From contig NZ_CP054493.1 in NCBI RefSeq assembly GCF_015265475.1, positions 2,046,001-2,110,000 of the forward strand: a DNA stretch of 64,000 nucleotides, in the 5' to 3' direction. Origin of the DNA: Candidatus Sulfurimonas marisnigri (GTDB lineage Bacteria > Campylobacterota > Campylobacteria > Campylobacterales > Sulfurimonadaceae). A model generated the notes under the pieces. That model ran no database searches and was not told the origin of the DNA. It saw nothing but the letters and a program-made list of their open reading frames with translations. Shown here in pieces: positions 1-64,000 of this stretch. A program made the translations under genes and the position numbers. Within the stretch, counting starts at the first letter, position 1; every line of letters begins with the position of its first letter.

Positions 1-318
1 TACGACATGAGCCAAAAAATTAGTGTAGAAGTTATCGCTGAGCGCGCTGATATCTTAGGCCAAATAACTAGCGAGTGTTTAGAAAAATCCCTAAGGGCAG
101 AAATCGGAAAAGAAGTTGAGATTGTAATAGATGGCGAGAGTGATGAGCACGAGTACCTATTAAGTGCAAAAGAGCTTATTTGGGCACCTGAGATTGATGG
201 TGAGATTTATGTAAATGACAGAATTAAAGAGGATGACTTAGTGTTTGGAAAAATCTACAAAGCAAAAATTACCGATATTGTTGGAAATATTCTAACTGCT
301 ACAGTAGATAATGCTTGA
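1..318 (+). CDS. rimO: RimO C-terminus (ribosomal protein S12 methylthiotransferase), partial
   Basis: This is the C-terminal end of a gene that begins before the window; the frame is open from base 1, so the ATG at 7 is internal and not a start. The visible part is a TRAM domain with the run WAPEIDGEIYVND (about residues 59-71 of the visible part), which is the RimO signature; MiaB lacks it. RimO is a radical-SAM enzyme that adds a methylthio group to a conserved aspartate of ribosomal protein S12. The radical-SAM core is outside the window. The gene overlaps tilS by 8 bases, so the two are probably translated from one message. Family assignment rests on the tail only. Confidence 0.8.
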   Translation, partial: YDMSQKISVEVIAERADILGQITSECLEKSLRAEIGKEVEIVIDGESDEHEYLLSAKELIWAPEIDGEIYVNDRIKEDDLVFGKIYKAKITDIVGNILTATVDNA

Positions 319-1306
319 GAAACATACACTTCAAAAATTAAAAGATAAAAAAAATCTTTTAGCCTTTTCAGGCGGTGGCGACTCCACTGCTCTGTTTTTT
401 CTTCTTATAAAAAATCACATCCCCTTTGATATAGCAATCGTAAATTATGGAGTCAGAGAGCAGAGTAAAGAAGAAGTTCTTTACTCTAAAGAGTTGGCTA
501 AAACTCATAATTTAAAATGTCATGTATTTAATGCTGTAAAATTTGAAAAAAACTTTGAGGCGAGAGCAAGAGAGATTAGATATGATTTTTTTGAAGAGTT
601 GATTAAAACTTATGGCTATGAAAACCTTATAACTGCACATCATCTTGGTGACAGATTTGAGTGGATGCTTATGCAGTTTTGCAAAGGTGCTGGTTGTGCT
701 GAAATAGCTGGAATGCAAGTAGAGGATAACAGAGGTTTTTACACACTTATTCGTCCGCTACTTCATCTAGACAAACAAGAACTTTTAGCCTATCTACATG
801 CTAACAAAAGCAAATACTTTGAAGATGAGAGTAACCTAAATGAAGATATAAAAAGAAACTCTTTTAGACACAATTATTCACTTCCTCTTTTAGAAAAATA
901 CCTCTCTGGAATCAAAAAAAGTTTTGAGTATTTGGATGAAGACAGAAATAGTCTTATTCAAGAACTTGAAATTAATATTATTGGTGAGTTCGCATACTTT
1001 GAAAACTCACAAAATTCAAGAACTAACATCTACACAATTGACAAATATCTAAAACTAAAAGGCTACATGTTAAGTGCAAAAGAGAGAGAGCTTTTAAAGA
1101 GTGAAGAGACAGCCGTAGTTGGACGAAAATATGTAGTTAATCAAAATAGTGACTTTGTTTTTATTGCGCCATTTACAAATGCGGTAATGTCAAAAGAGTT
1201 TAAAGAAGAGATGAGAATTTTAAAAATTGAGCCAAAACTTCGCCCATACTTATATAAAAACCAAGAACTCTTTATAAAAATAAAAGAGTTACTTAGTCGC
1301 GGTTAA
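311..1306 (+). CDS. tilS: tRNA(Ile)-lysidine synthase TilS
   Basis: The enzyme modifies C34 of the CAU-anticodon tRNA-Ile to lysidine using ATP and lysine, so that AUA codons are read as Ile. The N-type ATP pyrophosphatase P-loop SGGGDS is at residues 20-25, followed by the typical ITAHHLGD-like segment near residue 110. At 331 residues it is a short TilS without the long C-terminal domain of the E. coli protein, which is usual for Campylobacterota. The start overlaps the rimO stop, and the 3' end overlaps the convergent PilO-like gene by 18 bases. Confidence is high from the P-loop and the length. Confidence 0.93.
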   Translation: MLEKHTLQKLKDKKNLLAFSGGGDSTALFFLLIKNHIPFDIAIVNYGVREQSKEEVLYSKELAKTHNLKCHVFNAVKFEKNFEARAREIRYDFFEELIKTYGYENLITAHHLGDRFEWMLMQFCKGAGCAEIAGMQVEDNRGFYTLIRPLLHLDKQELLAYLHANKSKYFEDESNLNEDIKRNSFRHNYSLPLLEKYLSGIKKSFEYLDEDRNSLIQELEINIIGEFAYFENSQNSRTNIYTIDKYLKLKGYMLSAKERELLKSEETAVVGRKYVVNQNSDFVFIAPFTNAVMSKEFKEEMRILKIEPKLRPYLYKNQELFIKIKELLSRG

Positions 1307-1846
1307 ATCTTTCTTGTTGTTATAGACTTTCATAGTAAAAGATGAGCTAATAATTTCACCGTCTCTTTTAAAGTTTATTGGGAAATTTATACCTATTATC
1401 CAATCACTTTTATTTACGGCATCTAAAAATGTGTAAAAACTCTCAGGTGAACTCATTTCTGATGTTGTATTGACCTCATAAACGACAAAACCCTCTTCGT
1501 CATCTGATTTAGATTGTTTAGATACACTTAAAGAGTTGAAAAAACTTTCATGTTGCTTTTTAAATCTTTGTGCATTAAATTCTATTTCAAATGCTGTTAT
1601 AATGTGTCTGTTGTCAGTTTTTAGTTTTTGAAGTATAACCTCTGTCTCATAAGAAAAATCTTCTATTTGCCTCAATTCAAGGGACTCTTTATTTAAATTA
1701 CTTCTATTAATTCTATACTCTTTTCCAGCTGGAATCAATACAGAAAATGAGAACAGTAAAACAAATATAAGTAAAGATACAGAGAGTCCTAAAAGGTAAA
1801 TATTTTGTCTAGTGATATTAGTTTTCACCCTTAATCTCCTCTTCAT
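1289..1846 (-). CDS. PilO-like inner-membrane assembly protein (hypothetical)
   Basis: The 185-residue protein has a short basic N-terminus, one membrane segment at about residues 17-40, a coiled-coil-like stretch (about 45-80) and a C-terminal alpha/beta part. This is the layout of PilO and GspM, which form the periplasmic alignment complex of type IV pilus, type II secretion or DNA-uptake machines. Sequence similarity to well-known PilO proteins is weak, and the call rests mainly on topology and on being last in a PilM-PilN-PilO-ordered set. It overlaps the preceding PilN-like gene by 29 bases, so translational coupling is likely. It could instead belong to the Cts DNA-uptake apparatus of this phylum. 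Confidence 0.5.
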   Translation of the reverse strand: MKRRLRVKTNITRQNIYLLGLSVSLLIFVLLFSFSVLIPAGKEYRINRSNLNKESLELRQIEDFSYETEVILQKLKTDNRHIITAFEIEFNAQRFKKQHESFFNSLSVSKQSKSDDEEGFVVYEVNTTSEMSSPESFYTFLDAVNKSDWIIGINFPINFKRDGEIISSSFTMKVYNNKKDLTATK

Positions 1847-2342
1847 CTATATGATTTGTAGAGACAAATCTATACCAGCCATTTTGGGCAGGATAAAAAC
1901 TACTGTAACTTCTATTAAATATTGAACGAAGTGGTGCTTGAAGCATAAAGTTGTATATATCTTTATTTGGTGTAATCCCGTATAGAATCAACCCATCTTT
2001 CATGATTTTTGCTTGAGAGAGAGTTATTCTGCTTGGAACTAAATCAAACATATTATTTATACTATCTTTGAGTACGCTATTTTTTGTGAAAACTATTTCG
2101 CTAAGCATACTCTGCTTCTCTATTTTCGTTATTTGTTTTTTCATATTTTCAATACGAATCCGTAGCTCTTGTTTTTGCTGACTTATCTCAATCCTATTTT
2201 GATCAAATCTATAGTCACGAAATAATAAAAAAATATATGTTAGTAAAAGCATAAGAAGCGCCACTGCAAAAAAAGTAAAAAGAAGTTGCATCTCAGTGGT
2301 TAAAGCGGTTTTAGACCTAGGTTTAATATAGCTATATTTCAT
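1818..2342 (-). CDS. PilN-like inner-membrane assembly protein (hypothetical)
   Basis: The 174-residue protein has a cytoplasmic basic tail, one hydrophobic segment at about residues 20-45 and then a charged coiled coil (about 48-85), followed by a small folded domain. PilN and GspL C-terminal parts have this topology and bind PilM inside the cell and PilO outside. The start codon overlaps the stop of the PilM-like gene by four bases (ATGA), typical of a stoichiometric complex. No catalytic motif is expected or seen. The family call is by topology and order, not by a recognised signature. Confidence 0.5.
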   Translation of the reverse strand: MKYSYIKPRSKTALTTEMQLLFTFFAVALLMLLLTYIFLLFRDYRFDQNRIEISQQKQELRIRIENMKKQITKIEKQSMLSEIVFTKNSVLKDSINNMFDLVPSRITLSQAKIMKDGLILYGITPNKDIYNFMLQAPLRSIFNRSYSSFYPAQNGWYRFVSTNHIDEEEIKGEN

Positions 2343-3331
2343 AGTAGCTCCGCCTTGGCCATCTCACAAACCTCAACACATAAATCAATCTTTCTTATAA
2401 CAACACTTAAAAACATCTCCTCTTCTAAATATCTCTTAAGGTCTTTACTCACACCAATGGCATCTGCAATAAAAATACTTTCAACAAAATCACTATTGCA
2501 TTCCTCATCTTTATAAAAAGAGTTTACACAATCGTGTATTAGCAAAAATCTCTTATAGTCTTCATTAAATCCTTCTTCTTCTTCAACTTCATAACTTTCT
2601 TCAACTATCTCTTTCATATCTAGTGCTTCTGCAAATTCATCTATATCGTCACTGCTGTCTAGATCTTCTATATCACCAAAATCATCTAAGTCGTCAGAGT
2701 CAACCTCTTCTAAATCGATATCATCCATGTCTAATAATATATCTTCATCTAAAGAGGAGTCAATAAGAAGACCCTCTTTATCATCATTGGTATTAATATT
2801 TAAATATTTTGCATAAAGCAATTTAGAATTATCAAAAATTGTGAAAGATATATTTAAATCTTCAACCAATAAAAACATTGCAAAATGTCTCTCTATTTTA
2901 TCATTAAAAAACCTAGTCATTATCACAAAAGGAGAAAATATAAAATCTAGACCTATGCTTTTATACTCTTTATTAATTAAACGTATTTCATCTTCTGATG
3001 TATATACAGCCAGCGCATTAGAAATACATACACTTTTTGAAGAATCAACATCAATATAATCACTCATATCACCAGCAGTACATGTAGGAACTGCCCCTTG
3101 AGTTAAAGATTTATCTAAAATTGAAATATAATAATATGGTGATGATTTAATGTAGTTCTTAATAAATTCATACATTTTTGAATTTATACTGATTGTGTCA
3201 AAGCGCATTTGGACACTATCAACTACCGTACCCTGAGAACACACTTCTACATATACAACGCTCGTTGTACCCTCAACAATAATATTAATAAAAATTTTTG
3301 TATAAAAAGCATCTATCAATTTTGCAATCAT
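2339..3331 (-). CDS. PilM-like protein with long acidic insert (hypothetical)
   Basis: The 330-residue protein has no membrane segment. Its N-terminal half (about 1-185) alternates strands and helices in a way consistent with an actin-like PilM/GspL cytoplasmic fold, though no phosphate-loop motif is clear. Residues about 190-255 are a low-complexity run of Asp, Glu and Ser, after which a folded tail resumes. It is first of three overlapping genes in PilM-PilN-PilO order and overlaps the recombinase gene upstream by four bases. A cytoplasmic partner of a pilus or DNA-uptake machine is the best inference. The acidic insert is unusual for PilM. Confidence 0.45.
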   Translation of the reverse strand: MIAKLIDAFYTKIFINIIVEGTTSVVYVEVCSQGTVVDSVQMRFDTISINSKMYEFIKNYIKSSPYYYISILDKSLTQGAVPTCTAGDMSDYIDVDSSKSVCISNALAVYTSEDEIRLINKEYKSIGLDFIFSPFVIMTRFFNDKIERHFAMFLLVEDLNISFTIFDNSKLLYAKYLNINTNDDKEGLLIDSSLDEDILLDMDDIDLEEVDSDDLDDFGDIEDLDSSDDIDEFAEALDMKEIVEESYEVEEEEGFNEDYKRFLLIHDCVNSFYKDEECNSDFVESIFIADAIGVSKDLKRYLEEEMFLSVVIRKIDLCVEVCEMAKAELL

Positions 3332-4206
3332 TGATTATCCACTTTACAAAGAGGATGTGCTCTACTATAATTTTGTTGTTTCAATGCACTACCCAGTTTT
3401 GTATATATTTGCGTTGTCGCCATAGACGAGTGACCCAGCAACTCACTAACATCCGCTATTGGAGCACTACCATTTAACAGCTCAGATGCATAGGAATGAC
3501 GAAGTTGATGAGGCGTAACTTTCAACCCAACTCTTCTAAAGACTTTTATAATAATATATCTTAGACTGTTTTCGCTTAATTTTTCGCCATTTTTTTCTAA
3601 AATGAACTTTTTTTGCAGTGTTGTACTCAAATGTTCTTCAAGCATCTCTTTTGTAGAAGCTAAAAGTGGAATATCTCTATGTTTATTTCCTTTTCCCAAA
3701 ACCCTGACCCACTCATCTGATATATCATCTATCTTAAGTGAAGAGAGTTCAGATATTCTCAGCCCTAAAGTGTAAAACATTGTTACAATCAACTTCTCGT
3801 CTGATCCACAGTAGGACAAAGCTTCTAGAATGTGTTTATGAGAGATTGGCTTTGGAAGAGTTTTTGCAACCTTTACGCTATCATCTGCCTTTAAGGTCAC
3901 TTCTACACCATTCTCATTAAGATACTCAACAAATGAACGTATAGAACTAAGTTTTTTGCTGATAGTTTTTGGATTTAGAGAAGCAATTTTAATTCGATAT
4001 GGCATAAGATTAAAAAGAAGATAATTTTTTTCTTCTACTATTTCTATATGTAATAATGCTTCTTTTAAAGACTCATCATAACTTTTTACAGTTAAATCGG
4101 AGTAGCCCAGCTCCTCTAGGTTTTGTAAAAATTCTTTGCGCTTAGCGCTTATTAACTTTTTCAAGAAGCTTCTCAAACATATCATAATATTTTGCTGATT
4201 GGGCAA
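3328..4206 (-). CDS. xerH: XerH-type tyrosine recombinase
   Basis: It carries a SAM-like N-terminal DNA-binding region and a C-terminal catalytic domain with the tyrosine-recombinase set: Arg in GLRISEL (about residue 150), Lys in GKGNKHRD, HQLRH at 233-237, GH at about 259 and the nucleophile Tyr in IYTKL at 268. Campylobacterota use one Xer protein (XerH) at a dif site instead of an XerC/XerD pair, so chromosome-dimer resolution is likely. No dif site was recognised here. The stated start overlaps the upstream gene by 65 bases; a TTG about 13 codons in would shorten this, and no ribosome-binding site decides between them. Confidence 0.8.
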   Translation of the reverse strand: MPNQQNIMICLRSFLKKLISAKRKEFLQNLEELGYSDLTVKSYDESLKEALLHIEIVEEKNYLLFNLMPYRIKIASLNPKTISKKLSSIRSFVEYLNENGVEVTLKADDSVKVAKTLPKPISHKHILEALSYCGSDEKLIVTMFYTLGLRISELSSLKIDDISDEWVRVLGKGNKHRDIPLLASTKEMLEEHLSTTLQKKFILEKNGEKLSENSLRYIIIKVFRRVGLKVTPHQLRHSYASELLNGSAPIADVSELLGHSSMATTQIYTKLGSALKQQNYSRAHPLCKVDNQ

Positions 4207-4600
4207 CTAACTCTTTATCGGTTATAACGCTTGGTGCCAACTTTATATATGCGCTAATCATAATATTACAAATCATCCTGATTTTAGCTTTGTCTGAATC
4301 TGAAATATCTTCATGCAGTGCAATCTCATCTATTACCTTAGTATATTTTTTAGCATCATCATTGTATCTAACATATCTAAGTGAATTTTGAGATTGAGCC
4401 ATAATAGTTGCTGCCATACGGTTATATACATCCAAACTAAATGCTTCTTTAGCCAGATTATAAGCCTCTTTGTAGTCTGAAACTTCATAATAGTATTTAG
4501 CTTTTAAAGACTTTTCATAAGATGGGCTTAATAAATAAAATCCACCCATAATCGCAAATAAAGAGAATGAAAAAATGAAAAATATTATCTTAGGCTTCAT
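4142..4600 (-). CDS. Membrane-anchored protein of unknown function
   Basis: The 152-residue protein begins with a single hydrophobic segment (about residues 3-24), which could be an uncleaved signal anchor; the rest is helical and predicted outside the membrane. Residues about 33-70 (KAKYYYEVSDYKEAYNLAKEAF and following) look like one tetratricopeptide-type helical hairpin, so a scaffold role is possible. It overlaps both neighbours, the acyltransferase upstream by 11 bases and the recombinase downstream, so it is a fixed member of the operon. I do not recognise the family. Confidence 0.6.
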   Translation of the reverse strand: MKPKIIFFIFSFSLFAIMGGFYLLSPSYEKSLKAKYYYEVSDYKEAYNLAKEAFSLDVYNRMAATIMAQSQNSLRYVRYNDDAKKYTKVIDEIALHEDISDSDKAKIRMICNIMISAYIKLAPSVITDKELVAQSAKYYDMFEKLLEKVNKR

Positions 4601-5216
4601 GTTTAAGTAATCCTTCCTTGATTAAAAGCTTAGCCTCTTCTATATCCATTTCACTAACATCAATTTCAGATGTTGAATAATAATGTAAAGTCCCAAAAGG
4701 CTTTGGAATAATAAACTTATCCCAAGAGTTTAACTGCCAAAATTTTGTAGGCTTTACGTTGAATAGCGCTATCTTTGCTTTGGTTTTTTTAGCCATTATT
4801 ACAATACCATCAGCAACTTCATGCCTTGGACCCTTAGGACCATCTGGTGTAATGCCTATATCGTATCCATCTTTTAATGCTCTTATACCCTGAATCAAAA
4901 CTTTTGCTGCATTTCTGTTTGTAGAACCAGCAATAGTTTCTAACCCAAAGTATTCTATAGTTTTTGAGATTAAAAGTCCATCAAAATGGCTGGATATTAA
5001 AACTTTAGCATTAGGGGTTTTTCTGTATTGGAAATAAAGATAAGGGAGCATTAAAAGTTCACCATGCCAACAAGCAAAAATAATAGGTTCACTACCTACA
5101 CTTTTTGGAGCATGGAACACTTTCTTGTTTGTCACGTACAATAATCTAATCAATAAAGATGCGAAAAATGGAACAACCATTAGTACGGTTGCTCGAAACA
5201 ATTTTTTACGCAACAA
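4590..5216 (-). CDS. DUF374 lysophospholipid acyltransferase-family protein
   Basis: The 208-residue protein has a hydrophobic N-terminus and the motif order of the DUF374 branch of the LPLAT superfamily: [10 protein letters not shown] near residue 49, [20 protein letters not shown] and [13 protein letters not shown]. The HGELL block replaces the HX4D box of PlsC. Members are thought to acylate lipid A or phospholipid precursors at the inner membrane, but the substrate cannot be read from sequence. The start overlaps the miaB stop by 11 bases. Confidence 0.82.
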
Positions 5217-6507
5217 CTTCTCCAGTTAAAATAGTTCTGCCGATTGCAGTAATTTTAACATCACGAAATTCACCTAAAAGTTCATCTGAACCTTTAACTT
5301 TTATTACAATATTATTGTCACTTCTTCCACTTACGAAATAATCTTTATTTAAATCTTCAAAATATACTCTGTATATTTTTCCTAAAGATGTTGCATTTAT
5401 CTCATCTAGTATCTCAGTATTAAGATTTTGCAACGATGTTAATCTAAAAGAGGCTACATCTTCGTCTACCGTATTTGTAAAATGCTCTGCCTCTGTCTCT
5501 GGACGAGGTGAATATTTAAAAGAGAATATTTGATCAAATCTTACTCTCTTCATAACGTCAATAGTATCTGCGAAATCTTCATCACTCTCACCAGGAAACG
5601 CAACAATAATATCTGTAGAGATACTAACCTCAGGACATACGCTTCTTAGTTTTTCTACTCTCTCTAAAAACCACTCTTTTGAGTAACCGCGTTTCATATC
5701 TTTAAGTACTTTTGTGGAACCGCTTTGTAGTGGCATATGCATAGATTTACAGATTTTAGGGTTTCTTGCAAACTCCTCTATAAACTCATCATCCATATGA
5801 AACGGGTGCGGGGATGTAAAGCGAATTCTCTCTAGTCCATCAATTAGACTCAAGCGACGAAGCAACTCTGAGAAGTTAACTTTTTCATGTTCACCTGAAA
5901 ACCTGCGACCATAGTTATTTACATTTTGTCCTAGTAAAAAAACCTCTTTAGCTCCGCCTTTTACAGCTCTAGTAGCTTCACGGATAATAAGTTCATCTGG
6001 GATAGATATCTCATCACCTCTTGTTTTTGGAACTATACAATAGGTACAGGATTTATCACAACCCATAGATATATTTATAAATGCTTTATAAGGTGATGTT
6101 CTAAAGTCATCAAAAGCAAACTCACTTTCGTCATAGTTAATATCTATTTCGACAGCTTTTTCCCTATGTAGGACATCTGTTATTTTAGAGACATTTCTAG
6201 CACCCAAAACAAAACTAACATATGGAGCGCGTTTAATAATCTCCTCGCCCAAGTGAGAGGCAGTACAGCCACAAACACCGATTTTAGCACCATCTTTTTT
6301 CTTTTTATTAAATACGCCCAACTCTGAAAAAAGCTTAGAAACTGGTTTTTCTCTAACTGAACAAGTATTTATTAAAATTAAATCTGCGCTTGCCAAATCA
6401 TCAGTAAGAGTGTAATTCTCTTTTTCGCTAAGCTGAGCAATAATATGCTCTGAGTCGCGAGAATTCATAGCACAACCTAATGTTTCAATAAATAGATTCT
6501 TTGACAT
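5206..6507 (-). CDS. miaB: tRNA-2-methylthio-N6-dimethylallyladenosine synthase MiaB
   Basis: MiaB methylthiolates i6A37 of tRNAs that read UNN codons. The N-terminal MTTase domain carries cysteines at residue 12 (TLGCAMN), about 49 (NTCSVREKP) and about 80 (GVCGC). The radical-SAM triad is in [18 protein letters not shown] at about 148-165, and a TRAM domain ends the protein. NTCSVREKP separates MiaB from RimO. Length of 433 fits the family. It sits between an HP0268-like gene (9-base gap) and the DUF374 gene, an arrangement consistent with Campylobacterota genomes. Confidence 0.95.
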
Positions 6508-6516
6508 AAATTAACT

Positions 6517-6762
6517 TTATTTTATAATATGAACTTGGTACATGTACTCACTGTCTGCAAGACCATATTTAACTTCACTCATATAAAAACTTTTGCCTTT
6601 TTCTTCAAAATAGTCTTGAAGTTCTAGTAAATCTTTATGAGAGTTCTCTTTGTCAAAATAGAAAATAACACTGTCATCTTTTTCAACGCTAGCTTCTAAT
6701 TTAGCCAAATCAACTTTCTTTGGTTTTGATGCAACATCAGTTCTTGCAAATTTTAAATCCAT
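6517..6762 (-). CDS. HP0268-like small protein (putative nuclease)
   Basis: The 81-residue protein matches my recollection of Helicobacter pylori HP0268, including the segment VIFYFDKENSHKDLLELQDY and the C-terminal YQVHIIK. HP0268 has been reported as a Smr-like fold protein with nicking and ribonuclease activity; activity here is inferred. It is the promoter-proximal gene of the miaB operon, and an AAGGA ribosome-binding site precedes the ATG. Charged and AT-rich, with no membrane segment. Confidence 0.75.
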   Translation of the reverse strand: MDLKFARTDVASKPKKVDLAKLEASVEKDDSVIFYFDKENSHKDLLELQDYFEEKGKSFYMSEVKYGLADSEYMYQVHIIK

Positions 6763-6856
6763 AATATAATCCTTAATATTTTAATATTGTAAAAGTCTTG
6801 CATTATATACAAAATCTACTAAAAACTCTATTAAAGATGATTTTATCAAATTTGGG

Positions 6857-7022
6857 TATAATTTTATACTTCATAAGAAATCTCACAAACTTTTAGCACT
6901 GTTTTTTATGAGTAAATCATAAAATTTGCCTTTAAAAGGCTATCTTAAAGAGACTTGGTTTCTTTATCAACTAATTAGATGAAGGTTTACTTCATTTTAT
7001 TAAATAAAATTAAGGGATATTA
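6857..7022 (+). promoter_or_regulatory. nusA promoter and four-hairpin leader
   Basis: A GGG-TATAAT -10 box is at 6857-6862. Between it and the nusA ATG lie four consecutive hairpins: TTTTATGA/TCATAAAA (6904-6924), GCCTTT/AAAGGC (6928-6940), AAAGAGAC/GTTTCTTT with one G-U pair (6947-6965) and ATGAAG/CTTCAT with loop GTTTA (6979-6995). The last is followed by TTTTATT. The ribosome-binding site AAGGGA is at 7012-7017. A leader of about 150 nt with this much local structure is unusual in so compact a genome and suggests autoregulation or attenuation of nusA. No known RNA family was recognised. Confidence 0.6.
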
Positions 7023-8156
7023 ATGGAAAGAATTCTAGATATTATTGATGCAATTGCTCATGAAAAAGGTCTTGAACCTGAAAGAGTAACAGAGGCGTTA
7101 AAAACAGCATTTATTCAAACTGCGAAAAGAGTAATTGATAATAAATTTGCTTTTGAAGCAGTAATTAATAATGAAACAAAAAAACTTGATATTATTCAAA
7201 CTATTACCGTTGTTGCGGATGATGATAATAGACTTCAAGATGAAGAGATAGCTCCTGCTTATATCTCTATATCAGAAGCAAGAGAATATGATGATCAGGT
7301 AGAGCTTGATGATCAGCTTCAAATTCCACATGACCTAGAAGAGTATGGCAGAACTGCTGCATCTCAACTTCACCGCGAAATAGAGTACCACATCCAAAGA
7401 CTAGTTGAAGATGAGATGTTCAATAAGTATAAATCTAAAATTGGCACACTTGTAACAGGTCGTGTAACAAGAGTTGATTCTCAAAATGCTACTTATATAG
7501 ATGTTGATGAAGTTCGTGCAATTCTTCCAATGAAAAGTCGTATAAAAGGTGAACTGTTTAAAGTAGGCGAACATATGAAAGCTGTAGTACGTCGCGTAAA
7601 CATGGATAAAGAGAATGGTATACAGATAGAGCTATCACGTACATCTCCTAAATTTCTAGAAGAATTGTTGGCATTGGAAGTTCCTGAAATTGCTGATGGT
7701 GCTGTTATTGTAGAAGGCAGTGCAAGAATTCCTGGTGAGAGAGCTAAGGTTGCACTTTTAAGTACTCACCCTCAAGTTGATGCCGTTGGAGCAACTGTCG
7801 GTGTAAAGGGTGTCCGTATCAATGCTGTAAGTGCTGAGCTTTTTGGTGAAAATATTGACTGTATTGAGTACACGTCAATACCTGAGCTTTTCATTTCAAG
7901 AATTATGGCTCCTGCAATTATCTCTACTGTTGAGATAATTAAAAATGAAAAAGGTGAAGCCGAGAAAGCAATCATAACACTTCCATCAGATCAAAAGTCA
8001 AAGGCTATCGGCAAAAGCGGCATAAATATCCGTTTAGCATCTATGTTAAGTGGACTAAATATCGAACTAGTTGAGAATGGCAGTACCACTAGTGAAGATG
8101 GAACAATTGAAGAAGCAAAAGATGGCGTTGATGCACTAGAGGCATTGTTTAATTAG
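7023..8156 (+). CDS. nusA: Transcription termination/antitermination protein NusA
   Basis: NusA binds RNA polymerase and modulates pausing, termination and antitermination. The order is N-terminal polymerase-binding domain (about 1-125), S1 domain (about 135-200, with GTLVTGRVTRVDSQNATYIDV) and two KH domains (to about 345, with DQKSKAIGKSGINIRLAS). It lacks the C-terminal acidic repeats of E. coli NusA, which is usual outside Gammaproteobacteria. AAGGGA lies 6 bases before the ATG. It is monocistronic here, flanked by a structured leader and a terminator. Confidence 0.95.
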   Translation: MERILDIIDAIAHEKGLEPERVTEALKTAFIQTAKRVIDNKFAFEAVINNETKKLDIIQTITVVADDDNRLQDEEIAPAYISISEAREYDDQVELDDQLQIPHDLEEYGRTAASQLHREIEYHIQRLVEDEMFNKYKSKIGTLVTGRVTRVDSQNATYIDVDEVRAILPMKSRIKGELFKVGEHMKAVVRRVNMDKENGIQIELSRTSPKFLEELLALEVPEIADGAVIVEGSARIPGERAKVALLSTHPQVDAVGATVGVKGVRINAVSAELFGENIDCIEYTSIPELFISRIMAPAIISTVEIIKNEKGEAEKAIITLPSDQKSKAIGKSGINIRLASMLSGLNIELVENGSTTSEDGTIEEAKDGVDALEALFN

Positions 8157-8219
8157 TTAGTCCATAAAAACGGAACTCGTCCCTTTTACTTCGCTTTGGC
8201 AGCTCTGGCCACTGAAGCT

Positions 8220-8244
8220 TGCCTCTTTTAGAGGCAGAGTTTTT
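8220..8244 (+). terminator. Intrinsic terminator of nusA
   Basis: TGCCTC (8220-8225), loop TTTTA, GAGGCA (8231-8236), followed by GAGTTTTTC. Six perfect pairs and a T-run 64 bases after the nusA stop. On the other strand the hairpin is followed by AGCTT, so it mainly serves nusA. Confidence 0.7.
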
Positions 8245-8261
8245 CACTCTAAAATTTTATT

Positions 8262-9221
8262 TTATCCTCTTTTCATATATGGGTTCAACTTTAATAACAA
8301 CAAATCTGCAATCATATTTCCTAACAGTGTTAAAAATGCTGTTATCATCAAAGTACCCATAATTATCGGATAGTCCCTACTCAGAGCACTCATAAAAAAT
8401 AACTGTCCCATACCTTCTATGCCAAAGATTGATTCTAAAATAACACTACCGCCTATTAGTCCAGGTAGAGAAAGTCCTAAGAGTGTGATAATAGGAGGGA
8501 GCAAGTTTGGAAGTATATAGTAGCGAAGCAGCTCTTTTTTGTTTAACCCGCGAGAGAGTGCGAAGTAGTAGTAATCACTTTTTAATATCTCCAAAGTAAG
8601 TGAGCGGACATATATAATCATACTTCCTAATCCAACAAATATCATAACACCAACCGGTAAAACTAAATGCCAAGCCATATCAAGATAGTAATAAGCACCT
8701 AATTTTGGTTCTATTGAGTGAAGTCCTGATATAGGGAACATATCTAACTTCAAAGAGAAAAATATTATGAAAAGAAGTGCTAAATAAAATGATGGCATAG
8801 AAAATGAAACCAACGAAATCTGCCTAATTAAATAATCCATCTTTTTTTCATAATTTAAAGCCGATTTAATTCCCAAGTATAGTGATATTACAAATACTGC
8901 AACAAGTGCCGTAATATTCATAATCATAGTAACTGGAAGTCGTTTAAGTATCTCTGCACTCACGTCTTGCCCAGACACAAAAGAGATTCCAAAATTAAGA
9001 CTGAATATATTGATTACCCAATCAATATATTGTACATGTAAAGGTTTATCAAGTCCATAAACAGCTTTCAATACAGCTATTGCATCTTGGGTCATATTTG
9101 GATTTAGTTCACCCGCAGCAAAAAAACTATTTGGTGCTGCATGAATTGCCAAAAATGAGATAACAGAAATAATAAGTAACATAAATATTATATAAAAAAG
9201 TTTTTTGATTAGTGCATACAT
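8262..9221 (-). CDS. DppB/OppB-type ABC transporter permease
   Basis: The protein of about 319 residues has six predicted membrane segments and the BPD_transp_1 coupling motif ALSRGLNKKELLRYYILPNLLPP (EAA-type loop) near residue 225. It is the first permease type of a peptide or nickel uptake system. No second permease, ATPase or binding protein is next to it, so it is an orphan in this window or depends on genes elsewhere. An ATG at 9239 also opens the frame, but a TATAAT box at 9229-9234 (minus) lies between the two ATGs, leaving 7 nt before the ATG at 9221. I therefore choose 9221, which implies a leaderless or nearly leaderless mRNA. Confidence 0.85.
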   Translation of the reverse strand: MYALIKKLFYIIFMLLIISVISFLAIHAAPNSFFAAGELNPNMTQDAIAVLKAVYGLDKPLHVQYIDWVINIFSLNFGISFVSGQDVSAEILKRLPVTMIMNITALVAVFVISLYLGIKSALNYEKKMDYLIRQISLVSFSMPSFYLALLFIIFFSLKLDMFPISGLHSIEPKLGAYYYLDMAWHLVLPVGVMIFVGLGSMIIYVRSLTLEILKSDYYYFALSRGLNKKELLRYYILPNLLPPIITLLGLSLPGLIGGSVILESIFGIEGMGQLFFMSALSRDYPIIMGTLMITAFLTLLGNMIADLLLLKLNPYMKRG

Positions 9222-9253
9222 GTGAAGAATTATAGCCAAAGTATAATTTAAAT

Positions 9254-9289
9254 ATCCACCATCCTAAAAACAGGAAAAGGATAGTGGAT
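9254..9289. repeat. Imperfect inverted repeat upstream of the permease promoter
   Basis: ATCCAC-C-ATCC (9254-9264) and GGAT-A-GTGGAT (9279-9289) form a 10-pair hairpin with one mismatch and a 14-base loop. No T-run follows on either strand. It lies upstream of the permease -10 box, so it could be an operator or a leftover terminator stem. Confidence 0.4.
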
Positions 9290-9301
9290 GTGTAGGAGAA
9301 T

Positions 9302-9337
9302 AAAAAAACATACCCAAGCTAGCTTGAGCATGGTATA
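9302..9337 (-). terminator. Intrinsic terminator of the TorF-type outer-membrane gene
   Basis: Reading the minus strand, ATACC and GGTAT pair around the palindrome CAAGCTAGCTTG, with a small internal bulge (ATGCT). Seven Ts follow (9302-9308). The stem abuts the stop codon at 9338-9340. Confidence 0.75.
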
Positions 9338-10000
9338 CTAGAAACTAGTACCTACTGTTACTACAACATTATCTTCATCAGCAGTACTGTCAAAGTCATC
9401 ATTATACTCAGCATACATAACATTTATATCAAACTTTCCAAACGACTTAGTTAAACCAACTAAAGCGTAAGTACCATAGTCCATATAATCACCATAAGTT
9501 GCATCTAAAGAGATATCCATTGGAAGTGGAACTGATATACCAGCTTCCCAAGTATTAGAATCTGCTTTATTTGTGCCATCAATAGCTAAATAGTATGTTC
9601 CGCTAAGAGCAACTACATCAAAATCATATCCTAAAGTAAGGTGTGCCTCTGCAAAGTTATTGTCAGAATTACCATTATAAGTAAATTCTAATACACCTAC
9701 ATCGTAACTTAACTTTCCAAGTTCACCTGCATATCCAGCATACAGATCTAATTCCATTGTAGCACCGCTATATACTTCATCACTAACATTTGAACCCCAA
9801 GTACCTATATAAAAACCTTTATAAGACGCATCAAATCCACCTTGAATTGCTGTAGTATTAGCAGTTTGAGAATAACCTCTCCAAATATAATTACTTGTCA
9901 TTGCCACATTAGCACTTATTTCAATTTCTGAAGTTGCTTCCTCTGCGAACGCCATTGTTGCAACTAAAGCTGCTGCTAAACTAAGTTTGATTAATTTCAT
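9338..10000 (-). CDS. TorF-family putative porin
   Basis: A 220-residue outer-membrane beta-barrel protein. A signal peptide (MKLIKLSLAAALVATMAFA) precedes a mature start near Glu20. The barrel opens with VAMTSNYIWRGYSQT, the signature of the TorF/TIGR02001 family, and ends in a C-terminal Phe (GTSF), the outer-membrane insertion signal. The ATG at 10000 is chosen over an upstream one at 10051 because AGGA precedes it at a good distance and the signal peptide starts there. Substrate unknown. A strong terminator follows. Confidence 0.85.
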   Translation of the reverse strand: MKLIKLSLAAALVATMAFAEEATSEIEISANVAMTSNYIWRGYSQTANTTAIQGGFDASYKGFYIGTWGSNVSDEVYSGATMELDLYAGYAGELGKLSYDVGVLEFTYNGNSDNNFAEAHLTLGYDFDVVALSGTYYLAIDGTNKADSNTWEAGISVPLPMDISLDATYGDYMDYGTYALVGLTKSFGKFDINVMYAEYNDDFDSTADEDNVVVTVGTSF

Positions 10001-10205
10001 TTTATTTCCTTTGATTGTTTTGATAGGAAAATTATAACAGCTATTGAACACTATAATGACAATAAATTGATTAATTTTTAATCAGTTGTTAGTATAAAGA
10101 TTTTGTGTGAATTTAGCATGAAAAAAATAAGAAATTATGTTTAAATGGCGTCCACCTTCCCAAAAGGAAGAGGAAAGAGAAGATGGACTGAAGAAATAGA
10201 AATTA

Positions 10206-11582
10206 CTAGAAGTTATATGTTAAGTAAACTTGTAAATGCGTTGTATCCGTATCTGTAACAGCAACGTTGTCTTGAACATTATCAAAGATAAGTGCTAAAG
10301 AAGTGTCAAGTGGTCCAAAAGATTTAGAAGCAGTAAGAGCTATCTCGGTTACTTCTTTATCCGAATTTGCATTAATTGTTGAACCTGAAGCAACTTTTAT
10401 ATCTGCCATATAGTAACCAGCAAATAAATCAATCCCAGCCAAAGTTGTTTCAGCAGTTAGAGAGTAAGAGTCTGCACCAATCTGTGAAACTGAGCCACTT
10501 GTCCACCACATCTCTGTATATAGTTTAGTTTGAGCACCAGAACCATTTCTAGAAGCAGCCGCGCCATTACCAGTTGAAACATTAGCAACACCAATAGTAC
10601 CTTCATCATCAACAGAAGAGTAAGCAAGCTTAACAGCTACAACATCTTTAGCTTCATAGCCTAACATAACAGAGTATGCTTTGTCTTTGTCTACTCCAGA
10701 GATTAATTTATCAGCATCAATTTCTGTAAATTGTGCCCCAATTAGTAAACCTGGAACCAGAGAACATTTAATATCAGCTTGAAGCCAATAAGCAGTTGCC
10801 ATTTGCTGAAGAGAATAGTACCAAGCTTGCATTGTAAGAGGCTTGAATGAGTTATTTACTACACCAGCAACATAAACGCCGTCTGTTCCGAAAGTGTTAA
10901 ATTTTCCACCTTGAGATACATAACCAGCCTGTGCACCAGAAATATTGTTTAAACTTCCAGATACATATGTTGAGCCAGATAAACTTAATGTCGCTAGATC
11001 ATCTGCTGAACCATTTGATTTTCCAACATAAGTAGCTACTAATGTAGTGTCAGGGATACTTTGGTTTATTAATACTACTGCTTCAAAAGTATTTGCATCA
11101 ATTCCCCATGTCTCTGTAAATGCCAACGGAGTATCTAATGCTTGGCGACCAACTTTTATTGTAGTGTCAAATGCTGTTCCTGCAACCCATAATTCACCTA
11201 TAAAGAATGTATCATCAAGTTGAAGACCACTTGTTGGTGGATTACCAAAACTTGACCCAGAATTTGATGTAATGCCATGAGCATTTGACCATGTGTTATC
11301 AACTAAGTTTTGTTCTAGTCCTAAAGTAGTTACATAAGTAGCCTTTGCGCCGGCAGAAACACCCTTTGTTAAATCTGTAGTTAAAGACAAATCAACTGCT
11401 AAATCACCATAAGCACCCTCTGCATCAAACAATGATGTCTCATTTCCTAAATAAGTACCAGCATCACTATCCATTGTTCCATATAGCACCTTTACATCAC
11501 CAGATACTTTTGTATTTTCAATTGCAAACGCACTTGAACCTATTAGCACTACTGTTATCAAACTTAATTTTGTTAATCTCAT
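10206..11582 (-). CDS. Large outer-membrane porin of the Campylobacterota type
   Basis: A 458-residue porin with signal peptide (MRLTKLSLITVVLIGSSAFA) and a C-terminal Phe (LQVYLTYNF). The mature part alternates short beta-strands and Gly/Ser/Thr/Asn-rich loops. The segment TIKVGRQALDTPLAFTETWG, a strand and constriction-loop region, resembles OprD-like and epsilonproteobacterial major porins. It probably forms a channel for small solutes. The SD (AGGGAG) sits inside a perfect 18-bp inverted repeat, see the separate entry. A hairpin at 10148-10184 follows the gene but lacks a T-run. Confidence 0.85.
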   Translation of the reverse strand: MRLTKLSLITVVLIGSSAFAIENTKVSGDVKVLYGTMDSDAGTYLGNETSLFDAEGAYGDLAVDLSLTTDLTKGVSAGAKATYVTTLGLEQNLVDNTWSNAHGITSNSGSSFGNPPTSGLQLDDTFFIGELWVAGTAFDTTIKVGRQALDTPLAFTETWGIDANTFEAVVLINQSIPDTTLVATYVGKSNGSADDLATLSLSGSTYVSGSLNNISGAQAGYVSQGGKFNTFGTDGVYVAGVVNNSFKPLTMQAWYYSLQQMATAYWLQADIKCSLVPGLLIGAQFTEIDADKLISGVDKDKAYSVMLGYEAKDVVAVKLAYSSVDDEGTIGVANVSTGNGAAASRNGSGAQTKLYTEMWWTSGSVSQIGADSYSLTAETTLAGIDLFAGYYMADIKVASGSTINANSDKEVTEIALTASKSFGPLDTSLALIFDNVQDNVAVTDTDTTHLQVYLTYNF

Positions 11583-11626
11583 ATATTCTCCCTGAATTAT
11601 AACTTGTCATAATTCAGGGAGAATAT
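11583..11626 (-). promoter_or_regulatory. Perfect 18-bp inverted repeat covering the porin ribosome-binding site
   Basis: Arms 11583-11600 and 11609-11626 are exact reverse complements (ATATTCTCCCTGAATTAT and its complement) around the loop AACTTGTC. On the porin mRNA the 3' arm holds AGGGAG, and the stem ends directly at the ATG, so folding would hide the ribosome-binding site. A TATAAT box (minus strand) lies in the loop and the start of the 3' arm; a start site there would give an mRNA without the 5' arm. It may therefore act as an RNA switch, an operator for a dimeric regulator, or both. Confidence 0.75.
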
Positions 11627-11685
11627 TTAAATTAAGTTGATATTATTATTAAATTATATTTAACTTATTATAGTACACTTGCAAA

Positions 11686-12045
11686 ATGAAAAATATAACA
11701 CTAATTATCCTCATAATAATACTTTTAAATGGATGTAGTCAGGTTGATGGAGCAAATCCGTCTCAAAATAAAGCATTAAATACTCTTGCAGGAAAAGAAG
11801 AAAAAACTAAAAAAGGTTTTTTGCAAAACACAATGGACAGTTGGGTTGAAAAAGAGTGGACACCGACCATAGAAAAAGATGAGAAAATAAAAGAAATAAA
11901 TAAAGATGAGGATAGAAACTTCACTATTCAAGAATTTATAGATAAAGCATCCATATACAATAAGTCTTATGATGATAATAATAGTTCAAACAGTTCACAT
12001 ATAAAAAAAATAAACTCTTTACCGGTTATTGGAAATATAAAGTAA
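11686..12045 (+). CDS. Small putative lipoprotein
   Basis: The 119-residue protein has a signal sequence with a lipobox (LLNGC, Cys at 17), so it is likely lipidated and exported. The mature part is Lys/Asp/Asn-rich and largely disordered, with a short segment TIQEFIDKASIYNKS near residue 84. I do not recognise the family. It is transcribed away from the porin; TATAGT lies 11 bases before the ATG and no clear SD is seen. Confidence 0.6.
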   Translation: MKNITLIILIIILLNGCSQVDGANPSQNKALNTLAGKEEKTKKGFLQNTMDSWVEKEWTPTIEKDEKIKEINKDEDRNFTIQEFIDKASIYNKSYDDNNSSNSSHIKKINSLPVIGNIK

Positions 12046-12058
12046 TTGCAGGTTATCC

Positions 12059-12078
12059 GCCTCGAATATAATCGAGGC
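12059..12078. terminator. Hairpin between convergent lipoprotein and fabI genes
   Basis: GCCTCGA (12059-12065), loop ATATAA, TCGAGGC (12072-12078): seven perfect pairs between two converging genes, followed by the palindrome CTACATGTAG. T-runs are poor on both strands, so termination is likely but not certain. Confidence 0.5.
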
Positions 12079-12087
12079 TACATGTAG

Positions 12088-13634
<1,547 letters not shown>

Positions 13635-13643
13635 CTTTTATCC

Positions 13644-14837
13644 CTATTTTACGATTAATGGTGCAACACCTGGCAAGATTTTACCCTCAAGAAGCTCTAA
13701 AGTAGCTCCACCACCAGTTGAGATAAAACTAATCTCTTCATCAACACCAACTTTTTGAACTAAATCTGCAGTATCACCTCCACCAACAACAGTGGTAGCG
13801 TAACTGTCTGCAACAAAGTGAGCTATTTTATTTGAGCCACGTGCGAACTTATCCATCTCATAGACACCCATAGGTCCATTCCATAAAACAGTTTGCACAT
13901 CACTTAAAACTTCTCTATAAAGTCTAACTGTTGCGGGTCCTATATCAAGCCCCATCCATCCACTTGGAATCTCTTGAACAGGAACAAGTTTGCTTATTGA
14001 ATCTTCAGAAAATTTCTCGGCAGCAACAACATCAACAGGCAGATAAAACTTAACACCAAGTCTTTTTGCCTCATCCATAATATGCTGAGCATCTTCAAGA
14101 AGGTCATCTTCTACAAGTGAAGCACCAATGTCATACCCCATTTGTTTTAAAAATGTAAATGCCATTCCTCCGCCAATAATTATTTTATCAACTCTGGTAA
14201 GCAAATTTGTAAGTGCCTCTAATTTCCCTGAAATTTTTGATCCACCAATAATTGCAGCGAATGGACGTACTGGTTTTTCTATCAGCTTTGAAAAAAACTC
14301 TATCTCTTTTTGAAGTAAAAACCCAGCTGCTTTATGTTTTTCATCAAAAAAGCAGGTAATTCCTTCGACTGAAGAGTGCGCACGGTGGCTTACACCAAAC
14401 GCATCATTTATATAAAAATCAGCCATTGAAGCAAGTTTTTCTGATAATTCTTTATTATTCTCTGTTTCACCAGCCTCGTAGCGAAGATTCTCCAAAAGTA
14501 AAACTTCTGACGGTTTTAGAGATTTCGCCTTTTCAATTGCATCTGAACCAACAACATCTTTAGATAAAATAACTTCCCTTTTTAGTAGGTGCTTGACTCT
14601 TCTCGCAACTGATACTAATGAGTACTTTTCAACTACTTTACCTTTTGGACGACCTAAATGAGATGCTAAAATTACTGCACAATTTTGGTCCAGACAAAAG
14701 TTAATTGTAGATAGAGCAGAACGAATTCTTCTATCATCAGAGATATTTCCAAACTCATCCATAGGGACATTAAAATCACATCTTATAAAAACTTTTTTAC
14801 CAGCTAAATCTAAATTTTTAATATTTAACAATTCCAT
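13644..14837 (-). CDS. pgk: Phosphoglycerate kinase
   Basis: Pgk transfers phosphate between 1,3-bisphosphoglycerate and ADP. The signature [12 protein letters not shown] is at about residues 14-25, the substrate-site segment SHLGRPKG follows, and GGGDT lies in the C-terminal nucleotide domain. The 397 residues fit the family. It is the second gene of the gap-pgk-tpiA-fabI operon; spacing to gap is 36 bases and holds a small hairpin. Confidence 0.96.
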
Positions 14838-14859
14838 ACAAGTTCCTTAATTTTAAAAT

Positions 14860-14874
14860 ACACGTTGCGCGTGT
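14860..14874 (-). other. Small hairpin between gap and pgk
   Basis: ACACG and CGTGT with loop TTGCG. It ends at the gap stop codon and is followed, in the reading direction, by ATTTTAAAATT. It could be a weak attenuator or an RNA-processing site that adjusts gap and pgk levels. Confidence 0.35.
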
Positions 14875-15878
14875 TAGTTAGCTGAGATATGAAGAGCCAT
14901 ATCTATCAGTCTATTGGAGTATCCCCACTCATTATCATACCAAGCCATAATCTTAATCATATCACCATCAATCACTTGCGTTAAATCTTCAGCAACAATA
15001 GCACTATATGGGCATCCAACAATGTCTTGAGATACTCTCATCTCTTTATCCATCAAAAGAATACCTTTTAATGAACTGTTTGCCATTTCATTAAATACAG
15101 CAGTAACTTCTTCTCTTGTGGTTCTCTTTTTAACCACTACATTAAGATCAACCATTGATACATCTGGTGTTGGTACACGAACACTCTGACCATGAAGCTT
15201 ACCAATAAGGTTAGGAAGAACCAAACCAATAGCTTTTGCTGCACCAGTTGTTGTTGGTATCATATTTATCGCCCCAGCTCTTGCCCTGCGTTTATCTGTT
15301 GAGTGCTTTACATCTAAAATATTTTGATCATTTGTGTAAGAGTGAATAGTTGTCATAAGACCTTTTTCAATTCCAAAAGCATCATCTAAAGTTTTTGCAA
15401 CAGGACCAAGACAGTTTGTAGTACATGAAGCATTTGAGACTACTCTTTGCCCATCATATAACTTTTCATTAACACCCATAACAAACGTCGCAGTTACTGT
15501 ATCTTTTGAAGGAGCTGAAAAAAGCACCTGTTTAATTCCATTATCAAGATGAATCTGAGCAAATTCTTGAGTTAAAAAAACTCCAGTACACTCAATAACC
15601 ATGTCAGCACCATACTCAGCAAACTTTAATTTTTTTGGATTTTGCTCAGAAAAAACTCTAATTTTTTTTCCATCAATTGTAATATTTTCATCATCTATTA
15701 GCTCTACTTTAGAACTAAAAGTTCCGTGAACAGAATCGTTTTCAAGTAGATAAAGCATCATGTCTATACTTGTCAAATCATTGATAGCTACAACTTCAAT
15801 ATCATCTCTGGCAGCTGCAATGCGAGCTACACAACGACCGATTCTACCAAAGCCGTTAATTGCTATTTTAAGTGCCAT
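14874..15878 (-). CDS. gap: Glyceraldehyde-3-phosphate dehydrogenase, type I
   Basis: The enzyme oxidises and phosphorylates glyceraldehyde 3-phosphate with NAD. INGFGRIGR is the dinucleotide site (residues 6-14) and ASCTTNCL holds the catalytic Cys near residue 152. DLTSIDMMLYLL after the second strand suggests a preference for NAD (Asp). The ATG at 15878 is preceded by GTGGGA; the longer frame would start with that GTG at 15890, so I prefer 15878 (334 residues). Confidence 0.96.
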   Translation of the reverse strand: MALKIAINGFGRIGRCVARIAAARDDIEVVAINDLTSIDMMLYLLENDSVHGTFSSKVELIDDENITIDGKKIRVFSEQNPKKLKFAEYGADMVIECTGVFLTQEFAQIHLDNGIKQVLFSAPSKDTVTATFVMGVNEKLYDGQRVVSNASCTTNCLGPVAKTLDDAFGIEKGLMTTIHSYTNDQNILDVKHSTDKRRARAGAINMIPTTTGAAKAIGLVLPNLIGKLHGQSVRVPTPDVSMVDLNVVVKKRTTREEVTAVFNEMANSSLKGILLMDKEMRVSQDIVGCPYSAIVAEDLTQVIDGDMIKIMAWYDNEWGYSNRLIDMALHISAN

Positions 15879-15934
15879 TAAATTTCCCACTATAATTAAA
15901 AATTAAAAATTCGGTTATTTTATCTAAACTTAGC

Positions 15935-15951
15935 TATAATTCGCTTTAAAT
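15935..15951 (+). promoter_or_regulatory. nadD promoter with nearly leaderless start
   Basis: AGC-TATAAT at 15935-15940, then 11 bases to the nadD ATG. A start site 6-8 bases after the -10 leaves at most about 5 nt of leader, and no SD is present. Confidence 0.6.
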
Positions 15952-16500
15952 ATGGAAACTATTGCACTTTTTGGCGGCTCATTTGACCCACCACACATCG
16001 GTCATGAGGCCATTGTTACGGCCTTGATAAACTTCAAAGATGTTGAGAAGATTATCGTTATGCCAACATTTTTAAATCCATTTAAATCTAAATTTTATGC
16101 TCCTTCATCTCTAAGACTGAAGTGGCTAAAAGATATATTTGGTGATTATGAGAATGTTGAAATTTCTAGTTATGAAGTGGAACAGGCAAAAGCTGTTCCA
16201 ACTATTGAAACTGTCAAATATCTACTAAAGAGTTATAAAAAAATATACCTCGTTATAGGTGCTGACAATCTGCTTTCACTTAACAAGTGGCATAGATATA
16301 GTGAGCTAAAAGAGCTAGTTACTTTTGTAATTGCTCCAAGAGACGGTATAGAGATTTCGCCAAATTTTTTAAAACTTGATGTTGATAAAAAAATTTCTTC
16401 AACAAGACTTAGAGAGCATGTAGAACTATCAAAACTACCTAAAACAATTGCAAAAGAGATATATAAATACTACAAGGAAAACAATTGCAAAACAGAATAG
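15952..16500 (+). CDS. nadD: Nicotinate-nucleotide adenylyltransferase NadD
   Basis: NadD adenylylates nicotinate mononucleotide in NAD synthesis. It has the nucleotidyltransferase motif GGSFDPPHIGHEAI (residues 8-21) and the C-terminal ISSTRLRE motif. The 182 residues fit. The rsfS start overlaps its last codons, an association that is widely conserved. Confidence 0.95.
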   Translation: METIALFGGSFDPPHIGHEAIVTALINFKDVEKIIVMPTFLNPFKSKFYAPSSLRLKWLKDIFGDYENVEISSYEVEQAKAVPTIETVKYLLKSYKKIYLVIGADNLLSLNKWHRYSELKELVTFVIAPRDGIEISPNFLKLDVDKKISSTRLREHVELSKLPKTIAKEIYKYYKENNCKTE

Positions 16501-16820
16501 AAAGAATAACAACCGTACTAGATACAAATAAAGCAGAGGGTATTGAAGTTTTTGATCTTCGTGAGAAAAACTACTTTGTGGATTATGCGATAATTGCTTC
16601 ATCACTCGGTTCAAGACACACAACAGCTCTACTTGACCATCTTAAAACCGGTCTAAAAGAAGAAGAAACTTTTAACAATGTTGATGAGAGTGGTGACTGG
16701 ATTGTTATTGACCTGGGGGATATTCTTATTCATATAATGACTCCAGAATATAGAGTTAAGTATGATATGGAAACATTTTTAAGTGACTTAGCCAATGGCA
16801 AAGAGGGAGAAGCTCTTTAA
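16485..16820 (+). CDS. rsfS: Ribosomal silencing factor RsfS
   Basis: RsfS binds ribosomal protein L14 and blocks subunit joining in starvation. DLREKNYFVDYAIIASSLGSRHT and GDWIVIDLGDILIHIMTPEYRVKYDME halves match the Iojap/RsfS family; 111 residues is normal. The start is TTG at 16485, inside the end of nadD, with AAGGA 7 bases upstream. GCTCTT/AAGAGC at the stop codon may be a weak terminator. Confidence 0.92.
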   Translation: MQNRIERITTVLDTNKAEGIEVFDLREKNYFVDYAIIASSLGSRHTTALLDHLKTGLKEEETFNNVDESGDWIVIDLGDILIHIMTPEYRVKYDMETFLSDLANGKEGEAL

Positions 16821-16832
16821 GAGCATCCTCTT

Positions 16833-18965
16833 TTAATTAGTCTTTACCATACGATCCAAAAGCATCCATAGCTCATGAGATGATTTTTCTGTCTCTTTAA
16901 ATAAACCCATAATCTCATCTAGATTAATCTCTTTATTTTCTCCTATCATATTATTAATCTTACCTAAATTGATATGAATATTTTTATGAGGCGTATCCAT
17001 TTCTCTAAAGCAATCTGTATTACCAAATAGTTTTTTGCCATCGTCTAAATACCATTTACCCATTGAACAAGTTGTATGGTCACCTAGGTTACTATTTTGC
17101 TTATTATCAAGTGCAGCTGAATAAGTATTATTTTTAATTGTCATATGATCAAGCTTTACCATATTAGCAAAAAGTTCATGACCTATAGTGCTATTATCAG
17201 CTTTAATTTTTTCTACATTAGTAACCATTTCAGATAAAATGTCTTTAAAATCAGACAATTTACTTTGAGATGATATCGCCTGCTCTTCAATTTTCTCACT
17301 GTACTCACTCATACTCATAGAGTTTTGTTTTAAAACACTTATATTTGCTTCAACTTCACTTGTAGCTTTTTGTGTTCTCTCAGCCAGTTTTCTTACTTCA
17401 TCAGCAACAACTGCAAAACCTCTACCATGCTCACCTGCGCGTGCTGCTTCTATCGCAGCATTTAACGCGAGAAGGTTTGTCTGGTCTGAAATATCTTTAA
17501 TCAATGTTATTACGCTGTATATCTCTTCAACATTTGAACTTAACTGCTCAGAAGAGGTCCTTGTTTCACTAATCATCTCAGTAATATTTGATATAGAATT
17601 TGTTATTTCATCTGTAGATTCTGTAACCTTTCCTATAACCACACCAGTTTCTATATTAAGCCTGTTTACTTTGTCTACATTGTCTACATTTTCCTTCATG
17701 CTTTGACGAAGATTATTGGTATTGTCCAATGCTCCATCAAGCATACTTGCAGAAAGGGCTAAAGTCAAGTGATTTTTTTCCATACTAGCAATAACTTTTT
17801 TTGCTGAGTCTTCAGCTTTTTGCTTTTCATCATGTGCTTCGTGAGCTAAAGCCTCAACTTTATCAAAAAATACATTCAGGCTTGCACTTGCTTTTCCAAG
17901 TTCATCATTATTTGCAACAGGTAACCTTTTAGATAAATCTGCATCACCTTCGGCTAAGTCTGATGCTACACGGTCAAGTTGTAGTATTGGATTGACAATA
18001 GCTTTTTTAATAATTATAAACAAAAACAGCAAAATAAATATATCTAGTATTGCCACAATATATACTTGACGGATTAATGAGTTCTCAGACTCTGAAACAA
18101 TCGCTTGAACTTTTGATATATTGTTTCCAACTACCGCATAACCTACAATGTTGTTTGAGAAGTCTTTGATTGGTTCAGATACAATAAAATACTTGTCTGT
18201 TATTTGATGACTTTTCGTATCACTTATATTTATATTTTTCAGGTCATTGAAAAAATCTTTATTTATAACGCTATCTTTAACTGCCAATGTATAATTTCCA
18301 ATTTTCGGGGCAGAAGCAAGAGACTTAGCCGTTGAGAGATATTCATTATTCATCAGAATAACCATATCATACCCTTTAACTTTTTTTGCCCTTTTAATAA
18401 TAGAATTCAATCCCTGCATAAATTCTACTGAACCCAAGTATTTTTCATTATCAATAATTGGTGCTATACCACGAAGGATTAAGCCTGCACGACCTAACTC
18501 TATAGCTACTAATGGTTTCTTAGTGCTTTTAACACTTACAATTGTTTTTCTAAATGAACTTAAATCATCACCAAATTTTTCAGGCTTCCATGCTCTTAAA
18601 AAACTATAAACATTAGCGTCATGCACATGTACTTTAATATTTTTATAGCTTGTGTTCTCTTTAAACTCTTTAGAGACAGAAGCTAATCCATTGATAGCTA
18701 TGCTTCTGTCATTAGATTTTAATGCCATTACAACACTGTAGTTTTTAGATATATTTATAGCATTAGTTAGTCCAACGCTCTCTTTTGTCTCTATAGCCTC
18801 TTGATAATCTATTCTAAGTGATTGAGCCTGTTCCTCATAAACAACACTCTTCATCTCATCAATAGAGAAAATATAATTTACTACTATTATTACAAGGCCT
18901 ATTAAAATGGCCGCTATTAATGGAATGTGTATCTTTCTACTGATGGACATATCTGAATTAATCAT
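16833..18965 (-). CDS. Methyl-accepting chemotaxis protein with C-terminal CZB domain
   Basis: Membrane segments at about residues 12-32 and 300-322 flank a large periplasmic sensor (about 35-298, probably Cache-type). HAMP follows (about 322-375), then the signalling hairpin with [23 protein letters not shown]. The C-terminal 120 residues are a chemoreceptor zinc-binding domain: His in [18 protein letters not shown], and His in TPHKNIH are the metal ligands. CZB domains bind zinc and sense hypochlorite or metal status. Ligand of the periplasmic sensor is unknown. It follows mltF in the same direction but upstream has its own gap. Confidence 0.9.
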
Positions 18966-19031
18966 GATTTTCTCTTTTATGGAAGATTTGGAATTTAGTG
19001 GTAGTTTATCTTACGAATGCTTAAAACATAC

Positions 19032-19046
19032 TAACAGTATCTGTTA
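19032..19046 (-). terminator. Possible weak terminator after mltF
   Basis: TAACAG-TAT-CTGTTA, a six-pair hairpin just after the mltF stop, followed in the reading direction by GTATGTTTTAAG. Short stem and short T-run, so low confidence. Confidence 0.35.
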
Positions 19047-19056
19047 ATGTTGCTTA

Positions 19057-20451
19057 TTATTCAATAACATTTTCTAATATACCTCTATAGTCATATATGG
19101 AATCGACATATTTAACAGGTTCACTACCCCTAGCATAGCCGTGCTTTAGTTTTTTATAATACTTTTTTTGGGATAGCAGCGGCAATGCTTTTTTTAAGTC
19201 ATTCCAAACATTTTGATTAAGACCCATCATCTTAGCTAATATTTGAGCATCTTTTACATGTCCCATACCAATATTGTAAGCAGCTAAAGCAAATTTCAGA
19301 CGATCTTCTCCCTCAACCCCTTGTGGAACATTTTTTATCATCTGGTTTAAGTGTCTCGCCCCACCTTTTACACTCTCTTTTGGATCTAGTCTATTTTTAA
19401 CTCCCAGCTGTTTTGCCGTTGATAGAGTTAACATCATTAAACCTCTTACACCTGTAAAACTTTTTGCTTTTGGATTCCAGTGTGACTCTTGGTAAGATTG
19501 CGCGGCTAAAACTGAACAAGGTATATTATATTTTTTGCCAAACTCCTTAAAATAGCTCCTATACTTTGGTAGTCTTGATTTAATCCGTTTATATAACATT
19601 TTAGTGTTGTAATAATCAAAAAACTGAACAAAACTATAGTAATGATCTTTCAGTCGTGCCATTTCACCGCTTTGATCAAAGCCATTCAACCAAGAGTACA
19701 TATCAGCTTCAAGTTCTTTGGAGTTTGGAGCCAATACCCAGGCCAACTGCTCTCTGTTGCTTACAGCAAATGCAAGTGCAATATTTGGGAAGTATCTCTG
19801 ATTCAAGGAATAGATGTTTGAATCTGCAATTGTGCAGTCTATCTCATTTGAAGCTACCTTTTCTAAGAGTTCTTCTGTAGAAAATTCGGATGTATAACTG
19901 GCGTTAATATCAAAACCATCTTCTTGAAGTTTCTGTATAGTCTCACTATAGCTGGTGTCTTCCCCCACGATAATTCTAAGCCCTGCCAAATCCTCTACAT
20001 CTTTTGGAAACACACCATCCCACAACATCCCCCTGTAGCATACAACTTGTTCTTGTACTTCAAAGTATGACGGTCCAAAATTAAAGTTTTTCTCTCTTAT
20101 TTTTGTTTTTGCCAAAGATGCTGAAGTTATATGTATATTTGGATTTCTACTAAGCTCTATCGCCTCTTTAGTAGTATTAGCTGTAGTAATATTCAGTTCA
20201 ACTCCCAAGCTTGTTGCATATGAGTTAAGAAGGTCATATTCAAACCCCTGTGGTTCATTAGGGCCAATATAGTAAGTTGAGGGTGAATTTAAAAGTACAA
20301 CATTTAAAAGTTTTGTTTTTTTTATTTTTTCAAATACAGATGGCTTCTCTATCTTGTGAACAGGTTTATATGCTGTATGACTCAACCATCCGAAAATAAA
20401 AAAAGATATTGATAAAAAAATAATTACTGAAAATTTTATGTATTTGTCCAT
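19057..20451 (-). CDS. mltF: Membrane-bound lytic murein transglycosylase F-like
   Basis: An N-terminal membrane anchor (about residues 7-25) is followed by a periplasmic solute-binding (SBP_bac_3) domain (about 45-270). A C-terminal SLT lysozyme-like domain follows, with the catalytic Glu in [12 protein letters not shown] and the [18 protein letters not shown] block. This is the MltF layout; it cleaves peptidoglycan glycan strands to 1,6-anhydro products, and its binding domain is an allosteric muropeptide sensor. 464 residues is normal. It lies downstream of a two-component pair in the same direction. Confidence 0.88.
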
Positions 20452-20474
20452 TGTTTTATTTTACAAAGAAAAAC

Positions 20475-21749
20475 TTATGCAAATATAAAACGGTTGATTC
20501 CACTATCATATTCATGCGCTAAAACTTGGTCATGTGCCTTCAAAATAGAATCAACAAGATATAGTCCTAGTCCAAAACTATTTTTAGATGGATTATCTTT
20601 TGTGAATGGTTCTATGTAGTACTGTATTGGGTTAGCAATACACGCCCCTTTACTCTCAAAACACAACTCATTATTTATAATTAAAATTTTTACATGTGCA
20701 TCAGTAGAATATTTAATACCATTGTCTATCATGTTTTTAATTGCTGTTGTATACAGCCTGAAGTTTGCATATATTTTATGTTTAGCATCTATAGTTACTG
20801 TAACAGAACTTCTTTCGATCATAGCCATATCAATAGCATCATCAATAATATCCACCAACCTGTACTCTTTAAATTCACTCTTATCATCTATACTTGTAAC
20901 TTCTTCTATGAGAGCGAACTCTGTAACTAAAGACTCTAATCTTCCAAAAATTGAGGAGAATCTATCTCTTTGTTTTTGAGACTCAAGCATTTGTGTTGCA
21001 ATAGTTCCCTTTGCTATAGGAGTTTTCAACTCATGCATAATATTTCGCAAAAATAGAGTTCTGGATTCTAATATATTATTAATTTTTCCTCTAGTTGCTT
21101 CAAGTTCGTTTGATATTAACGCTATTTCATCTTTGCCTTTTGTTTTAAAAGAGACATTCATATCTCCGTCACCATAGAGTGCAATCTTTTTTCTAAGTCT
21201 AATAAGTGGTCTTAATCTAATTAGTATTAAAACAAACGATATAGATATTATAAGAATTATTATTGAGTAAGCATATGCTAATGGGTAATATTTATATGGT
21301 TTGAGTTCCTCATCAAGAATTAGCACAGAAGTTGATGGAGACTGAATATAGAAGTATATTTTTTTATTTAACTCTAACATACTAGCAGTTAAATCTGTTA
21401 CAATTTTTTGAGTGTAGAGACCCTCCTGTAGCATCATTAAAGAAGCGTCAACACTTTTAAAATCTTTTGTCTTTAAAATTTTTGCTGTTTTTGTAATATA
21501 TTTTCTTTTCTTAACATCTTTTTCTAAAACAAAACTATATACAGCCAGATTTGCTTCAAGCATAATTTCAGAATTAGGATTTTGTTGATGTTGACGAAGG
21601 ATTTGAGTTATAGTTGAGTGTTTTGAAAAAATATAATTTATGTACCGCTGCTTATTTAATTGAAAAAATTCCCAAAATACAGCACTTACACTTAGAAGAG
21701 TAACAACAAGTGCAAACAGTACGGTTATTAAAACAGTATGTTTACGCAA
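20475..21749 (-). CDS. Sensor histidine kinase, ArsS-like
   Basis: Two membrane segments (about residues 7-28 and 155-178) bracket a periplasmic domain; a HAMP-like linker follows. The H-box is NIMHELKTPIAKG with the phospho-accepting His. The ATP site is reduced but shows N (MIDNGIKYS), G1-like and GLGLYLVDSIL boxes. The layout and length match the ArsS family of Campylobacterota, known in Helicobacter for acid sensing; the signal here is unknown. The cognate regulator is the gene immediately upstream (32-base gap). Confidence 0.85.
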   Translation of the reverse strand: MRKHTVLITVLFALVVTLLSVSAVFWEFFQLNKQRYINYIFSKHSTITQILRQHQQNPNSEIMLEANLAVYSFVLEKDVKKRKYITKTAKILKTKDFKSVDASLMMLQEGLYTQKIVTDLTASMLELNKKIYFYIQSPSTSVLILDEELKPYKYYPLAYAYSIIILIISISFVLILIRLRPLIRLRKKIALYGDGDMNVSFKTKGKDEIALISNELEATRGKINNILESRTLFLRNIMHELKTPIAKGTIATQMLESQKQRDRFSSIFGRLESLVTEFALIEEVTSIDDKSEFKEYRLVDIIDDAIDMAMIERSSVTVTIDAKHKIYANFRLYTTAIKNMIDNGIKYSTDAHVKILIINNELCFESKGACIANPIQYYIEPFTKDNPSKNSFGLGLYLVDSILKAHDQVLAHEYDSGINRFIFA

Positions 21750-21781
21750 TTTTTGTCTCCTTCACAATGTAAAGGCAGTTT

Positions 21782-22444
21782 TTACTTGAGAAGTTTATAA
21801 CCAACGCCTCTTACAGATTCTATAAGAGATTTGTCCCCAAGCTTATTTCTAATTCTACCTACCATCACGTCTATACTTTTATTTGATGAATCTTCATTGA
21901 TAGCATTAACATTATGAATCAGATCTTCTCTTGAAACGACAAGTCCCTGCTTTGCAATCATATATGATAAAATTCCAAACTCTGCATTTGTCAAGTCAAT
22001 ATTTCTATTTTTATATGTAATCATCATAGATGAAACATCGCATTTGAAGTCACTTTTTGATTCTTGTTTTTCTTGACTTTTTGCTTCATAACGTCTTAAA
22101 ACAGAGTGTATTCTAGCTTCTAGTTCTCTAGGATCATAAGGTTTTGGAAGGTAATCGTCAGCTCCGAGTTCAAGTGCCTTTACCTTATCTGTCACATCAC
22201 TTCTAGCTGACGAGATAATAATTGGGATATCCTGCCTCTCTCGAATTGCTTCACAAACTTCAAGTCCGTCCATACCAGGAAGTGATAAATCTAAAATAAC
22301 TAAATCAAAAGGTTCTAGCTTTAATATACTGACGGCTTTAAATGGGTCATCTTCAGTTACTACCTCAAACTCAAACTGCTCAAGATACTCTGTAAGTATC
22401 TCTGCAAGTTCTAAGTCATCTTCAATCATTAATATTTTTTTCAT
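21782..22444 (-). CDS. OmpR-family response regulator
   Basis: The REC domain (about residues 1-115) has acidic residues MIEDD, the phospho-acceptor Asp in VILDLSLPGMDGL and Lys in LPKPYDP. A winged-helix DNA-binding domain (about 130-220) ends in SVRGVGYKLLK. It pairs with the histidine kinase downstream. It follows feoB with 41 bases between, in the same direction, so iron status could influence its transcription by readthrough; that is inference. Confidence 0.92.
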   Translation of the reverse strand: MKKILMIEDDLELAEILTEYLEQFEFEVVTEDDPFKAVSILKLEPFDLVILDLSLPGMDGLEVCEAIRERQDIPIIISSARSDVTDKVKALELGADDYLPKPYDPRELEARIHSVLRRYEAKSQEKQESKSDFKCDVSSMMITYKNRNIDLTNAEFGILSYMIAKQGLVVSREDLIHNVNAINEDSSNKSIDVMVGRIRNKLGDKSLIESVRGVGYKLLK

Positions 22445-22485
22445 AAATGAATCTTAACAGATTTGAACTAATAAGTAGCTAATAC

Positions 22486-24624
22486 TTAGCTAAAAAGCAT
22501 AGATGTCACATTAAATGCAACAAATGCAAGCCCATACGCTACTATTGATGTGAATGCAAAAAGGTAAAAAAAGTATTTTATTCCTCCAGCTTCACGAGTA
22601 AATACAACTGATGCTGCTAAACATGGCAAATAAATCATAATCACTACAATAAAAGCGACGGCGGATGCAAAGGGTATATTTTTAGATATTACAGTAATCA
22701 AAGAGCTATTATCTTCATCAACTTCACTACCCAAAGAGTATAAAACTCCCAATGTTGAGACTACCACCTCTTTTGCTGCAAGCCCAGTTTGAAGAGCTAC
22801 ACTCATTTTCCAATCAAACCCAAGTGGTGCAAAAATTGGTTCAGAAAATTTACCTATAGTTCCTAAATAGCTCTGCTCAAGTAGCTCTTGGGATAACTTA
22901 TTTTTTAATACTGATTTTTCATCTTCCCCTACTGCCTTCTCTACCTTAGCCCCATATTCCTCTTCTAGAAGCAAATTATGAGGATAGTTACTTAAAAACC
23001 ATATCAGCATAGAGGCTGCAGCTATATATGTACCTGCTTTTTTCAAATACATCAAAGTTTTTGTCACAACAGTATGCCAAATCAACTTCAAAGATGGGAG
23101 TCTGTACTTTGGCATTTCCATAACAAATGGTTCGTTTGCCCCTTTAAATGCTGTCATTTTTAGTACTTTTGCTGCTATAAGTCCAATAATAGCACCACTG
23201 ATATAAATTAGAAACAAAATATTACCAGCCATCTCAGGACCGAAAAATGCACCTGCGAAAAGAACATAGACTGGAAGTCTTGCTCCGCAACTCATAAACC
23301 CGATTATAAAGAGTGTTAACAGTCTATCTCTGTCATTTTTCAAAATTCTAGCTGACATGTAAGCTGGGATAGAACAACCAAAACCAGTTACCAAAGGAAT
23401 AAACGACTGCCCATGCAAACCAAATTTATGAAAAAATCCATCAAGCAAGAAAGCGACTCTCGACATGTAGCCTGTTCCCTCAAGAAGTGCAATACCTATA
23501 AAAAGAATAACAATATTTGGGACAAACAAAACAACTGCTCCAACACCGGCTATAATTCCGTCTACAATAAGTGATCGTACATCGTCATTAGCTATTGTCG
23601 GGCCGACTGTATCTCCAAGCCATCCAAAGAAAGCATCTATCCAGTCCATCGGAATTGAACCTATCTCAAACGTAAGCTGAAACAATCCCCACATAAGAAA
23701 CAAAAAGATTGGAATACCAAACTTTGGATGTATTAATACGCTGTCTAACTTATCTGTAAGTGTTCTTTTTTCAACTATTTTTTCCTCTTTTAAAACCTCA
23801 GCAATAACTCCCCTATTAAAAGAACCATATTCCGAAGCAAAAGCCTCTTTTATATCATCGCTATCATGGTGAAGTTCAATATGATGTGATGCTTCTATAA
23901 GGATTGGCTGAAGCTCTGTCCATATAGGGTCATCATGGAGTTTTGCATAAGTTACTTTGTCATTTTTCAAAAGATTGATTGCTATATTTCTATATGAGTT
24001 ATCATCTTTATATTTATGTCTTGTGAGATAGTTTACAATTTGAGAGATTTCTTCTTCTACGGCTTCACTAAAAATAAGTTTTTGCTCAATACCCTCAGAT
24101 TCATACTCTTGTAAAATTGAATCTATAAGATTTTCTATTCCATACTTTGTAACAGCAGAGACTTTTACACAGCTAATACCAATAAGTTGAGACATATATT
24201 TTTCATCTATCTTTATCCCCTCTTTATCAGCTTCATCACTCATATTAAGTGCAATTACCATTTTTTTACCAACACTCATAAGCTCAGCAGTAAGTTGAAG
24301 GTTTTTTTCTAAATTTGTAGAATCAACTACATTTATAATTACATCATAATCTTCTCTTGCCAAATACTCGCTTGTTACCCTCTCTTCTATTGTATAATCA
24401 TTAAGAGCGTAAGTACCTGGCAAATCAACTACAGTAAAATGGTAATCTTTATAATCAAAAAGAACTTCTCTTTTTTCAACCGTTACACCTGTAAAATTCC
24501 CTACATGTAGATGGGCATTCGAGATAGAATTAATCAGCATACTCTTTCCGACGTTTGGCTGACCTACTAATGCTATTTTAATGTGGCTTGCTGTTATTGG
24601 ACAAACTTTTGCTTGGGGTTTCAT
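22486..24624 (-). CDS. feoB: Ferrous iron transporter FeoB
   Basis: FeoB is the Fe(II) uptake permease. The N-terminal GTPase has GQPNVGKS (G1, about residues 21-28), DLPGTYAL (G3) and LNMSDEAD (G4). A helical spacer follows, then about eight membrane segments with two Gate motifs, including the Cys residues in SCGARLPVYVLF and FGCSIPAYMSAR. 712 residues is normal. The stop of feoA overlaps its start by four bases. Confidence 0.96.
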   Translation of the reverse strand: MKPQAKVCPITASHIKIALVGQPNVGKSMLINSISNAHLHVGNFTGVTVEKREVLFDYKDYHFTVVDLPGTYALNDYTIEERVTSEYLAREDYDVIINVVDSTNLEKNLQLTAELMSVGKKMVIALNMSDEADKEGIKIDEKYMSQLIGISCVKVSAVTKYGIENLIDSILQEYESEGIEQKLIFSEAVEEEISQIVNYLTRHKYKDDNSYRNIAINLLKNDKVTYAKLHDDPIWTELQPILIEASHHIELHHDSDDIKEAFASEYGSFNRGVIAEVLKEEKIVEKRTLTDKLDSVLIHPKFGIPIFLFLMWGLFQLTFEIGSIPMDWIDAFFGWLGDTVGPTIANDDVRSLIVDGIIAGVGAVVLFVPNIVILFIGIALLEGTGYMSRVAFLLDGFFHKFGLHGQSFIPLVTGFGCSIPAYMSARILKNDRDRLLTLFIIGFMSCGARLPVYVLFAGAFFGPEMAGNILFLIYISGAIIGLIAAKVLKMTAFKGANEPFVMEMPKYRLPSLKLIWHTVVTKTLMYLKKAGTYIAAASMLIWFLSNYPHNLLLEEEYGAKVEKAVGEDEKSVLKNKLSQELLEQSYLGTIGKFSEPIFAPLGFDWKMSVALQTGLAAKEVVVSTLGVLYSLGSEVDEDNSSLITVISKNIPFASAVAFIVVIMIYLPCLAASVVFTREAGGIKYFFYLFAFTSIVAYGLAFVAFNVTSMLFS

Positions 24625-24848
24625 ATATCTTCTACCTCTATTAACTCAGCTTCTTTAGATCTAAGAGCTATTCTCATCTTGCCAACTTTAATCTCTATAG
24701 TGCTCTTTGCAGGGGAGTGTTCCAAAACCTCAACAACGACCTCTTTCATAATACCAAAAGAGATGAATCTTTGCTTTAGTTCTGAGTCAGCATGTAGCTT
24801 TAATATTTTTACTTTACAAGCTTTTTTGCAATCGCTTAGTTTTTTCAT
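24621..24848 (-). CDS. feoA: Ferrous iron transport protein FeoA
   Basis: A 75-residue SH3-like FeoA domain protein with the usual core: L-x-D at the start (KLSDCKKACKVKIL), a turn, and a final strand IALRSKEAELIEVE. It binds the FeoB G-domain and is needed for Fe(II) uptake. It is translationally coupled to feoB (ATGA). A Fur-box-like sequence lies 25 bases upstream. Confidence 0.92.
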   Translation of the reverse strand: MKKLSDCKKACKVKILKLHADSELKQRFISFGIMKEVVVEVLEHSPAKSTIEIKVGKMRIALRSKEAELIEVEDI

Positions 24849-24872
24849 AATTTCTTCAATCTATTTAATTTT

Positions 24873-24891
24873 TATAATGATAACGAATATC
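24873..24891 (-). promoter_or_regulatory. Fur-box-like operator of feoAB
   Basis: On the + strand TATAATGATAACGAATATC matches 15 of 19 positions of the classical Fur consensus, with ten consecutive matches in the first half. It sits between the porin stop and the feoA start, where a Fur site is expected. It suggests iron repression of feoAB apart from the upstream genes. Confidence 0.6.
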
Positions 24892-24911
24892 ATATTAATA
24901 GTAGATTAAAT

Positions 24912-26174
24912 TTAAAAGTTGTAAGCAATCATTAATTGCAAGCGAGTCCAATCATTTGATGAATCTTCTTTGTCTTTTTGGACAACATATATAGAGCCTA
25001 TATATAAGCCTTCCTTAAACTCATATTCACAACCAATATTATGCTCAACAATATGCGCTTTTTCTCCAATAGAGTTTTCTTTTCCTTTAAAATCTCCATA
25101 TGCGTACAGAAAATGTAATATTCCAACATCACGAGAAACACTTAATAAGATAGCTCTTGCTTCTCTGTCATCAGCGATTTCATCAAGTATCATAGTGTCC
25201 ATACTGGTAAACAGTGTTCCACCGCCAGTTCCAGAATGACTATGTTTACCTACTTTCTTATTTGATTTATTGTATGCTAGCTCAAAGCCAATGTTATTAA
25301 CTGAAAACCCAGCTACAGCACCATATATTTCTGCTTCCACACCACTAGCACCAATCTCTGATTCATTTAGATATTGAGCTGCTGTGTCAATAGAAAAATC
25401 TTTAGTGATATCAAAAGTGTAAGCAATATCAAAATAGATTGCATTAGTTAAGTCTATAAAATTATAGTACCAAGCATTTATTTGAACATCATATGTATAA
25501 GTGATACCGCCAACCCATGCCCCGTCAGCACCAACATTTATCCATTCGCCATGTTGTAGTCCGGCATCTATACCCTGCCATTTCAGTAAATTTCCTGCAA
25601 AAAATTCAAAATTATCAATATAATATGTAGCGGTATAAGCTTCAAATGTATTTTGTATCATTCTAATATTATCACTATCAGCCAAAGGAGTATTGAGAAC
25701 TTGAAGACCTGCTCTTATATTCAAATCTCCATTTCTATAGTTTATATAAGCTTCTGTTAGTTCTGTATACTCATTAGTATCTGATGATAGCTCAGAATTG
25801 TGCTTAGCATCTTTCCCTGATGCATAATCAAGATCTTGTGATGTCGTAAAAGCAGCACCGGCATTAAATCCATTATATTCTGCAAGCTCGTATTTAAGCA
25901 TACCACCAACTGCACTTGCATACTCATCAGGATTATCTCCTTCTCTAAAATATCCAGCATACATGGATTTAAATTGACCGCTCACCTTACCATCTGCAAC
26001 CATCCGTCTAAGGTTACCAACAACTGAAATCTCTTTTTCATAATTCTGAGCAAACTTATCAAGTTTTTCATGAACAGATATCTGTTTATCTTCATGAAAT
26101 CTCCCTGTCTCTGCTACTAGTGATACAGAACAAACTAAAATAAATAAACTTATACTTAACTTATAATTTAACAT
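24912..26174 (-). CDS. Outer-membrane porin, OprD/Campylobacterota type
   Basis: A 420-residue barrel protein with signal peptide (MLNYKLSISLFILVCSVSLVAE). A short N-terminal helical segment (DKFAQNYEKEISVVGNLRRM) is followed by many beta-strands and a terminal Phe (LQLMIAYNF). LNIRAGLQVLNTPLADSDNIRM resembles the loop region of OprD-like porins and the second porin in this window. A His/Gly loop (KHSHSGTGGG) near residue 310 might bind metal, which is inference from position next to feoAB. The upstream chemoreceptor ends 35 bases before it. Confidence 0.8.
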   Translation of the reverse strand: MLNYKLSISLFILVCSVSLVAETGRFHEDKQISVHEKLDKFAQNYEKEISVVGNLRRMVADGKVSGQFKSMYAGYFREGDNPDEYASAVGGMLKYELAEYNGFNAGAAFTTSQDLDYASGKDAKHNSELSSDTNEYTELTEAYINYRNGDLNIRAGLQVLNTPLADSDNIRMIQNTFEAYTATYYIDNFEFFAGNLLKWQGIDAGLQHGEWINVGADGAWVGGITYTYDVQINAWYYNFIDLTNAIYFDIAYTFDITKDFSIDTAAQYLNESEIGASGVEAEIYGAVAGFSVNNIGFELAYNKSNKKVGKHSHSGTGGGTLFTSMDTMILDEIADDREARAILLSVSRDVGILHFLYAYGDFKGKENSIGEKAHIVEHNIGCEYEFKEGLYIGSIYVVQKDKEDSSNDWTRLQLMIAYNF

Positions 26175-26209
26175 TACTAAAACTCCTTAAATTTTGTGAT
26201 TGTATTATT

Positions 26210-27829
26210 TTATACTTTAAACTCTTCCATCTTAGTATTCAATTGCTTGGTCAAACCGTTTAAATGCTCGGCAGCTGCTGCTATCTCTTCAACACTCTGT
26301 GCATTTGAGGCAACTATATCATTAGCATTGCTTATCTCAGTTGAAATATCATTCACTGAAACACCAGTAGCTTCGAAATCAGAAACTGTCTTCTCAGTGG
26401 CTTCTGATGCTATTTGCATTAAATTTAAAGTTTCAGTTATTTTTACTTCCACTCCAGAAGATATATTTGCTAATGCCTGAATATTTTTAGAGTTAATATT
26501 CATCTGCTGACTTGTATCAGAAATAGATTGCACAATTATACCAATACTAGACTGTATCTCAACAAGACTTTTTTGTGTTCTCTCAGCTAGTTTTCTAACC
26601 TCATCAGCAACAACCGCAAAACCGCGTCCATGCTCACCTGCCCTTGCCGCTTCAATTGCGGCATTTAAAGCCAATAGATTTGTCTGGTCTGCTATATCTC
26701 CAATGACATTTAATACATCTTTAACCTGCTCTGCATCACTGCTTAATTGGTCTATCTTAGTGGATAAGTCAGCTTCAACATTTGCTGTTTCTTGAACACT
26801 TGATGTTAAATTTATAATATCATTTGTAGCTTCTGTAAGATTCTCGTTTGCTTTAATACTATTTTGAAGACTCTCTTTGGCATAGCTAACGGATATTTCT
26901 ATTTCATCCGTTATGTTTTTGGCCTTCTTAGTCGCATGTTCAACTATCTGCATTACATTTTCAACTTTTTGACCTACTATAGTAGATGTTGTTGATAGTT
27001 CATGAGATATTGATGAATTTTCTGTAGAAGAATTTTTTGCTTCTGTTATAAAATCTTTAAAAGAGTCCATAACTAAGGAAATATTTTGAATAATCTGAGT
27101 AACCTCATTTTTAGAACCTGCTTGTAAAGTAAAATCAATATTTGAAACCTTAGCCAAAAATGTATCTACCCCTTTTATAGAACTCAGTAGTTTGTTTATA
27201 ATACCAAAAGCAATAAATAACACAATTATCAATAGAGTTGAAGTATAAATATTTTGTAGTTCAAAGTCAGATAAACTCTTATTTAAGTTTTTTGCAGAAA
27301 CAATTGTCTCATCTTTGTATGCATCAACCCATCCCTCAAGTTGCTTAGAAAGTTTTGCAGCAAATGGGTCTAGTTTTAACATCAACTTATTTCCTTCTTG
27401 TGGTCCATATTTTACATAAGAGTTTGCCATCTCTAAACCAACATCATAATATTTTTGCATATCCAGTTTAAAGTTTTTAAGATTACTAGCCATCTCCTCT
27501 TCATTAATCTTCATATGCATTGCTACCAATCTATCTATAGCTTTATTAGCTTTATTAAAATATTTAGATGCTTCAGAGTAACCATCATCAAAACCCTCTG
27601 CGGCTCTAGTAGCAGAAATATCTGTCAACCACTGCTGTATCTGTATAATATTATACTGCAGCTCTAAAAAATCATAGATATTTGGCAAAACAATCTCTAT
27701 CTGTTCATTTGACTTAGTTTCTATGTCACGCATTGTATAATGGTTTAAAATAGCACTGATAAGCAGTATACCAAGAACCAAGCCTGCTACAACGATAATA
27801 ATGTTCTTTATTTTAAAATTATTTAACAT
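26210..27829 (-). CDS. Methyl-accepting chemotaxis protein, 4-helix-bundle sensor type
   Basis: Membrane segments at about residues 10-30 and 195-215 flank a helical periplasmic domain of 165 residues without Cache-type strands, consistent with a four-helix bundle. The cytoplasmic part lacks a clear canonical HAMP. It has long coiled coils around the signalling tip [23 protein letters not shown]. It ends without a CheR-binding pentapeptide. Ligand unknown. A porin gene follows 35 bases downstream in the same direction. Confidence 0.88.
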
Positions 27830-27963
27830 AAAATAATAATTCCTTGTGTTTTTAAATTAGTTATAGATTTTAATTAACTTGCTGGAAATAGTACGACTTA
27901 TTATGTTAATTGTGACTTAATAATCCATGATAATTTATAAATGAATTTTTAATTTCTTAATGC

Positions 27964-27989
27964 TATAATTTCGCAAACAAAGGCAACAA
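27964..27989 (+). promoter_or_regulatory. pssA promoter and ribosome-binding site
   Basis: Extended -10 TGC-TATAAT (TATAAT at 27964-27969), then AAAGG at 27979-27983 six bases before the ATG. It is one of the clearer promoters in the window. Confidence 0.6.
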
Positions 27990-28547
27990 ATGAAATTTTT
28001 ATATCAACCATCTTCACACTTCAACTTGGCAAACCTTTTTACATTCGTAAATATTACAGCCGGTCTTCTTGCGACATATTTTATAACTCACAACAACTTT
28101 TTTATTGCAATTATATTAGCCTGGATTGGCGGTGCTTTTGATATTTTTGATGGAAAAATTGCTAGAAAATATAAGCTATCTAATGAATTTGGAGTTCAAC
28201 TTGATAGTTTTGCTGATTTTTTAAGTTTTGTGCTTGTTCCTGTATTTTTAATATTTCAAGCAGTTTACTCTGTTTCACTCTCTGACATATCTCTTTTATT
28301 GGCGGGAGTTGTGAGTATATATTATGTGATTTCGGGACTTAGAAGACTTATTCACTTTAACATTAATGCAGAGGCTGGTAAAGTTGATAAGTTTTTCACT
28401 GGAGTACCTACACCGCTTGGAGCGATTTTACTCTGGTTAGTTTACTTATGTGCTACTTATGACTTTATACCAGCATTGGCTGTCATAGCTATTATGGCTT
28501 TAATTGGGTGGAGTTTAAACTCTAAACTAAGAGTTCCCCACCTCTAA
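27990..28547 (+). CDS. pssA: CDP-diacylglycerol-serine O-phosphatidyltransferase
   Basis: The enzyme makes phosphatidylserine, the precursor of phosphatidylethanolamine. The CDP-alcohol phosphatidyltransferase motif D-G-x2-A-R-x8-G-x3-D-x3-D is complete (DGKIAR through DSFAD, about residues 52-74). About six membrane segments are predicted. At 185 residues it is shorter than many PssA proteins (about 230-240), lacking some C-terminal length, but the catalytic part is intact. A related CDP-alcohol transferase activity cannot be excluded. Confidence 0.85.
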   Translation: MKFLYQPSSHFNLANLFTFVNITAGLLATYFITHNNFFIAIILAWIGGAFDIFDGKIARKYKLSNEFGVQLDSFADFLSFVLVPVFLIFQAVYSVSLSDISLLLAGVVSIYYVISGLRRLIHFNINAEAGKVDKFFTGVPTPLGAILLWLVYLCATYDFIPALAVIAIMALIGWSLNSKLRVPHL

Positions 28548-28571
28548 ATAGTTCTACATGTAGATGCTTTT

Positions 28572-28955
28572 CTACTTACTATTTACAGCGTATTTTCCAC
28601 TTCCAAGCAAGAAAACCACAACCGAGATAATAAAATATAAAAATGGCAATTCAATTACTGGTGCCCCATGCTTACCTAATTCAAATATAGAGTTATAATA
28701 AGCTAAAAAGATTGCCATAATCATATTAAACGCCAACAGAACTGAGGCAACCCTAGAGTAAAATCCCATTATAATTAAAATTGGAAGAGCAAGTTCCCCA
28801 ATATAAACTCCGTAAGCAAAAAATTCAGGTAATCCTGCGTTTACAACTAATTGCTTAACACCCTTTATTCCGTTAATAATCTTCTCAAAACCGTGAAAAA
28901 GTATCATTAAACCAAGGGTTAATCTTAAAATAAGTTTTGCTATATCATTCATCAT
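28572..28955 (-). CDS. DoxX-family membrane protein
   Basis: The 127-residue protein has four predicted membrane helices. The opening ILRLTLGLMILFHGFEKIINGI and the GVYIGELALPILIIMGFYSRVAS block are typical of DoxX. The family includes subunits of thiosulfate:quinone oxidoreductase and proteins of redox stress; the exact role here is unknown. Its ATG overlaps the mscS stop by four bases, so the two are coupled. Confidence 0.85.
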   Translation of the reverse strand: MMNDIAKLILRLTLGLMILFHGFEKIINGIKGVKQLVVNAGLPEFFAYGVYIGELALPILIIMGFYSRVASVLLAFNMIMAIFLAYYNSIFELGKHGAPVIELPFLYFIISVVVFLLGSGKYAVNSK

Positions 28956-29779
28956 TTCTTCTCTCCTACCATATGAATCTCTCTTTTTGGAAATGGTATC
29001 GTTATCTTAGCCTCATTGAAAGCCTCTAAAACTTTTAGGTTTACATCATATTGTGTTTTAAAATAACTGTTCGTTACAACCCAGTATCTATATCCAATAT
29101 TTACAGAATTATCTGCAAATTTTTCTACCCCTACAATTGGTTCATTTTCATTTGAGACATCTTCACATGTAGATAGCACAGCTTTAATAAGTTGCACCAC
29201 ACTATGAACATCGCTATTATAAGAGACACCAACGCTTCCCTCAACTATGCGGTATGCATATGAGTTTACTAAAACATCACCTATCATATATTTATTTGGT
29301 ATCGTTATCTGCTCTTTATCTTCATTAATTAAAACAGTATACGCCAACTTAATCTCTTGTACTTCTCCATAAATATCATGAACTCTTATAGTATCACCAA
29401 TTTTAAAAGGCTTAGTTGCGATAAGAACTATGCCTGCTGCAAAGTTAGACACACTCCCCTGAAGGGCTAAACCAGCAGTTAAAGATATTGCACCAAGAGC
29501 CGCAATAAATGGAGCTATGGAAATGCCGAGCTTTCCAAGTGCTAAAATAGCCATCATCGCAACTATAAGAAATCTTACTAAGTTAGCTATAAACCCACTT
29601 ATTGTCTCATCTATTGTAGTTTTTAATAGTAGTTTTAAAACATACTTATGGATATATTTTGAGGCTACGACACCTATCACTAAGATAATAATCGCACCAA
29701 TTATTTGAAAACTATAGTTAGTTATAAATTCTATTACTATATTATAAAATTGTCCAACCTCTTCAAGCTCTTTTTCCAT
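28952..29779 (-). CDS. Small-conductance mechanosensitive channel (MscS family)
   Basis: Three membrane helices; TM3 holds the Gly/Ala-rich pore helix (AALGAISLTAGLALQGSVSNFAAGIVLI, cited as residues about 93-120) and the conserved beta-domain start KPFKIGDTIRV. MscS channels release solutes on hypo-osmotic shock. 275 residues is the standard short type. It lies between a small protein of unknown function and doxX. Confidence 0.93.
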   Translation of the reverse strand: MEKELEEVGQFYNIVIEFITNYSFQIIGAIIILVIGVVASKYIHKYVLKLLLKTTIDETISGFIANLVRFLIVAMMAILALGKLGISIAPFIAALGAISLTAGLALQGSVSNFAAGIVLIATKPFKIGDTIRVHDIYGEVQEIKLAYTVLINEDKEQITIPNKYMIGDVLVNSYAYRIVEGSVGVSYNSDVHSVVQLIKAVLSTCEDVSNENEPIVGVEKFADNSVNIGYRYWVVTNSYFKTQYDVNLKVLEAFNEAKITIPFPKREIHMVGEKK

Positions 29780-29788
29780 ATTTTACCT

Positions 29789-29977
29789 CTACTTTTTCTC
29801 TCTAAACTTACAACTTCCAACACTAATTGTTTTGCCTGTTTTAATAGCTTCTTTTACATATGCAAGTGCCCCCTTAGGATCAGCATCACCTATCTCTTCT
29901 TCTATTATTCGAAGTAACTCAGCCTCATTAGTTATTGCCCACATCTTTTCATATGTATATTGTGTCTCTATTTTCAT
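29789..29977 (-). CDS. Small conserved-looking protein, unknown function
   Basis: A 62-residue soluble protein (from the ATG at 29977) with an amphipathic helix rich in Glu (AELLRIIEEEIGDADPKGALAY) and a basic C-terminus (TISVGSCKFREKK). A longer frame starts at 30034, but those 19 residues look unlike the rest and neither start has a clear SD. I do not recognise it. It reads into mscS with a 9-base gap. Confidence 0.55.
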   Translation of the reverse strand: MKIETQYTYEKMWAITNEAELLRIIEEEIGDADPKGALAYVKEAIKTGKTISVGSCKFREKK

Positions 29978-30104
29978 ATTAGTATCATATCTAAAAAATA
30001 AATTCATTACTACATCTATCGGCAATATCTTCATTTTCTACACAGTGTAAACTTAACTAATTTTAAATATACAATCTTTAAATATAAAACACATAATATT
30101 TGGG

Positions 30105-30180
30105 TATAATTCGCCAAATAGTTTAGGGGAAGGTGCATTGCCAAATGAGGCAATCTTGTATCAGCTCCTATTTAAAGGAT
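30105..30180 (+). promoter_or_regulatory. Promoter and structured leader of the DEAD-box helicase gene
   Basis: GGG-TATAAT at 30105-30110 is followed by a foldable leader. ATTGCC (30137-30142) pairs with GGCAAT (30149-30154) around AAATGA, and AAATAG (30116-30121) can pair with CTATTT (30168-30173) to enclose it. GGGG at 30126-30129 may compete for CTCC at 30165-30168. AAAGGA (30174-30179) is the ribosome-binding site just outside the outer stem. It may be a cold- or helicase-sensitive leader; no known family recognised. Confidence 0.5.
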
Positions 30181-30184
30181 AACG

Positions 30185-31786
30185 ATGCAAGAAAATGCAC
30201 AAACAGTAGAACAAACTAATGAAGAGCCAACAATCACATTTGATGATTTAGGTTTAAACAAAGATATACTTAGAGCAGTTAAAGACGCAGGTTTTACAGT
30301 TCCAAGCCCTATTCAAGCATCAGCAATACCATTCGTATTAGCTGGTCGTGACATAGTTGGTCAAGCACACACTGGTACTGGTAAAACAGCAGCTTTTGGT
30401 CTTCCGGCACTAAACAATATTGATCCTAAAAATGGTGTTGGTATACTAATTATCACTCCAACTCGTGAACTTGCTACTCAAGTTAGTGATGAGATGTTTA
30501 AGTATGGTAGAAATATAGGCGCTAGAACAGTAACTGTTTATGGCGGTAGCTCTTATAATAGACAAATTGACCTTATTGAAAGAGGTGCAGCAGTTGTTGT
30601 TGCAACTCCAGGTCGTCTTTTAGACATACTTAAAAAGAATTTACTTAAAGATTTCGCTCCTAGTATCGTTGTACTTGACGAAGCGGATGAGATGCTTGAT
30701 ATGGGATTTTTAGATGATATTAATGAAATATTCTCTTACCTTCCAACAAATCGTCAAACACTTCTTTTCTCTGCAACTATGCCTAAGCCTATTAGGCTTC
30801 TAGCTGAGAGAATATTAGACAATCCAGAGTTCATCTCTATTACTAAAGGTGAAACTACAAACACAGATATTGAGCAAGAATACTATGTAATCGAAGAGTC
30901 TGAAAGAGATGATGCTATCATCCGTCTAATGGATGCTGAAGAGACTAAAAAATGTGTAGTGTTTTGTAGAACAAAAAGCGAAGTAGATCGTCTTTCAAAT
31001 GTTCTTTCAAATGCTGGATACTTAGCTAATGGTCTTCATGGAGATATGGAGCAACGCCAACGTGAGACTGTAATCAAAGGTTTCAAACAAAATTCAGTAA
31101 AAGTACTTGTTGCTACTGATGTAGCCGCTCGTGGTATACATGTAGATAATATCTCTCATGTTTTCAACTACCATATTCCTTTTGACCCTGAGTCTTATGT
31201 TCACCGTATTGGTAGAACTGGTCGTGCGGGAACTAAAGGTAAAGCTATTACACTTTTAACTCCTCTAGAGTTTAAAGAACTACAAAGAATAAAAGCAAAA
31301 GTTGGAACTACAATGACTCATGCATTTGTTCCAAGTAAAAATGATTTAAGAGCTTTAAACTTAAAATCAATAGTAAAAACAATTGAAGACCAACACATCT
31401 ATGATGAAGCTCATCAAATTCTTGACATGTTAAAAGAAGATATAGACGAAGCTACTATTATGTTTAAACTAGTTTCAATGATTCTTGATAGACAGGCAGT
31501 TAAAGGTCCAAATACTATCGGTATCCCTGCTGATAAGTTAGCTGCTATTTTAGAGCGTGCTGCTAATAGAAATGATAGCAGAGGTGGCCGTGGTGGTTAC
31601 AAAGGAAATAGAAATCGTTCAGGTGGCGGTGGAGATAGAAATCGTAGCGGTAGCGGTGACAGAAATCGTTCAGGTGGCGGCGGTGGATACCGTGGTGGAA
31701 ACTCTAGTGGTGGAAGTTCTGCTGGCGGCGGAGACAGAAGTCGTTCTGGTGGCGGTGATAGAAACCGTAACAGAACTAGAGACTAA
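30185..31786 (+). CDS. DEAD-box ATP-dependent RNA helicase
   Basis: All superfamily-2 motifs are present: Q motif (SPIQASAIP), I (AHTGTGKT), Ia (PTRELA), Ib (TPGRLLD), II (DEAD), III (SAT), V (ATDVAARGIH) and VI (HRIGRTGRAG). Two RecA domains fill about residues 20-385. A linker follows, then a Gly/Arg/Ser-Asn tail (about 465-533) of RNA-binding type. It is like DeaD/RhlE; such helicases act in ribosome assembly and mRNA decay in the cold. It stands alone with its own promoter. Confidence 0.93.
   Translation: MQENAQTVEQTNEEPTITFDDLGLNKDILRAVKDAGFTVPSPIQASAIPFVLAGRDIVGQAHTGTGKTAAFGLPALNNIDPKNGVGILIITPTRELATQVSDEMFKYGRNIGARTVTVYGGSSYNRQIDLIERGAAVVVATPGRLLDILKKNLLKDFAPSIVVLDEADEMLDMGFLDDINEIFSYLPTNRQTLLFSATMPKPIRLLAERILDNPEFISITKGETTNTDIEQEYYVIEESERDDAIIRLMDAEETKKCVVFCRTKSEVDRLSNVLSNAGYLANGLHGDMEQRQRETVIKGFKQNSVKVLVATDVAARGIHVDNISHVFNYHIPFDPESYVHRIGRTGRAGTKGKAITLLTPLEFKELQRIKAKVGTTMTHAFVPSKNDLRALNLKSIVKTIEDQHIYDEAHQILDMLKEDIDEATIMFKLVSMILDRQAVKGPNTIGIPADKLAAILERAANRNDSRGGRGGYKGNRNRSGGGGDRNRSGSGDRNRSGGGGGYRGGNSSGGSSAGGGDRSRSGGGDRNRNRTRD
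31596..31780 (+). repeat. Repeats encoding the RGG/DRNRSG tail of the helicase
   Basis: Imperfect direct repeats of the type GATAGAAATCGTTCAGGTGG encode DRNRSGGG units, at least five copies. Repeat number probably varies between strains by slippage or recombination. Confidence 0.6.
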
Positions 31787-31838
31787 ATTGTATGCACATG
31801 TAGAACTCTTTGTTTTACATGTACAAATATAAAAAAGC

Positions 31839-32093
31839 CTAAAAGCTATAATTCATCCAAAAAACAACTCTGTTAATCAAGCTACTATTTTTTTCATTCC
31901 TATTCTCAAGTTCTAATAAACTATTAGAGATATTAACCTTAAACACAAAGTTGCCAAAACTTATTGGCTTTATATCAATAAAATCATTAGAAAAAACATC
32001 TAAAACAAACTCATCCTGTTTAAGAGTTTCAGATGAAGCTCCTAAGGGACTAAACATAAAAAATGTCATAATGACAAATATTACAGTTTTCAT
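31839..32093 (-). CDS. Small exported protein under a putative riboswitch
   Basis: An 84-residue protein with a signal peptide (MKTVIFVIMTFFMFSPLGASS) and a short beta-rich mature part ending RVVFWMNYSF. The aromatic Phe end resembles an outer-membrane targeting signal but the protein is too short for a full barrel. The ATG at 32093 has a strong GGAGG; an upstream frame to 32150 lacks one. The leader holds a GEMM-like aptamer. Function unknown; c-di-GMP-controlled export or surface role is inference. Confidence 0.65.
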   Translation of the reverse strand: MKTVIFVIMTFFMFSPLGASSETLKQDEFVLDVFSNDFIDIKPISFGNFVFKVNISNSLLELENRNEKNSSLINRVVFWMNYSF

Positions 32094-32130
32094 GACCTTC
32101 CTCCATACAAATAAGTATAATGTCAGAACA

Positions 32131-32174
32131 TAAAAGTATATATAGCACACACCATGCTAATAACGCTTACACTT
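32131..32174 (-). terminator. Possible expression-platform terminator of the putative riboswitch
   Basis: On the minus strand AAGTGTA pairs with TATACTT (one G-U) and an inner TAGCA pairs with TGCTA, followed by TTTT. It lies between the aptamer and the start codon of the small exported protein, where an on/off terminator would be expected. The T-run is short. Confidence 0.35.
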
Positions 32175-32211
32175 ATAAAGAAATTTTGATAGATAAAGGA
32201 AAATGAGGTGT

Positions 32212-32296
32212 AAATACCTAGGCAGTCTGGCGATCTATAAAAGACCCATAACTTTCCGTGCTTGCTTCGCAACAAGGTTGGCTTTTTCTAATATTT
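32212..32296 (-). ncRNA. Putative c-di-GMP-I (GEMM)-like riboswitch aptamer
   Basis: Read on the minus strand the elements appear in GEMM order. There is CAACC and a hairpin with a GAA loop (CTTG..CAAG, 32261-32277). ACGGAAAGTT follows, corresponding to the conserved GACGCAAAGCC. Then ATGGGTCT-TTTAT-AGATC gives the second hairpin (32232-32246), and GCCAGACTGCC corresponds to GCCGGGTTGCC. AAATATT-AG and CT-A-GGTATTT close the whole as P1. A minus-strand GGG-TATAAT at 32309-32314 starts the RNA just upstream. Several consensus bases differ (the GGCA of the 5' side is not seen), so it is a divergent member or a related class. Confidence 0.5.
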
Positions 32297-32308
32297 ATCA
32301 ATACTATA

Positions 32309-32317
32309 ATTATACCC
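32309..32317 (-). promoter_or_regulatory. Promoter of the riboswitch transcript
   Basis: GGGTATAAT on the minus strand, the same form as the nusA and DEAD-box promoters. It places a start near 32302, about 6 nt before the aptamer P1 stem. Confidence 0.55.
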
Positions 32318-32379
32318 ACTTTTATGTTTTTTATTCTTAAGAACAGTAATTGCTAGCTTCAACAAAGAAAGGACTAATA

Positions 32380-32745
32380 ATGATTATCTATGAAGAGAGT
32401 GAGCTATATATTGAGAAAGAGCCAAGTGAAATACCTTGGCTTAAAATATTTACAAAAGAAGCCTACAAAGAGTTAGGTGATGTTCCAAAAAGTTTGAGAA
32501 CAAGACTTTGGGAAGTATATGACATAGTAGAGTACGAAATGAAGGATTACTACAGACCTACTAAAATAAATATGGCATCCTTTGCAAATATGCTTCCAAG
32601 AGTTCATATACATGTGATGGCTAGATTTAAAGATGATAGTCACTTTCCTAATCCTATATGGGGAGAAAAATTACGAGAAAGTGATTTAAAGCTTCCAGAT
32701 GAAAAAGAGTTTTATAAAAGAGTTAAGAAAGCTTTGGAAAATTAA
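32380..32745 (+). CDS. HIT-like (histidine triad) family protein
   Basis: A 121-residue soluble protein. RVHIHVMARFKDDSHFPNPIWGE near residue 77 resembles the HxHxH-type triad region of HIT nucleotide hydrolases, with His-x-His visible and the third His not at the canonical place (further His at DSHFP). It probably binds or hydrolyses nucleotides, but a divergent function is possible. The ATG at 32380 has AAAGGA upstream; a TTG-type frame to 32350 is rejected. Confidence 0.7.
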   Translation: MIIYEESELYIEKEPSEIPWLKIFTKEAYKELGDVPKSLRTRLWEVYDIVEYEMKDYYRPTKINMASFANMLPRVHIHVMARFKDDSHFPNPIWGEKLRESDLKLPDEKEFYKRVKKALEN

Positions 32746-32798
32746 AGAACAAACGTATTAATTTTAAATTGTTAAAATTTTCAATTTTGCTATAGTTC

Positions 32799-32846
32799 AA
32801 GGCGAAGTTTAGTTTTGTTGAGGAGCTCGCTTGTGTGAGTGACGAA
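32799..32846 (+). repeat. Copy A of a dispersed intergenic repeat
   Basis: AAGGCGAAG (32799-32807) and GTGAGTGACGAA (32835-32846). The second block is identical to the reverse complement at 40146-40157, where AAGGCG also occurs at similar spacing. Confidence 0.45.
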
Positions 32847-32852
32847 ATAAAG

Positions 32853-32876
32853 CTAAATTTCAACGAAGAAATTTAG
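32853..32876. terminator. Hairpin after fabH
   Basis: CTAAATTTC and GAAATTTAG, nine perfect pairs, loop AACGAA. In the fabH direction it is followed by CTTTATTTC. Probable terminator of the plsX-fabH operon. Confidence 0.5.
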
Positions 32877-32884
32877 TAAAAGTT

Positions 32885-33883
32885 TTATTTTAACGGGCTA
32901 AAAGGGACTAGAGCGCTTCCCCAAGTCAATCCCCCACCAAAAGCATCTAAAAGCATCAGTTCACCTTTTTTAAGTGTTCCTTGCTCATATATATCATTTA
33001 TAGCCATTGGTATTGAAGCACCAGAAGTATTTCCATATTTTTCTACAGTAAGTACAACTTGCTCATCTTTTAGCTTAAGAGCATCACCAACTGCCTTAAT
33101 AATTCTGTAGTTAGCCTGATGTGGCACAAAATGCTTTATTTGTGAACTTTGAATATTGTTCTCTTGTAAAATTTCAACAACATCTTTTGTAAGAGTTCGA
33201 ACTGCAACTTTAAAAGTTTCATTTCCCTTCATTTGCATAAAACAACTTGAGGCCTCTTGACTTAAAGAGTCGTGAGTAGAGCCACTTCCACCATTAGGAG
33301 TCATAAGTAAATCTGCATATGCTCCATCTGAACCCGTATGAACATCTATAATTGCTTCATCTTTATTTTCAGTTGCTGATATAACTGCAGCACCAGCACC
33401 GTCCCCAAAAAGAATACATGTACTTCTATCAGTATAGTCTGTAATAGCTGATAATTTTTCTGCACCGATTATAAGAATATTTTTTTTCATCCCCGATTCA
33501 ATAAATGCTTTGGCAATTGAGAGAATGTATACAAAACCTGTACAGGCTGCAGAGATATCAAATGAAGTTACATTACCAAGTCCAAGCTTAGTTGCAATTA
33601 TAGTAGCTGTTGAAGGCATACAGAAGTAATCTGGAGAGATAGTAGCACAAATAACCATGTCTATGTCACCCTTAGCTATGCCACTTCTCTCTATTGCCAA
33701 TTCTGCAGCAAAAGTACCCATATCACTAGTGAACTCATTTTCAGCAGCAATGTGACGTTCTTTTATCCCGGTTCTTTTTGTTATCCATTCGTCTGTAGTA
33801 TCGACCATTGTAGATAAATCTTCGTTTGTTAAAATTTTGCTTGGAACATAAGCACCGATAGATCGAAAAGCAGCGTAAGCCAT
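32885..33883 (-). CDS. fabH: 3-oxoacyl-ACP synthase III FabH
   Basis: FabH starts fatty-acid synthesis by condensing acetyl-CoA with malonyl-ACP. The catalytic Cys is in [13 protein letters not shown], His in [10 protein letters not shown] and Asn in [24 protein letters not shown] near the start is the family signature. 332 residues fits. The start overlaps the plsX stop by one base, the usual plsX-fabH arrangement. Confidence 0.96.
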
Positions 33884-34881
33884 TATATTTCCTTGTTTTT
33901 TAAGGCTTCTAGTCTCTCTACAATATGTTCATTAACTCCAGTATCAACATAGTTTATAGCTTGAAAAATTGCATTTTGTATAGCTTTGGGATTACTTTTA
34001 CCATGACTTACTATTGCACACCCTTTTATACCAATAAGTGGTGCTCCACCTATCTCTGCATAATCCATCTGTGCTTTGAGAAGTCTAAAAACTTTTCTCA
34101 TCAAAAGAGCACCTGTAATAGCAATTGGTGATTTTCTAATATAATCTTTAATAAGACCTGTAATTGTAGATGCAACACCTTCACTTGCTTTTAGGACTAA
34201 ATTTCCTACAAAGCCGTCACAAGTTATTACATCACAACTACCATTATATATATCACCACCCTCAACGTTACCTTTGAATCCTTTATATCCAACCAAGATT
34301 TTAAATGCTTCTTTTGTTACTTCGTTACCTTTGGATGGCTCTTCACCATTAGCAAGAATACCAATTCTAGGGGTCTCTATCTTCAATAGATCCTCTGCAT
34401 AACATCCACCCATAATGGCAAACTGTGCGATATGTTCAGCTTTTGAATCAACATTTGCACCAGCATCTAGTAATATTGATCGTCTAGCAAGCTTTGTTGG
34501 CATCAATGTAGCTAATGCAGGACGAAGTACACCTTGAAGGCGTCCTAGTCTAAGCGTTGCAAGTGTCATTGTAGCCCCGCTATGACCGGCTGATACAACA
34601 CCATCTGCTTCACCATTTTTTACCAGTTCAATAGCTTTGTAGATACTACTATCTTTACGTTTTACAGCATCAGTAGCTGCATCACTCATAGATATAACGT
34701 CATCTGCTTCTACTATAGAAATCTTATCTCTATAACGTTTTGGTAACAGAGGTAAAATTTCTGATTTTTTTCCTACAAGTATAGGTATAAATTGCTTTTT
34801 CTTAAGCGCTAGAATACAACCCTTAACAATTGGCTCAGGACCGTAGTCCCCGCCCATTGCGTCAATAGCAATCTTAACCAT
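33883..34881 (-). CDS. plsX: Phosphate acyltransferase PlsX
   Basis: PlsX makes acyl-phosphate from acyl-ACP for phospholipid synthesis. The opening [18 protein letters not shown], the SAGHSGATM block and [11 protein letters not shown] match the family closely. 332 residues. It follows rpmF by only 3 bases, the classical yceD-rpmF-plsX-fabH order. Confidence 0.96.
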
Positions 34882-34884
34882 TGA

Positions 34885-35034
34885 CTACTTATACTCACCA
34901 GTAGTTGGGTTGATATGATGTGGAAGTTTGTAAGTTCCATCCTTATCTTTAACTGGTTTAGCTAAAGTGATTTTATAGTGAGTTCTTCTTTTCGCTGAAC
35001 GTGAATGAGATACTCTTCTTTTAGGTACTGCCAT
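34885..35034 (-). CDS. rpmF: 50S ribosomal protein L32
   Basis: A 49-residue basic protein: [17 protein letters not shown] is the L32 N-terminus and the end is INPTTGEYK. The zinc-ribbon Cys pairs of some L32 proteins are absent, making it a C-minus form. AAAGGA lies 8 bases before the ATG. It is a gene too short for most length cut-offs, located between yceD and plsX as expected. Confidence 0.95.
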
Positions 35035-35066
35035 AATATATTCCTTTGTTTAAATTTTTGTTCTTA

Positions 35067-35423
35067 TTAAGAACTTTGACAACTGCCACAACTGTTATAG
35101 TCGCTTTTTATAAGTTCTATTTCTGAATTCAGAAGGTCTTCTATATCTACTATCGAATTTAATGATTCCACAACATCTAATAAAGCTTCTTCATGTTTTT
35201 CATAAACACCATCTGAGATAAAAAATTCTATATCTTCATCTACATCAAGCTTGAACTCTTCAGCACAGACATCGCAGTCTGTAGTGATTTTCCCACTTAA
35301 ATTTGCTTTGAGCAAAATTAATTTGTTGGCATCATACTGTAAATAACCTTTAAAAGTTATTTCATCAGATTTTACTTCAAAATCCAATGGTGTTTGACCA
35401 ACTTTTCTAAGCATTACTCGCAT
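35067..35423 (-). CDS. YceD/DUF177-family protein
   Basis: A 118-residue protein with the DUF177 core (GKITTDCDVCAEEF) and a second Cys pair at the C-terminus (YNSCGSCQSS), which together could bind zinc. YceD is tied to 23S rRNA/L32 biogenesis by its constant place before rpmF. An upstream in-frame Met four codons before MLRKVG is used; the exact start is uncertain. Confidence 0.88.
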   Translation of the reverse strand: MRVMLRKVGQTPLDFEVKSDEITFKGYLQYDANKLILLKANLSGKITTDCDVCAEEFKLDVDEDIEFFISDGVYEKHEEALLDVVESLNSIVDIEDLLNSEIELIKSDYNSCGSCQSS

Positions 35424-35429
35424 AAAAAA

Positions 35430-35843
35430 TTAAGAAATTTCTCTTTCAGAGAAAAAGAATGCGATTTCAACAGCTGCATTTTCTACAGAATCACTTCCGT
35501 GAACTGCATTTGCATCTATATTTTCAGCGAAATCAGCACGAATTGTTCCAGCTTCTGCTTCTTTAGGATTAGTAGCACCCATAAGGTCACGGTTCTTCTG
35601 CATAGCATTTTCACCTTCTAAAACTGTTACAACTACTGGACCGCTAATCATAAAATCAACTAAGTCTCCGAAAAAAGGTCTCTCTGCGTGAACTGCATAA
35701 AAAGCTTCTGCATCTGCACGAGAAAGTTGAATTTTTCTTGTTGCTGCTATTTTAAGACTAGCACTCTCAAAACGGTCTAAAATCTTACCTACAACACCTT
35801 TAGCTACGGCATCTGGCTTTATTATCGATAGTGTTCGTTCCAT
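35430..35843 (-). CDS. ndk: Nucleoside diphosphate kinase
   Basis: Ndk equalises nucleoside triphosphate pools through a phospho-His intermediate, here in [12 protein letters not shown] (His near residue 116). [12 protein letters not shown] is the signature start. 137 residues. Two adjacent Met codons open the frame; I use the second. It precedes yceD by 6 bases. Confidence 0.96.
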
Positions 35844-35937
35844 CAAATCTCCTATTATATTTATAAAATTAGGATGGAATGATATCTAAAAAATAGTTTA
35901 TTATAAATTAAATGGAAAAGAAATTTTATAAGATTGT

Positions 35938-35976
35938 AAAAAGTGAGTATTACAAAGTGAAAGACACTTTGTAATA
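35938..35976 (-). terminator. Intrinsic terminator of the ferredoxin gene
   Basis: ATTACAAAGTG (35949-35959) and CACTTTGTAAT (35965-35975) pair perfectly around AAAGA, with one further T-A pair. In the gene direction CTCAC and then five Ts follow. Strong hairpin. Confidence 0.8.
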
Positions 35977-35987
35977 TTGTAAAAAGA

Positions 35988-36272
35988 CTATTCTACTACA
36001 GGCTGTAGATTTGAACGCTGATCGTCTGTAATATCATCACGATGCGATGGGCTTTCACCGATAGCATCCCAAGTAATACATCCTTCAGTAGGACATGCGG
36101 TAGCACATGCTGGTTCATCATGATGACCAACACACTCTACACATTTATCACTATATACATAGTAAATCTCGTCACCTGTTGGATTATCATCCTCATCAAC
36201 TATCGCTTCTACTGGACACTCATCTATACAAGCACCACAGTTAATACATGTATCATTTATAATTACTGACAT
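35988..36272 (-). CDS. 2[4Fe-4S] ferredoxin, YfhL-like
   Basis: A 94-residue ferredoxin. Cluster ligands are CINCGACIDECP (about residues 9-20) and CVECVGHHDEPACATACP (about 44-61), the spaced second motif typical of the YfhL/Alvin type with an insertion of low-potential clusters. The acidic tail follows. It donates electrons at low potential; partner unknown. It is monocistronic with its own terminator. Confidence 0.92.
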   Translation of the reverse strand: MSVIINDTCINCGACIDECPVEAIVDEDDNPTGDEIYYVYSDKCVECVGHHDEPACATACPTEGCITWDAIGESPSHRDDITDDQRSNLQPVVE

Positions 36273-36387
36273 TAGAATTCTCCTAGTTATTTTATTTTTC
36301 GAAGTAATTTTAACAGAAGATTTTTAAAGATAGCTAAAATATCTTTTATAAGAGTCTAATTATATTAATTTGTAACACTTTCAGCAT

Positions 36388-36412
36388 AAACAATCCCCTA
36401 AATACTAGGGGA
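36388..36412 (-). terminator. Intrinsic terminator of metK
   Basis: TCCCCTA (36394-36400) and TAGGGGA (36406-36412) around a 5-base loop, followed on the minus strand by TTGTTT, 17 bases after the metK stop. Confidence 0.65.
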
Positions 36413-36429
36413 CTTGATAATGATTACAA

Positions 36430-37587
36430 TTAAAGTTTTAAGTACTCTTTAATATCTACTACTCTATCTGTAAGCTCCCAAGTAAAACCATCTTCTTCTC
36501 TTCCAAAGTGACCATAGGCTGCTGTTCTTCTGTAAATAGGTCGGAGAAGATTCAAGGAGTCTATAATACCTTTTGGAGAGAGATCAAAAAGATCTCTTAC
36601 ACATTTTTCTATTTTTTCTTCTTCTACTTTAAATGTCCCGTGAGTATCAACCATAATAGAAACTGGCTGAATAACACCTATCGCATATGCGATTTGCAAA
36701 GTTACTTTATCACATGCACCAGCTGCAACCAAATTTTTGGCTACCCATCTTGCAGCATAAGCGGCACTTCTGTCAACCTTGGTTGGATCTTTTCCGCTAA
36801 ATGCACCACCGCCATGAGGGCAAGAGCCACCATATGTATCAACTATTATTTTTCTACCGGTAAGTCCTGCATCACCTTGTGGTCCGCCTATTACAAATTT
36901 TCCAGTTGGATTGATATGAAAAACTGTACTTTCACTCATCATCTCTGCAGGTATAACATCCTTTATTACTTCATTTATCACATCTTCATGTATTTTGTCT
37001 TGGGAAACATCCGGAGCATGTTGTGTTGAAATAACAACAGTCTCAACTGAAACGGGCTTGTCACCTATATATTTAACACTTATTTGTGCTTTTCCATCAG
37101 GACGAAGATATGGAATAATCCCCTCTTTACGAACCTCTGCTAATCTTCTGGTTAGATTGTGAGCCAAGTAAATTGGTAAAGGCATAAGAACATCTGTTTC
37201 ACGGCAAGCATAACCGAACATCAGTCCTTGATCACCGGCACCAATCTCGCCATTAGCCTGATCAACACCTTGGTTAATATCAGGAGACTGTTCTCCTATC
37301 CCATTTAAAACTGCTGCGGCTCTATAGTCAAAACCATAAGTTGCATCTGTGTATCCAATCTCTTGAATAACTTTTCTTGCAATCTCTTGCATTGGGGCAT
37401 AAGCCGTTGTTTTCAGTTCGCCTGCAATTACACAAAAACCATTTGATACCAATGTCTCACACGCAACGCGTGCATTTGGATCATGTTCAATAATATAATC
37501 CAGAATTGCATCACTGATTTGATCTGCCATCTTATCAGGGTGCCCTTCTGTTACAGACTCTGAAGTAAATATATACTCTTTCGTCAT
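36430..37587 (-). CDS. metK: S-adenosylmethionine synthase
   Basis: MetK makes SAM from methionine and [20 protein letters not shown] (about residues 10-26), the [12 protein letters not shown] hexapeptide region and the P-loop-like [16 protein letters not shown] are all present. 385 residues is normal. No SAM riboswitch was seen upstream; the 97 bases to pgm hold divergent promoters. Confidence 0.97.
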
Positions 37588-37754
37588 CGATTTTCCTTAT
37601 TGAAATACAGAGTCAAGCCCCATAAATCACCGAAAGTATATCTTAGTATTTTAAATAAAGCTTTTTACGTAATTTTTATTGTATTTTGTTGTATTTTTAT
37701 AATACAATTATAAATAAATTTAAATATAAAAAATCAACATGGAGTTATACTTTA

Positions 37755-39383
37755 ATGACACATAAAAACGCAGGAAAAAAAGTCTCTTCTTCTAATCTAA
37801 TAAATATTCCTAATCTTATTTCTGACTACTACACAAAAACGCCAAATATGTCAGAAAGTTCTCAAATGGTTGCTTTTGGCACATCAGGTCACCGTGGTTC
37901 ATCTTTTAAAAATAGCTTTAATGAGGCACATATTTTTGCTATTATGCAGGCTGTATGTGATTATAGAAAAAGTAATGGTATCAACGGCAGACTTTTTATT
38001 GCAAAAGACACACACGCTCTCTCAACGCCTGCGCAACTCTCTGCACTGCAAGTTTGTATAGCTAATAGTGTTGATTGTGCAATAGCACAAAATGATGGTT
38101 ACGTGCCAACCCCCGTACTATCATTCACTGTTATAGAGGCAAACAAAACCTCTAAAGAGCTTTGTGATGGTATTGTTATCACTCCATCACATAATCCTCC
38201 CCAAGACGGAGGGTTTAAATATAACCCGCCAAACGGTGGCCCTGCTGACACCGATGCAACTTCTGTTATTGAAGCAAATGCAAATGAGTATCTTAAAAAT
38301 TCTCTAAATGGTGTAAAAAAAGTGAGCGTAGAAGAGGCTCTTAATAAGGCGGCTCAAATAGATTTTACCACCCCATATGTAGAAGCGCTATCAAGTATAA
38401 TTGACATGGATCTTTTAAAGTCAAGTAAACTAAATGTTGGTGTTGACCCACTTGGCGGTTCAGGGATAGAAGTTTATAAAAAAATAAATGAGATTTATGG
38501 GCTTAGACTTGAAATCGTAAATGAAAATGTTGACCCTACCTTTAGTTTTATGTCATGTGATCATGATGGAAAAGTGAGAATGGACTGCTCATCTCCATAC
38601 GCAATGACATCACTAATCGCATTAAAGGACAAATATGACCTAGCTTTTGCTAATGACCCAGATTTTGACCGTCATGGGATTGTGACTAAAAGTGTTGGGC
38701 TTATGAACCCCAACCACTATTTATCTGTTGCTATTTGGTATCTTTTTCAATACCGCAAGAGTTGGTCACCTTTACTAAAAATAGGAAAAACACTTGTTTC
38801 AAGTTCCATGATTGACAGAGTTGCAAAATCTATAAACCGTGAGGTTATTGAAGTACCGGTTGGGTTTAAGTGGTTTGTAAACGGGTTAAGCGATGGAAGT
38901 ATAGGTTTTGGCGGTGAAGAGAGTGCCGGCGCCTCTTTTTTACGTAAAGACGGTTCTGCATGGACAACCGACAAAGATGGAATTATTTTAAATCTTCTTG
39001 CTTTTGAAATTACAGAAAAACTCAAAAAAGACCCTGGTACTATATATAAAGAGCTAGAATCGCAGTTTGGTGTCTCTTACTATGAAAGAAGTGATGCTGA
39101 AGCATCGCCTGAACAAAAAACAAAACTTAAAAAACTATCTCCTGATGATATAGTATCTAAGAGTTTAGCCGGTGAAAAGATAGAGGGTATTTTCACGAAA
39201 GCCCCAGGAAATAGCAAGGCTATTGGTGGACTAAAAGTAACTACAAAAAATGGATGGTTTGCGGCACGCCCATCAGGAACAGAAGATATATACAAAATAT
39301 ATGCAGAGAGTTTTATCTCAAGAGAACATCTCTCTCTTATTCAAGAAGAGGCAAAAACATTAGTACTTAGCGTAATTGGATAA
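37755..39383 (+). CDS. pgm: Phosphoglucomutase (alpha-D-glucose phosphate-specific)
   Basis: It interconverts glucose 1- and 6-phosphate. The catalytic Ser is in TPSHNPPQDGGFKYNPPNGG, the metal loop is DPDFDRHG, the sugar loop GGEESAG and the phosphate loop RPSGTEDIYKIY. About 542 residues from the ATG at 37755 (GGAG upstream); a longer frame from 37686 is rejected because it is Lys/Tyr-rich and covers the promoter region. Confidence 0.93.
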   Translation: MTHKNAGKKVSSSNLINIPNLISDYYTKTPNMSESSQMVAFGTSGHRGSSFKNSFNEAHIFAIMQAVCDYRKSNGINGRLFIAKDTHALSTPAQLSALQVCIANSVDCAIAQNDGYVPTPVLSFTVIEANKTSKELCDGIVITPSHNPPQDGGFKYNPPNGGPADTDATSVIEANANEYLKNSLNGVKKVSVEEALNKAAQIDFTTPYVEALSSIIDMDLLKSSKLNVGVDPLGGSGIEVYKKINEIYGLRLEIVNENVDPTFSFMSCDHDGKVRMDCSSPYAMTSLIALKDKYDLAFANDPDFDRHGIVTKSVGLMNPNHYLSVAIWYLFQYRKSWSPLLKIGKTLVSSSMIDRVAKSINREVIEVPVGFKWFVNGLSDGSIGFGGEESAGASFLRKDGSAWTTDKDGIILNLLAFEITEKLKKDPGTIYKELESQFGVSYYERSDAEASPEQKTKLKKLSPDDIVSKSLAGEKIEGIFTKAPGNSKAIGGLKVTTKNGWFAARPSGTEDIYKIYAESFISREHLSLIQEEAKTLVLSVIG

Positions 39384-39511
39384 GCTAATAGTAGCCATAA
39401 AGATAAATAAAAAATTTCTTTATATAATTTTTAATCAAGTAAAATAATATATTTGTTAATTAAATTTAGTTAGAATTTTATAAACAAAAAAAAACTTTAA
39501 GGAATTATAAT

Positions 39512-40108
39512 ATGTTAGTAACAAACCAAGCTCCAGATTTTACAGCAACAACAGTTTTAGCAGATGGCTCAATAGTAGAAGATTTTAAATTATCAGAAAA
39601 CTTTGGTGAAAAAGGTACAGTTTTATTCTTTTATCCATTGGACTTTACTTTTGTATGTCCGTCTGAACTTATTGCATTTTCTCACAGAATTGAAGATTTC
39701 AAAAGCCGTGGTGTAAATGTTATTGGTGTTTCTGTTGATAGCCAATTTTCACACTTTGCATGGAGAGAAACTCCAGTAAACAATGGTGGTATAGGCCGTA
39801 TCAAATACCCACTTGTAGCTGACCTTACAAAACAAATCTCTAAAGATTATGATGTACTTTTTGGCGAAGCTGTAGCGCTTCGTGGATCATTCCTTATTGA
39901 TGGTAAAGGAATTGTTCGTCATGCAGTAATAAATGATTTACCACTTGGTCGTAATATTGATGAGATGATTCGTATGGTAGATGCAATGCAGTTTACTGAT
40001 GAGCACGGTGAAGTATGTGCTGCTGGTTGGCAAAAAGGTGACGAAGGTATGAAAGCAACAACTGAAGGTGTAGCTGAGTATCTTGGTAAACACGAGGGCG
40101 ATTTATAA
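39512..40108 (+). CDS. 2-Cys peroxiredoxin (AhpC/Prx1 type)
   Basis: The peroxidatic Cys is in FTFVCPSE (about residue 50) and the resolving Cys in HGEVCAAGWQKG near residue 170, where most relatives have VCPAGW. It reduces peroxides with thioredoxin or AhpF-type donors. 198 residues. AAGGA lies 7 bases before the ATG. Abundant enzyme in this phylum. Confidence 0.93.
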   Translation: MLVTNQAPDFTATTVLADGSIVEDFKLSENFGEKGTVLFFYPLDFTFVCPSELIAFSHRIEDFKSRGVNVIGVSVDSQFSHFAWRETPVNNGGIGRIKYPLVADLTKQISKDYDVLFGEAVALRGSFLIDGKGIVRHAVINDLPLGRNIDEMIRMVDAMQFTDEHGEVCAAGWQKGDEGMKATTEGVAEYLGKHEGDL

Positions 40109-40122
40109 TCGACCTGATCCAG

Positions 40123-40141
40123 CAACGCATATTTTGCGTTG
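40123..40141 (+). terminator. Hairpin after the peroxiredoxin gene
   Basis: CAACGCA, loop TATTT, TGCGTTG: seven perfect pairs 14 bases after the stop, followed by TTCATTC. The T-run is weak. It abuts repeat copy B. Confidence 0.55.
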
Positions 40142-40145
40142 TTCA

Positions 40146-40181
40146 TTCGTCACTCACTCGCAGTACCTTTATTCGCGCCTT
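40146..40181 (-). repeat. Copy B of a dispersed intergenic repeat
   Basis: TTCGTCACTCAC (40146-40157) is the reverse complement of 32835-32846, and CGCCTT (40176-40181) of the AAGGCG of copy A. Between these the two copies differ. Confidence 0.45.
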
Positions 40182-40250
40182 AAATATAAACTACTATTTA
40201 ATCACAATCAAATTTCTTTTTTTTACCACTTTTAGATAAAATATAAAATT

Positions 40251-40961
40251 ATGAGTAGACAAGAGAACAAAGACGAGACAAGAGCAAAAAAATATCTACA
40301 AACTTTAGAATATACAAAACTAGAGCATGAGCCACTTGGAAATGTCACCCCTGACTTTCTTCTTGACAATAAAATAGCTGTAGAGGTTAGAAGACTCAAT
40401 AGAAACTATATAGATAGTGATAAATTGATTCGTATAGAAAACTTTGAAATACACCTCATTAAAAAAGTAAAAAAAATAATTTCTATCTTTCAACATACAG
40501 ATTATAAAAATTCTGCCTATATATCAATAACACTTTCCAAACCGTTAGAAGTAGAGAGTAAAGCAGGTGTTATTAAAAGAATAAAAAAAGTATTAAAAAC
40601 ACACACTCATAAAATCCATAAAAAAAAGTCATATAAGGTATCTGAGTATTTAAAAATAACATTTACCCCAATAAAGAAGAAATCAGTGCAGTATATTTTC
40701 TCAGATTGTAATAATGATTATTTATGGATTGTAAATGAGTTACACAAAAACATTCAATTGGTTATTGATGAAAAGAATAAAAAAATATCTAAAAATTTCA
40801 ATTTATTTGACAAATGGTGGTTAATACTAGTTGACTCTATAGTTTATGGGCTAGATAATGATGACTTTAAAGCACTTAAAAAAATCAAACTAAAAAAGCG
40901 TAAGTTTTCTAAAGTACTAATACTCTCATCAAAGGGGAAGATTAAAACTTTTAAGTTTTAA
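40251..40961 (+). CDS. Uncharacterised Lys-rich protein, possible PD-(D/E)XK nuclease fold
   Basis: A 236-residue soluble protein with very high Lys and Ile content. TPDFLLDNKIAVEVRRLN (about residues 33-50) has the spacing of a PD-(D/E)XK nuclease core: Asp, then Glu-x-Arg in place of Glu-x-Lys. The rest shows no known motif. It has no methylase or partner beside it, so a restriction role is not supported. TAAAAT lies 8 bases before the ATG and there is no SD, so a leaderless mRNA is likely. Higher A content than its neighbours suggests recent transfer. Confidence 0.6.
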   Translation: MSRQENKDETRAKKYLQTLEYTKLEHEPLGNVTPDFLLDNKIAVEVRRLNRNYIDSDKLIRIENFEIHLIKKVKKIISIFQHTDYKNSAYISITLSKPLEVESKAGVIKRIKKVLKTHTHKIHKKKSYKVSEYLKITFTPIKKKSVQYIFSDCNNDYLWIVNELHKNIQLVIDEKNKKISKNFNLFDKWWLILVDSIVYGLDNDDFKALKKIKLKKRKFSKVLILSSKGKIKTFKF

Positions 40962-41849
40962 TTACTTTTTCTTACCTACCAAAATCCCGCCAAGTATAAT
41001 AAGCCCTATTCCCATATAAGTATATATGTCAGGAAGTGCATCTCCTAGCATCCATCCAAAACCTATGGAAAATGGGATGTTTGTGTAGCTGATTACACCG
41101 ATTATACTTACTTTTGAAGCGCTGTATGCTTTTGTTAGTAACCATTGAGATAGTGTCGAGATAAGTCCCATAAAGATTACAAGCGACCAGACATAAAATG
41201 TGTTTGGAATAGTAAAAACTGGAAACATAAAACTTATAGCCTCTGGTGCATCCACATATGGTGCTAGTAAAAAACCAAATGCTGGAAGTATTGTCCCAAT
41301 TCCCACAAAAGAGAGGACTATAACTCTAGAGTCATATATATCTTTTATCTTTTTTATAGTCGTATATGCAGCTGCTGCGAAAAATCCGCCGAGTATTCCT
41401 AAGAAATGAGCATACGATATAGTAAATCCAAAAGGTTTTACTATTAAAATTATCCCTAAAAAACCAAGTATAAGGGCAAAGATAGTGTTAAGACTCAGAT
41501 GCTCTTTTAGAAGGTAGTAGGCTAAGATTGAGACAAACAAAGGTGAAGTCTTGTTTAAAGTAATCGCCTCACCTAGCGGAATGACTGTGATTGTGTAAAA
41601 AAACAGTATCATTGCCAAGAAGCCATATACCCCGCGAGAGATTAACATGTAGAACTTACCGCCACTTAATTTTGGAGCTGTATGCTTTAGTGCATAGAGT
41701 ATAAGTGCTATACCTAAAAGGTTACGAAAGAAGACAATTTCTAATGCACTCATCTCATCAGCTAGGATTTTTGTGAGTGCCCCATTTATTGCAGATATTA
41801 ATGCACCTGCGAGCATATAGAGTACACCTCTATCTATTCTACTTAACAA
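40962..41849 (-). CDS. EamA/DMT-family transporter
   Basis: The 295-residue protein has ten predicted membrane helices in two EamA halves (about 8-140 and 150-290), with SAINGALTKILADE in helix 1 and Pro/Gly-rich helices. The substrate is unknown. The start is TTG at 41849, overlapping the helicase stop; an ATG 11 codons in is possible but would cut helix 1. It ends one base after the convergent Lys-rich gene. Confidence 0.85.
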   Translation of the reverse strand: MLSRIDRGVLYMLAGALISAINGALTKILADEMSALEIVFFRNLLGIALILYALKHTAPKLSGGKFYMLISRGVYGFLAMILFFYTITVIPLGEAITLNKTSPLFVSILAYYLLKEHLSLNTIFALILGFLGIILIVKPFGFTISYAHFLGILGGFFAAAAYTTIKKIKDIYDSRVIVLSFVGIGTILPAFGFLLAPYVDAPEAISFMFPVFTIPNTFYVWSLVIFMGLISTLSQWLLTKAYSASKVSIIGVISYTNIPFSIGFGWMLGDALPDIYTYMGIGLIILGGILVGKKK

Positions 41850-43111
41850 CTTTGTTTCACTTTAACAAATTCCAAGGCTTTAGAGTTTACAAAAACTATC
41901 TCTCTCCACTGTTTTGCTGGCGCAATAAGGTTCAACCTTTTGGGATTAGAACTTCTTGATATCGCCACATAAAACTGCGATGGTGCAAATATCTCATTAG
42001 TCTCTATTATCAAATCCTCAATAGACATACCTTGTGATTTATGAATTGTAATAGCATAAGCTAGTTTTATTGGGTACTGGTAAACACTAAAAACAGGCTC
42101 TTCAACAATCTCTTTTTTACCACTTATGCTTTTTTCTTTCCACATGCTCTTGCTTTGTGCGATTGCTTCAAGTTTTACAACAACACCGTCACTTTTTTGA
42201 ACATATACAAAGTTGTTGTCAACATTTACGATCAAACCTCTCTCACCGTTAAAATAGTTCCAAGAGTTTCTTGTAAAAAGAACCGGAACTCCTACTTTTA
42301 ACTCCAGCTCTTTTTCTATCCTTGCATCACCCATAAAACGCTCTATCTCAAAATCTTTAGTAGTCTTTAAATGTTTAATGACCTGAGCCTCTTTTATAAA
42401 CAGTTCGCTATCTACAAAAGAGAGCTGATTTTTATTGTGAAATGAAGCTGAGTTGTTTTTGCCAAAAAGAAAAGTAAACTCACTTAAATCTTCTGGGAGC
42501 GGTTTTATAAATTCATTGAGGGAATTATGTACATGTTCGTTTACAAAACCACCTCTAACATGTGCTAAAAGTTCTATAAACTCCTTGTCATCAGTTCTAT
42601 AAATATGTGTCAATTCTACTGTTTCAAACCCAAACTTATCCCAAGATGATGATTCAAAAGCAAACTTAACATCGCCATATCCACGAACTACAGGAGGGAG
42701 TTGTAAAAAGTCACCTACAACAAGAAGGGAGCCTTTAAACTCTGCTTGAGTCAGCCTAACTCTTATCATGTCAAAAAGAGTATCACTTACCATGGAGATT
42801 TCATCTATAACGATTAGCTCCATACTAGAGAGGAGTTTTTTCACTTTCGCTTTGATCTCTAGCTTGCCATTTTTCTCTAGCTCTTCTATGTTTGAAGCAA
42901 TTCCTAAATCTAAAAAACTGTGCAGAGTCTGCCCACTTATAAGCGTAGCCGCCATTCCAGTCGAAGCTAATTTTGCAACTTTTTTTGCATCTTCTTCGTA
43001 AGCTTTTATGACATCTCTAGTAATGGTTGTTTTGCCAACCCCTGCCCCGCCGGTTAAAAAAACGTTCTTTTTTGCCTGTAGTTTTTCAATAACATTTTTC
43101 AAATAATTCAT
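41843..43111 (-). CDS. PIF1/RecD-like AAA DNA helicase
   Basis: A superfamily-1B helicase: FLTGGAGVGKTT (Walker A, near residue 20), LIVIDEISMVSD (Walker B), GDFLQLPPV (motif III), and the C-terminal YAITIHKSQGMS and VAISRSSN motifs. 422 residues. The ATG at 43111 follows a TATAAT box (43118-43123, minus) by 6 bases, so the mRNA is probably leaderless; a TTG at 43126 lies across that box. It sits 26 bases after the VWA gene. Confidence 0.88.
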   Translation of the reverse strand: MNYLKNVIEKLQAKKNVFLTGGAGVGKTTITRDVIKAYEEDAKKVAKLASTGMAATLISGQTLHSFLDLGIASNIEELEKNGKLEIKAKVKKLLSSMELIVIDEISMVSDTLFDMIRVRLTQAEFKGSLLVVGDFLQLPPVVRGYGDVKFAFESSSWDKFGFETVELTHIYRTDDKEFIELLAHVRGGFVNEHVHNSLNEFIKPLPEDLSEFTFLFGKNNSASFHNKNQLSFVDSELFIKEAQVIKHLKTTKDFEIERFMGDARIEKELELKVGVPVLFTRNSWNYFNGERGLIVNVDNNFVYVQKSDGVVVKLEAIAQSKSMWKEKSISGKKEIVEEPVFSVYQYPIKLAYAITIHKSQGMSIEDLIIETNEIFAPSQFYVAISRSSNPKRLNLIAPAKQWREIVFVNSKALEFVKVKQSC

Positions 43112-43137
43112 GAAAAAATTATACAATAATTCACGTG

Positions 43138-44274
43138 CTAATCCTCTAAAAGTATAACTTCTCCAAATGGAACTTCAGCCACTTTTTGGCTTATCCATTT
43201 TACATCATAAAATGGAGCTACATGTGGAAATATTCCATCTAAATCCGTAAAATACAGAAGCAATTTTGTATCTTCAAGCTCATTTTGTATAAACTCAAAA
43301 ACAGCTCTAAAGTCTGTAGCTCCACCACCTTTTAAATCGGCTTCCAAAATATCGCCACTGTAAAAAGTTTTATGTGATTGGATTTTATCGTCACAAATCA
43401 GCAGCTCTATTTCGTAGTTTTGAATTGTATTCATAAGAAAGTTCAACTCACTTAAAAACTCATTTAAAAGTTTTTCATCTATTGAGCCTGAGCTGTCCAC
43501 CGCCACTACCAACTTAAATCTTTGGCTTATACATGAGGGCAAATATATCCCTACATGTAGAAATTTTTTATTGGGTGGCAAAAGAGTGTAGTCATCTTTA
43601 TGAAACCTGTCGAGTGCCGCTTTTATCTCGTCTCGCCAATCAATTTTACCCTTACATGTAAGATTGAAAAACCTCTCTATCGCAGCTGGGATTTCGCCAT
43701 TTTTTATCTCTGCCTCAATAGTTGCTTTTGCAAACTCCTCAAAGAGTTGTTCTGTTTGGATAGTTTCATTTTGTGCTTCTGGGTTAATCTCATTTTGTTC
43801 ATCTTCGTTTGAGTTATTAGGATGAATATCATTCACATCATCAGCTTCATACTCCAAACCTTCATCCTCACGAAGTATGTCAGCTTTTAGCTCGGCATAA
43901 ATCTCCTCCGCATAGAGTCCGCTAAATCTTTTTGAGTAGTGTGCCTCATGGGGCCTCTCTAAACCATTCTCAACCAACATGTCATTTACTGCATAGTCGG
44001 TCGCCAGTTGCCATAGCCAGCCACTTCTGCCGTTTTTACGGGACTCATGAGCCAAGGAAGCGTGCATAGCCCCGTTTGCAAAGACAAACTCCATCTCACT
44101 CAGTTCCAAGCCTTGAAAAAAATCGCTGTTATACTCCAGCTTTACACCGTTGCTTTTAAAGCTTTGTATATCATCATTTATGCTCAGCTCCAACCTTGAA
44201 GCTATCGTTCCAAAAAGTGGATAATCAACTAATAGTTTAGCTTTTGCTTGTGAGATTTTTTGTTGTAATGTCAT
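43138..44274 (-). CDS. VWA-like protein with DUF2201 N-terminal metallopeptidase-like domain
   Basis: The N-terminal half (about 1-150) matches the DUF2201 layout; its expected HExxH-type site reads MHASLAHESRKNGR, lacking the catalytic Glu, so protease activity is doubtful. A Asp/Glu/Asn-rich linker follows (about 155-185). The C-terminal half is a VWA-like domain with AVDSSGSID (MIDAS Asp-x-Ser-x-Ser). Such proteins work with MoxR ATPases. TATAAT lies 6 bases before the ATG (44281-44286). 378 residues. Confidence 0.82.
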   Translation of the reverse strand: MTLQQKISQAKAKLLVDYPLFGTIASRLELSINDDIQSFKSNGVKLEYNSDFFQGLELSEMEFVFANGAMHASLAHESRKNGRSGWLWQLATDYAVNDMLVENGLERPHEAHYSKRFSGLYAEEIYAELKADILREDEGLEYEADDVNDIHPNNSNEDEQNEINPEAQNETIQTEQLFEEFAKATIEAEIKNGEIPAAIERFFNLTCKGKIDWRDEIKAALDRFHKDDYTLLPPNKKFLHVGIYLPSCISQRFKLVVAVDSSGSIDEKLLNEFLSELNFLMNTIQNYEIELLICDDKIQSHKTFYSGDILEADLKGGGATDFRAVFEFIQNELEDTKLLLYFTDLDGIFPHVAPFYDVKWISQKVAEVPFGEVILLED

Positions 44275-44314
44275 GTAAAAATTATATCACAGATGATACA
44301 TATTTATTTTTTTA

Positions 44315-44608
44315 TCAACAATCACTATTGTTGTCAACTTCTCTACAAATCCTCTTAATATCTACTACTCCCTCAAAAAAATCACTAATTTTCACATCAA
44401 GTGCTATGGAAATTTTATAGAGGTGTTCAATATTAAAATGTTTTTTGTTATGGTAAATCTCAGCAACAGAAACAAGCCCTACCGATTTTAGCCCAATTGC
44501 AAGAGCCAATTCAAGTTGTGACATCCCTTTTGCTTTTCTTAAGCACATTACATTTGTACCAATAGTACGATAAAGAGTATCAATATCCGACTGAGAAACT
44601 TCTTGCAT
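44315..44608 (-). CDS. XRE-family transcriptional regulator
   Basis: A 97-residue protein with a Cro/C1-type helix-turn-helix: IGTNVMCLRKAKGMSQLELALAIGLKS (about residues 16-42), followed by NIEHLYKISIALDVKISDFFEG. It is divergent from the beta-barrel gene. Similar operator-like inverted repeats lie at its own start and before the neighbour, so it probably represses both. It belongs to a block placed between the VWA and MoxR genes. Confidence 0.85.
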   Translation of the reverse strand: MQEVSQSDIDTLYRTIGTNVMCLRKAKGMSQLELALAIGLKSVGLVSVAEIYHNKKHFNIEHLYKISIALDVKISDFFEGVVDIKRICREVDNNSDC

Positions 44609-44609
44609 A

Positions 44610-44626
44610 AACTACCTATAGTTAAT
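44610..44626. promoter_or_regulatory. Operator-like site 1 (XRE promoter side)
   Basis: AACTACCTATAGTTAAT starts one base before the XRE start codon. It matches site 2 at 14 of 18 positions and shows the same AACTA..TAGTT symmetry. Confidence 0.5.
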
Positions 44627-44662
44627 ATTGGTATAAGTTTATTAGTAATACAATCTAACATC

Positions 44663-44680
44663 AACTAACTATGGTTAGTT
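44663..44680. promoter_or_regulatory. Operator-like site 2 (beta-barrel promoter side)
   Basis: AACTAAC-TATG-GTTAGTT: seven perfect pairs around a 4-base centre, 22 bases before the beta-barrel ATG. Good candidate for the XRE dimer. Confidence 0.55.
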
Positions 44681-44702
44681 AGATTACATTTAGGATTGAA
44701 AT

Positions 44703-45245
44703 ATGAAGAAAATAGCATTGGCTGTTTTATTGGCAAGTGGGTTAATGGCGGCAGATAGTGGTGTTTATATAGGTGCTGATATTGGGAATACAGCTTTTGA
44801 TATGAAAGCATCAGCTCTTGGAGTTAGCGCTGAGGAAAAAGATGATGGTGGGTCTCAAACTTTAAAAGTTGGTTATTATCTTGATAAAAACAGCCGCGCA
44901 TGTATAAGTTATCAAAATATCAATGTTGATGGAGGAGATGCTTATCATTTTGGAATCGGTTATGACTATCTAATCGGAGATAATGATATTAAGCCGTTTG
45001 TTGGTGGTTATGTTGGGTACGGTTCGGCTGAAGTTGATGTTTATTCAGAATTAGATATTTCAGGTGTTGTTTTTGGTGCACAGGCTGGTGTCAACTATGC
45101 TATAAATGATAATTTCTCTGTTGAAGCTGGCTATCGCTATATAAAATCAAACATGGAAGACACAATAAACATTATCGGTGTTGACGTAAAGCTTGAAGTG
45201 GATCCAATTAAGAATTGGTTTGTTGGCGTAAACTACAAGTTCTAA
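44703..45245 (+). CDS. Small outer-membrane beta-barrel protein
   Basis: A 180-residue protein with signal peptide (MKKIALAVLLASGLMAADS) and eight-strand-like alternating barrel: GVYIGADIGNT, LKVGYYLDKN, YHFGIGYDYLI, FVGGYVGYG, VVFGAQAGVNY, VEAGYRYI and the terminal WFVGVNYKF. It resembles OmpW/OmpA-type 8-strand barrels. Role unknown. AGGA precedes the ATG, unlike the leaderless genes around the block. Confidence 0.8.
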   Translation: MKKIALAVLLASGLMAADSGVYIGADIGNTAFDMKASALGVSAEEKDDGGSQTLKVGYYLDKNSRACISYQNINVDGGDAYHFGIGYDYLIGDNDIKPFVGGYVGYGSAEVDVYSELDISGVVFGAQAGVNYAINDNFSVEAGYRYIKSNMEDTINIIGVDVKLEVDPIKNWFVGVNYKF

Positions 45246-45265
45246 TTTTTTCTTTATTCTCATAG

Positions 45266-45291
45266 TCGCCATGTTTTACTATTCATGGCGA
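45266..45291. terminator. Hairpin after the beta-barrel gene
   Basis: TCGCCATG (45266-45273) and CATGGCGA (45284-45291), eight perfect pairs, 10-base loop. No T-run follows, so it may be a weak terminator or an operator for the toxin-antitoxin promoter. Confidence 0.45.
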
Positions 45292-45319
45292 AACTAACTC
45301 CGACGTTGACAAATAGTGC

Positions 45320-45351
45320 TATAATACTAGAAAGTAAGTGGGAGGTTATAG
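45320..45351 (+). promoter_or_regulatory. Toxin-antitoxin promoter and strong ribosome-binding site
   Basis: TGC-TATAAT (45320-45325) and GGGAGG (45340-45345), six bases before the antitoxin ATG. Confidence 0.6.
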
Positions 45352-45609
45352 ATGAAAACTATTCAAATTAATAACCCTGATATTGAGAATTTTATATCTT
45401 CTCAATATGGTAATGATACAGAGGGTTTACTTAGTGATTTTGTTAAATTTGTTAAATTATCTTTAAATGATGGTTATCCTGCAATCTCAAAAGATGAAGC
45501 AAAAAGAAGAGTTGCTAAAGCAGTTGAAGATGTAAAAAGTGGTGAAGCTGTGCTTTTGAGCCAAGAAGAGTATGATACTGATATGAAAGAGTTTATAAAC
45601 TCTTTATAG
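45352..45609 (+). CDS. Type II antitoxin (RelB/ParD-like)
   Basis: The 85-residue protein is acidic overall, with an N-terminal region that may be the DNA-binding part and a C-terminal segment (SKDEAKRRVAKAVEDVKSGEAVLLSQEEYDTDMKEFINSL, residues about 46-85) rich in helix and charge for toxin binding. It directly precedes a RelE/ParE-type gene with no gap. The family is inferred from that pairing. Confidence 0.75.
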   Translation: MKTIQINNPDIENFISSQYGNDTEGLLSDFVKFVKLSLNDGYPAISKDEAKRRVAKAVEDVKSGEAVLLSQEEYDTDMKEFINSL

Positions 45610-45888
45610 ATGATAATACTCAGGAGAAAAGAATACTCAACTGCCTTAAAAGTTATAATGTCGTTTATTTCAAAAGATAGTAAAAATAGAGCTTTGAACT
45701 TTAAAAGCCAACTTGATAACAAAATAAATAATTTAGTAGGTTTCCCCTACAAGTTTAAACAATCAGAAAATCATAGTGATGTAAATGTAAGGGATATGAC
45801 ATTTAAAGGTTATACAGTTACATATCTTGTAGAAAATGAGAACGATAGGATTTCAATACTTGATATTTATAAGTGGATTGATAAATAA
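45610..45888 (+). CDS. Type II toxin of the RelE/ParE superfamily
   Basis: The 92-residue basic protein has the fold order of ParE/RelE: helix with ALNFKSQLDNKINNLVGFPYKFKQS, then strands DVNVRDMTFKGYTVTYLVENENDRISILDIYKW. NVRDM-x-GYxVxYxV and ILDIYKW are typical. It probably cleaves mRNA or poisons gyrase. The ATG touches the antitoxin TAG, so it is translated by reinitiation. No SD of its own. Confidence 0.82.
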   Translation: MIILRRKEYSTALKVIMSFISKDSKNRALNFKSQLDNKINNLVGFPYKFKQSENHSDVNVRDMTFKGYTVTYLVENENDRISILDIYKWIDK

Positions 45889-45947
45889 TTTTACCTTAAC
45901 GAAAAACAAAGAAATTGTATAGGTCAATAATCTCATATAATTATCTG

Positions 45948-46952
45948 TCAATGTAATAGAAAAGCAAACTTACGAACCCACTCTTTAAAAACTGCAGAGT
46001 TCTGCATATCCACACCGTTTCTTTGTAAATCCTGCACTATCATTACTGCAAATTCGCTCTTTAAATCAAGAGTATATGTTAGCAAGTTCTCCAAACTCTC
46101 TTCACTTTTATCTTTTAAATAAGCACTCACAAGACCTGTGCTTAAAGCATATAAAACATCTACCTCATCACTGTATTCACCACTTGCGGATGTCAAAATA
46201 TTTTGTATATCAGGAAGACGGTTCATAACTTTTGTAAAGCTCAAAAAAGAGACAGCAACATCTCGTCCGATTGCTCCACTTAGCGTATCTAGAAGCAGTT
46301 CATCTGATATTGTGCTTTTTAATATCTTGTTTACATACTCCCAGCTTCTAGGTGTTGCAAAGCTCTTAACATCACTCTTAGAATCAAAGGTAAAGAGGTG
46401 TTCACTCCTGTATGAGATATATGAGATGATTCTCTCGTCTATCTCTTTGGAATATGCCCAGAAGCGCCAATCATCTACATTTACTTCCATTTCTAAATGG
46501 ACAAATCTATTTGCCAGTGGGCTTGGCATTCTGTATGTGACTCCTCTGTCTCCCTCACGGTTTCCCGCAGCGACTATTGCCCATCTATCCGGAAGTTCAT
46601 ACTCTCCCACTTTTCTGTCTAGTATTAGCTGATATGCTGAAGCCTGAACAGACGGGGGTGCGGAGTTCAGCTCATCTAAAAACAATATCCCCTCGCCCTC
46701 TTTTGGCAAAAAAGCTGGAGGTGCCCAAAGTGCTGTGTGTGACTCTTTATCGTAAAACGGAATACCCTTCAAATCTGTGGGGTCCATAAGTGCAAGTCTT
46801 AAATCAATAAAAGAGATACCTCTCTCGTCTGCAACTTGCTTAACAATAGATGACTTCCCTATTCCCGGTGCACCCCATAAAAATATTGGAACTTTTTGCT
46901 CTACTAAAGAGGTAATCGTGTTTATTAAACTTGTTGCTTTCAAACTTCCCAT
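45948..46952 (-). CDS. MoxR-family AAA ATPase
   Basis: A 334-residue AAA protein with Walker A GAPGIGKSS (about residues 26-34), Walker B ILFLDELNSAPP, sensor 1 AAGNREGD, and Arg-finger region SPLANRFVHLEM. MoxR ATPases act as chaperones with VWA partners. The natural partner is the VWA/DUF2201 protein at 43138-44274, separated from it by the XRE-barrel-toxin block. It overlaps the repeat-variant gene by 13 bases. Confidence 0.88.
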   Translation of the reverse strand: MGSLKATSLINTITSLVEQKVPIFLWGAPGIGKSSIVKQVADERGISFIDLRLALMDPTDLKGIPFYDKESHTALWAPPAFLPKEGEGILFLDELNSAPPSVQASAYQLILDRKVGEYELPDRWAIVAAGNREGDRGVTYRMPSPLANRFVHLEMEVNVDDWRFWAYSKEIDERIISYISYRSEHLFTFDSKSDVKSFATPRSWEYVNKILKSTISDELLLDTLSGAIGRDVAVSFLSFTKVMNRLPDIQNILTSASGEYSDEVDVLYALSTGLVSAYLKDKSEESLENLLTYTLDLKSEFAVMIVQDLQRNGVDMQNSAVFKEWVRKFAFLLH

Positions 46953-48298
46953 CCTATGCTATTTTGTTGAATATATTTGCCAAATGCCGGATTCTCTTTT
47001 ACAACTCTAGCCAATGCAGAGTCTAGTTGCAGTTGATATAAAATGTCAACCGGCGTACTTTCATTTTGAGCCAAAGCTCTTAAAACTTTTTTATCTGAAC
47101 TTTGCCCAAGCTGCTTTAATATATGTTTTGGAGTATTCTCATTACATGCCAATGAAAAATGATTCTCTCTCCTCTCATATGCATCTTCAAGAAGTCTTTG
47201 CGGAGTTGCAGAGTTTTTATAAATTGCAGACTTAACCTCTTTGGTATCATCTTCAAGAAGCTCTAAAAGTATATTTTTATCTATCTTGAAGTTTGATGCT
47301 AGAGCAACTTTAATACTTTGTACATGTAAAGAGATTAGTTTTGCTTGCATATCAATTGAGAGAGACTCATTTTGAGCCAACTCTTGAGGGTACTTTTGCA
47401 ATAATGCTTCAAAATATCCAATATTTAGTCTTACATGTAGAGCAATGTTATATGTAAATTTATCTTGATCTATAAGTTTACAAAAGAGTGTCTCGCATAG
47501 GTTTAAGTTACATGTGAGAGCCTCATGAACATCTTCATCCATAGAGTTATAAAGAGCTATCTGCATCTCCTCGTCACAATCGTCACGCATCGCAATAATA
47601 GTTTTAATATATGAGGAAGATTTTTTTATAAAATGGTTCAGCACACTTTTTGGTGTGGCAGTTTGAGTCGCTATTGCTGTCAAAATTGTGTAGTTTGATG
47701 ATTTAGCATCCAGAGTAAAGCTCTTTTGCAAAGGTTCTAGCTGTGCTATTGCCTCTATAAGCTGCTTATTTTCTGTCTGTACTATCAGGTGCATAAAACC
47801 AGAAGTTGCGTACTGAACATTATGATTTCTCTCTATGTTCTTGTAAAACCTTAAAATAATCGCTGCACTCACATCGCGGTTCTCATCACTCTCAAAAAAG
47901 TCTTCACCCCTCCACGAGTACATCTTTAAAAGTTTAAAAAACAGCTCATCACCTAAGATGGAGTTTTGCAAAAAACTTTTTAATCTCTGCTTATCGTGGG
48001 ATAGCTTAAGACTCATCAAAAGTGTGTCTGCATCTATATATTTTGCCAGCTCTTTTTCAAAAGCATCAATTGCTATAAACTCAATCTCTTTAGAATTTTC
48101 TCTGTAAAGTTCATCACTTGCTATATGCTCATAAGGGCTCATCATCTTGCCATCTACAACAAGTACGACTTCGATGTTATACTCTTTGCACAATGTGATT
48201 TTATGAAACTTCATCTGAGACTCAAACTCGTCACTACTAAAAGCACGACTCTTTCCAAATAACAGTATTGATTTGTTTTGTAAATCTTTTAAATTCAT
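46940..48298 (-). CDS. Helical-repeat protein (LRV/HEAT-like), unknown function
   Basis: A 452-residue protein without membrane segments. From about residue 190 on it repeats short helix pairs of the leucine-rich-repeat-variant type: ALAQNESTPVDILYQLQLDS and the preceding ACNENTPKHILKQLGQSS show the NxxTPxxIL unit. Such solenoids bind proteins. It opens the module with the MoxR gene. TATAAT (48305-48310, minus) lies 6 bases before the ATG, giving a leaderless mRNA. Confidence 0.75.
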   Translation of the reverse strand: MNLKDLQNKSILLFGKSRAFSSDEFESQMKFHKITLCKEYNIEVVLVVDGKMMSPYEHIASDELYRENSKEIEFIAIDAFEKELAKYIDADTLLMSLKLSHDKQRLKSFLQNSILGDELFFKLLKMYSWRGEDFFESDENRDVSAAIILRFYKNIERNHNVQYATSGFMHLIVQTENKQLIEAIAQLEPLQKSFTLDAKSSNYTILTAIATQTATPKSVLNHFIKKSSSYIKTIIAMRDDCDEEMQIALYNSMDEDVHEALTCNLNLCETLFCKLIDQDKFTYNIALHVRLNIGYFEALLQKYPQELAQNESLSIDMQAKLISLHVQSIKVALASNFKIDKNILLELLEDDTKEVKSAIYKNSATPQRLLEDAYERRENHFSLACNENTPKHILKQLGQSSDKKVLRALAQNESTPVDILYQLQLDSALARVVKENPAFGKYIQQNSIGWEV

Positions 48299-48341
48299 AA
48301 AAAGATTATAGACCCATTATTTAAAATATGAGCTTATTTGT

Positions 48342-48347
48342 TATAAT
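48342..48347 (+). promoter_or_regulatory. -10 box of the GGDEF gene
   Basis: TATAAT lies after the first possible ATG (48328) and 49 bases before the GTG at 48397, so the start at 48328 is unlikely to be on the mRNA. Confidence 0.5.
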
Positions 48348-48396
48348 AGCGCGCTTGATTAAAGATATTTTTATAAAAAAATCATTAAGGGAAAAT

Positions 48397-49641
48397 GTGC
48401 AAAGAATTTTAATAGTAGAAGACAATAAAACATTAGCAAAATTAATAAGTAAAAAAATAACCTCAGAACTTAATGTTAAAGTTGACATTGCATATAATTT
48501 TTCAGAATCAAAACTTTTTTTAAAAAGTTATAAATATTTTTTAACTCTGTTAGATTTAAATCTCCCTGATGCTCCCAATGGTGAAGTTGTTGACTATGCA
48601 TTAAGTAAAGATAATCGTGTGATTGTTTTAAGCGGAAATATAGATAAAGAGCTAAGAAAAAAGCTACTTAGCAAAAATATAATTGACTACATAAACAAAA
48701 GTGGTGTAAGTGATATTAAATATATTATCAACTTTATTAAGAGACTACAAAAAAATCAAAATCATAAAATTTTAGTGGTTGACGACTCTATGGTTTTTAG
48801 AAAACATATGAAAAGTATGTTAGAAAATCTTTTTTATGATGTAATCTCAGTAGCTCATGGGGAAGAGGCACTAAGTATGCTGAAAACTTATCCGGATATT
48901 TCTTTGGTACTAACAGACTACAATATGCCGGTAATGAATGGCCTTGAATTAACATCTGCCATAAGAAAAACCCGTGATAAAAATGATATTAGTATTATTG
49001 CTCTATCCTCTAATGAAAATGAGGAAATCGACGCTAGATTTTTAAAAGAAGGTGCAAATGATTATATTAATAAGCCTTTTTCTAAAGAGGAGTTTTCTTG
49101 TCGAGTCAACAACTCAATAGAATCCTTGGAAAATATACAGACTATCACAAACCATTCCAATAGAGACTTCTTAACTGGTGTTTATAATCGACGTTACTTC
49201 TTTCATAATGTACAAACTTATTTTGATACTGCACTTGAGAGTGGCGAAAGTTTTGCAATTGCTATGATAGATATAGATAACTTTAAAAACATAAATGATA
49301 CCTATGGCCATGACTCTGGAGATAAAGCCATTGTTCATTTATCTGATATATTAAGAGCAAACACTGCAGAAGATGATGTTGTATCAAGATTCGGTGGAGA
49401 AGAATTTTGCATTATTTTAAAAAACATTAGCTCTAAAAATGCTTTAACCGTACTAGAAAGAATAAAAAATAAAGTACAAAAGTCAGTGACTATTTCAGAG
49501 AAAAATGCAGAAATAAGCTTTACTATATCTGTTGGTTTAGTGACTAATCATGAAAACAGCCTTGATGAGACAGTAAACCAAGCAGACATGCTACTTTATG
49601 AGGCTAAGCAATCTGGAAGAAACAAAGTTATATCAAACTAA
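48397..49641 (+). CDS. REC-REC-GGDEF response regulator (putative diguanylate cyclase)
   Basis: Two receiver domains, the first degenerate (Asp in LLDLNLPDAP) and the second with Asp in LVLTDYNMPVMNG and Lys in INKPFS, are followed by a GGDEF domain with GGEEF. The substrate and metal residues (DIDNFKNINDTYGHDSGD) are present, so it should make c-di-GMP. The inhibitory RxxD site before GGEEF reads AEDD, so product feedback is probably lost. GTG at 48397 has AAGGGA; an ATG at 48328 lies before the -10 box. Confidence 0.88.
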   Translation: MQRILIVEDNKTLAKLISKKITSELNVKVDIAYNFSESKLFLKSYKYFLTLLDLNLPDAPNGEVVDYALSKDNRVIVLSGNIDKELRKKLLSKNIIDYINKSGVSDIKYIINFIKRLQKNQNHKILVVDDSMVFRKHMKSMLENLFYDVISVAHGEEALSMLKTYPDISLVLTDYNMPVMNGLELTSAIRKTRDKNDISIIALSSNENEEIDARFLKEGANDYINKPFSKEEFSCRVNNSIESLENIQTITNHSNRDFLTGVYNRRYFFHNVQTYFDTALESGESFAIAMIDIDNFKNINDTYGHDSGDKAIVHLSDILRANTAEDDVVSRFGGEEFCIILKNISSKNALTVLERIKNKVQKSVTISEKNAEISFTISVGLVTNHENSLDETVNQADMLLYEAKQSGRNKVISN

Positions 49642-49653
49642 CAGGAGATATTT

Positions 49654-50988
49654 ATGAAAATTTACGCACCGTGGGAAAAGGCCTTTAAGAGAGTATCAAC
49701 TCCATTTGAAACATTCTTACATGCACAAACTACAACCGGTTTAATACTAATATGTATGACAATTTTTGCTCTGATTCTTGCGAACACTCCACTAACAGAT
49801 GATTATATGAATTTTTTTCATACAAAAATAGATTTTAATGTTGGGGAGTGGAAACTCTCACACAGCATACACCATTGGATAAATGATGGGCTGATGGCTA
49901 TATTCTTTTTCACTGTTGGTCTTGAAATAAAAAGAGAGATATTAGTAGGCGAGTTATCAGATATAAAAGTTGCCATGCTGCCTATTCTTTCTGCTATTGG
50001 AGGCATGGCTTTACCTGCTCTAATCTATATTAGTATTAACAGTACTGGTGATGCCTCTGCTGGGTGGGGAATCCCTATGGCAACTGATATTGCTTTTGCT
50101 ATTAGTGCTCTTGTTCTTTTGGGTAAAAGGGTATCACCTGCACTTGTAACATTTTTAGTAGCCTTAGCTATCGTTGATGACCTTGGTGCAGTTGTTGTAA
50201 TAGCCCTATTTTATACAGATCAAATTCAAATGCTGCCACTTATGCTTGCAGGTATTTCTTTTCTTGTAATGTTTATGTTCAATAGGTTTGGTATTCATGT
50301 TATTTTGCCCTACTTTATAACTGGCCTAGCTATGTGGTTTTTTATGCTGGAGTCTGGTGTACATGCGACAATTGCAGGTGTTATAGCAGCTATGGCTATA
50401 CCATCTAAACCAAAACTCGCTCCAATAGCCTTTACTCAACATACTAAAAATCTACTTGATGAGTATGACAGCTATCCAGAATCAAAAGATTTTACAATAC
50501 ATGAAAGACAAAAAGCTATTTTACAAAATATAAAAGACAGAATTAACTCCGTAAGTTCACCTTCAAGTAGGTTAGAAAATGCTCATCATCTGCCTGTTAG
50601 TTTAGTTATTATCCCCCTTTTTGCACTAGCAAATGCTGGAATATCAATAGATTTTTCTTCTATTGGCAAAACTATTTTAGAACCTGTGTCATTAGGGATT
50701 GTGGCTGGTTTGGTAATTGGAAAGGTAGCAGGCATTGCAGGAGTTGCTTGGCTTGCTATAAAGCTTAAAATTGCAAAACTACCACAAGACAGTACAATGA
50801 GTCAAATCTTTGGAGTTGCATTTTTGGGTGGTATCGGTTTTACAATGTCTATATTTGTAGCAGACTTAGCTTTTTTAGGTAACGAAGAACTTATTTTTCA
50901 AGCGAAGGTAGGTATATTAGTGGCTTCTCTTTTTTCAGGTTTATTTGGCTTCTTTTGGCTTAAATACACCTCTAAGACAGATAACTAA
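49654..50988 (+). CDS. nhaA: Na+/H+ antiporter NhaA
   Basis: A 444-residue 12-helix antiporter. The DD pair is in ALAIVDDLGAVVVIALFY and the unwound-helix region ATDIAFAISALVL is present, as is FLGGIGFTMSIFVADLAF. It exchanges Na+ or Li+ for H+ at alkaline pH. GGAG lies 7 bases before the ATG, 12 bases after the GGDEF gene. A hydrophilic loop at about 255-295 is longer than in E. coli. Confidence 0.95.
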   Translation: MKIYAPWEKAFKRVSTPFETFLHAQTTTGLILICMTIFALILANTPLTDDYMNFFHTKIDFNVGEWKLSHSIHHWINDGLMAIFFFTVGLEIKREILVGELSDIKVAMLPILSAIGGMALPALIYISINSTGDASAGWGIPMATDIAFAISALVLLGKRVSPALVTFLVALAIVDDLGAVVVIALFYTDQIQMLPLMLAGISFLVMFMFNRFGIHVILPYFITGLAMWFFMLESGVHATIAGVIAAMAIPSKPKLAPIAFTQHTKNLLDEYDSYPESKDFTIHERQKAILQNIKDRINSVSSPSSRLENAHHLPVSLVIIPLFALANAGISIDFSSIGKTILEPVSLGIVAGLVIGKVAGIAGVAWLAIKLKIAKLPQDSTMSQIFGVAFLGGIGFTMSIFVADLAFLGNEELIFQAKVGILVASLFSGLFGFFWLKYTSKTDN

Positions 50989-51059
50989 ATATAATTATTA
51001 ATATAAGCTAAACAATAAATTGTGTATTATTTTAAAATTAATTTAAAAAAGGTTTTTAC

Positions 51060-52169
51060 ATGAAGATTTTATCTCTCATATTTCTTTTCACTCTCTCACT
51101 AGTTGCAAATGATGCTGTTCACGAGTTTGCTAAAAGTGAAGAGTGTCAAGCTTGTCATACTCAGATATACAGTGAGTACTACGGTTCTATGCATGCAAAC
51201 GCTACACCTGACAAGGATGTGATTCATGGAGCTGTTTGGGCAAAGCATCCAGCAAATACAAAGGCTAACAGATACTTATGCGGAAAATGTCATACTCCAG
51301 CAGCAAACAATCTAGATAAAATGCTGACAAAAGGTGAGAAAGCACCAGCTGATGTAAACAATGAGACTCATCAAGAAGCTATCAGCTGTGCATACTGCCA
51401 CAGAATAAAAAGTATAGAGTTACATGCGGATAGCAATACGAATATTATTGATAAAACTCCTAATAAGTACTACGCAACTAGAAAAAGAGGGCTTGACTCA
51501 CCATTTCATAAGATAGAGACAGAATCAAATGAGCACATGCGAAATGGAAATGTATGTATTGGGTGTCACTCACACAGGATGAACAAAAATAATCTTAATG
51601 TATGCTCCACAAATATAGCCAACGAGATGGACGGAGCAAACTGCGTTAGTTGTCATATGCCAAAAGTAAAAGGCAGCACCTCAAGTATTAATGAATCAAA
51701 AGCTCATTCTTTCCACGGTTTTGCTGGAAGTCATTTTAACTCTGAGATGTTAACTCAATATGTTGATATCTCTGTTTTGAGAAATATAGACAATTTTATA
51801 GTAAATATTGACAACAAAACTTCACATGCTCTACTTCTTCACCCTATGCGTTTGGCAGTTTTAAGGATAAGCGTTAAAAGAGATAGCGAAACTATAGAGC
51901 TTGAAAAAGAGATTTTTGTGAGAGTCCTAGGCAAAGATGCAAAGCCAGCTATGCCATGGGTTGCCGACACAACAATAAAAGACACTATGATTAAGGCTAA
52001 TGAAAAAAGAGCTGTAAAGAGAGAGTTTAAACTGCTTAAAGGAGATAGGGTAGATGTTGTTTTAGGGTGGTTTTTAGTTAACCCAAAAGCTGTTAAAAAA
52101 TTGGGTTTAGATAAAGAAGAAGTTGCGACTAAATTCAATGTGTTTAAAAAGCAGAGTTTTAATTTTTAG
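51060..52169 (+). CDS. Pentahaem c-type cytochrome (cytochrome c554-like)
   Basis: A signal peptide (MKILSLIFLFTLSLVANDA) precedes a periplasmic protein with five CXXCH haem sites: CQACH, CGKCH, CAYCH, CIGCH and CVSCH, spread over about residues 31-205. The C-terminal half has no haem sites and looks beta-rich. The layout matches the cytochrome c554 family of multihaem electron-transfer proteins. Partners are unknown; a role in nitrogen or sulfur respiration is inference. Confidence 0.88.
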   Translation: MKILSLIFLFTLSLVANDAVHEFAKSEECQACHTQIYSEYYGSMHANATPDKDVIHGAVWAKHPANTKANRYLCGKCHTPAANNLDKMLTKGEKAPADVNNETHQEAISCAYCHRIKSIELHADSNTNIIDKTPNKYYATRKRGLDSPFHKIETESNEHMRNGNVCIGCHSHRMNKNNLNVCSTNIANEMDGANCVSCHMPKVKGSTSSINESKAHSFHGFAGSHFNSEMLTQYVDISVLRNIDNFIVNIDNKTSHALLLHPMRLAVLRISVKRDSETIELEKEIFVRVLGKDAKPAMPWVADTTIKDTMIKANEKRAVKREFKLLKGDRVDVVLGWFLVNPKAVKKLGLDKEEVATKFNVFKKQSFNF

Positions 52170-52260
52170 TCTTTAAAAACAACTCTGTTTCTATCAGCAC
52201 CCTTTTATTCATAGAGGGCCTGTTCTTAGACTACGCAAAAAACTAGCAATGATTTTTCTA

Positions 52261-53265
52261 CTAATGTTGCAGGTCTTGGTTATAAACTATCTCGCAGCCG
52301 TTAAACTCAAAATCAAGCTCGTTTGACGGCTTTTTATAGAGCAAAGGGCTGTCTAAATCTATATATTTTATAACATCCCTGTAAGACATTGCTAAATGTA
52401 AGGCAATGTTTATAGAATACGGACCTTCAAGCATCGAGCCCAACATGCATATAACACCATTTTTCCTAGCATACTCCAAAATCTCTATTGCTTTAGTCAC
52501 TCCACCACACTTCATAAGTTTTACATTTATCATATCTGCACTTTTTGACTCTATAACTTTTTTTGCATCATCTAGTGTAAACACTGATTCATCTGCAAGT
52601 ATTGGAATATGTGAGTACTCTGTAATTTTTTTTAAACTCTTCAAGTCTGAAGCGATTACAGGTTGCTCAATCAGTTCTATATTTATATCTCTCATAGCAT
52701 CTATAAATTTTAGTGAATCTTTTAAGCTCCATGCCTGATTTGCATCTACTATTATCTCCACAAATTGGAGTTCTTCAGATATTGCTTTTATAACCTGTAT
52801 TGCATGAGTTATATCTTTGCCTAGTTTTACTTTTAGTATTGACTTATTCTCTGCATAAGCTTTTTTTGCATCTTCCAACATAACATCTAAGGAGTTTAAA
52901 CTTATTGTTATATCGGTTTTTAAAGGGCTTAAATCTGTTGCATTAAAATACTCTATAAAAGTTTGCTTTTGCTTTTTTGCTTGCAGTGAGACATATGCCA
53001 TATCAAGAGCTGCTTTTGCACTTGAGCCAATATTATCAAAATTTATAAAATCTCTTTTTACGCTATTAATAGAGTTTAAAATATCTTCAATACCCTCACC
53101 TGTTATAGCTTTAGTTGCAGGAGCTTCCCCTACGCCGACTAAACCATTTTCAAGCTCTACATGTACTCTTACAAACTCTACATGTGACGTTTCTCTTAGA
53201 GCTGTTTTAAATGGCGTTTTTAACTCTATATATTTAACTTCTGTTGTTATTTTAGCTATCTTCAT
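52261..53265 (-). CDS. Dipeptide epimerase (L-Ala-D/L-Glu type, enolase superfamily)
   Basis: Catalytic Lys in KVKLGKD (KxK), metal ligands in VDANQAW (Asp), IEQPV (Glu) and LADESVF (Asp), and a Lys in NVKLMKCGG. LEGPYSIN lies at the end. It likely epimerises L-Ala-D-Glu from cell-wall turnover. 334 residues. It overlaps the DUF819 gene by four bases, next to an amidase. Confidence 0.88.
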   Translation of the reverse strand: MKIAKITTEVKYIELKTPFKTALRETSHVEFVRVHVELENGLVGVGEAPATKAITGEGIEDILNSINSVKRDFINFDNIGSSAKAALDMAYVSLQAKKQKQTFIEYFNATDLSPLKTDITISLNSLDVMLEDAKKAYAENKSILKVKLGKDITHAIQVIKAISEELQFVEIIVDANQAWSLKDSLKFIDAMRDINIELIEQPVIASDLKSLKKITEYSHIPILADESVFTLDDAKKVIESKSADMINVKLMKCGGVTKAIEILEYARKNGVICMLGSMLEGPYSINIALHLAMSYRDVIKYIDLDSPLLYKKPSNELDFEFNGCEIVYNQDLQH

Positions 53266-54392
53266 TTTGCAATTCCAATTAAAATATTTCCAACAACTAA
53301 ACCGCCAAAAGTTCCAATAATATAACCCATAATTGCCATCAAGACTCCAACACTAACAAGTGCCTTGTTGTAAGTTGCTGCAAGTATCGGAGCAGAAGCG
53401 ACTCCACCAATGTTAGAGAGTGATGCTATGGCGATAGAGAAGAGGTCAAGCTTAAATATTTTAGCCCCCATAACCATTATGGTCGCATGAACTACCAAAA
53501 TCATAAAACCTGCAAAAACATAATAACCGACATCTCTGAAACTATCAAAAATCGCATGTGAGCCTATAAGCGCTATAAGAATATAAAGCATTGTAGTTGC
53601 AACTTCACTTGAGCCGTTTATATTTTTGAGTTTTGTAAAAGAGCCTAAAATTCCAAAAATTGTCGCAATTATAACAGTGGTGGTTGTATAGTTTAATATT
53701 TGAAATTTATAGGCTATTGTATTTACAAAGAATGCAACTCCGACTGACAAAAACACAAAAAGCCAATACCTTTTTGCCCCAATATTACATGCACAACCTA
53801 TCTCTGCCAAATAAGCAGTGCTCTGCTGTGATGAAGTAAATTTATTAAAATAAGAGGCGAATGGGACCAAAAACAGCAAAAACATAACCCATATTGTGTA
53901 ATTAACACTATCAACAATTAGAGCAAATCCAAATGCGACATCACTTACATTTAGAGCTGAACCAACGGCAATCATGTTGGCCGTTCCACCCATCCAACTA
54001 CCGGCCAATGCTCCAAAAGCAGATGCCATATCTTGGTTGAAATTAAAAACCAAAGAAACTACTACAAAGGCAAAAGCTAAAGATAGAACCGCTAAAACAT
54101 ATGAGACAAGTAAAGACCTTCCAAGCTTAAAAAAGTGCCTGAAATCAACCTGCAACAGCATTAAAAACAGCATTGCAGGGAGGAGGTTTTTTTTTGTATT
54201 TTTATATATCTCATTAATGGGTTCATTTTGTTCGAAAACTCCCATACCTGCCAGAGTCATGCTAGCAGCATAAATCATCACAACTGCCGGAACAAACTTA
54301 AATATTTTAAATTTTGTTTTTTGTTCTAGCAAACTAAAAAAAGTTGCAACCAAAGCAAGTACAAAAAGGTATATAAGAGGTGAACTAATCAC
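53262..54392 (-). CDS. DUF819-family membrane protein
   Basis: A 376-residue protein with about ten membrane helices and the Gly-rich GALAGSWMGGTANMIAVGSAL region typical of DUF819 (YjcL type). Transport of a muropeptide product is inferred from its neighbours, an amidase upstream and a dipeptide epimerase downstream, with which it overlaps by 8 and 4 bases. No transporter family is proven for it. Confidence 0.82.
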   Translation of the reverse strand: MISSPLIYLFVLALVATFFSLLEQKTKFKIFKFVPAVVMIYAASMTLAGMGVFEQNEPINEIYKNTKKNLLPAMLFLMLLQVDFRHFFKLGRSLLVSYVLAVLSLAFAFVVVSLVFNFNQDMASAFGALAGSWMGGTANMIAVGSALNVSDVAFGFALIVDSVNYTIWVMFLLFLVPFASYFNKFTSSQQSTAYLAEIGCACNIGAKRYWLFVFLSVGVAFFVNTIAYKFQILNYTTTTVIIATIFGILGSFTKLKNINGSSEVATTMLYILIALIGSHAIFDSFRDVGYYVFAGFMILVVHATIMVMGAKIFKLDLFSIAIASLSNIGGVASAPILAATYNKALVSVGVLMAIMGYIIGTFGGLVVGNILIGIAK

Positions 54393-55038
54393 ATGGCGCT
54401 CTTGTAAAAGAGTCTAATTTGCCAAATAACTCTTCCATAAATCTTTTTGACGGATCATCTTTTTTTGTTCTGTAACTTTTGTCCTTTTCAAGCCATAAAT
54501 CATCACCCTCAAAACATCTATACTCATAATGACCTACAACATACCTAATGCTTGCATATTTTTGTTGCAAATATTCTATAATATTCACATTTGCCTTAAG
54601 TTGTGCCTCGGTAAGATTATCTTTAGAATTTTCTCCACCAACGTTTTCAATCCCGATTGAGCTGTAGTTTAGTCCTATAACATGTCGTGCCATGTACTTT
54701 AACGGCATAAGTTGATGTATGGTGCCATCTCTTTCAACCATAAAATGGGTAGAAACATTTACACTAGGACTTCCATCATCTATGTCTGGTCTATCGCTCG
54801 GGAGTTTTTCATCTGAAAAGCGTGCTAACGATTTTCTATAATCATCTATGGCAGTGTGGTGCACAACTACTATTTTTGGTATTATATTTATGTTGTTTGC
54901 ATCTATTTCGTAGTGAGTTTTAATATACTCTTTTGTTAGTTGATACCTGAGTTTTGTAAATTTTATTGGGGTTTGTCTAATTTCCAAAGCAGCCAAAGAG
55001 AGAGACAAAGATATTAATAATAAAAAGAGTTTAGTCAT
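54385..55038 (-). CDS. N-acetylmuramoyl-L-alanine amidase (Amidase_2 family)
   Basis: A signal peptide (MTKLFLLLISLSLSLAA) precedes an AmiD/PGRP-like amidase domain. Zinc ligands are in VVHHTAIDDY (His), and VGHYEYR (His) and the following acidic residues. It would cleave the MurNAc-L-Ala bond in the periplasm. About 217 residues. The start at 55038 is chosen because the signal peptide begins there; a longer frame starts at 55071. Confidence 0.88.
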   Translation of the reverse strand: MTKLFLLLISLSLSLAALEIRQTPIKFTKLRYQLTKEYIKTHYEIDANNINIIPKIVVVHHTAIDDYRKSLARFSDEKLPSDRPDIDDGSPSVNVSTHFMVERDGTIHQLMPLKYMARHVIGLNYSSIGIENVGGENSKDNLTEAQLKANVNIIEYLQQKYASIRYVVGHYEYRCFEGDDLWLEKDKSYRTKKDDPSKRFMEELFGKLDSFTRAPCD

Positions 55039-55107
55039 GAAAGACCCCAGATTTTTATAAAAGTGTAACATAATTAACTGTATTTATACAGTCTTAATAC
55101 GAAAAAA

Positions 55108-55121
55108 TATAATATATAAGT
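55108..55121 (+). promoter_or_regulatory. Promoter with leaderless start before the next gene
   Basis: TATAAT at 55108-55113 and then 8 bases to the ATG at 55122. No SD. Confidence 0.5.
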
Positions 55122-55499
55122 ATGATTAGTAATGAGATAAATAAACAGAGATTAATGTCAGAACCACTTAGTGATAATGCACTTAAATTGGCTCGTGGTT
55201 TATATAATACCTATATTACATATGATGACTTGAATATGAGTATAAAGTTTATAACTTTTTTTAAACTTCTTAACCTCCATCCTTGTACAGATTCAATAAG
55301 AGATATTAGAAATCTGTTAGAAGAGTTAAATGAGCCGTTGGCAGTTAAAAACTTTGAGTTTCACGGAAAAACTACGCAATTGAAATTTATTCAATTTTGC
55401 AACTATGAAATTGGAGAAGAAACAATACAAGTGAGGCTAAGTCCAGAGTATTTACATGCTCACGATAAATACATGTTAGACACATTTTTAAATAGTTAA
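55122..55499 (+). CDS. Uncharacterised protein upstream of a DnaQ-like exonuclease
   Basis: A 125-residue soluble protein. The middle (IKFITFFKLLNLHPCTDSIRDIRNLLEELNEPLAVKN, about residues 41-77) could be a winged helix, and the end (VRLSPEYLHAHDKYM) is charged. No family recognised. It reads into the DnaQ-like gene (10-base gap), so a DNA-related role is possible. The mRNA probably begins at or near the ATG. Confidence 0.6.
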   Translation: MISNEINKQRLMSEPLSDNALKLARGLYNTYITYDDLNMSIKFITFFKLLNLHPCTDSIRDIRNLLEELNEPLAVKNFEFHGKTTQLKFIQFCNYEIGEETIQVRLSPEYLHAHDKYMLDTFLNS

Positions 55500-55509
55500 G
55501 GAAAAATAT

Positions 55510-56250
55510 TTGGCAAAAAGATATATAATTTTAGATACAGAAACAACAGGAACAGGTGAGCTAGACAGGGTTATTCAGCTAGGGTATATAGTTTTAGGAG
55601 AAAAAGTGGTAGAGGTACAAAATGAGCTTTTTAGCTCTGATGTTCCTATTAGTTTTGGCGCTATGGAGGTTCATGGAATTACCCCTGACATGATTGATGG
55701 CAAACCTACATGTAAAGAGAGTTCTTCATACAGAAGACTTCAAGAGTTAAATACGCAAGATAATTATATGATTATTCATAATGCACCATTTGATTTAGGA
55801 ATGCTTGAAAAAGAGGACTTTAATACGCAAATGAAAGTTATAGATACACTAAGAGTAGCTAAGCATATCTTACCTGATGAAGATGCTCATAGACTTCAAT
55901 ACTTTCGTTATAAAATGGAACTTTACAAAGAAGAGCAAAAAGAGGCTGACTCTTTAGGTGTAGTAGTAAAGGCTCATGATGCGATAGGTGATGTTTTGAT
56001 TTTAAAACTTCTACTTAGCAGACTTAAAGATGAAGTATCAAAACAGTTTCCAGGTGAAAACCCAGTTGAGAAAATGGTTGATTTAACAAATACACCTATC
56101 ATGATAAAATCATTTAGATTTGGAAAACATAAAGGTAAAACTCTTCAGGAGGTAGCAGCTAGTGATGCAGGCTACTTAAGATGGATGTTAAGCTCTATGG
56201 AAAATCTAGATGAAGATATGAAATATTCTATAAATTCTGTTTTAAGCTAA
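55510..56250 (+). CDS. DnaQ-like 3'-5' exonuclease with C-terminal DUF3820 domain
   Basis: ExoI motif DTETTGTG (about residues 9-16), ExoII NAPFDLGML and ExoIII-like HDAIGDVLIL give a DEDDh exonuclease. The C-terminal 50 residues (FRFGKHKGKTLQEVAASDAGYLRWML) are a DUF3820-type domain. It may be a proofreading-like or RNase T-like exonuclease. The start is TTG at 55510 with AAGGA. The 3' end overlaps the NhaC gene by 23 bases. Confidence 0.88.
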   Translation: MAKRYIILDTETTGTGELDRVIQLGYIVLGEKVVEVQNELFSSDVPISFGAMEVHGITPDMIDGKPTCKESSSYRRLQELNTQDNYMIIHNAPFDLGMLEKEDFNTQMKVIDTLRVAKHILPDEDAHRLQYFRYKMELYKEEQKEADSLGVVVKAHDAIGDVLILKLLLSRLKDEVSKQFPGENPVEKMVDLTNTPIMIKSFRFGKHKGKTLQEVAASDAGYLRWMLSSMENLDEDMKYSINSVLS

Positions 56251-57571
56251 AGACTATAAACAAAACTATAGTAATCAAACCACTAAATAAAGCATATGGA
56301 AGCTGAGTCTTTACATGTTCTACAACATCACATTCACTAGCCATTGAAGATATAATAGTCGTATCTGAGATTGGCGAGCAGTGATCGCCAAATATACCCC
56401 CAGAAATAACCGCACCCATACAAAGAGCTATATCTGCATCCATTGCTACTGCCATTGGAACTGCAACTGGAATCATTATGCTAAATGTTCCCCAACTAGT
56501 ACCAGTAGCAAATGCCATAACAGAACTAAGAACAAATATAACGGCAGATAAAAAATAAATACTCAAGTTTTCGTTAACTAACGAAGCTAAATATTGTCCA
56601 GTTTTCAATTCTGTAGTCACCGAACCTATTGCGAAAGCAAAAAGAAGTATCAAAGCGATTGGGACAAGTTTAACAGCCCCACTAAAAGCAGTTTTGCTCC
56701 ATACCGATAAACTCATGTTTTTTGTACTAACAAAATAAAAGAGTGTAAATATTAACGTACTAAGCATAGTGTAAAAAATAGAGCTTGAGCCACTACCTTT
56801 TACAATATTACCATCTCCTGTAATGTACAAAAACAAAAATACAAAAATAATCATAAGAAAAATTGGCGCAATCATATAGAACATGTTTGAACTTTTATTT
56901 GCAATTACATCAATACTTGCAGGTACATGTTTAGCTCTTTTCATAGGACCTATATCTATGTTAAACCATATAGATATAAATGTGACCAGCAGAGCAGTCA
57001 TTGCATAAAAGTTATATAACACTGAGTCAATCAAAATATCAATCGCATTTACGTCGATAACACCCAAGGACACTTGAGTAGTTATCAATCCAAGTAGAAG
57101 TGCTCCCCACCCATTTAAAATAATAAGAGAGCTGATAGGTGCTGAAGTTGAGTCACATACAAAGGCTAGTTTAGCACTTGGTATTTTGTATTTTTGACAG
57201 AACGGCTTACCAACTGCACCGGCTATTAGAGCTGTAATAGATGACTCTACAAAAATAAAAACACCAACTGCATAACTTAACATTAAAGCTGAACGGGGAG
57301 ACTTAACTAAAGATACTCTATGTTGCATAAAATCTACAAAACCTTCAATACCGCCAGACTTTTCAACTAAAGCCATAATACTACCTACTAAAACAGCAAA
57401 GGCCAAAGTTTTAAGTATCCACCCTTTTGAGAGCAGAGATGTAAAAAGTAAAAAAATTGATTCAACTGAATCAAGGATGGCAAAATTATTTAAAAGTAAA
57501 AAACCTAAAACAATACCGCCAAAAAGCGATATAAGAACATTTCTTGAATACAGAGCTAAAGCGATAGCCAA
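56228..57571 (-). CDS. Na+/H+ antiporter NhaC family
   Basis: A 447-residue membrane protein with eleven or so helices; GVFIFVESSITALIAGAVGKPF, SAPISSLIILNGWG and TGTSWGTFSIMIPVAVP match NhaC. The earliest conventional start in frame is TTG at 57571, but homologous-looking sequence continues 12 codons upstream (EISALSLLPSLLAIALAL), with ATA (57605-57607) where Met would be. The true start is therefore uncertain. It lies just after the GNAT gene and overlaps its end if extended. Confidence 0.88.
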   Translation of the reverse strand: MAIALALYSRNVLISLFGGIVLGFLLLNNFAILDSVESIFLLFTSLLSKGWILKTLAFAVLVGSIMALVEKSGGIEGFVDFMQHRVSLVKSPRSALMLSYAVGVFIFVESSITALIAGAVGKPFCQKYKIPSAKLAFVCDSTSAPISSLIILNGWGALLLGLITTQVSLGVIDVNAIDILIDSVLYNFYAMTALLVTFISIWFNIDIGPMKRAKHVPASIDVIANKSSNMFYMIAPIFLMIIFVFLFLYITGDGNIVKGSGSSSIFYTMLSTLIFTLFYFVSTKNMSLSVWSKTAFSGAVKLVPIALILLFAFAIGSVTTELKTGQYLASLVNENLSIYFLSAVIFVLSSVMAFATGTSWGTFSIMIPVAVPMAVAMDADIALCMGAVISGGIFGDHCSPISDTTIISSMASECDVVEHVKTQLPYALFSGLITIVLFIVFSLKQNL

Positions 57572-57617
57572 AAGAGAAGGTAGAAGAGAAAGTGCAGAAA
57601 TTTCTATGTGAAACCAA

Positions 57618-58241
57618 TCAAAATTCGTATGCTAATAAAACGAAACCTGCTCTACCAAACTTTTCTCTATAAAGTTCACACTCTTTTTGATTAACCTCTT
57701 TGAAGCCAAGTTTCTTGTAGTAAAGTAATGTTTCTAGGGAACCAATTTCTACTACTGTTTGAGCTATCCTGTAGCCTTTTAGTCTTGCAGTAAGAAGACT
57801 CTTCTGCATAAGTGCTTTTAAGACACCAACATCTATAAAACCTTCTAATTCTTCCATAAAATCAAAAATCAGAGTTCTAGTGTTAAGCTCAAAACCACAA
57901 TAATTGACTATATCTTCATATTCACTATTTTCATTTCCAACACCTATCTCTTGCAAAGCATTACGAAACACTTCTTTAGTTGCTATTCTCGGCTCATAGC
58001 TACAAAGAGAACCAACACACTTTCCATCCATCTCAGCAACTAAGAAGTTACTATAGTGACAGTTGCTTTTTGCAGTCGCTGTTATTAATTTTTCTAAATT
58101 TTCTAAAGTGTCTTTATCGTTATATGAAGCGAATAATAAATCATATATACAAACTTTTTTTCCAGCTCTAGAACTTTGTAAAATCATCTGTGCTAAAAAT
58201 GCTGAATCATCACTAGTTGCTTTTCTTATTTTTATGCTCAT
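57618..58241 (-). CDS. GNAT-family N-acetyltransferase
   Basis: About 207 residues. IKIRKATSDDSAFLAQMIL starts the fold, VAEMDGKCVGSLCSYEP is beta4, and KGYRIAQTVVEIGSLETLLYYKKLGFKEVNQ is the acetyl-CoA-binding and C-terminal part. Substrate unknown. The ATG at 58241 is chosen because TATAAT lies about 19 bases upstream; a frame from 58277 begins before that box. Confidence 0.8.
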   Translation of the reverse strand: MSIKIRKATSDDSAFLAQMILQSSRAGKKVCIYDLLFASYNDKDTLENLEKLITATAKSNCHYSNFLVAEMDGKCVGSLCSYEPRIATKEVFRNALQEIGVGNENSEYEDIVNYCGFELNTRTLIFDFMEELEGFIDVGVLKALMQKSLLTARLKGYRIAQTVVEIGSLETLLYYKKLGFKEVNQKECELYREKFGRAGFVLLAYEF

Positions 58242-58301
58242 AACCTTTTCCATTTCTATTATATTAATCTGTTTCATATTTTAGTAATAGTAACATACTT
58301 T

Positions 58302-58988
58302 ATGGTAAAAAGTTTCTTAATTATAATAAGTATTCAAATATTCTTGTTTTCTAGTGAACAGATAATTTTAGTTGTTAGTAATGATTTCGATTCAAGCATT
58401 GCTAACTTGAGCACTTTTGAGGATGGTAAAAGAGTGTTTAAGCCATTTGAAGTCAATATTGGCACAAATGGTCTTGGATGGGGACTTGGAAAAACATCCC
58501 TAAAACAGAAAGAATTAGAGCCTCAGAAGTACGAAGGTGATAAGAAAGCACCTATTGGAATATTTAAACTTGACTCAATTTTCGGTTATGAGAAAAATAA
58601 AAATTTTAAAATGAAGTATCTGCATGCGACAAAAGAGTTAATTTGTGTAGATGATTCTAATTCAAGCTCATATAACCAAATAATTAATTTAAAATATGAA
58701 AAACCTAAAAGTTTTGAATATATGAGAAGAGATGATAATCAGTACGAGTTGGGTGTTGTCGTAGCTCATAATTCAAAGCAACTAAAAGGGAGAGGTTCTT
58801 GCATATTCTTACATGTAGAAAAAGCTAAAGATGAACCAACTGCAGGTTGTACTTCAATGAGTTTAGAAAATATGAAAAAGATTGTCAATTGGCTAGATAA
58901 AAGTAAAAATCCAATCCTAGTTCAAGTTTCAAAATCTAAGCTAAATCAGATAAAAGAGTTATATCCTGAGTTGGAACTAGCTGAGTAA
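58302..58988 (+). CDS. L,D-transpeptidase (YkuD)-like exported protein
   Basis: The 228-residue protein has an N-terminal signal sequence (about residues 3-17). The catalytic region is GRGSCIFLHVEKAKD-x-PTAGCTSMS: His and, further on, the nucleophile Cys in AGCTS, as in YkuD/YafK proteins. APIGIFKLDSIFGY is the substrate-side loop seen in L,D-transpeptidases. It may cross-link or trim peptidoglycan, or anchor a protein. No SD is obvious. Confidence 0.78.
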   Translation: MVKSFLIIISIQIFLFSSEQIILVVSNDFDSSIANLSTFEDGKRVFKPFEVNIGTNGLGWGLGKTSLKQKELEPQKYEGDKKAPIGIFKLDSIFGYEKNKNFKMKYLHATKELICVDDSNSSSYNQIINLKYEKPKSFEYMRRDDNQYELGVVVAHNSKQLKGRGSCIFLHVEKAKDEPTAGCTSMSLENMKKIVNWLDKSKNPILVQVSKSKLNQIKELYPELELAE

Positions 58989-58993
58989 AAAGA

Positions 58994-60589
58994 CTATTCC
59001 TCCTCTTTACTCATGTAATCTTTCGCAGTTATACCCATAAGAGATAGACCAGTTTTTAGTGATAGCCCCACAACCATAAGAAGTTTAAGAAGTTTTGCTT
59101 CATCCTTAGTTCCTATAATTCTGCAATCGTAGTAAAACTTATGTAGAGATGCTGCAAGTGCTTTTAAATAATCAGGAAGTTTTTGAACCTGTCTTGAGCT
59201 AAATGCATCTTCAACTATTTCTGGAAGAAGTAGTGCATCAAATAGTAAAATATCTGCATTTTCATCTAAGTTTTTTAGAGTTGCTGACATAACTTCATTT
59301 TCACTCAAGTCACTCTTTGAAAGGATAGTTTTAATCCTTGCATGTGCGTATTGGATATAAAAAATAGGATTTGAACTATCCTGCTTTTTAAACTCTGCCA
59401 AATCAAACTCCAAAGCCGTATCACTCTTTTTAGATGCAAAAATAAACCTAAGTGCATCAGAACCAATCTCTTCAACAATATCACTCATAAGAATAACGTT
59501 GCCAGCACGCTTACTCATCTTGTATGGCTCACCATCTTTAAGAAGACTAACCATCTGAGAAAGAAGTGTTTCGAGCTTATTGCTGTCATAACCTAAATAC
59601 TCAACAGCAGCATTTACACGAGGAATATATCCGTGGTGATCTGCTCCCCAAATATTAATATAGTGATCATATCCACGCTCAAATTTTTGATTGTGGTAAA
59701 CTATATCTCCTGCTAAGTAAGTTGGACGACCATCTTCACGGACAACAACTCTATCATTATCATCGCCCTTGGCTTCAGATGCTATCCAGATTTTATCTTC
59801 TTTTTTATAGATGCCATCACCCATCTTAGTCATTACTCTGTCCCAATCGTTATACAAAGATGACTCATTTACAAATGTATCAAAATGAATATTTAAGTTT
59901 GCTAGAGAATCTATAACAATTTCCATTACACCATCTTTAGCCCATAGTGCAAGCTCTTTATAACGAGTCTCATCATTGAAAATTTCTTTGCCAAATTTCT
60001 CTATTGCACCATTTGCTAAACCATCTAAGTAATCACCACGATAGTAAGAGTCAGGGTATTCTACAGTTTCGTTGAGAATATTTTCACGAGCATAAAGAGC
60101 AATTGAAAGACCAAGTAAGTCTATCTGATTGCCAGCATCATTTACATAATACTCAGCTGTAATATCATAACCCAAATGCTTTGCTAATCTATAAAGAGTA
60201 TCTCCATAAACAGCTCCGCGAGCATGACCTATATGAAGAGGTCCAGTTGGGTTTGCACTAACAAATTCTAAAAGAATTTTCTCTTTTTTCTCTTGTTTTG
60301 CAAAATCAGTTTCATTGTCAAGTGCCCAAGTAGCATATTCGCTTAAAAAGTTTTCACTTAGGCGAAAATTCAAATAACCTTTTACTGATTCAACACTGGT
60401 AAATATTTCTGATTCATTAAAAGAAGATGCTAACTCTTCAGCAATTTTCATAGGAGACTGTCTAAGTTCCTTAGCCAAAGAGAAAGCTATAGGGGTAGCA
60501 AAGTGACCAAAAGAGCGATCTTTTGGCTTCTCTAAAACAACTTCACGACCAAACTTTTCGCGCAAAAGCGCCGATACTCGTTGTTTCAA
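58994..60589 (-). CDS. argS: Arginyl-tRNA synthetase
   Basis: Class I synthetase: NPTGPLHIGHARGA holds the HIGH motif (about residues 112-125) and KMSKRAGNVI holds the KMSKS-like motif. An N-terminal Add1 domain (about 1-85) and an anticodon-binding C-terminus (about 410-531) complete it. 531 residues is normal here. It follows tatA by three bases and precedes the convergent L,D-transpeptidase gene. Confidence 0.96.
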   Translation of the reverse strand: MKQRVSALLREKFGREVVLEKPKDRSFGHFATPIAFSLAKELRQSPMKIAEELASSFNESEIFTSVESVKGYLNFRLSENFLSEYATWALDNETDFAKQEKKEKILLEFVSANPTGPLHIGHARGAVYGDTLYRLAKHLGYDITAEYYVNDAGNQIDLLGLSIALYARENILNETVEYPDSYYRGDYLDGLANGAIEKFGKEIFNDETRYKELALWAKDGVMEIVIDSLANLNIHFDTFVNESSLYNDWDRVMTKMGDGIYKKEDKIWIASEAKGDDNDRVVVREDGRPTYLAGDIVYHNQKFERGYDHYINIWGADHHGYIPRVNAAVEYLGYDSNKLETLLSQMVSLLKDGEPYKMSKRAGNVILMSDIVEEIGSDALRFIFASKKSDTALEFDLAEFKKQDSSNPIFYIQYAHARIKTILSKSDLSENEVMSATLKNLDENADILLFDALLLPEIVEDAFSSRQVQKLPDYLKALAASLHKFYYDCRIIGTKDEAKLLKLLMVVGLSLKTGLSLMGITAKDYMSKEEE

Positions 60590-60592
60590 GAT

Positions 60593-60829
60593 CTATGCTT
60601 GTGTAGTTTGTTTTGGAGCTTCTGTAGATGCAGTTTCTTCACTACCTTCTACTTTTTTTGGAGCTTCCGTAGATGCAGTTTCAACTTCATCTATTTCTTT
60701 CATTTCACTTTTGAAGTTTTTGATTCCTTTACCAAGACCTTTTGCTAAGTCAGGTATTTTTTTCGCACCAAACAATAGTACTACGATTGCTAATATTATT
60801 AATAGTTCTGTTCCACCAGGCATTCCCAT
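60593..60829 (-). CDS. tatA: Sec-independent protein translocase subunit TatA
   Basis: A 78-residue protein with an N-terminal membrane helix ([32 protein letters not shown]) and an amphipathic helix; the FGAKKIP hinge and the Gly before it are typical of TatA. The tail holds two near-identical copies of [10 protein letters not shown]-type repeats. TatA forms the pore for folded proteins. It lies upstream of argS and 81 bases from gmk. Confidence 0.93.
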
Positions 60830-60910
60830 GCTTATTCCTTTTGTAAATTAAAGTCTTGAATTGTATCTACTATTTGCTGTAAATTCTCTTATCAAATAAA
60901 TATATTGCAG

Positions 60911-61537
60911 TTATAAGTCTATATCTTCCCATTTTTGCACAAATTCATTTATTTCATTGTCTGGAACTTTGAGTCTAGAGGCTTTGGCGATTGTTCTTAA
61001 AACATCTGCTGCTTCTTTAAGATTATCATTAATTACCAAATAGTCATACTCGCTAATTCTCTGAATCTCTTTTTTTGCCATCTCTAAACGACGTTCTACA
61101 ACATCTTGGGCATCAGTTGAACGATCTTGTAAGCGTTTTTTTAACTCTGATAATGTTGGAGGAGATATAAAAACTGAGGTAGTAATATCTCCAAGTCTAT
61201 TGTTTACCAAAGTGTTTCCTTGAACATCTATGTCAAATAAAACTAACTTGCCTTCATTTAAAGATTTTTTAACAGGCTTGAGTGATGTTCCATAGTAGTT
61301 TCCATGCACAAAAGCGTACTCTAAAAAGTTGTCCTCTTCTATATCTTTTTTGAATTCTTCTTCAGATACAAAATAGTAGTGCACACCATTTTCTTCACCA
61401 TCTCTTATTTGTCTAGTTGTCGTTGATATAGAAAAATAGCATTCGCCAATATCATTAATAATTTCATTTAGTAATGAGCTTTTTCCTGCTCCACTTGGAC
61501 CTGAAAGAACTAAAATTGCACCTGTATTATTATTCAC
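60911..61537 (-). CDS. gmk: Guanylate kinase
   Basis: P-loop SGPSGAGKSSL (about residues 12-22) and the GMP-binding RDGEENGVHYYFVSEEEF region identify Gmk, which phosphorylates GMP to GDP. 208 residues. It overlaps the Glu-rich gene upstream by one base, so the two are coupled. Confidence 0.95.
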   Translation of the reverse strand: MNNNTGAILVLSGPSGAGKSSLLNEIINDIGECYFSISTTTRQIRDGEENGVHYYFVSEEEFKKDIEEDNFLEYAFVHGNYYGTSLKPVKKSLNEGKLVLFDIDVQGNTLVNNRLGDITTSVFISPPTLSELKKRLQDRSTDAQDVVERRLEMAKKEIQRISEYDYLVINDNLKEAADVLRTIAKASRLKVPDNEINEFVQKWEDIDL

Positions 61538-63081
61538 TACTTGTCACCTAAAGTTATATTAATACTTATCTTCATGCCTTTTAATGAAGCTGCAACATCT
61601 TCATTTGAGAGAGCTTTAAGTAATTTTTTCAAAGCTTCTACTCCATCATTATTATCTGTAGAATCAGAAACTTCTTCATCTAATTCTGCTTCATTTGTAT
61701 CTAAACTAGATTCATCTGGGCTTAACTGTTCATTTACTTCTGTGCTTTGAGTGTGCTTACTAATGCTCTCTTCAGGTACTTCTTCACCAATAGCAATTTT
61801 AATATCTCGACTAGTTATAGAATCTATGCTAAATAAAACATCTTCATCAATTTCACTTTGTAAATCTTCTTCACTCAACTCATCGACAGCATTTTGTATC
61901 TTGATTTCAAGATCTTCTGCCTCATCAACTTCTGTACTTTCACTAGATTCAGCATCAGACTCTAAATTTACTTCTTCTGGCTCTTCATTAAGTTCTAACT
62001 CTTCATCAGGTTCAAGCTCTTCTTCTGCTTCTTCGAGTTCTAGTTCTTCATCAAGCTCTAACTCTTCTTCAAGTTCAAGCTCTTCTTCTGCTTCTTCAAG
62101 TTCAAGCTCTTCTTCAAGTTCAAGCTCTTCTTCTGCTTCTTCGAGTTCTAGTTCTTCTTCAAGTTCAAGCTCTTCTTCTGCTTCTTCGAGTTCTAGTTCT
62201 TCTTCAAATTCAAGCTCTTCTTCTGCTTCTTCGAGTTCTAGTTCTTCTTCAAGTTCTTCGAGTTCATCAACTTCTTTAATTTCGCTAGATTCAGCATCAG
62301 ACTCTAAATTTGCTTCTTCTGGCTCTTCGAGTTCTAGTTCTTCATCGAGTTCTAGTTCTTCTTCGAGTTCATCAACTTCTGTACTTTCGCTAGATTCAGC
62401 CTCAGACTCTAAACTTACTTCTTCTGGCTCTTCATTTTCATCATCCATTTCTAAAAGACCTTCAATCTCTTGAATATCATCTTTATCAAGAATACTATCC
62501 CCACTCTCTTCATCAAAATCATCTAGATCATCAAAGTCCAATTCATCCTCATCTTCTTCTAGATTCTCTAAATCATCATCTAATTCTAGCTCGTCGAGAT
62601 TATCAAGTTCTGTTCCAATATTTATTTCATCGTCTTCGTCAATTTCTTCAAGCTCGCCTAGCTCTTCTAAATCCACATCATCAAGACCATCTAAATCAAA
62701 TAAATCACTAGATTCATCTGGTGAATCCAATTCTATATTCTCGTCATCTTCGTCTAGACTCTCTTCTTTATTTCCTAAAATTGCGAACAGTTCAACTAAA
62801 TCTGTTGGTAAAAAAGGTTTTTTTAAAGTTGAAGTAAAACCCTCTACTTTCTTGGCATCCTTAACACATAAATATAAAGATTTACTAAATACTATTTTAT
62901 CATTAAGTTCTTGCATGATTTCATCACTATACTTGGCATCATCAATCACTAAGAGATCATAATTAGTAGCCCCTATAGCATCTACATTACTAACCACATC
63001 CAACTCATCTGAAGTCTTCTGTGCACTTAGTGTAACTAGCTTATTAACTACTGGATTTTCATTTAAAAGTAATATTTTCAT
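61537..63081 (-). CDS. REC-like domain with long Glu-rich repeat region, unknown function
   Basis: The 514-residue protein starts with a degenerate receiver domain (about 1-105): VIDDAKYSDE in place of the acceptor motif, and LKKPFLPTDL at the usual Lys site. Then about 360 residues of Glu/Leu/Asp/Ser repeats follow, mostly LELEEAEEE-type and LESDAESSE-type. The last 40 residues (EALKKLLKALSNEDVAASLKGMKIS) are folded. No family recognised. It may be a scaffold for chemotaxis or flagellar proteins; fliR lies just upstream. Confidence 0.75.
   Translation of the reverse strand: MKILLLNENPVVNKLVTLSAQKTSDELDVVSNVDAIGATNYDLLVIDDAKYSDEIMQELNDKIVFSKSLYLCVKDAKKVEGFTSTLKKPFLPTDLVELFAILGNKEESLDEDDENIELDSPDESSDLFDLDGLDDVDLEELGELEEIDEDDEINIGTELDNLDELELDDDLENLEEDEDELDFDDLDDFDEESGDSILDKDDIQEIEGLLEMDDENEEPEEVSLESEAESSESTEVDELEEELELDEELELEEPEEANLESDAESSEIKEVDELEELEEELELEEAEEELEFEEELELEEAEEELELEEELELEEAEEELELEEELELEEAEEELELEEELELDEELELEEAEEELEPDEELELNEEPEEVNLESDAESSESTEVDEAEDLEIKIQNAVDELSEEDLQSEIDEDVLFSIDSITSRDIKIAIGEEVPEESISKHTQSTEVNEQLSPDESSLDTNEAELDEEVSDSTDNNDGVEALKKLLKALSNEDVAASLKGMKISINITLGDK
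62009..62262 (-). repeat. 45-bp tandem repeats in the Glu-rich gene
   Basis: Copies of TCTTCTGCTTCTTC start at 62021, 62084, 62129, 62174 and 62219. The last four are exactly 45 bases apart; the first gap is 63, from an 18-base insert. Each unit encodes about LELEEAEEELELEEE. Confidence 0.85.
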
Positions 63082-63131
63082 TACGTGTTCCCTCTTGGAA
63101 GCTCTTTTGCCATTATTGTATCAAAAAAAAA

Positions 63132-63896
63132 CTAAAAAAGCATCTCTAAAAAATTAAAAGCATCTTGCATTTGTGTCTTTAAAATGAGCATTGTGGCACT
63201 GAATGTTGCTATTAATACAACGAATGAGACCATAATTTTTATTGGGAAGCCTATAACAAGAAGGTTGAACTGCGGCATTGTTTTCATTAACATTCCAAAG
63301 ATAACATCTGCCAATAAAGATAGAGCAATAATTGGAAATGCAATCATAAAACCAACCATAAACATATTCGAAGTTGCTTTAATAATATAGTTAAAAAGAT
63401 TTTCACTCATTAAAAAACCACCTAGTGGAATATGCTGCAAAGAGCTGTCTACAAAAAGAAGTATCCAGTGGTGCATGTCTATTACAAACAGAACCATTAG
63501 TGCCATAAGAGAAAGAAATTGTGAGATTATAGGCATTGAGACACCAGACTGTGGATCAATTGCACTTGCCATTGAAAAGCCCATCATAAAAGATATCTGC
63601 CCACCAGCAAAAGTTATAACATTAAATGCAATTTGAAGCATCACTCCTATTGCCAAGCCAAAAAACAGTTCGCTTAATATTGCCATTACAATACTAGGAG
63701 CCGTTATTGTTATTGCTAAAGGTGGCATTGAGGAGTAAAAAACAATTGCGAAGAAAAAAGCCATTGCGGCTCTTAAAGTAATAGGAATACTTTGGTGAGA
63801 AAATATTGGAACAGCCATAAAAAGAGCGGCAAATCTAAAAAATAGAAGGATGAAGCCAACTATGTAAGTATCGCTAAAAACTTCTGTCCATGCCAT
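63132..63896 (-). CDS. fliR: Flagellar biosynthesis protein FliR
   Basis: A 254-residue membrane protein with about six helices. VGFILLFFRFAALFMAVPIFSHQ at the start and the GFSMASAIDPQSGVSMPII region match FliR of the flagellar export gate. The end LILKTQMQDAFNFL is typical. It works with FliP, FliQ and FlhA/B, none of which is in this window. No clear SD; the ATG is 35 bases after the stop of the upstream gene. Confidence 0.93.
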   Translation of the reverse strand: MAWTEVFSDTYIVGFILLFFRFAALFMAVPIFSHQSIPITLRAAMAFFFAIVFYSSMPPLAITITAPSIVMAILSELFFGLAIGVMLQIAFNVITFAGGQISFMMGFSMASAIDPQSGVSMPIISQFLSLMALMVLFVIDMHHWILLFVDSSLQHIPLGGFLMSENLFNYIIKATSNMFMVGFMIAFPIIALSLLADVIFGMLMKTMPQFNLLVIGFPIKIMVSFVVLIATFSATMLILKTQMQDAFNFLEMLF

Positions 63897-63931
63897 CTAT
63901 TAAATCTCACATAATCTAAAGAGGCAAAACA

Positions 63932-64000
63932 TCATTTTAATACCTCTAGTTCTTTGTTATGTACTCTATAAACTTTGTGACATCTGTGAGCTAGTTCTTC
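63932..64000 (-). CDS. C-terminal end of an unidentified protein, partial
   Basis: Reading in from the window edge, 22 codons end in TGA at 63932-63934 (EELAHRCHKVYRVHNKELEV and two more residues). The frame is open and codon use fits a gene that continues beyond the window. Too short to name; an ABC-type ATPase tail is only a guess. Confidence 0.4.
   Translation of the reverse strand, partial: EELAHRCHKVYRVHNKELEVLK

Follow-up and report, generated by a model that had tools for sequence, protein, structure and literature searches.

A campylobacterotal form of the c-di-GMP-I riboswitch as a probable translational OFF switch of a small exported protein in Candidatus Sulfurimonas marisnigri

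A leader RNA on the minus strand of the window (the whole stretch of 64,000 nucleotides analysed here) raises two questions: which ligand does it bind, and does binding turn the small-protein gene behind it on or off? Several parts of the first-pass annotation of this locus stood, namely a c-di-GMP-I riboswitch, a promoter-like sequence, a small exported protein and a cell equipped for c-di-GMP, whereas the terminator, the missing 5' block and the other ligand class did not. We consider it probable that the leader is a campylobacterotal form of the c-di-GMP-I riboswitch that acts as a translational OFF switch of the small exported protein (Table 1). From the sequence we infer the binding of c-di-GMP and the direction of the switch, as well as the outer-membrane location and the function of the protein.

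Table 1. Features of the riboswitch locus and of the diguanylate cyclase gene in the window
Feature	Position	Strand	Remark
c-di-GMP-I (GEMM-I) aptamer	32217..32291	-	RF03167 60.1 bits; RF01051 50.5 bits; covariation
P2 with GCGA tetraloop (loop 32267-32270)	32261..32276	-	
P3 with tetraloop receptor; G83 = 32231	32225..32252	-	
G20, predicted ligand contact	32282	-	A47 = 32255, C92 = 32222; contacts after Vc2, PMC4744006
Inverted pair C21 (32281) - G46 (32256)	32256..32281	-	C-G in 82/83 class aptamers, U-G in 1
C25.C42 (32277, 32260) replacing the usual A25.G42	32260..32277	-	pyrimidine.pyrimidine in 23/83
TATAAT -10 box, predicted	32309..32314	-	TATAAT/TATACT at a fixed short distance from GATAA, 22/23 window-type leaders
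5' end GAUAAAUAUUAG, 5' strand of P1	32288..32299	-	GATAA in 23/23 leaders
3' strand of P1, CUAGGUAUUUA, with bulged A95 (32219)	32211..32221	-	
Putative anti-SD/anti-start element UUUUCCUUUAUCUAUCAAAAUUU	32181..32203	-	complementarity to SD/start region
Hairpin before the SD	32111..32176	-	window z -2.8; mean z -2.8, 21/21 leaders
Shine-Dalgarno (SD) sequence GGAGGAAGG	32096..32104	-	
84-aa exported protein, signal peptide, C-terminal WMNYSF	31839..32093	-	dN/dS to nearest relative ~0.31
REC-REC-GGDEF diguanylate cyclase	48328..49641	+	start 48328 ATG or 48397 GTG

Aptamer bases and the likely ligand

A cmscan search of the whole 64-kb window gave one single match above a gathering score, to RF03167 (c-di-GMP-I-GGC) at 32217-32291(-), with 60.1 bits (gathering cut-off, 59) and E = 1.1e-11. 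Given this E value for 64 kb, chance is excluded. The main c-di-GMP-I family, RF01051, scored the aptamer at 50.5 bits (gathering cut-off, 35). The Infernal comparison that had been suggested for this locus was thus over threshold for both models, and the RF01051 score lies too far above its cut-off for a divergent, barely recognisable GEMM. The leader RNA is a real and complete c-di-GMP-I aptamer of a known kind.

The elements previously listed in GEMM order on the minus strand were each in place: GCCAACC, the P2 hairpin, ACGGAAAG, P3, GCCAGACTGCC and a P1 that contains G-U pairs. The P2 hairpin had been described as GAA-looped, but the loop is a GNRA tetraloop, GCGA. Vc2 numbering was anchored on ACGGAAAG and runs gap-free from position 20 to 50. 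The window then reads G20 C21 C22 A23 A24 C25, P2 CUUGUU-GCGA-AGCAAG and C42 A43 C44 G45 G46 A47 A48 A49, with G83, C92, C93 and a bulged A95 on the 3' side. The 21-46 pair of Vc2, which we take to be G-C and to give the usual 'GGC...CGC', is inverted in the window to 'GCC...CGG'. The 5' GGCA of P1 had been reported as missing; because the inverted pair turns GGC into GCC, this loss is only apparent, and no 5' block is absent.

In Vc2, c-di-GMP is contacted by G20, A47 and C92 (PMC4744006). All three are present in the window, as are the GNRA tetraloop on P2 and the C44-G83 interhelical pair expected of RF01051. Since these features occur together, the ligand is most likely c-di-GMP, and G20-A47-C92 reads as the ordinary c-di-GMP triad. 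Among the conserved c-di-GMP-I bases listed in PMC3764141, A25 and G42 are highly conserved; the window has C25 and C42 at these positions. Such a departure from highly conserved bases, Y25.Y42 (Y, pyrimidine), could reduce affinity.

We compared 83 distinct Campylobacteria aptamers, from which the canonical G-C aptamers L032 and L041 and the short L085 had been left out beforehand. Pairing in P2 (27-40 to 31-36) and P3 (51-88, 52-87, 54-86 and 56-84) amounted to 94-100%; each pair had double changes in 3 to 43 sequences, and 0/500 shuffles reached the observed values. Hence, the two helices covary strongly across homologues, as the first-pass annotation had asked for a genuine riboswitch. C44-G83 and A47 occurred in 83/83, C92 in 81/83 and G20 in 80/83, and position 21-46 was C-G or, once, U-G (Table 1). 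Position 25.42 was A.G in 59 and pyrimidine.pyrimidine (Y.Y, the sub-type of the window) in 23; it is a conserved feature that does not belong to the ligand-contacting bases. The aptamer form is peculiar to the class Campylobacteria.

How does this form relate to its closest relatives? With Vc2 and Vc1 of Vibrio cholerae (GEMM-I, RF01051), the aptamer has in common P1-P2-P3, the GNRA loop with its receptor, C44-G83, G20/A47/C92 and G14-C93 with bulged A95. It differs in that 21-46 is C-G and 25.42 is C.C, not A.G, and in having a putative anti-start platform with a hairpin before the SD and an undescribed target family. Compared with RF03167, the best-scoring family at 60.1 bits over 59, G20 and C92 are shared, whereas 21-46 and 25.42 differ. 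In addition, judged by its bases, the RF03167 label does not fit despite this score, because position 47 is G in the printed consensus but A in the window and in each of the 83 homologues. That G is presumably the meaning of 'GGC' in the name.

The GEMM-Ib/cGAMP riboswitches of Geobacter have the same fold and carry A20, which we take to be the mark of that group. We considered whether the window aptamer was of this A20 type; the ACGGAAAG anchor and the genus alignment gave G20 with no gap, which ruled it out. The enzymes of the host were compared with those expected of a cGAMP producer, in which Hypr GGDEF enzymes have Ser at the specificity position (PMC6456294). The specificity motif was readable in 28 of 40 GGDEF stretches examined; Asp, as in ordinary diguanylate cyclases, was found in 28/28 and Ser/Thr in 0/28, and no Hypr-type GGDEF was seen in the host genome. 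The unusual Y25.Y42 and the status of the top-scoring Rfam family as a named variant would speak for a different cyclic dinucleotide (cGAMP) or a novel ligand of the Y.Y sub-type. We consider this very unlikely: the contacts G20, A47 and C92 are canonical, 25.42 lies outside them, and the readable GGDEF domains carry Asp. The related ligand class proposed earlier is disfavoured on the same grounds.

The host is equipped to make c-di-GMP, as had been thought probable. Its genome (2.49 Mb) contains 45 GGDEF, 17 EAL and two MshEN matches, and the search for PilZ gave no match. The REC-REC-GGDEF enzyme annotated in the window was confirmed by a Pfam GGDEF match (5.7e-45), two Response_reg stretches and a GGEEF active site, with Asp at the specificity position. 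It is a possible source of the ligand, with no link to the riboswitch. Elsewhere in the window, an ORF of 514 aa (61537-63081, minus strand) adjoins a FliR-like gene and contains long imperfect repeats rich in glutamate and leucine.

Expression platform and direction of the switch

The promoter-like GGG-TATAAT noted earlier spans 32317-32309 (-), and the predicted transcription start is near 32302. Window-type leaders have the order TATAAT/TATACT, GATAA, aptamer, GUAUUUA-like 3' P1 strand, pyrimidine-rich UUUUCUUUAUCUAUCAUAAUUU element, hairpin, GGAG-type SD and AUG. The SD, described as strong, was found at 32104-32096 (-).

The element was complementary to its own SD/start region, with a mean of -8.24 kcal/mol; permuted partners gave -7.44 ± 0.24 (0/2000 reached the observed value) and shuffled elements -6.65 ± 0.45. 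With the register fixed at the start codon, 189 cells out of 231 were paired; sliding the register gave 141 or fewer, and permuting the rows gave 182.6 ± 1.5. The start-codon helix showed two-sided changes at a single pair (-2, two sequences). Taken together, the complementarity between element and start region is good and the covariation modest. The window leader pairs mainly through the SD part (UUUUCCUUUAU with AUGGAGGAAGG).

The 5' end of the RNA has two possible partners. Its GAUAAA can pair with UUUAUC at 32192-32197, and the pairing of the 5' end with the anti-SD element amounted to -5.0 kcal/mol (shuffled, -2.66 ± 0.27). The pairing with the 3' P1 strand amounted to -3.61 kcal/mol (shuffled, -2.42 ± 0.31) and had no partner specificity. 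The two pairings are mutually exclusive.

Between the element and the SD lies a hairpin that is stable in 21/21 leaders (mean z -2.8) though its sequence has diverged. It had been annotated as terminator-like. No U tract follows this stem, and the scan of the window leader for terminators found none. A riboswitch that terminates transcription would account for a strong hairpin between aptamer and gene; however, with the hairpin directly before the SD in 21/21 leaders and no terminator or U tract in the leader, we regard this reading as extremely improbable. The expression platform looks translational rather than terminator-based.

To simulate the switch, partition functions were computed for 23 leaders with P1 stabilised by soft constraints. 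The mean accessibility of the start region fell from 0.38 to 0.32, lower in 14/23 leaders and higher in 2/23 (Wilcoxon p 0.001, with rows that are related and not independent); the window itself changed little. The same aptamer and ligand could also form an ON switch, in which ligand-stabilised P1 exposes the SD, for instance because the freed 3' P1 strand would otherwise contribute to its occlusion. Both directions are known for the c-di-GMP-I class, with one ON and one OFF member (PMC9262584), and the two leaders that gained accessibility would agree with such a switch. We nevertheless think it unlikely: the 5' end taken up by P1 is the stretch that pairs with the anti-SD element, accessibility was lower in the 14 leaders, and no conserved pairing between the 3' P1 strand and the SD was seen.

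We favour the translational OFF switch on account of the element-SD complementarity, the exclusive 5'-end pairings, the hairpin before the SD, the drop in accessibility and the lack of a terminator, all taken together. The transcript would begin just 3' of TATAAT with (A)UUGAUAAAU. At low c-di-GMP, its 5' end would pair with the element UUUAUC(UAUC) on the 3' side of the aptamer and leave the SD uncovered. Once c-di-GMP is bound at G20, A47 and C92, P1 would form (AUAAAUAUUAG with CUAGGUAUUUA) and free the element. The freed element, kept near by the hairpin, would then pair with the SD and the start-codon region, and translation would drop. Several points count against the OFF switch: the simulated effect is small, the gain in the window is weak, only one pair changes on two sides and P1 has no partner specificity. 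An intact family member without an aptamer (G063) and four Y.Y aptamers upstream of other genes count further against it as the best explanation.

The small exported protein and its family

The gene for an 84-residue exported protein had been annotated correctly; it is the ORF 32093-31839 (-), which encodes a signal peptide. Close pairs of the small-protein genes gave dN/dS of ~0.05-0.31, and this purifying range shows that the gene is real. Family members have 84-102 aa, apart from one of 118 aa with an internal duplication. Common to them are a signal peptide, roughly four segments of beta-strand and an aromatic C-terminus of outer-membrane type, for example LNYxF. In L025 (G068), an in-frame duplication of ~30 residues was observed within the small exported protein.

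Searches of the window protein against Pfam, NCBIfam, PDB sequences and plasmids gave no match over threshold. Its AlphaFold2 model was not interpretable (pLDDT 49). The model of a relative (mean pLDDT 65) showed a signal helix and four strands (22-32, 35-45, 53-60 and 79-86), and Foldseek returned nothing significant. Based on the C-terminal end and the strand pattern, the family may consist of outer-membrane, probably oligomeric proteins. The YadA membrane anchor of a trimeric autotransporter offers a structural analogy, being likewise small and four-stranded with a C-terminal aromatic residue, at a Foldseek E of 1.5 and a TM-score of 0.41, which are not significant, and with no sequence similarity found.

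The small-protein gene was directly downstream in 22 of the 25 Y.Y loci of the genus (in L007, it continues onto another contig). Of the other three, L067 is at a contig end, and L012 and L078 are upstream of a CxxCH lipoprotein. Two further Y.Y aptamers, L131 and L140, come from MAGs labelled Campylobacterales and Helicobacteraceae, each with a gene for an exported protein of ~300 aa downstream. The link between the Y.Y sub-type and the small-protein gene is thus strong but not exclusive. A profile search found the family in 28 genomes; the matches in G014 and G015, which fall within a 624-aa frame, look spurious. Aptamer and gene were lost together in 3/4 cases with no aptamer hit: G032 has two stops in the gene and a degenerate aptamer, G024 has a deletion from inside the aptamer into the gene, and in G128 the aptamer is gone along with the 5' portion of the gene. 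The exception is G063, whose gene is intact with no aptamer. Three loci (L017, L062 and L029) have another small exported protein (128-129 aa) with an LNxRF-like C-terminus after a c-di-GMP-I aptamer, which may be a second such family.

Distribution and significance

At least one aptamer copy was present in 49 of the 135 species searched in the genus, with ~66 copies in total. In the class, RF01051 matched 43/397 genomes and 13/68 genera, so that the aptamer represents a recurrent signalling output in Campylobacteria. Records matching a DNA pattern of the window's sub-type were mostly Sulfurimonas. A second aptamer of the host genome (C1:1156234-1156314(-)) lies 58 nt upstream of a gene for a 507-aa protein, whose first 480 residues matched no Pfam family over threshold. 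That gene (L145, 4153-5676(-), C1) has relatives that follow aptamers in many congeners. Few c-di-GMP readers can be recognised in the host, where PilZ gave no match and MshEN two; the two riboswitches belong to these few, and their targets are concrete outputs that can be tested.

TPP was the sole riboswitch reported in C. jejuni leaders (PMC3847290), and Campylobacter and relatives have been described as near-devoid of metabolite riboswitches. The literature searched held no link of c-di-GMP riboswitches to Sulfurimonas; its coverage was incomplete, and prior notice elsewhere is possible. The aptamer itself is of a known kind, found by Rfam, and no new ligand class. What appears to be new is the inversion of the 21-46 pair throughout the class, together with the Y25.Y42 sub-type, the expression platform and the family of target proteins. 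We tentatively suggest, as a possibility short of an even chance, that the riboswitch has a lineage-specific form in Campylobacterota (inverted 21-46), of which one sub-lineage (Y25.Y42), with its own start-codon-covering platform, lets c-di-GMP repress an undescribed family of mini outer-membrane proteins, four-stranded and probably oligomeric, in a host with no recognisable PilZ receptors. The small-protein family would offer a compact system for studies of surface remodelling.

Some aptamers of the genus have other surroundings. L126 (G070; 1144-1270, minus strand) is a c-di-GMP-I aptamer with a long A/T-rich inverted repeat immediately after it, with no gene nearby. Related A20 aptamers in L076, L077 and L079 (G039, G097 and G058) lie ~424-464 nt 5' of an rpsB-like gene; the gap of ~400 nt has no convincing ORF or tRNA and is possibly the site of an orphan regulatory RNA. 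Finally, a canonical G21-C46 pair occurs in no aptamer of the genus except L032 (G021) and L041 (G022); both are upstream of similar proteins, which by eye resemble DUF4214, and both aptamers may have been acquired by horizontal transfer.
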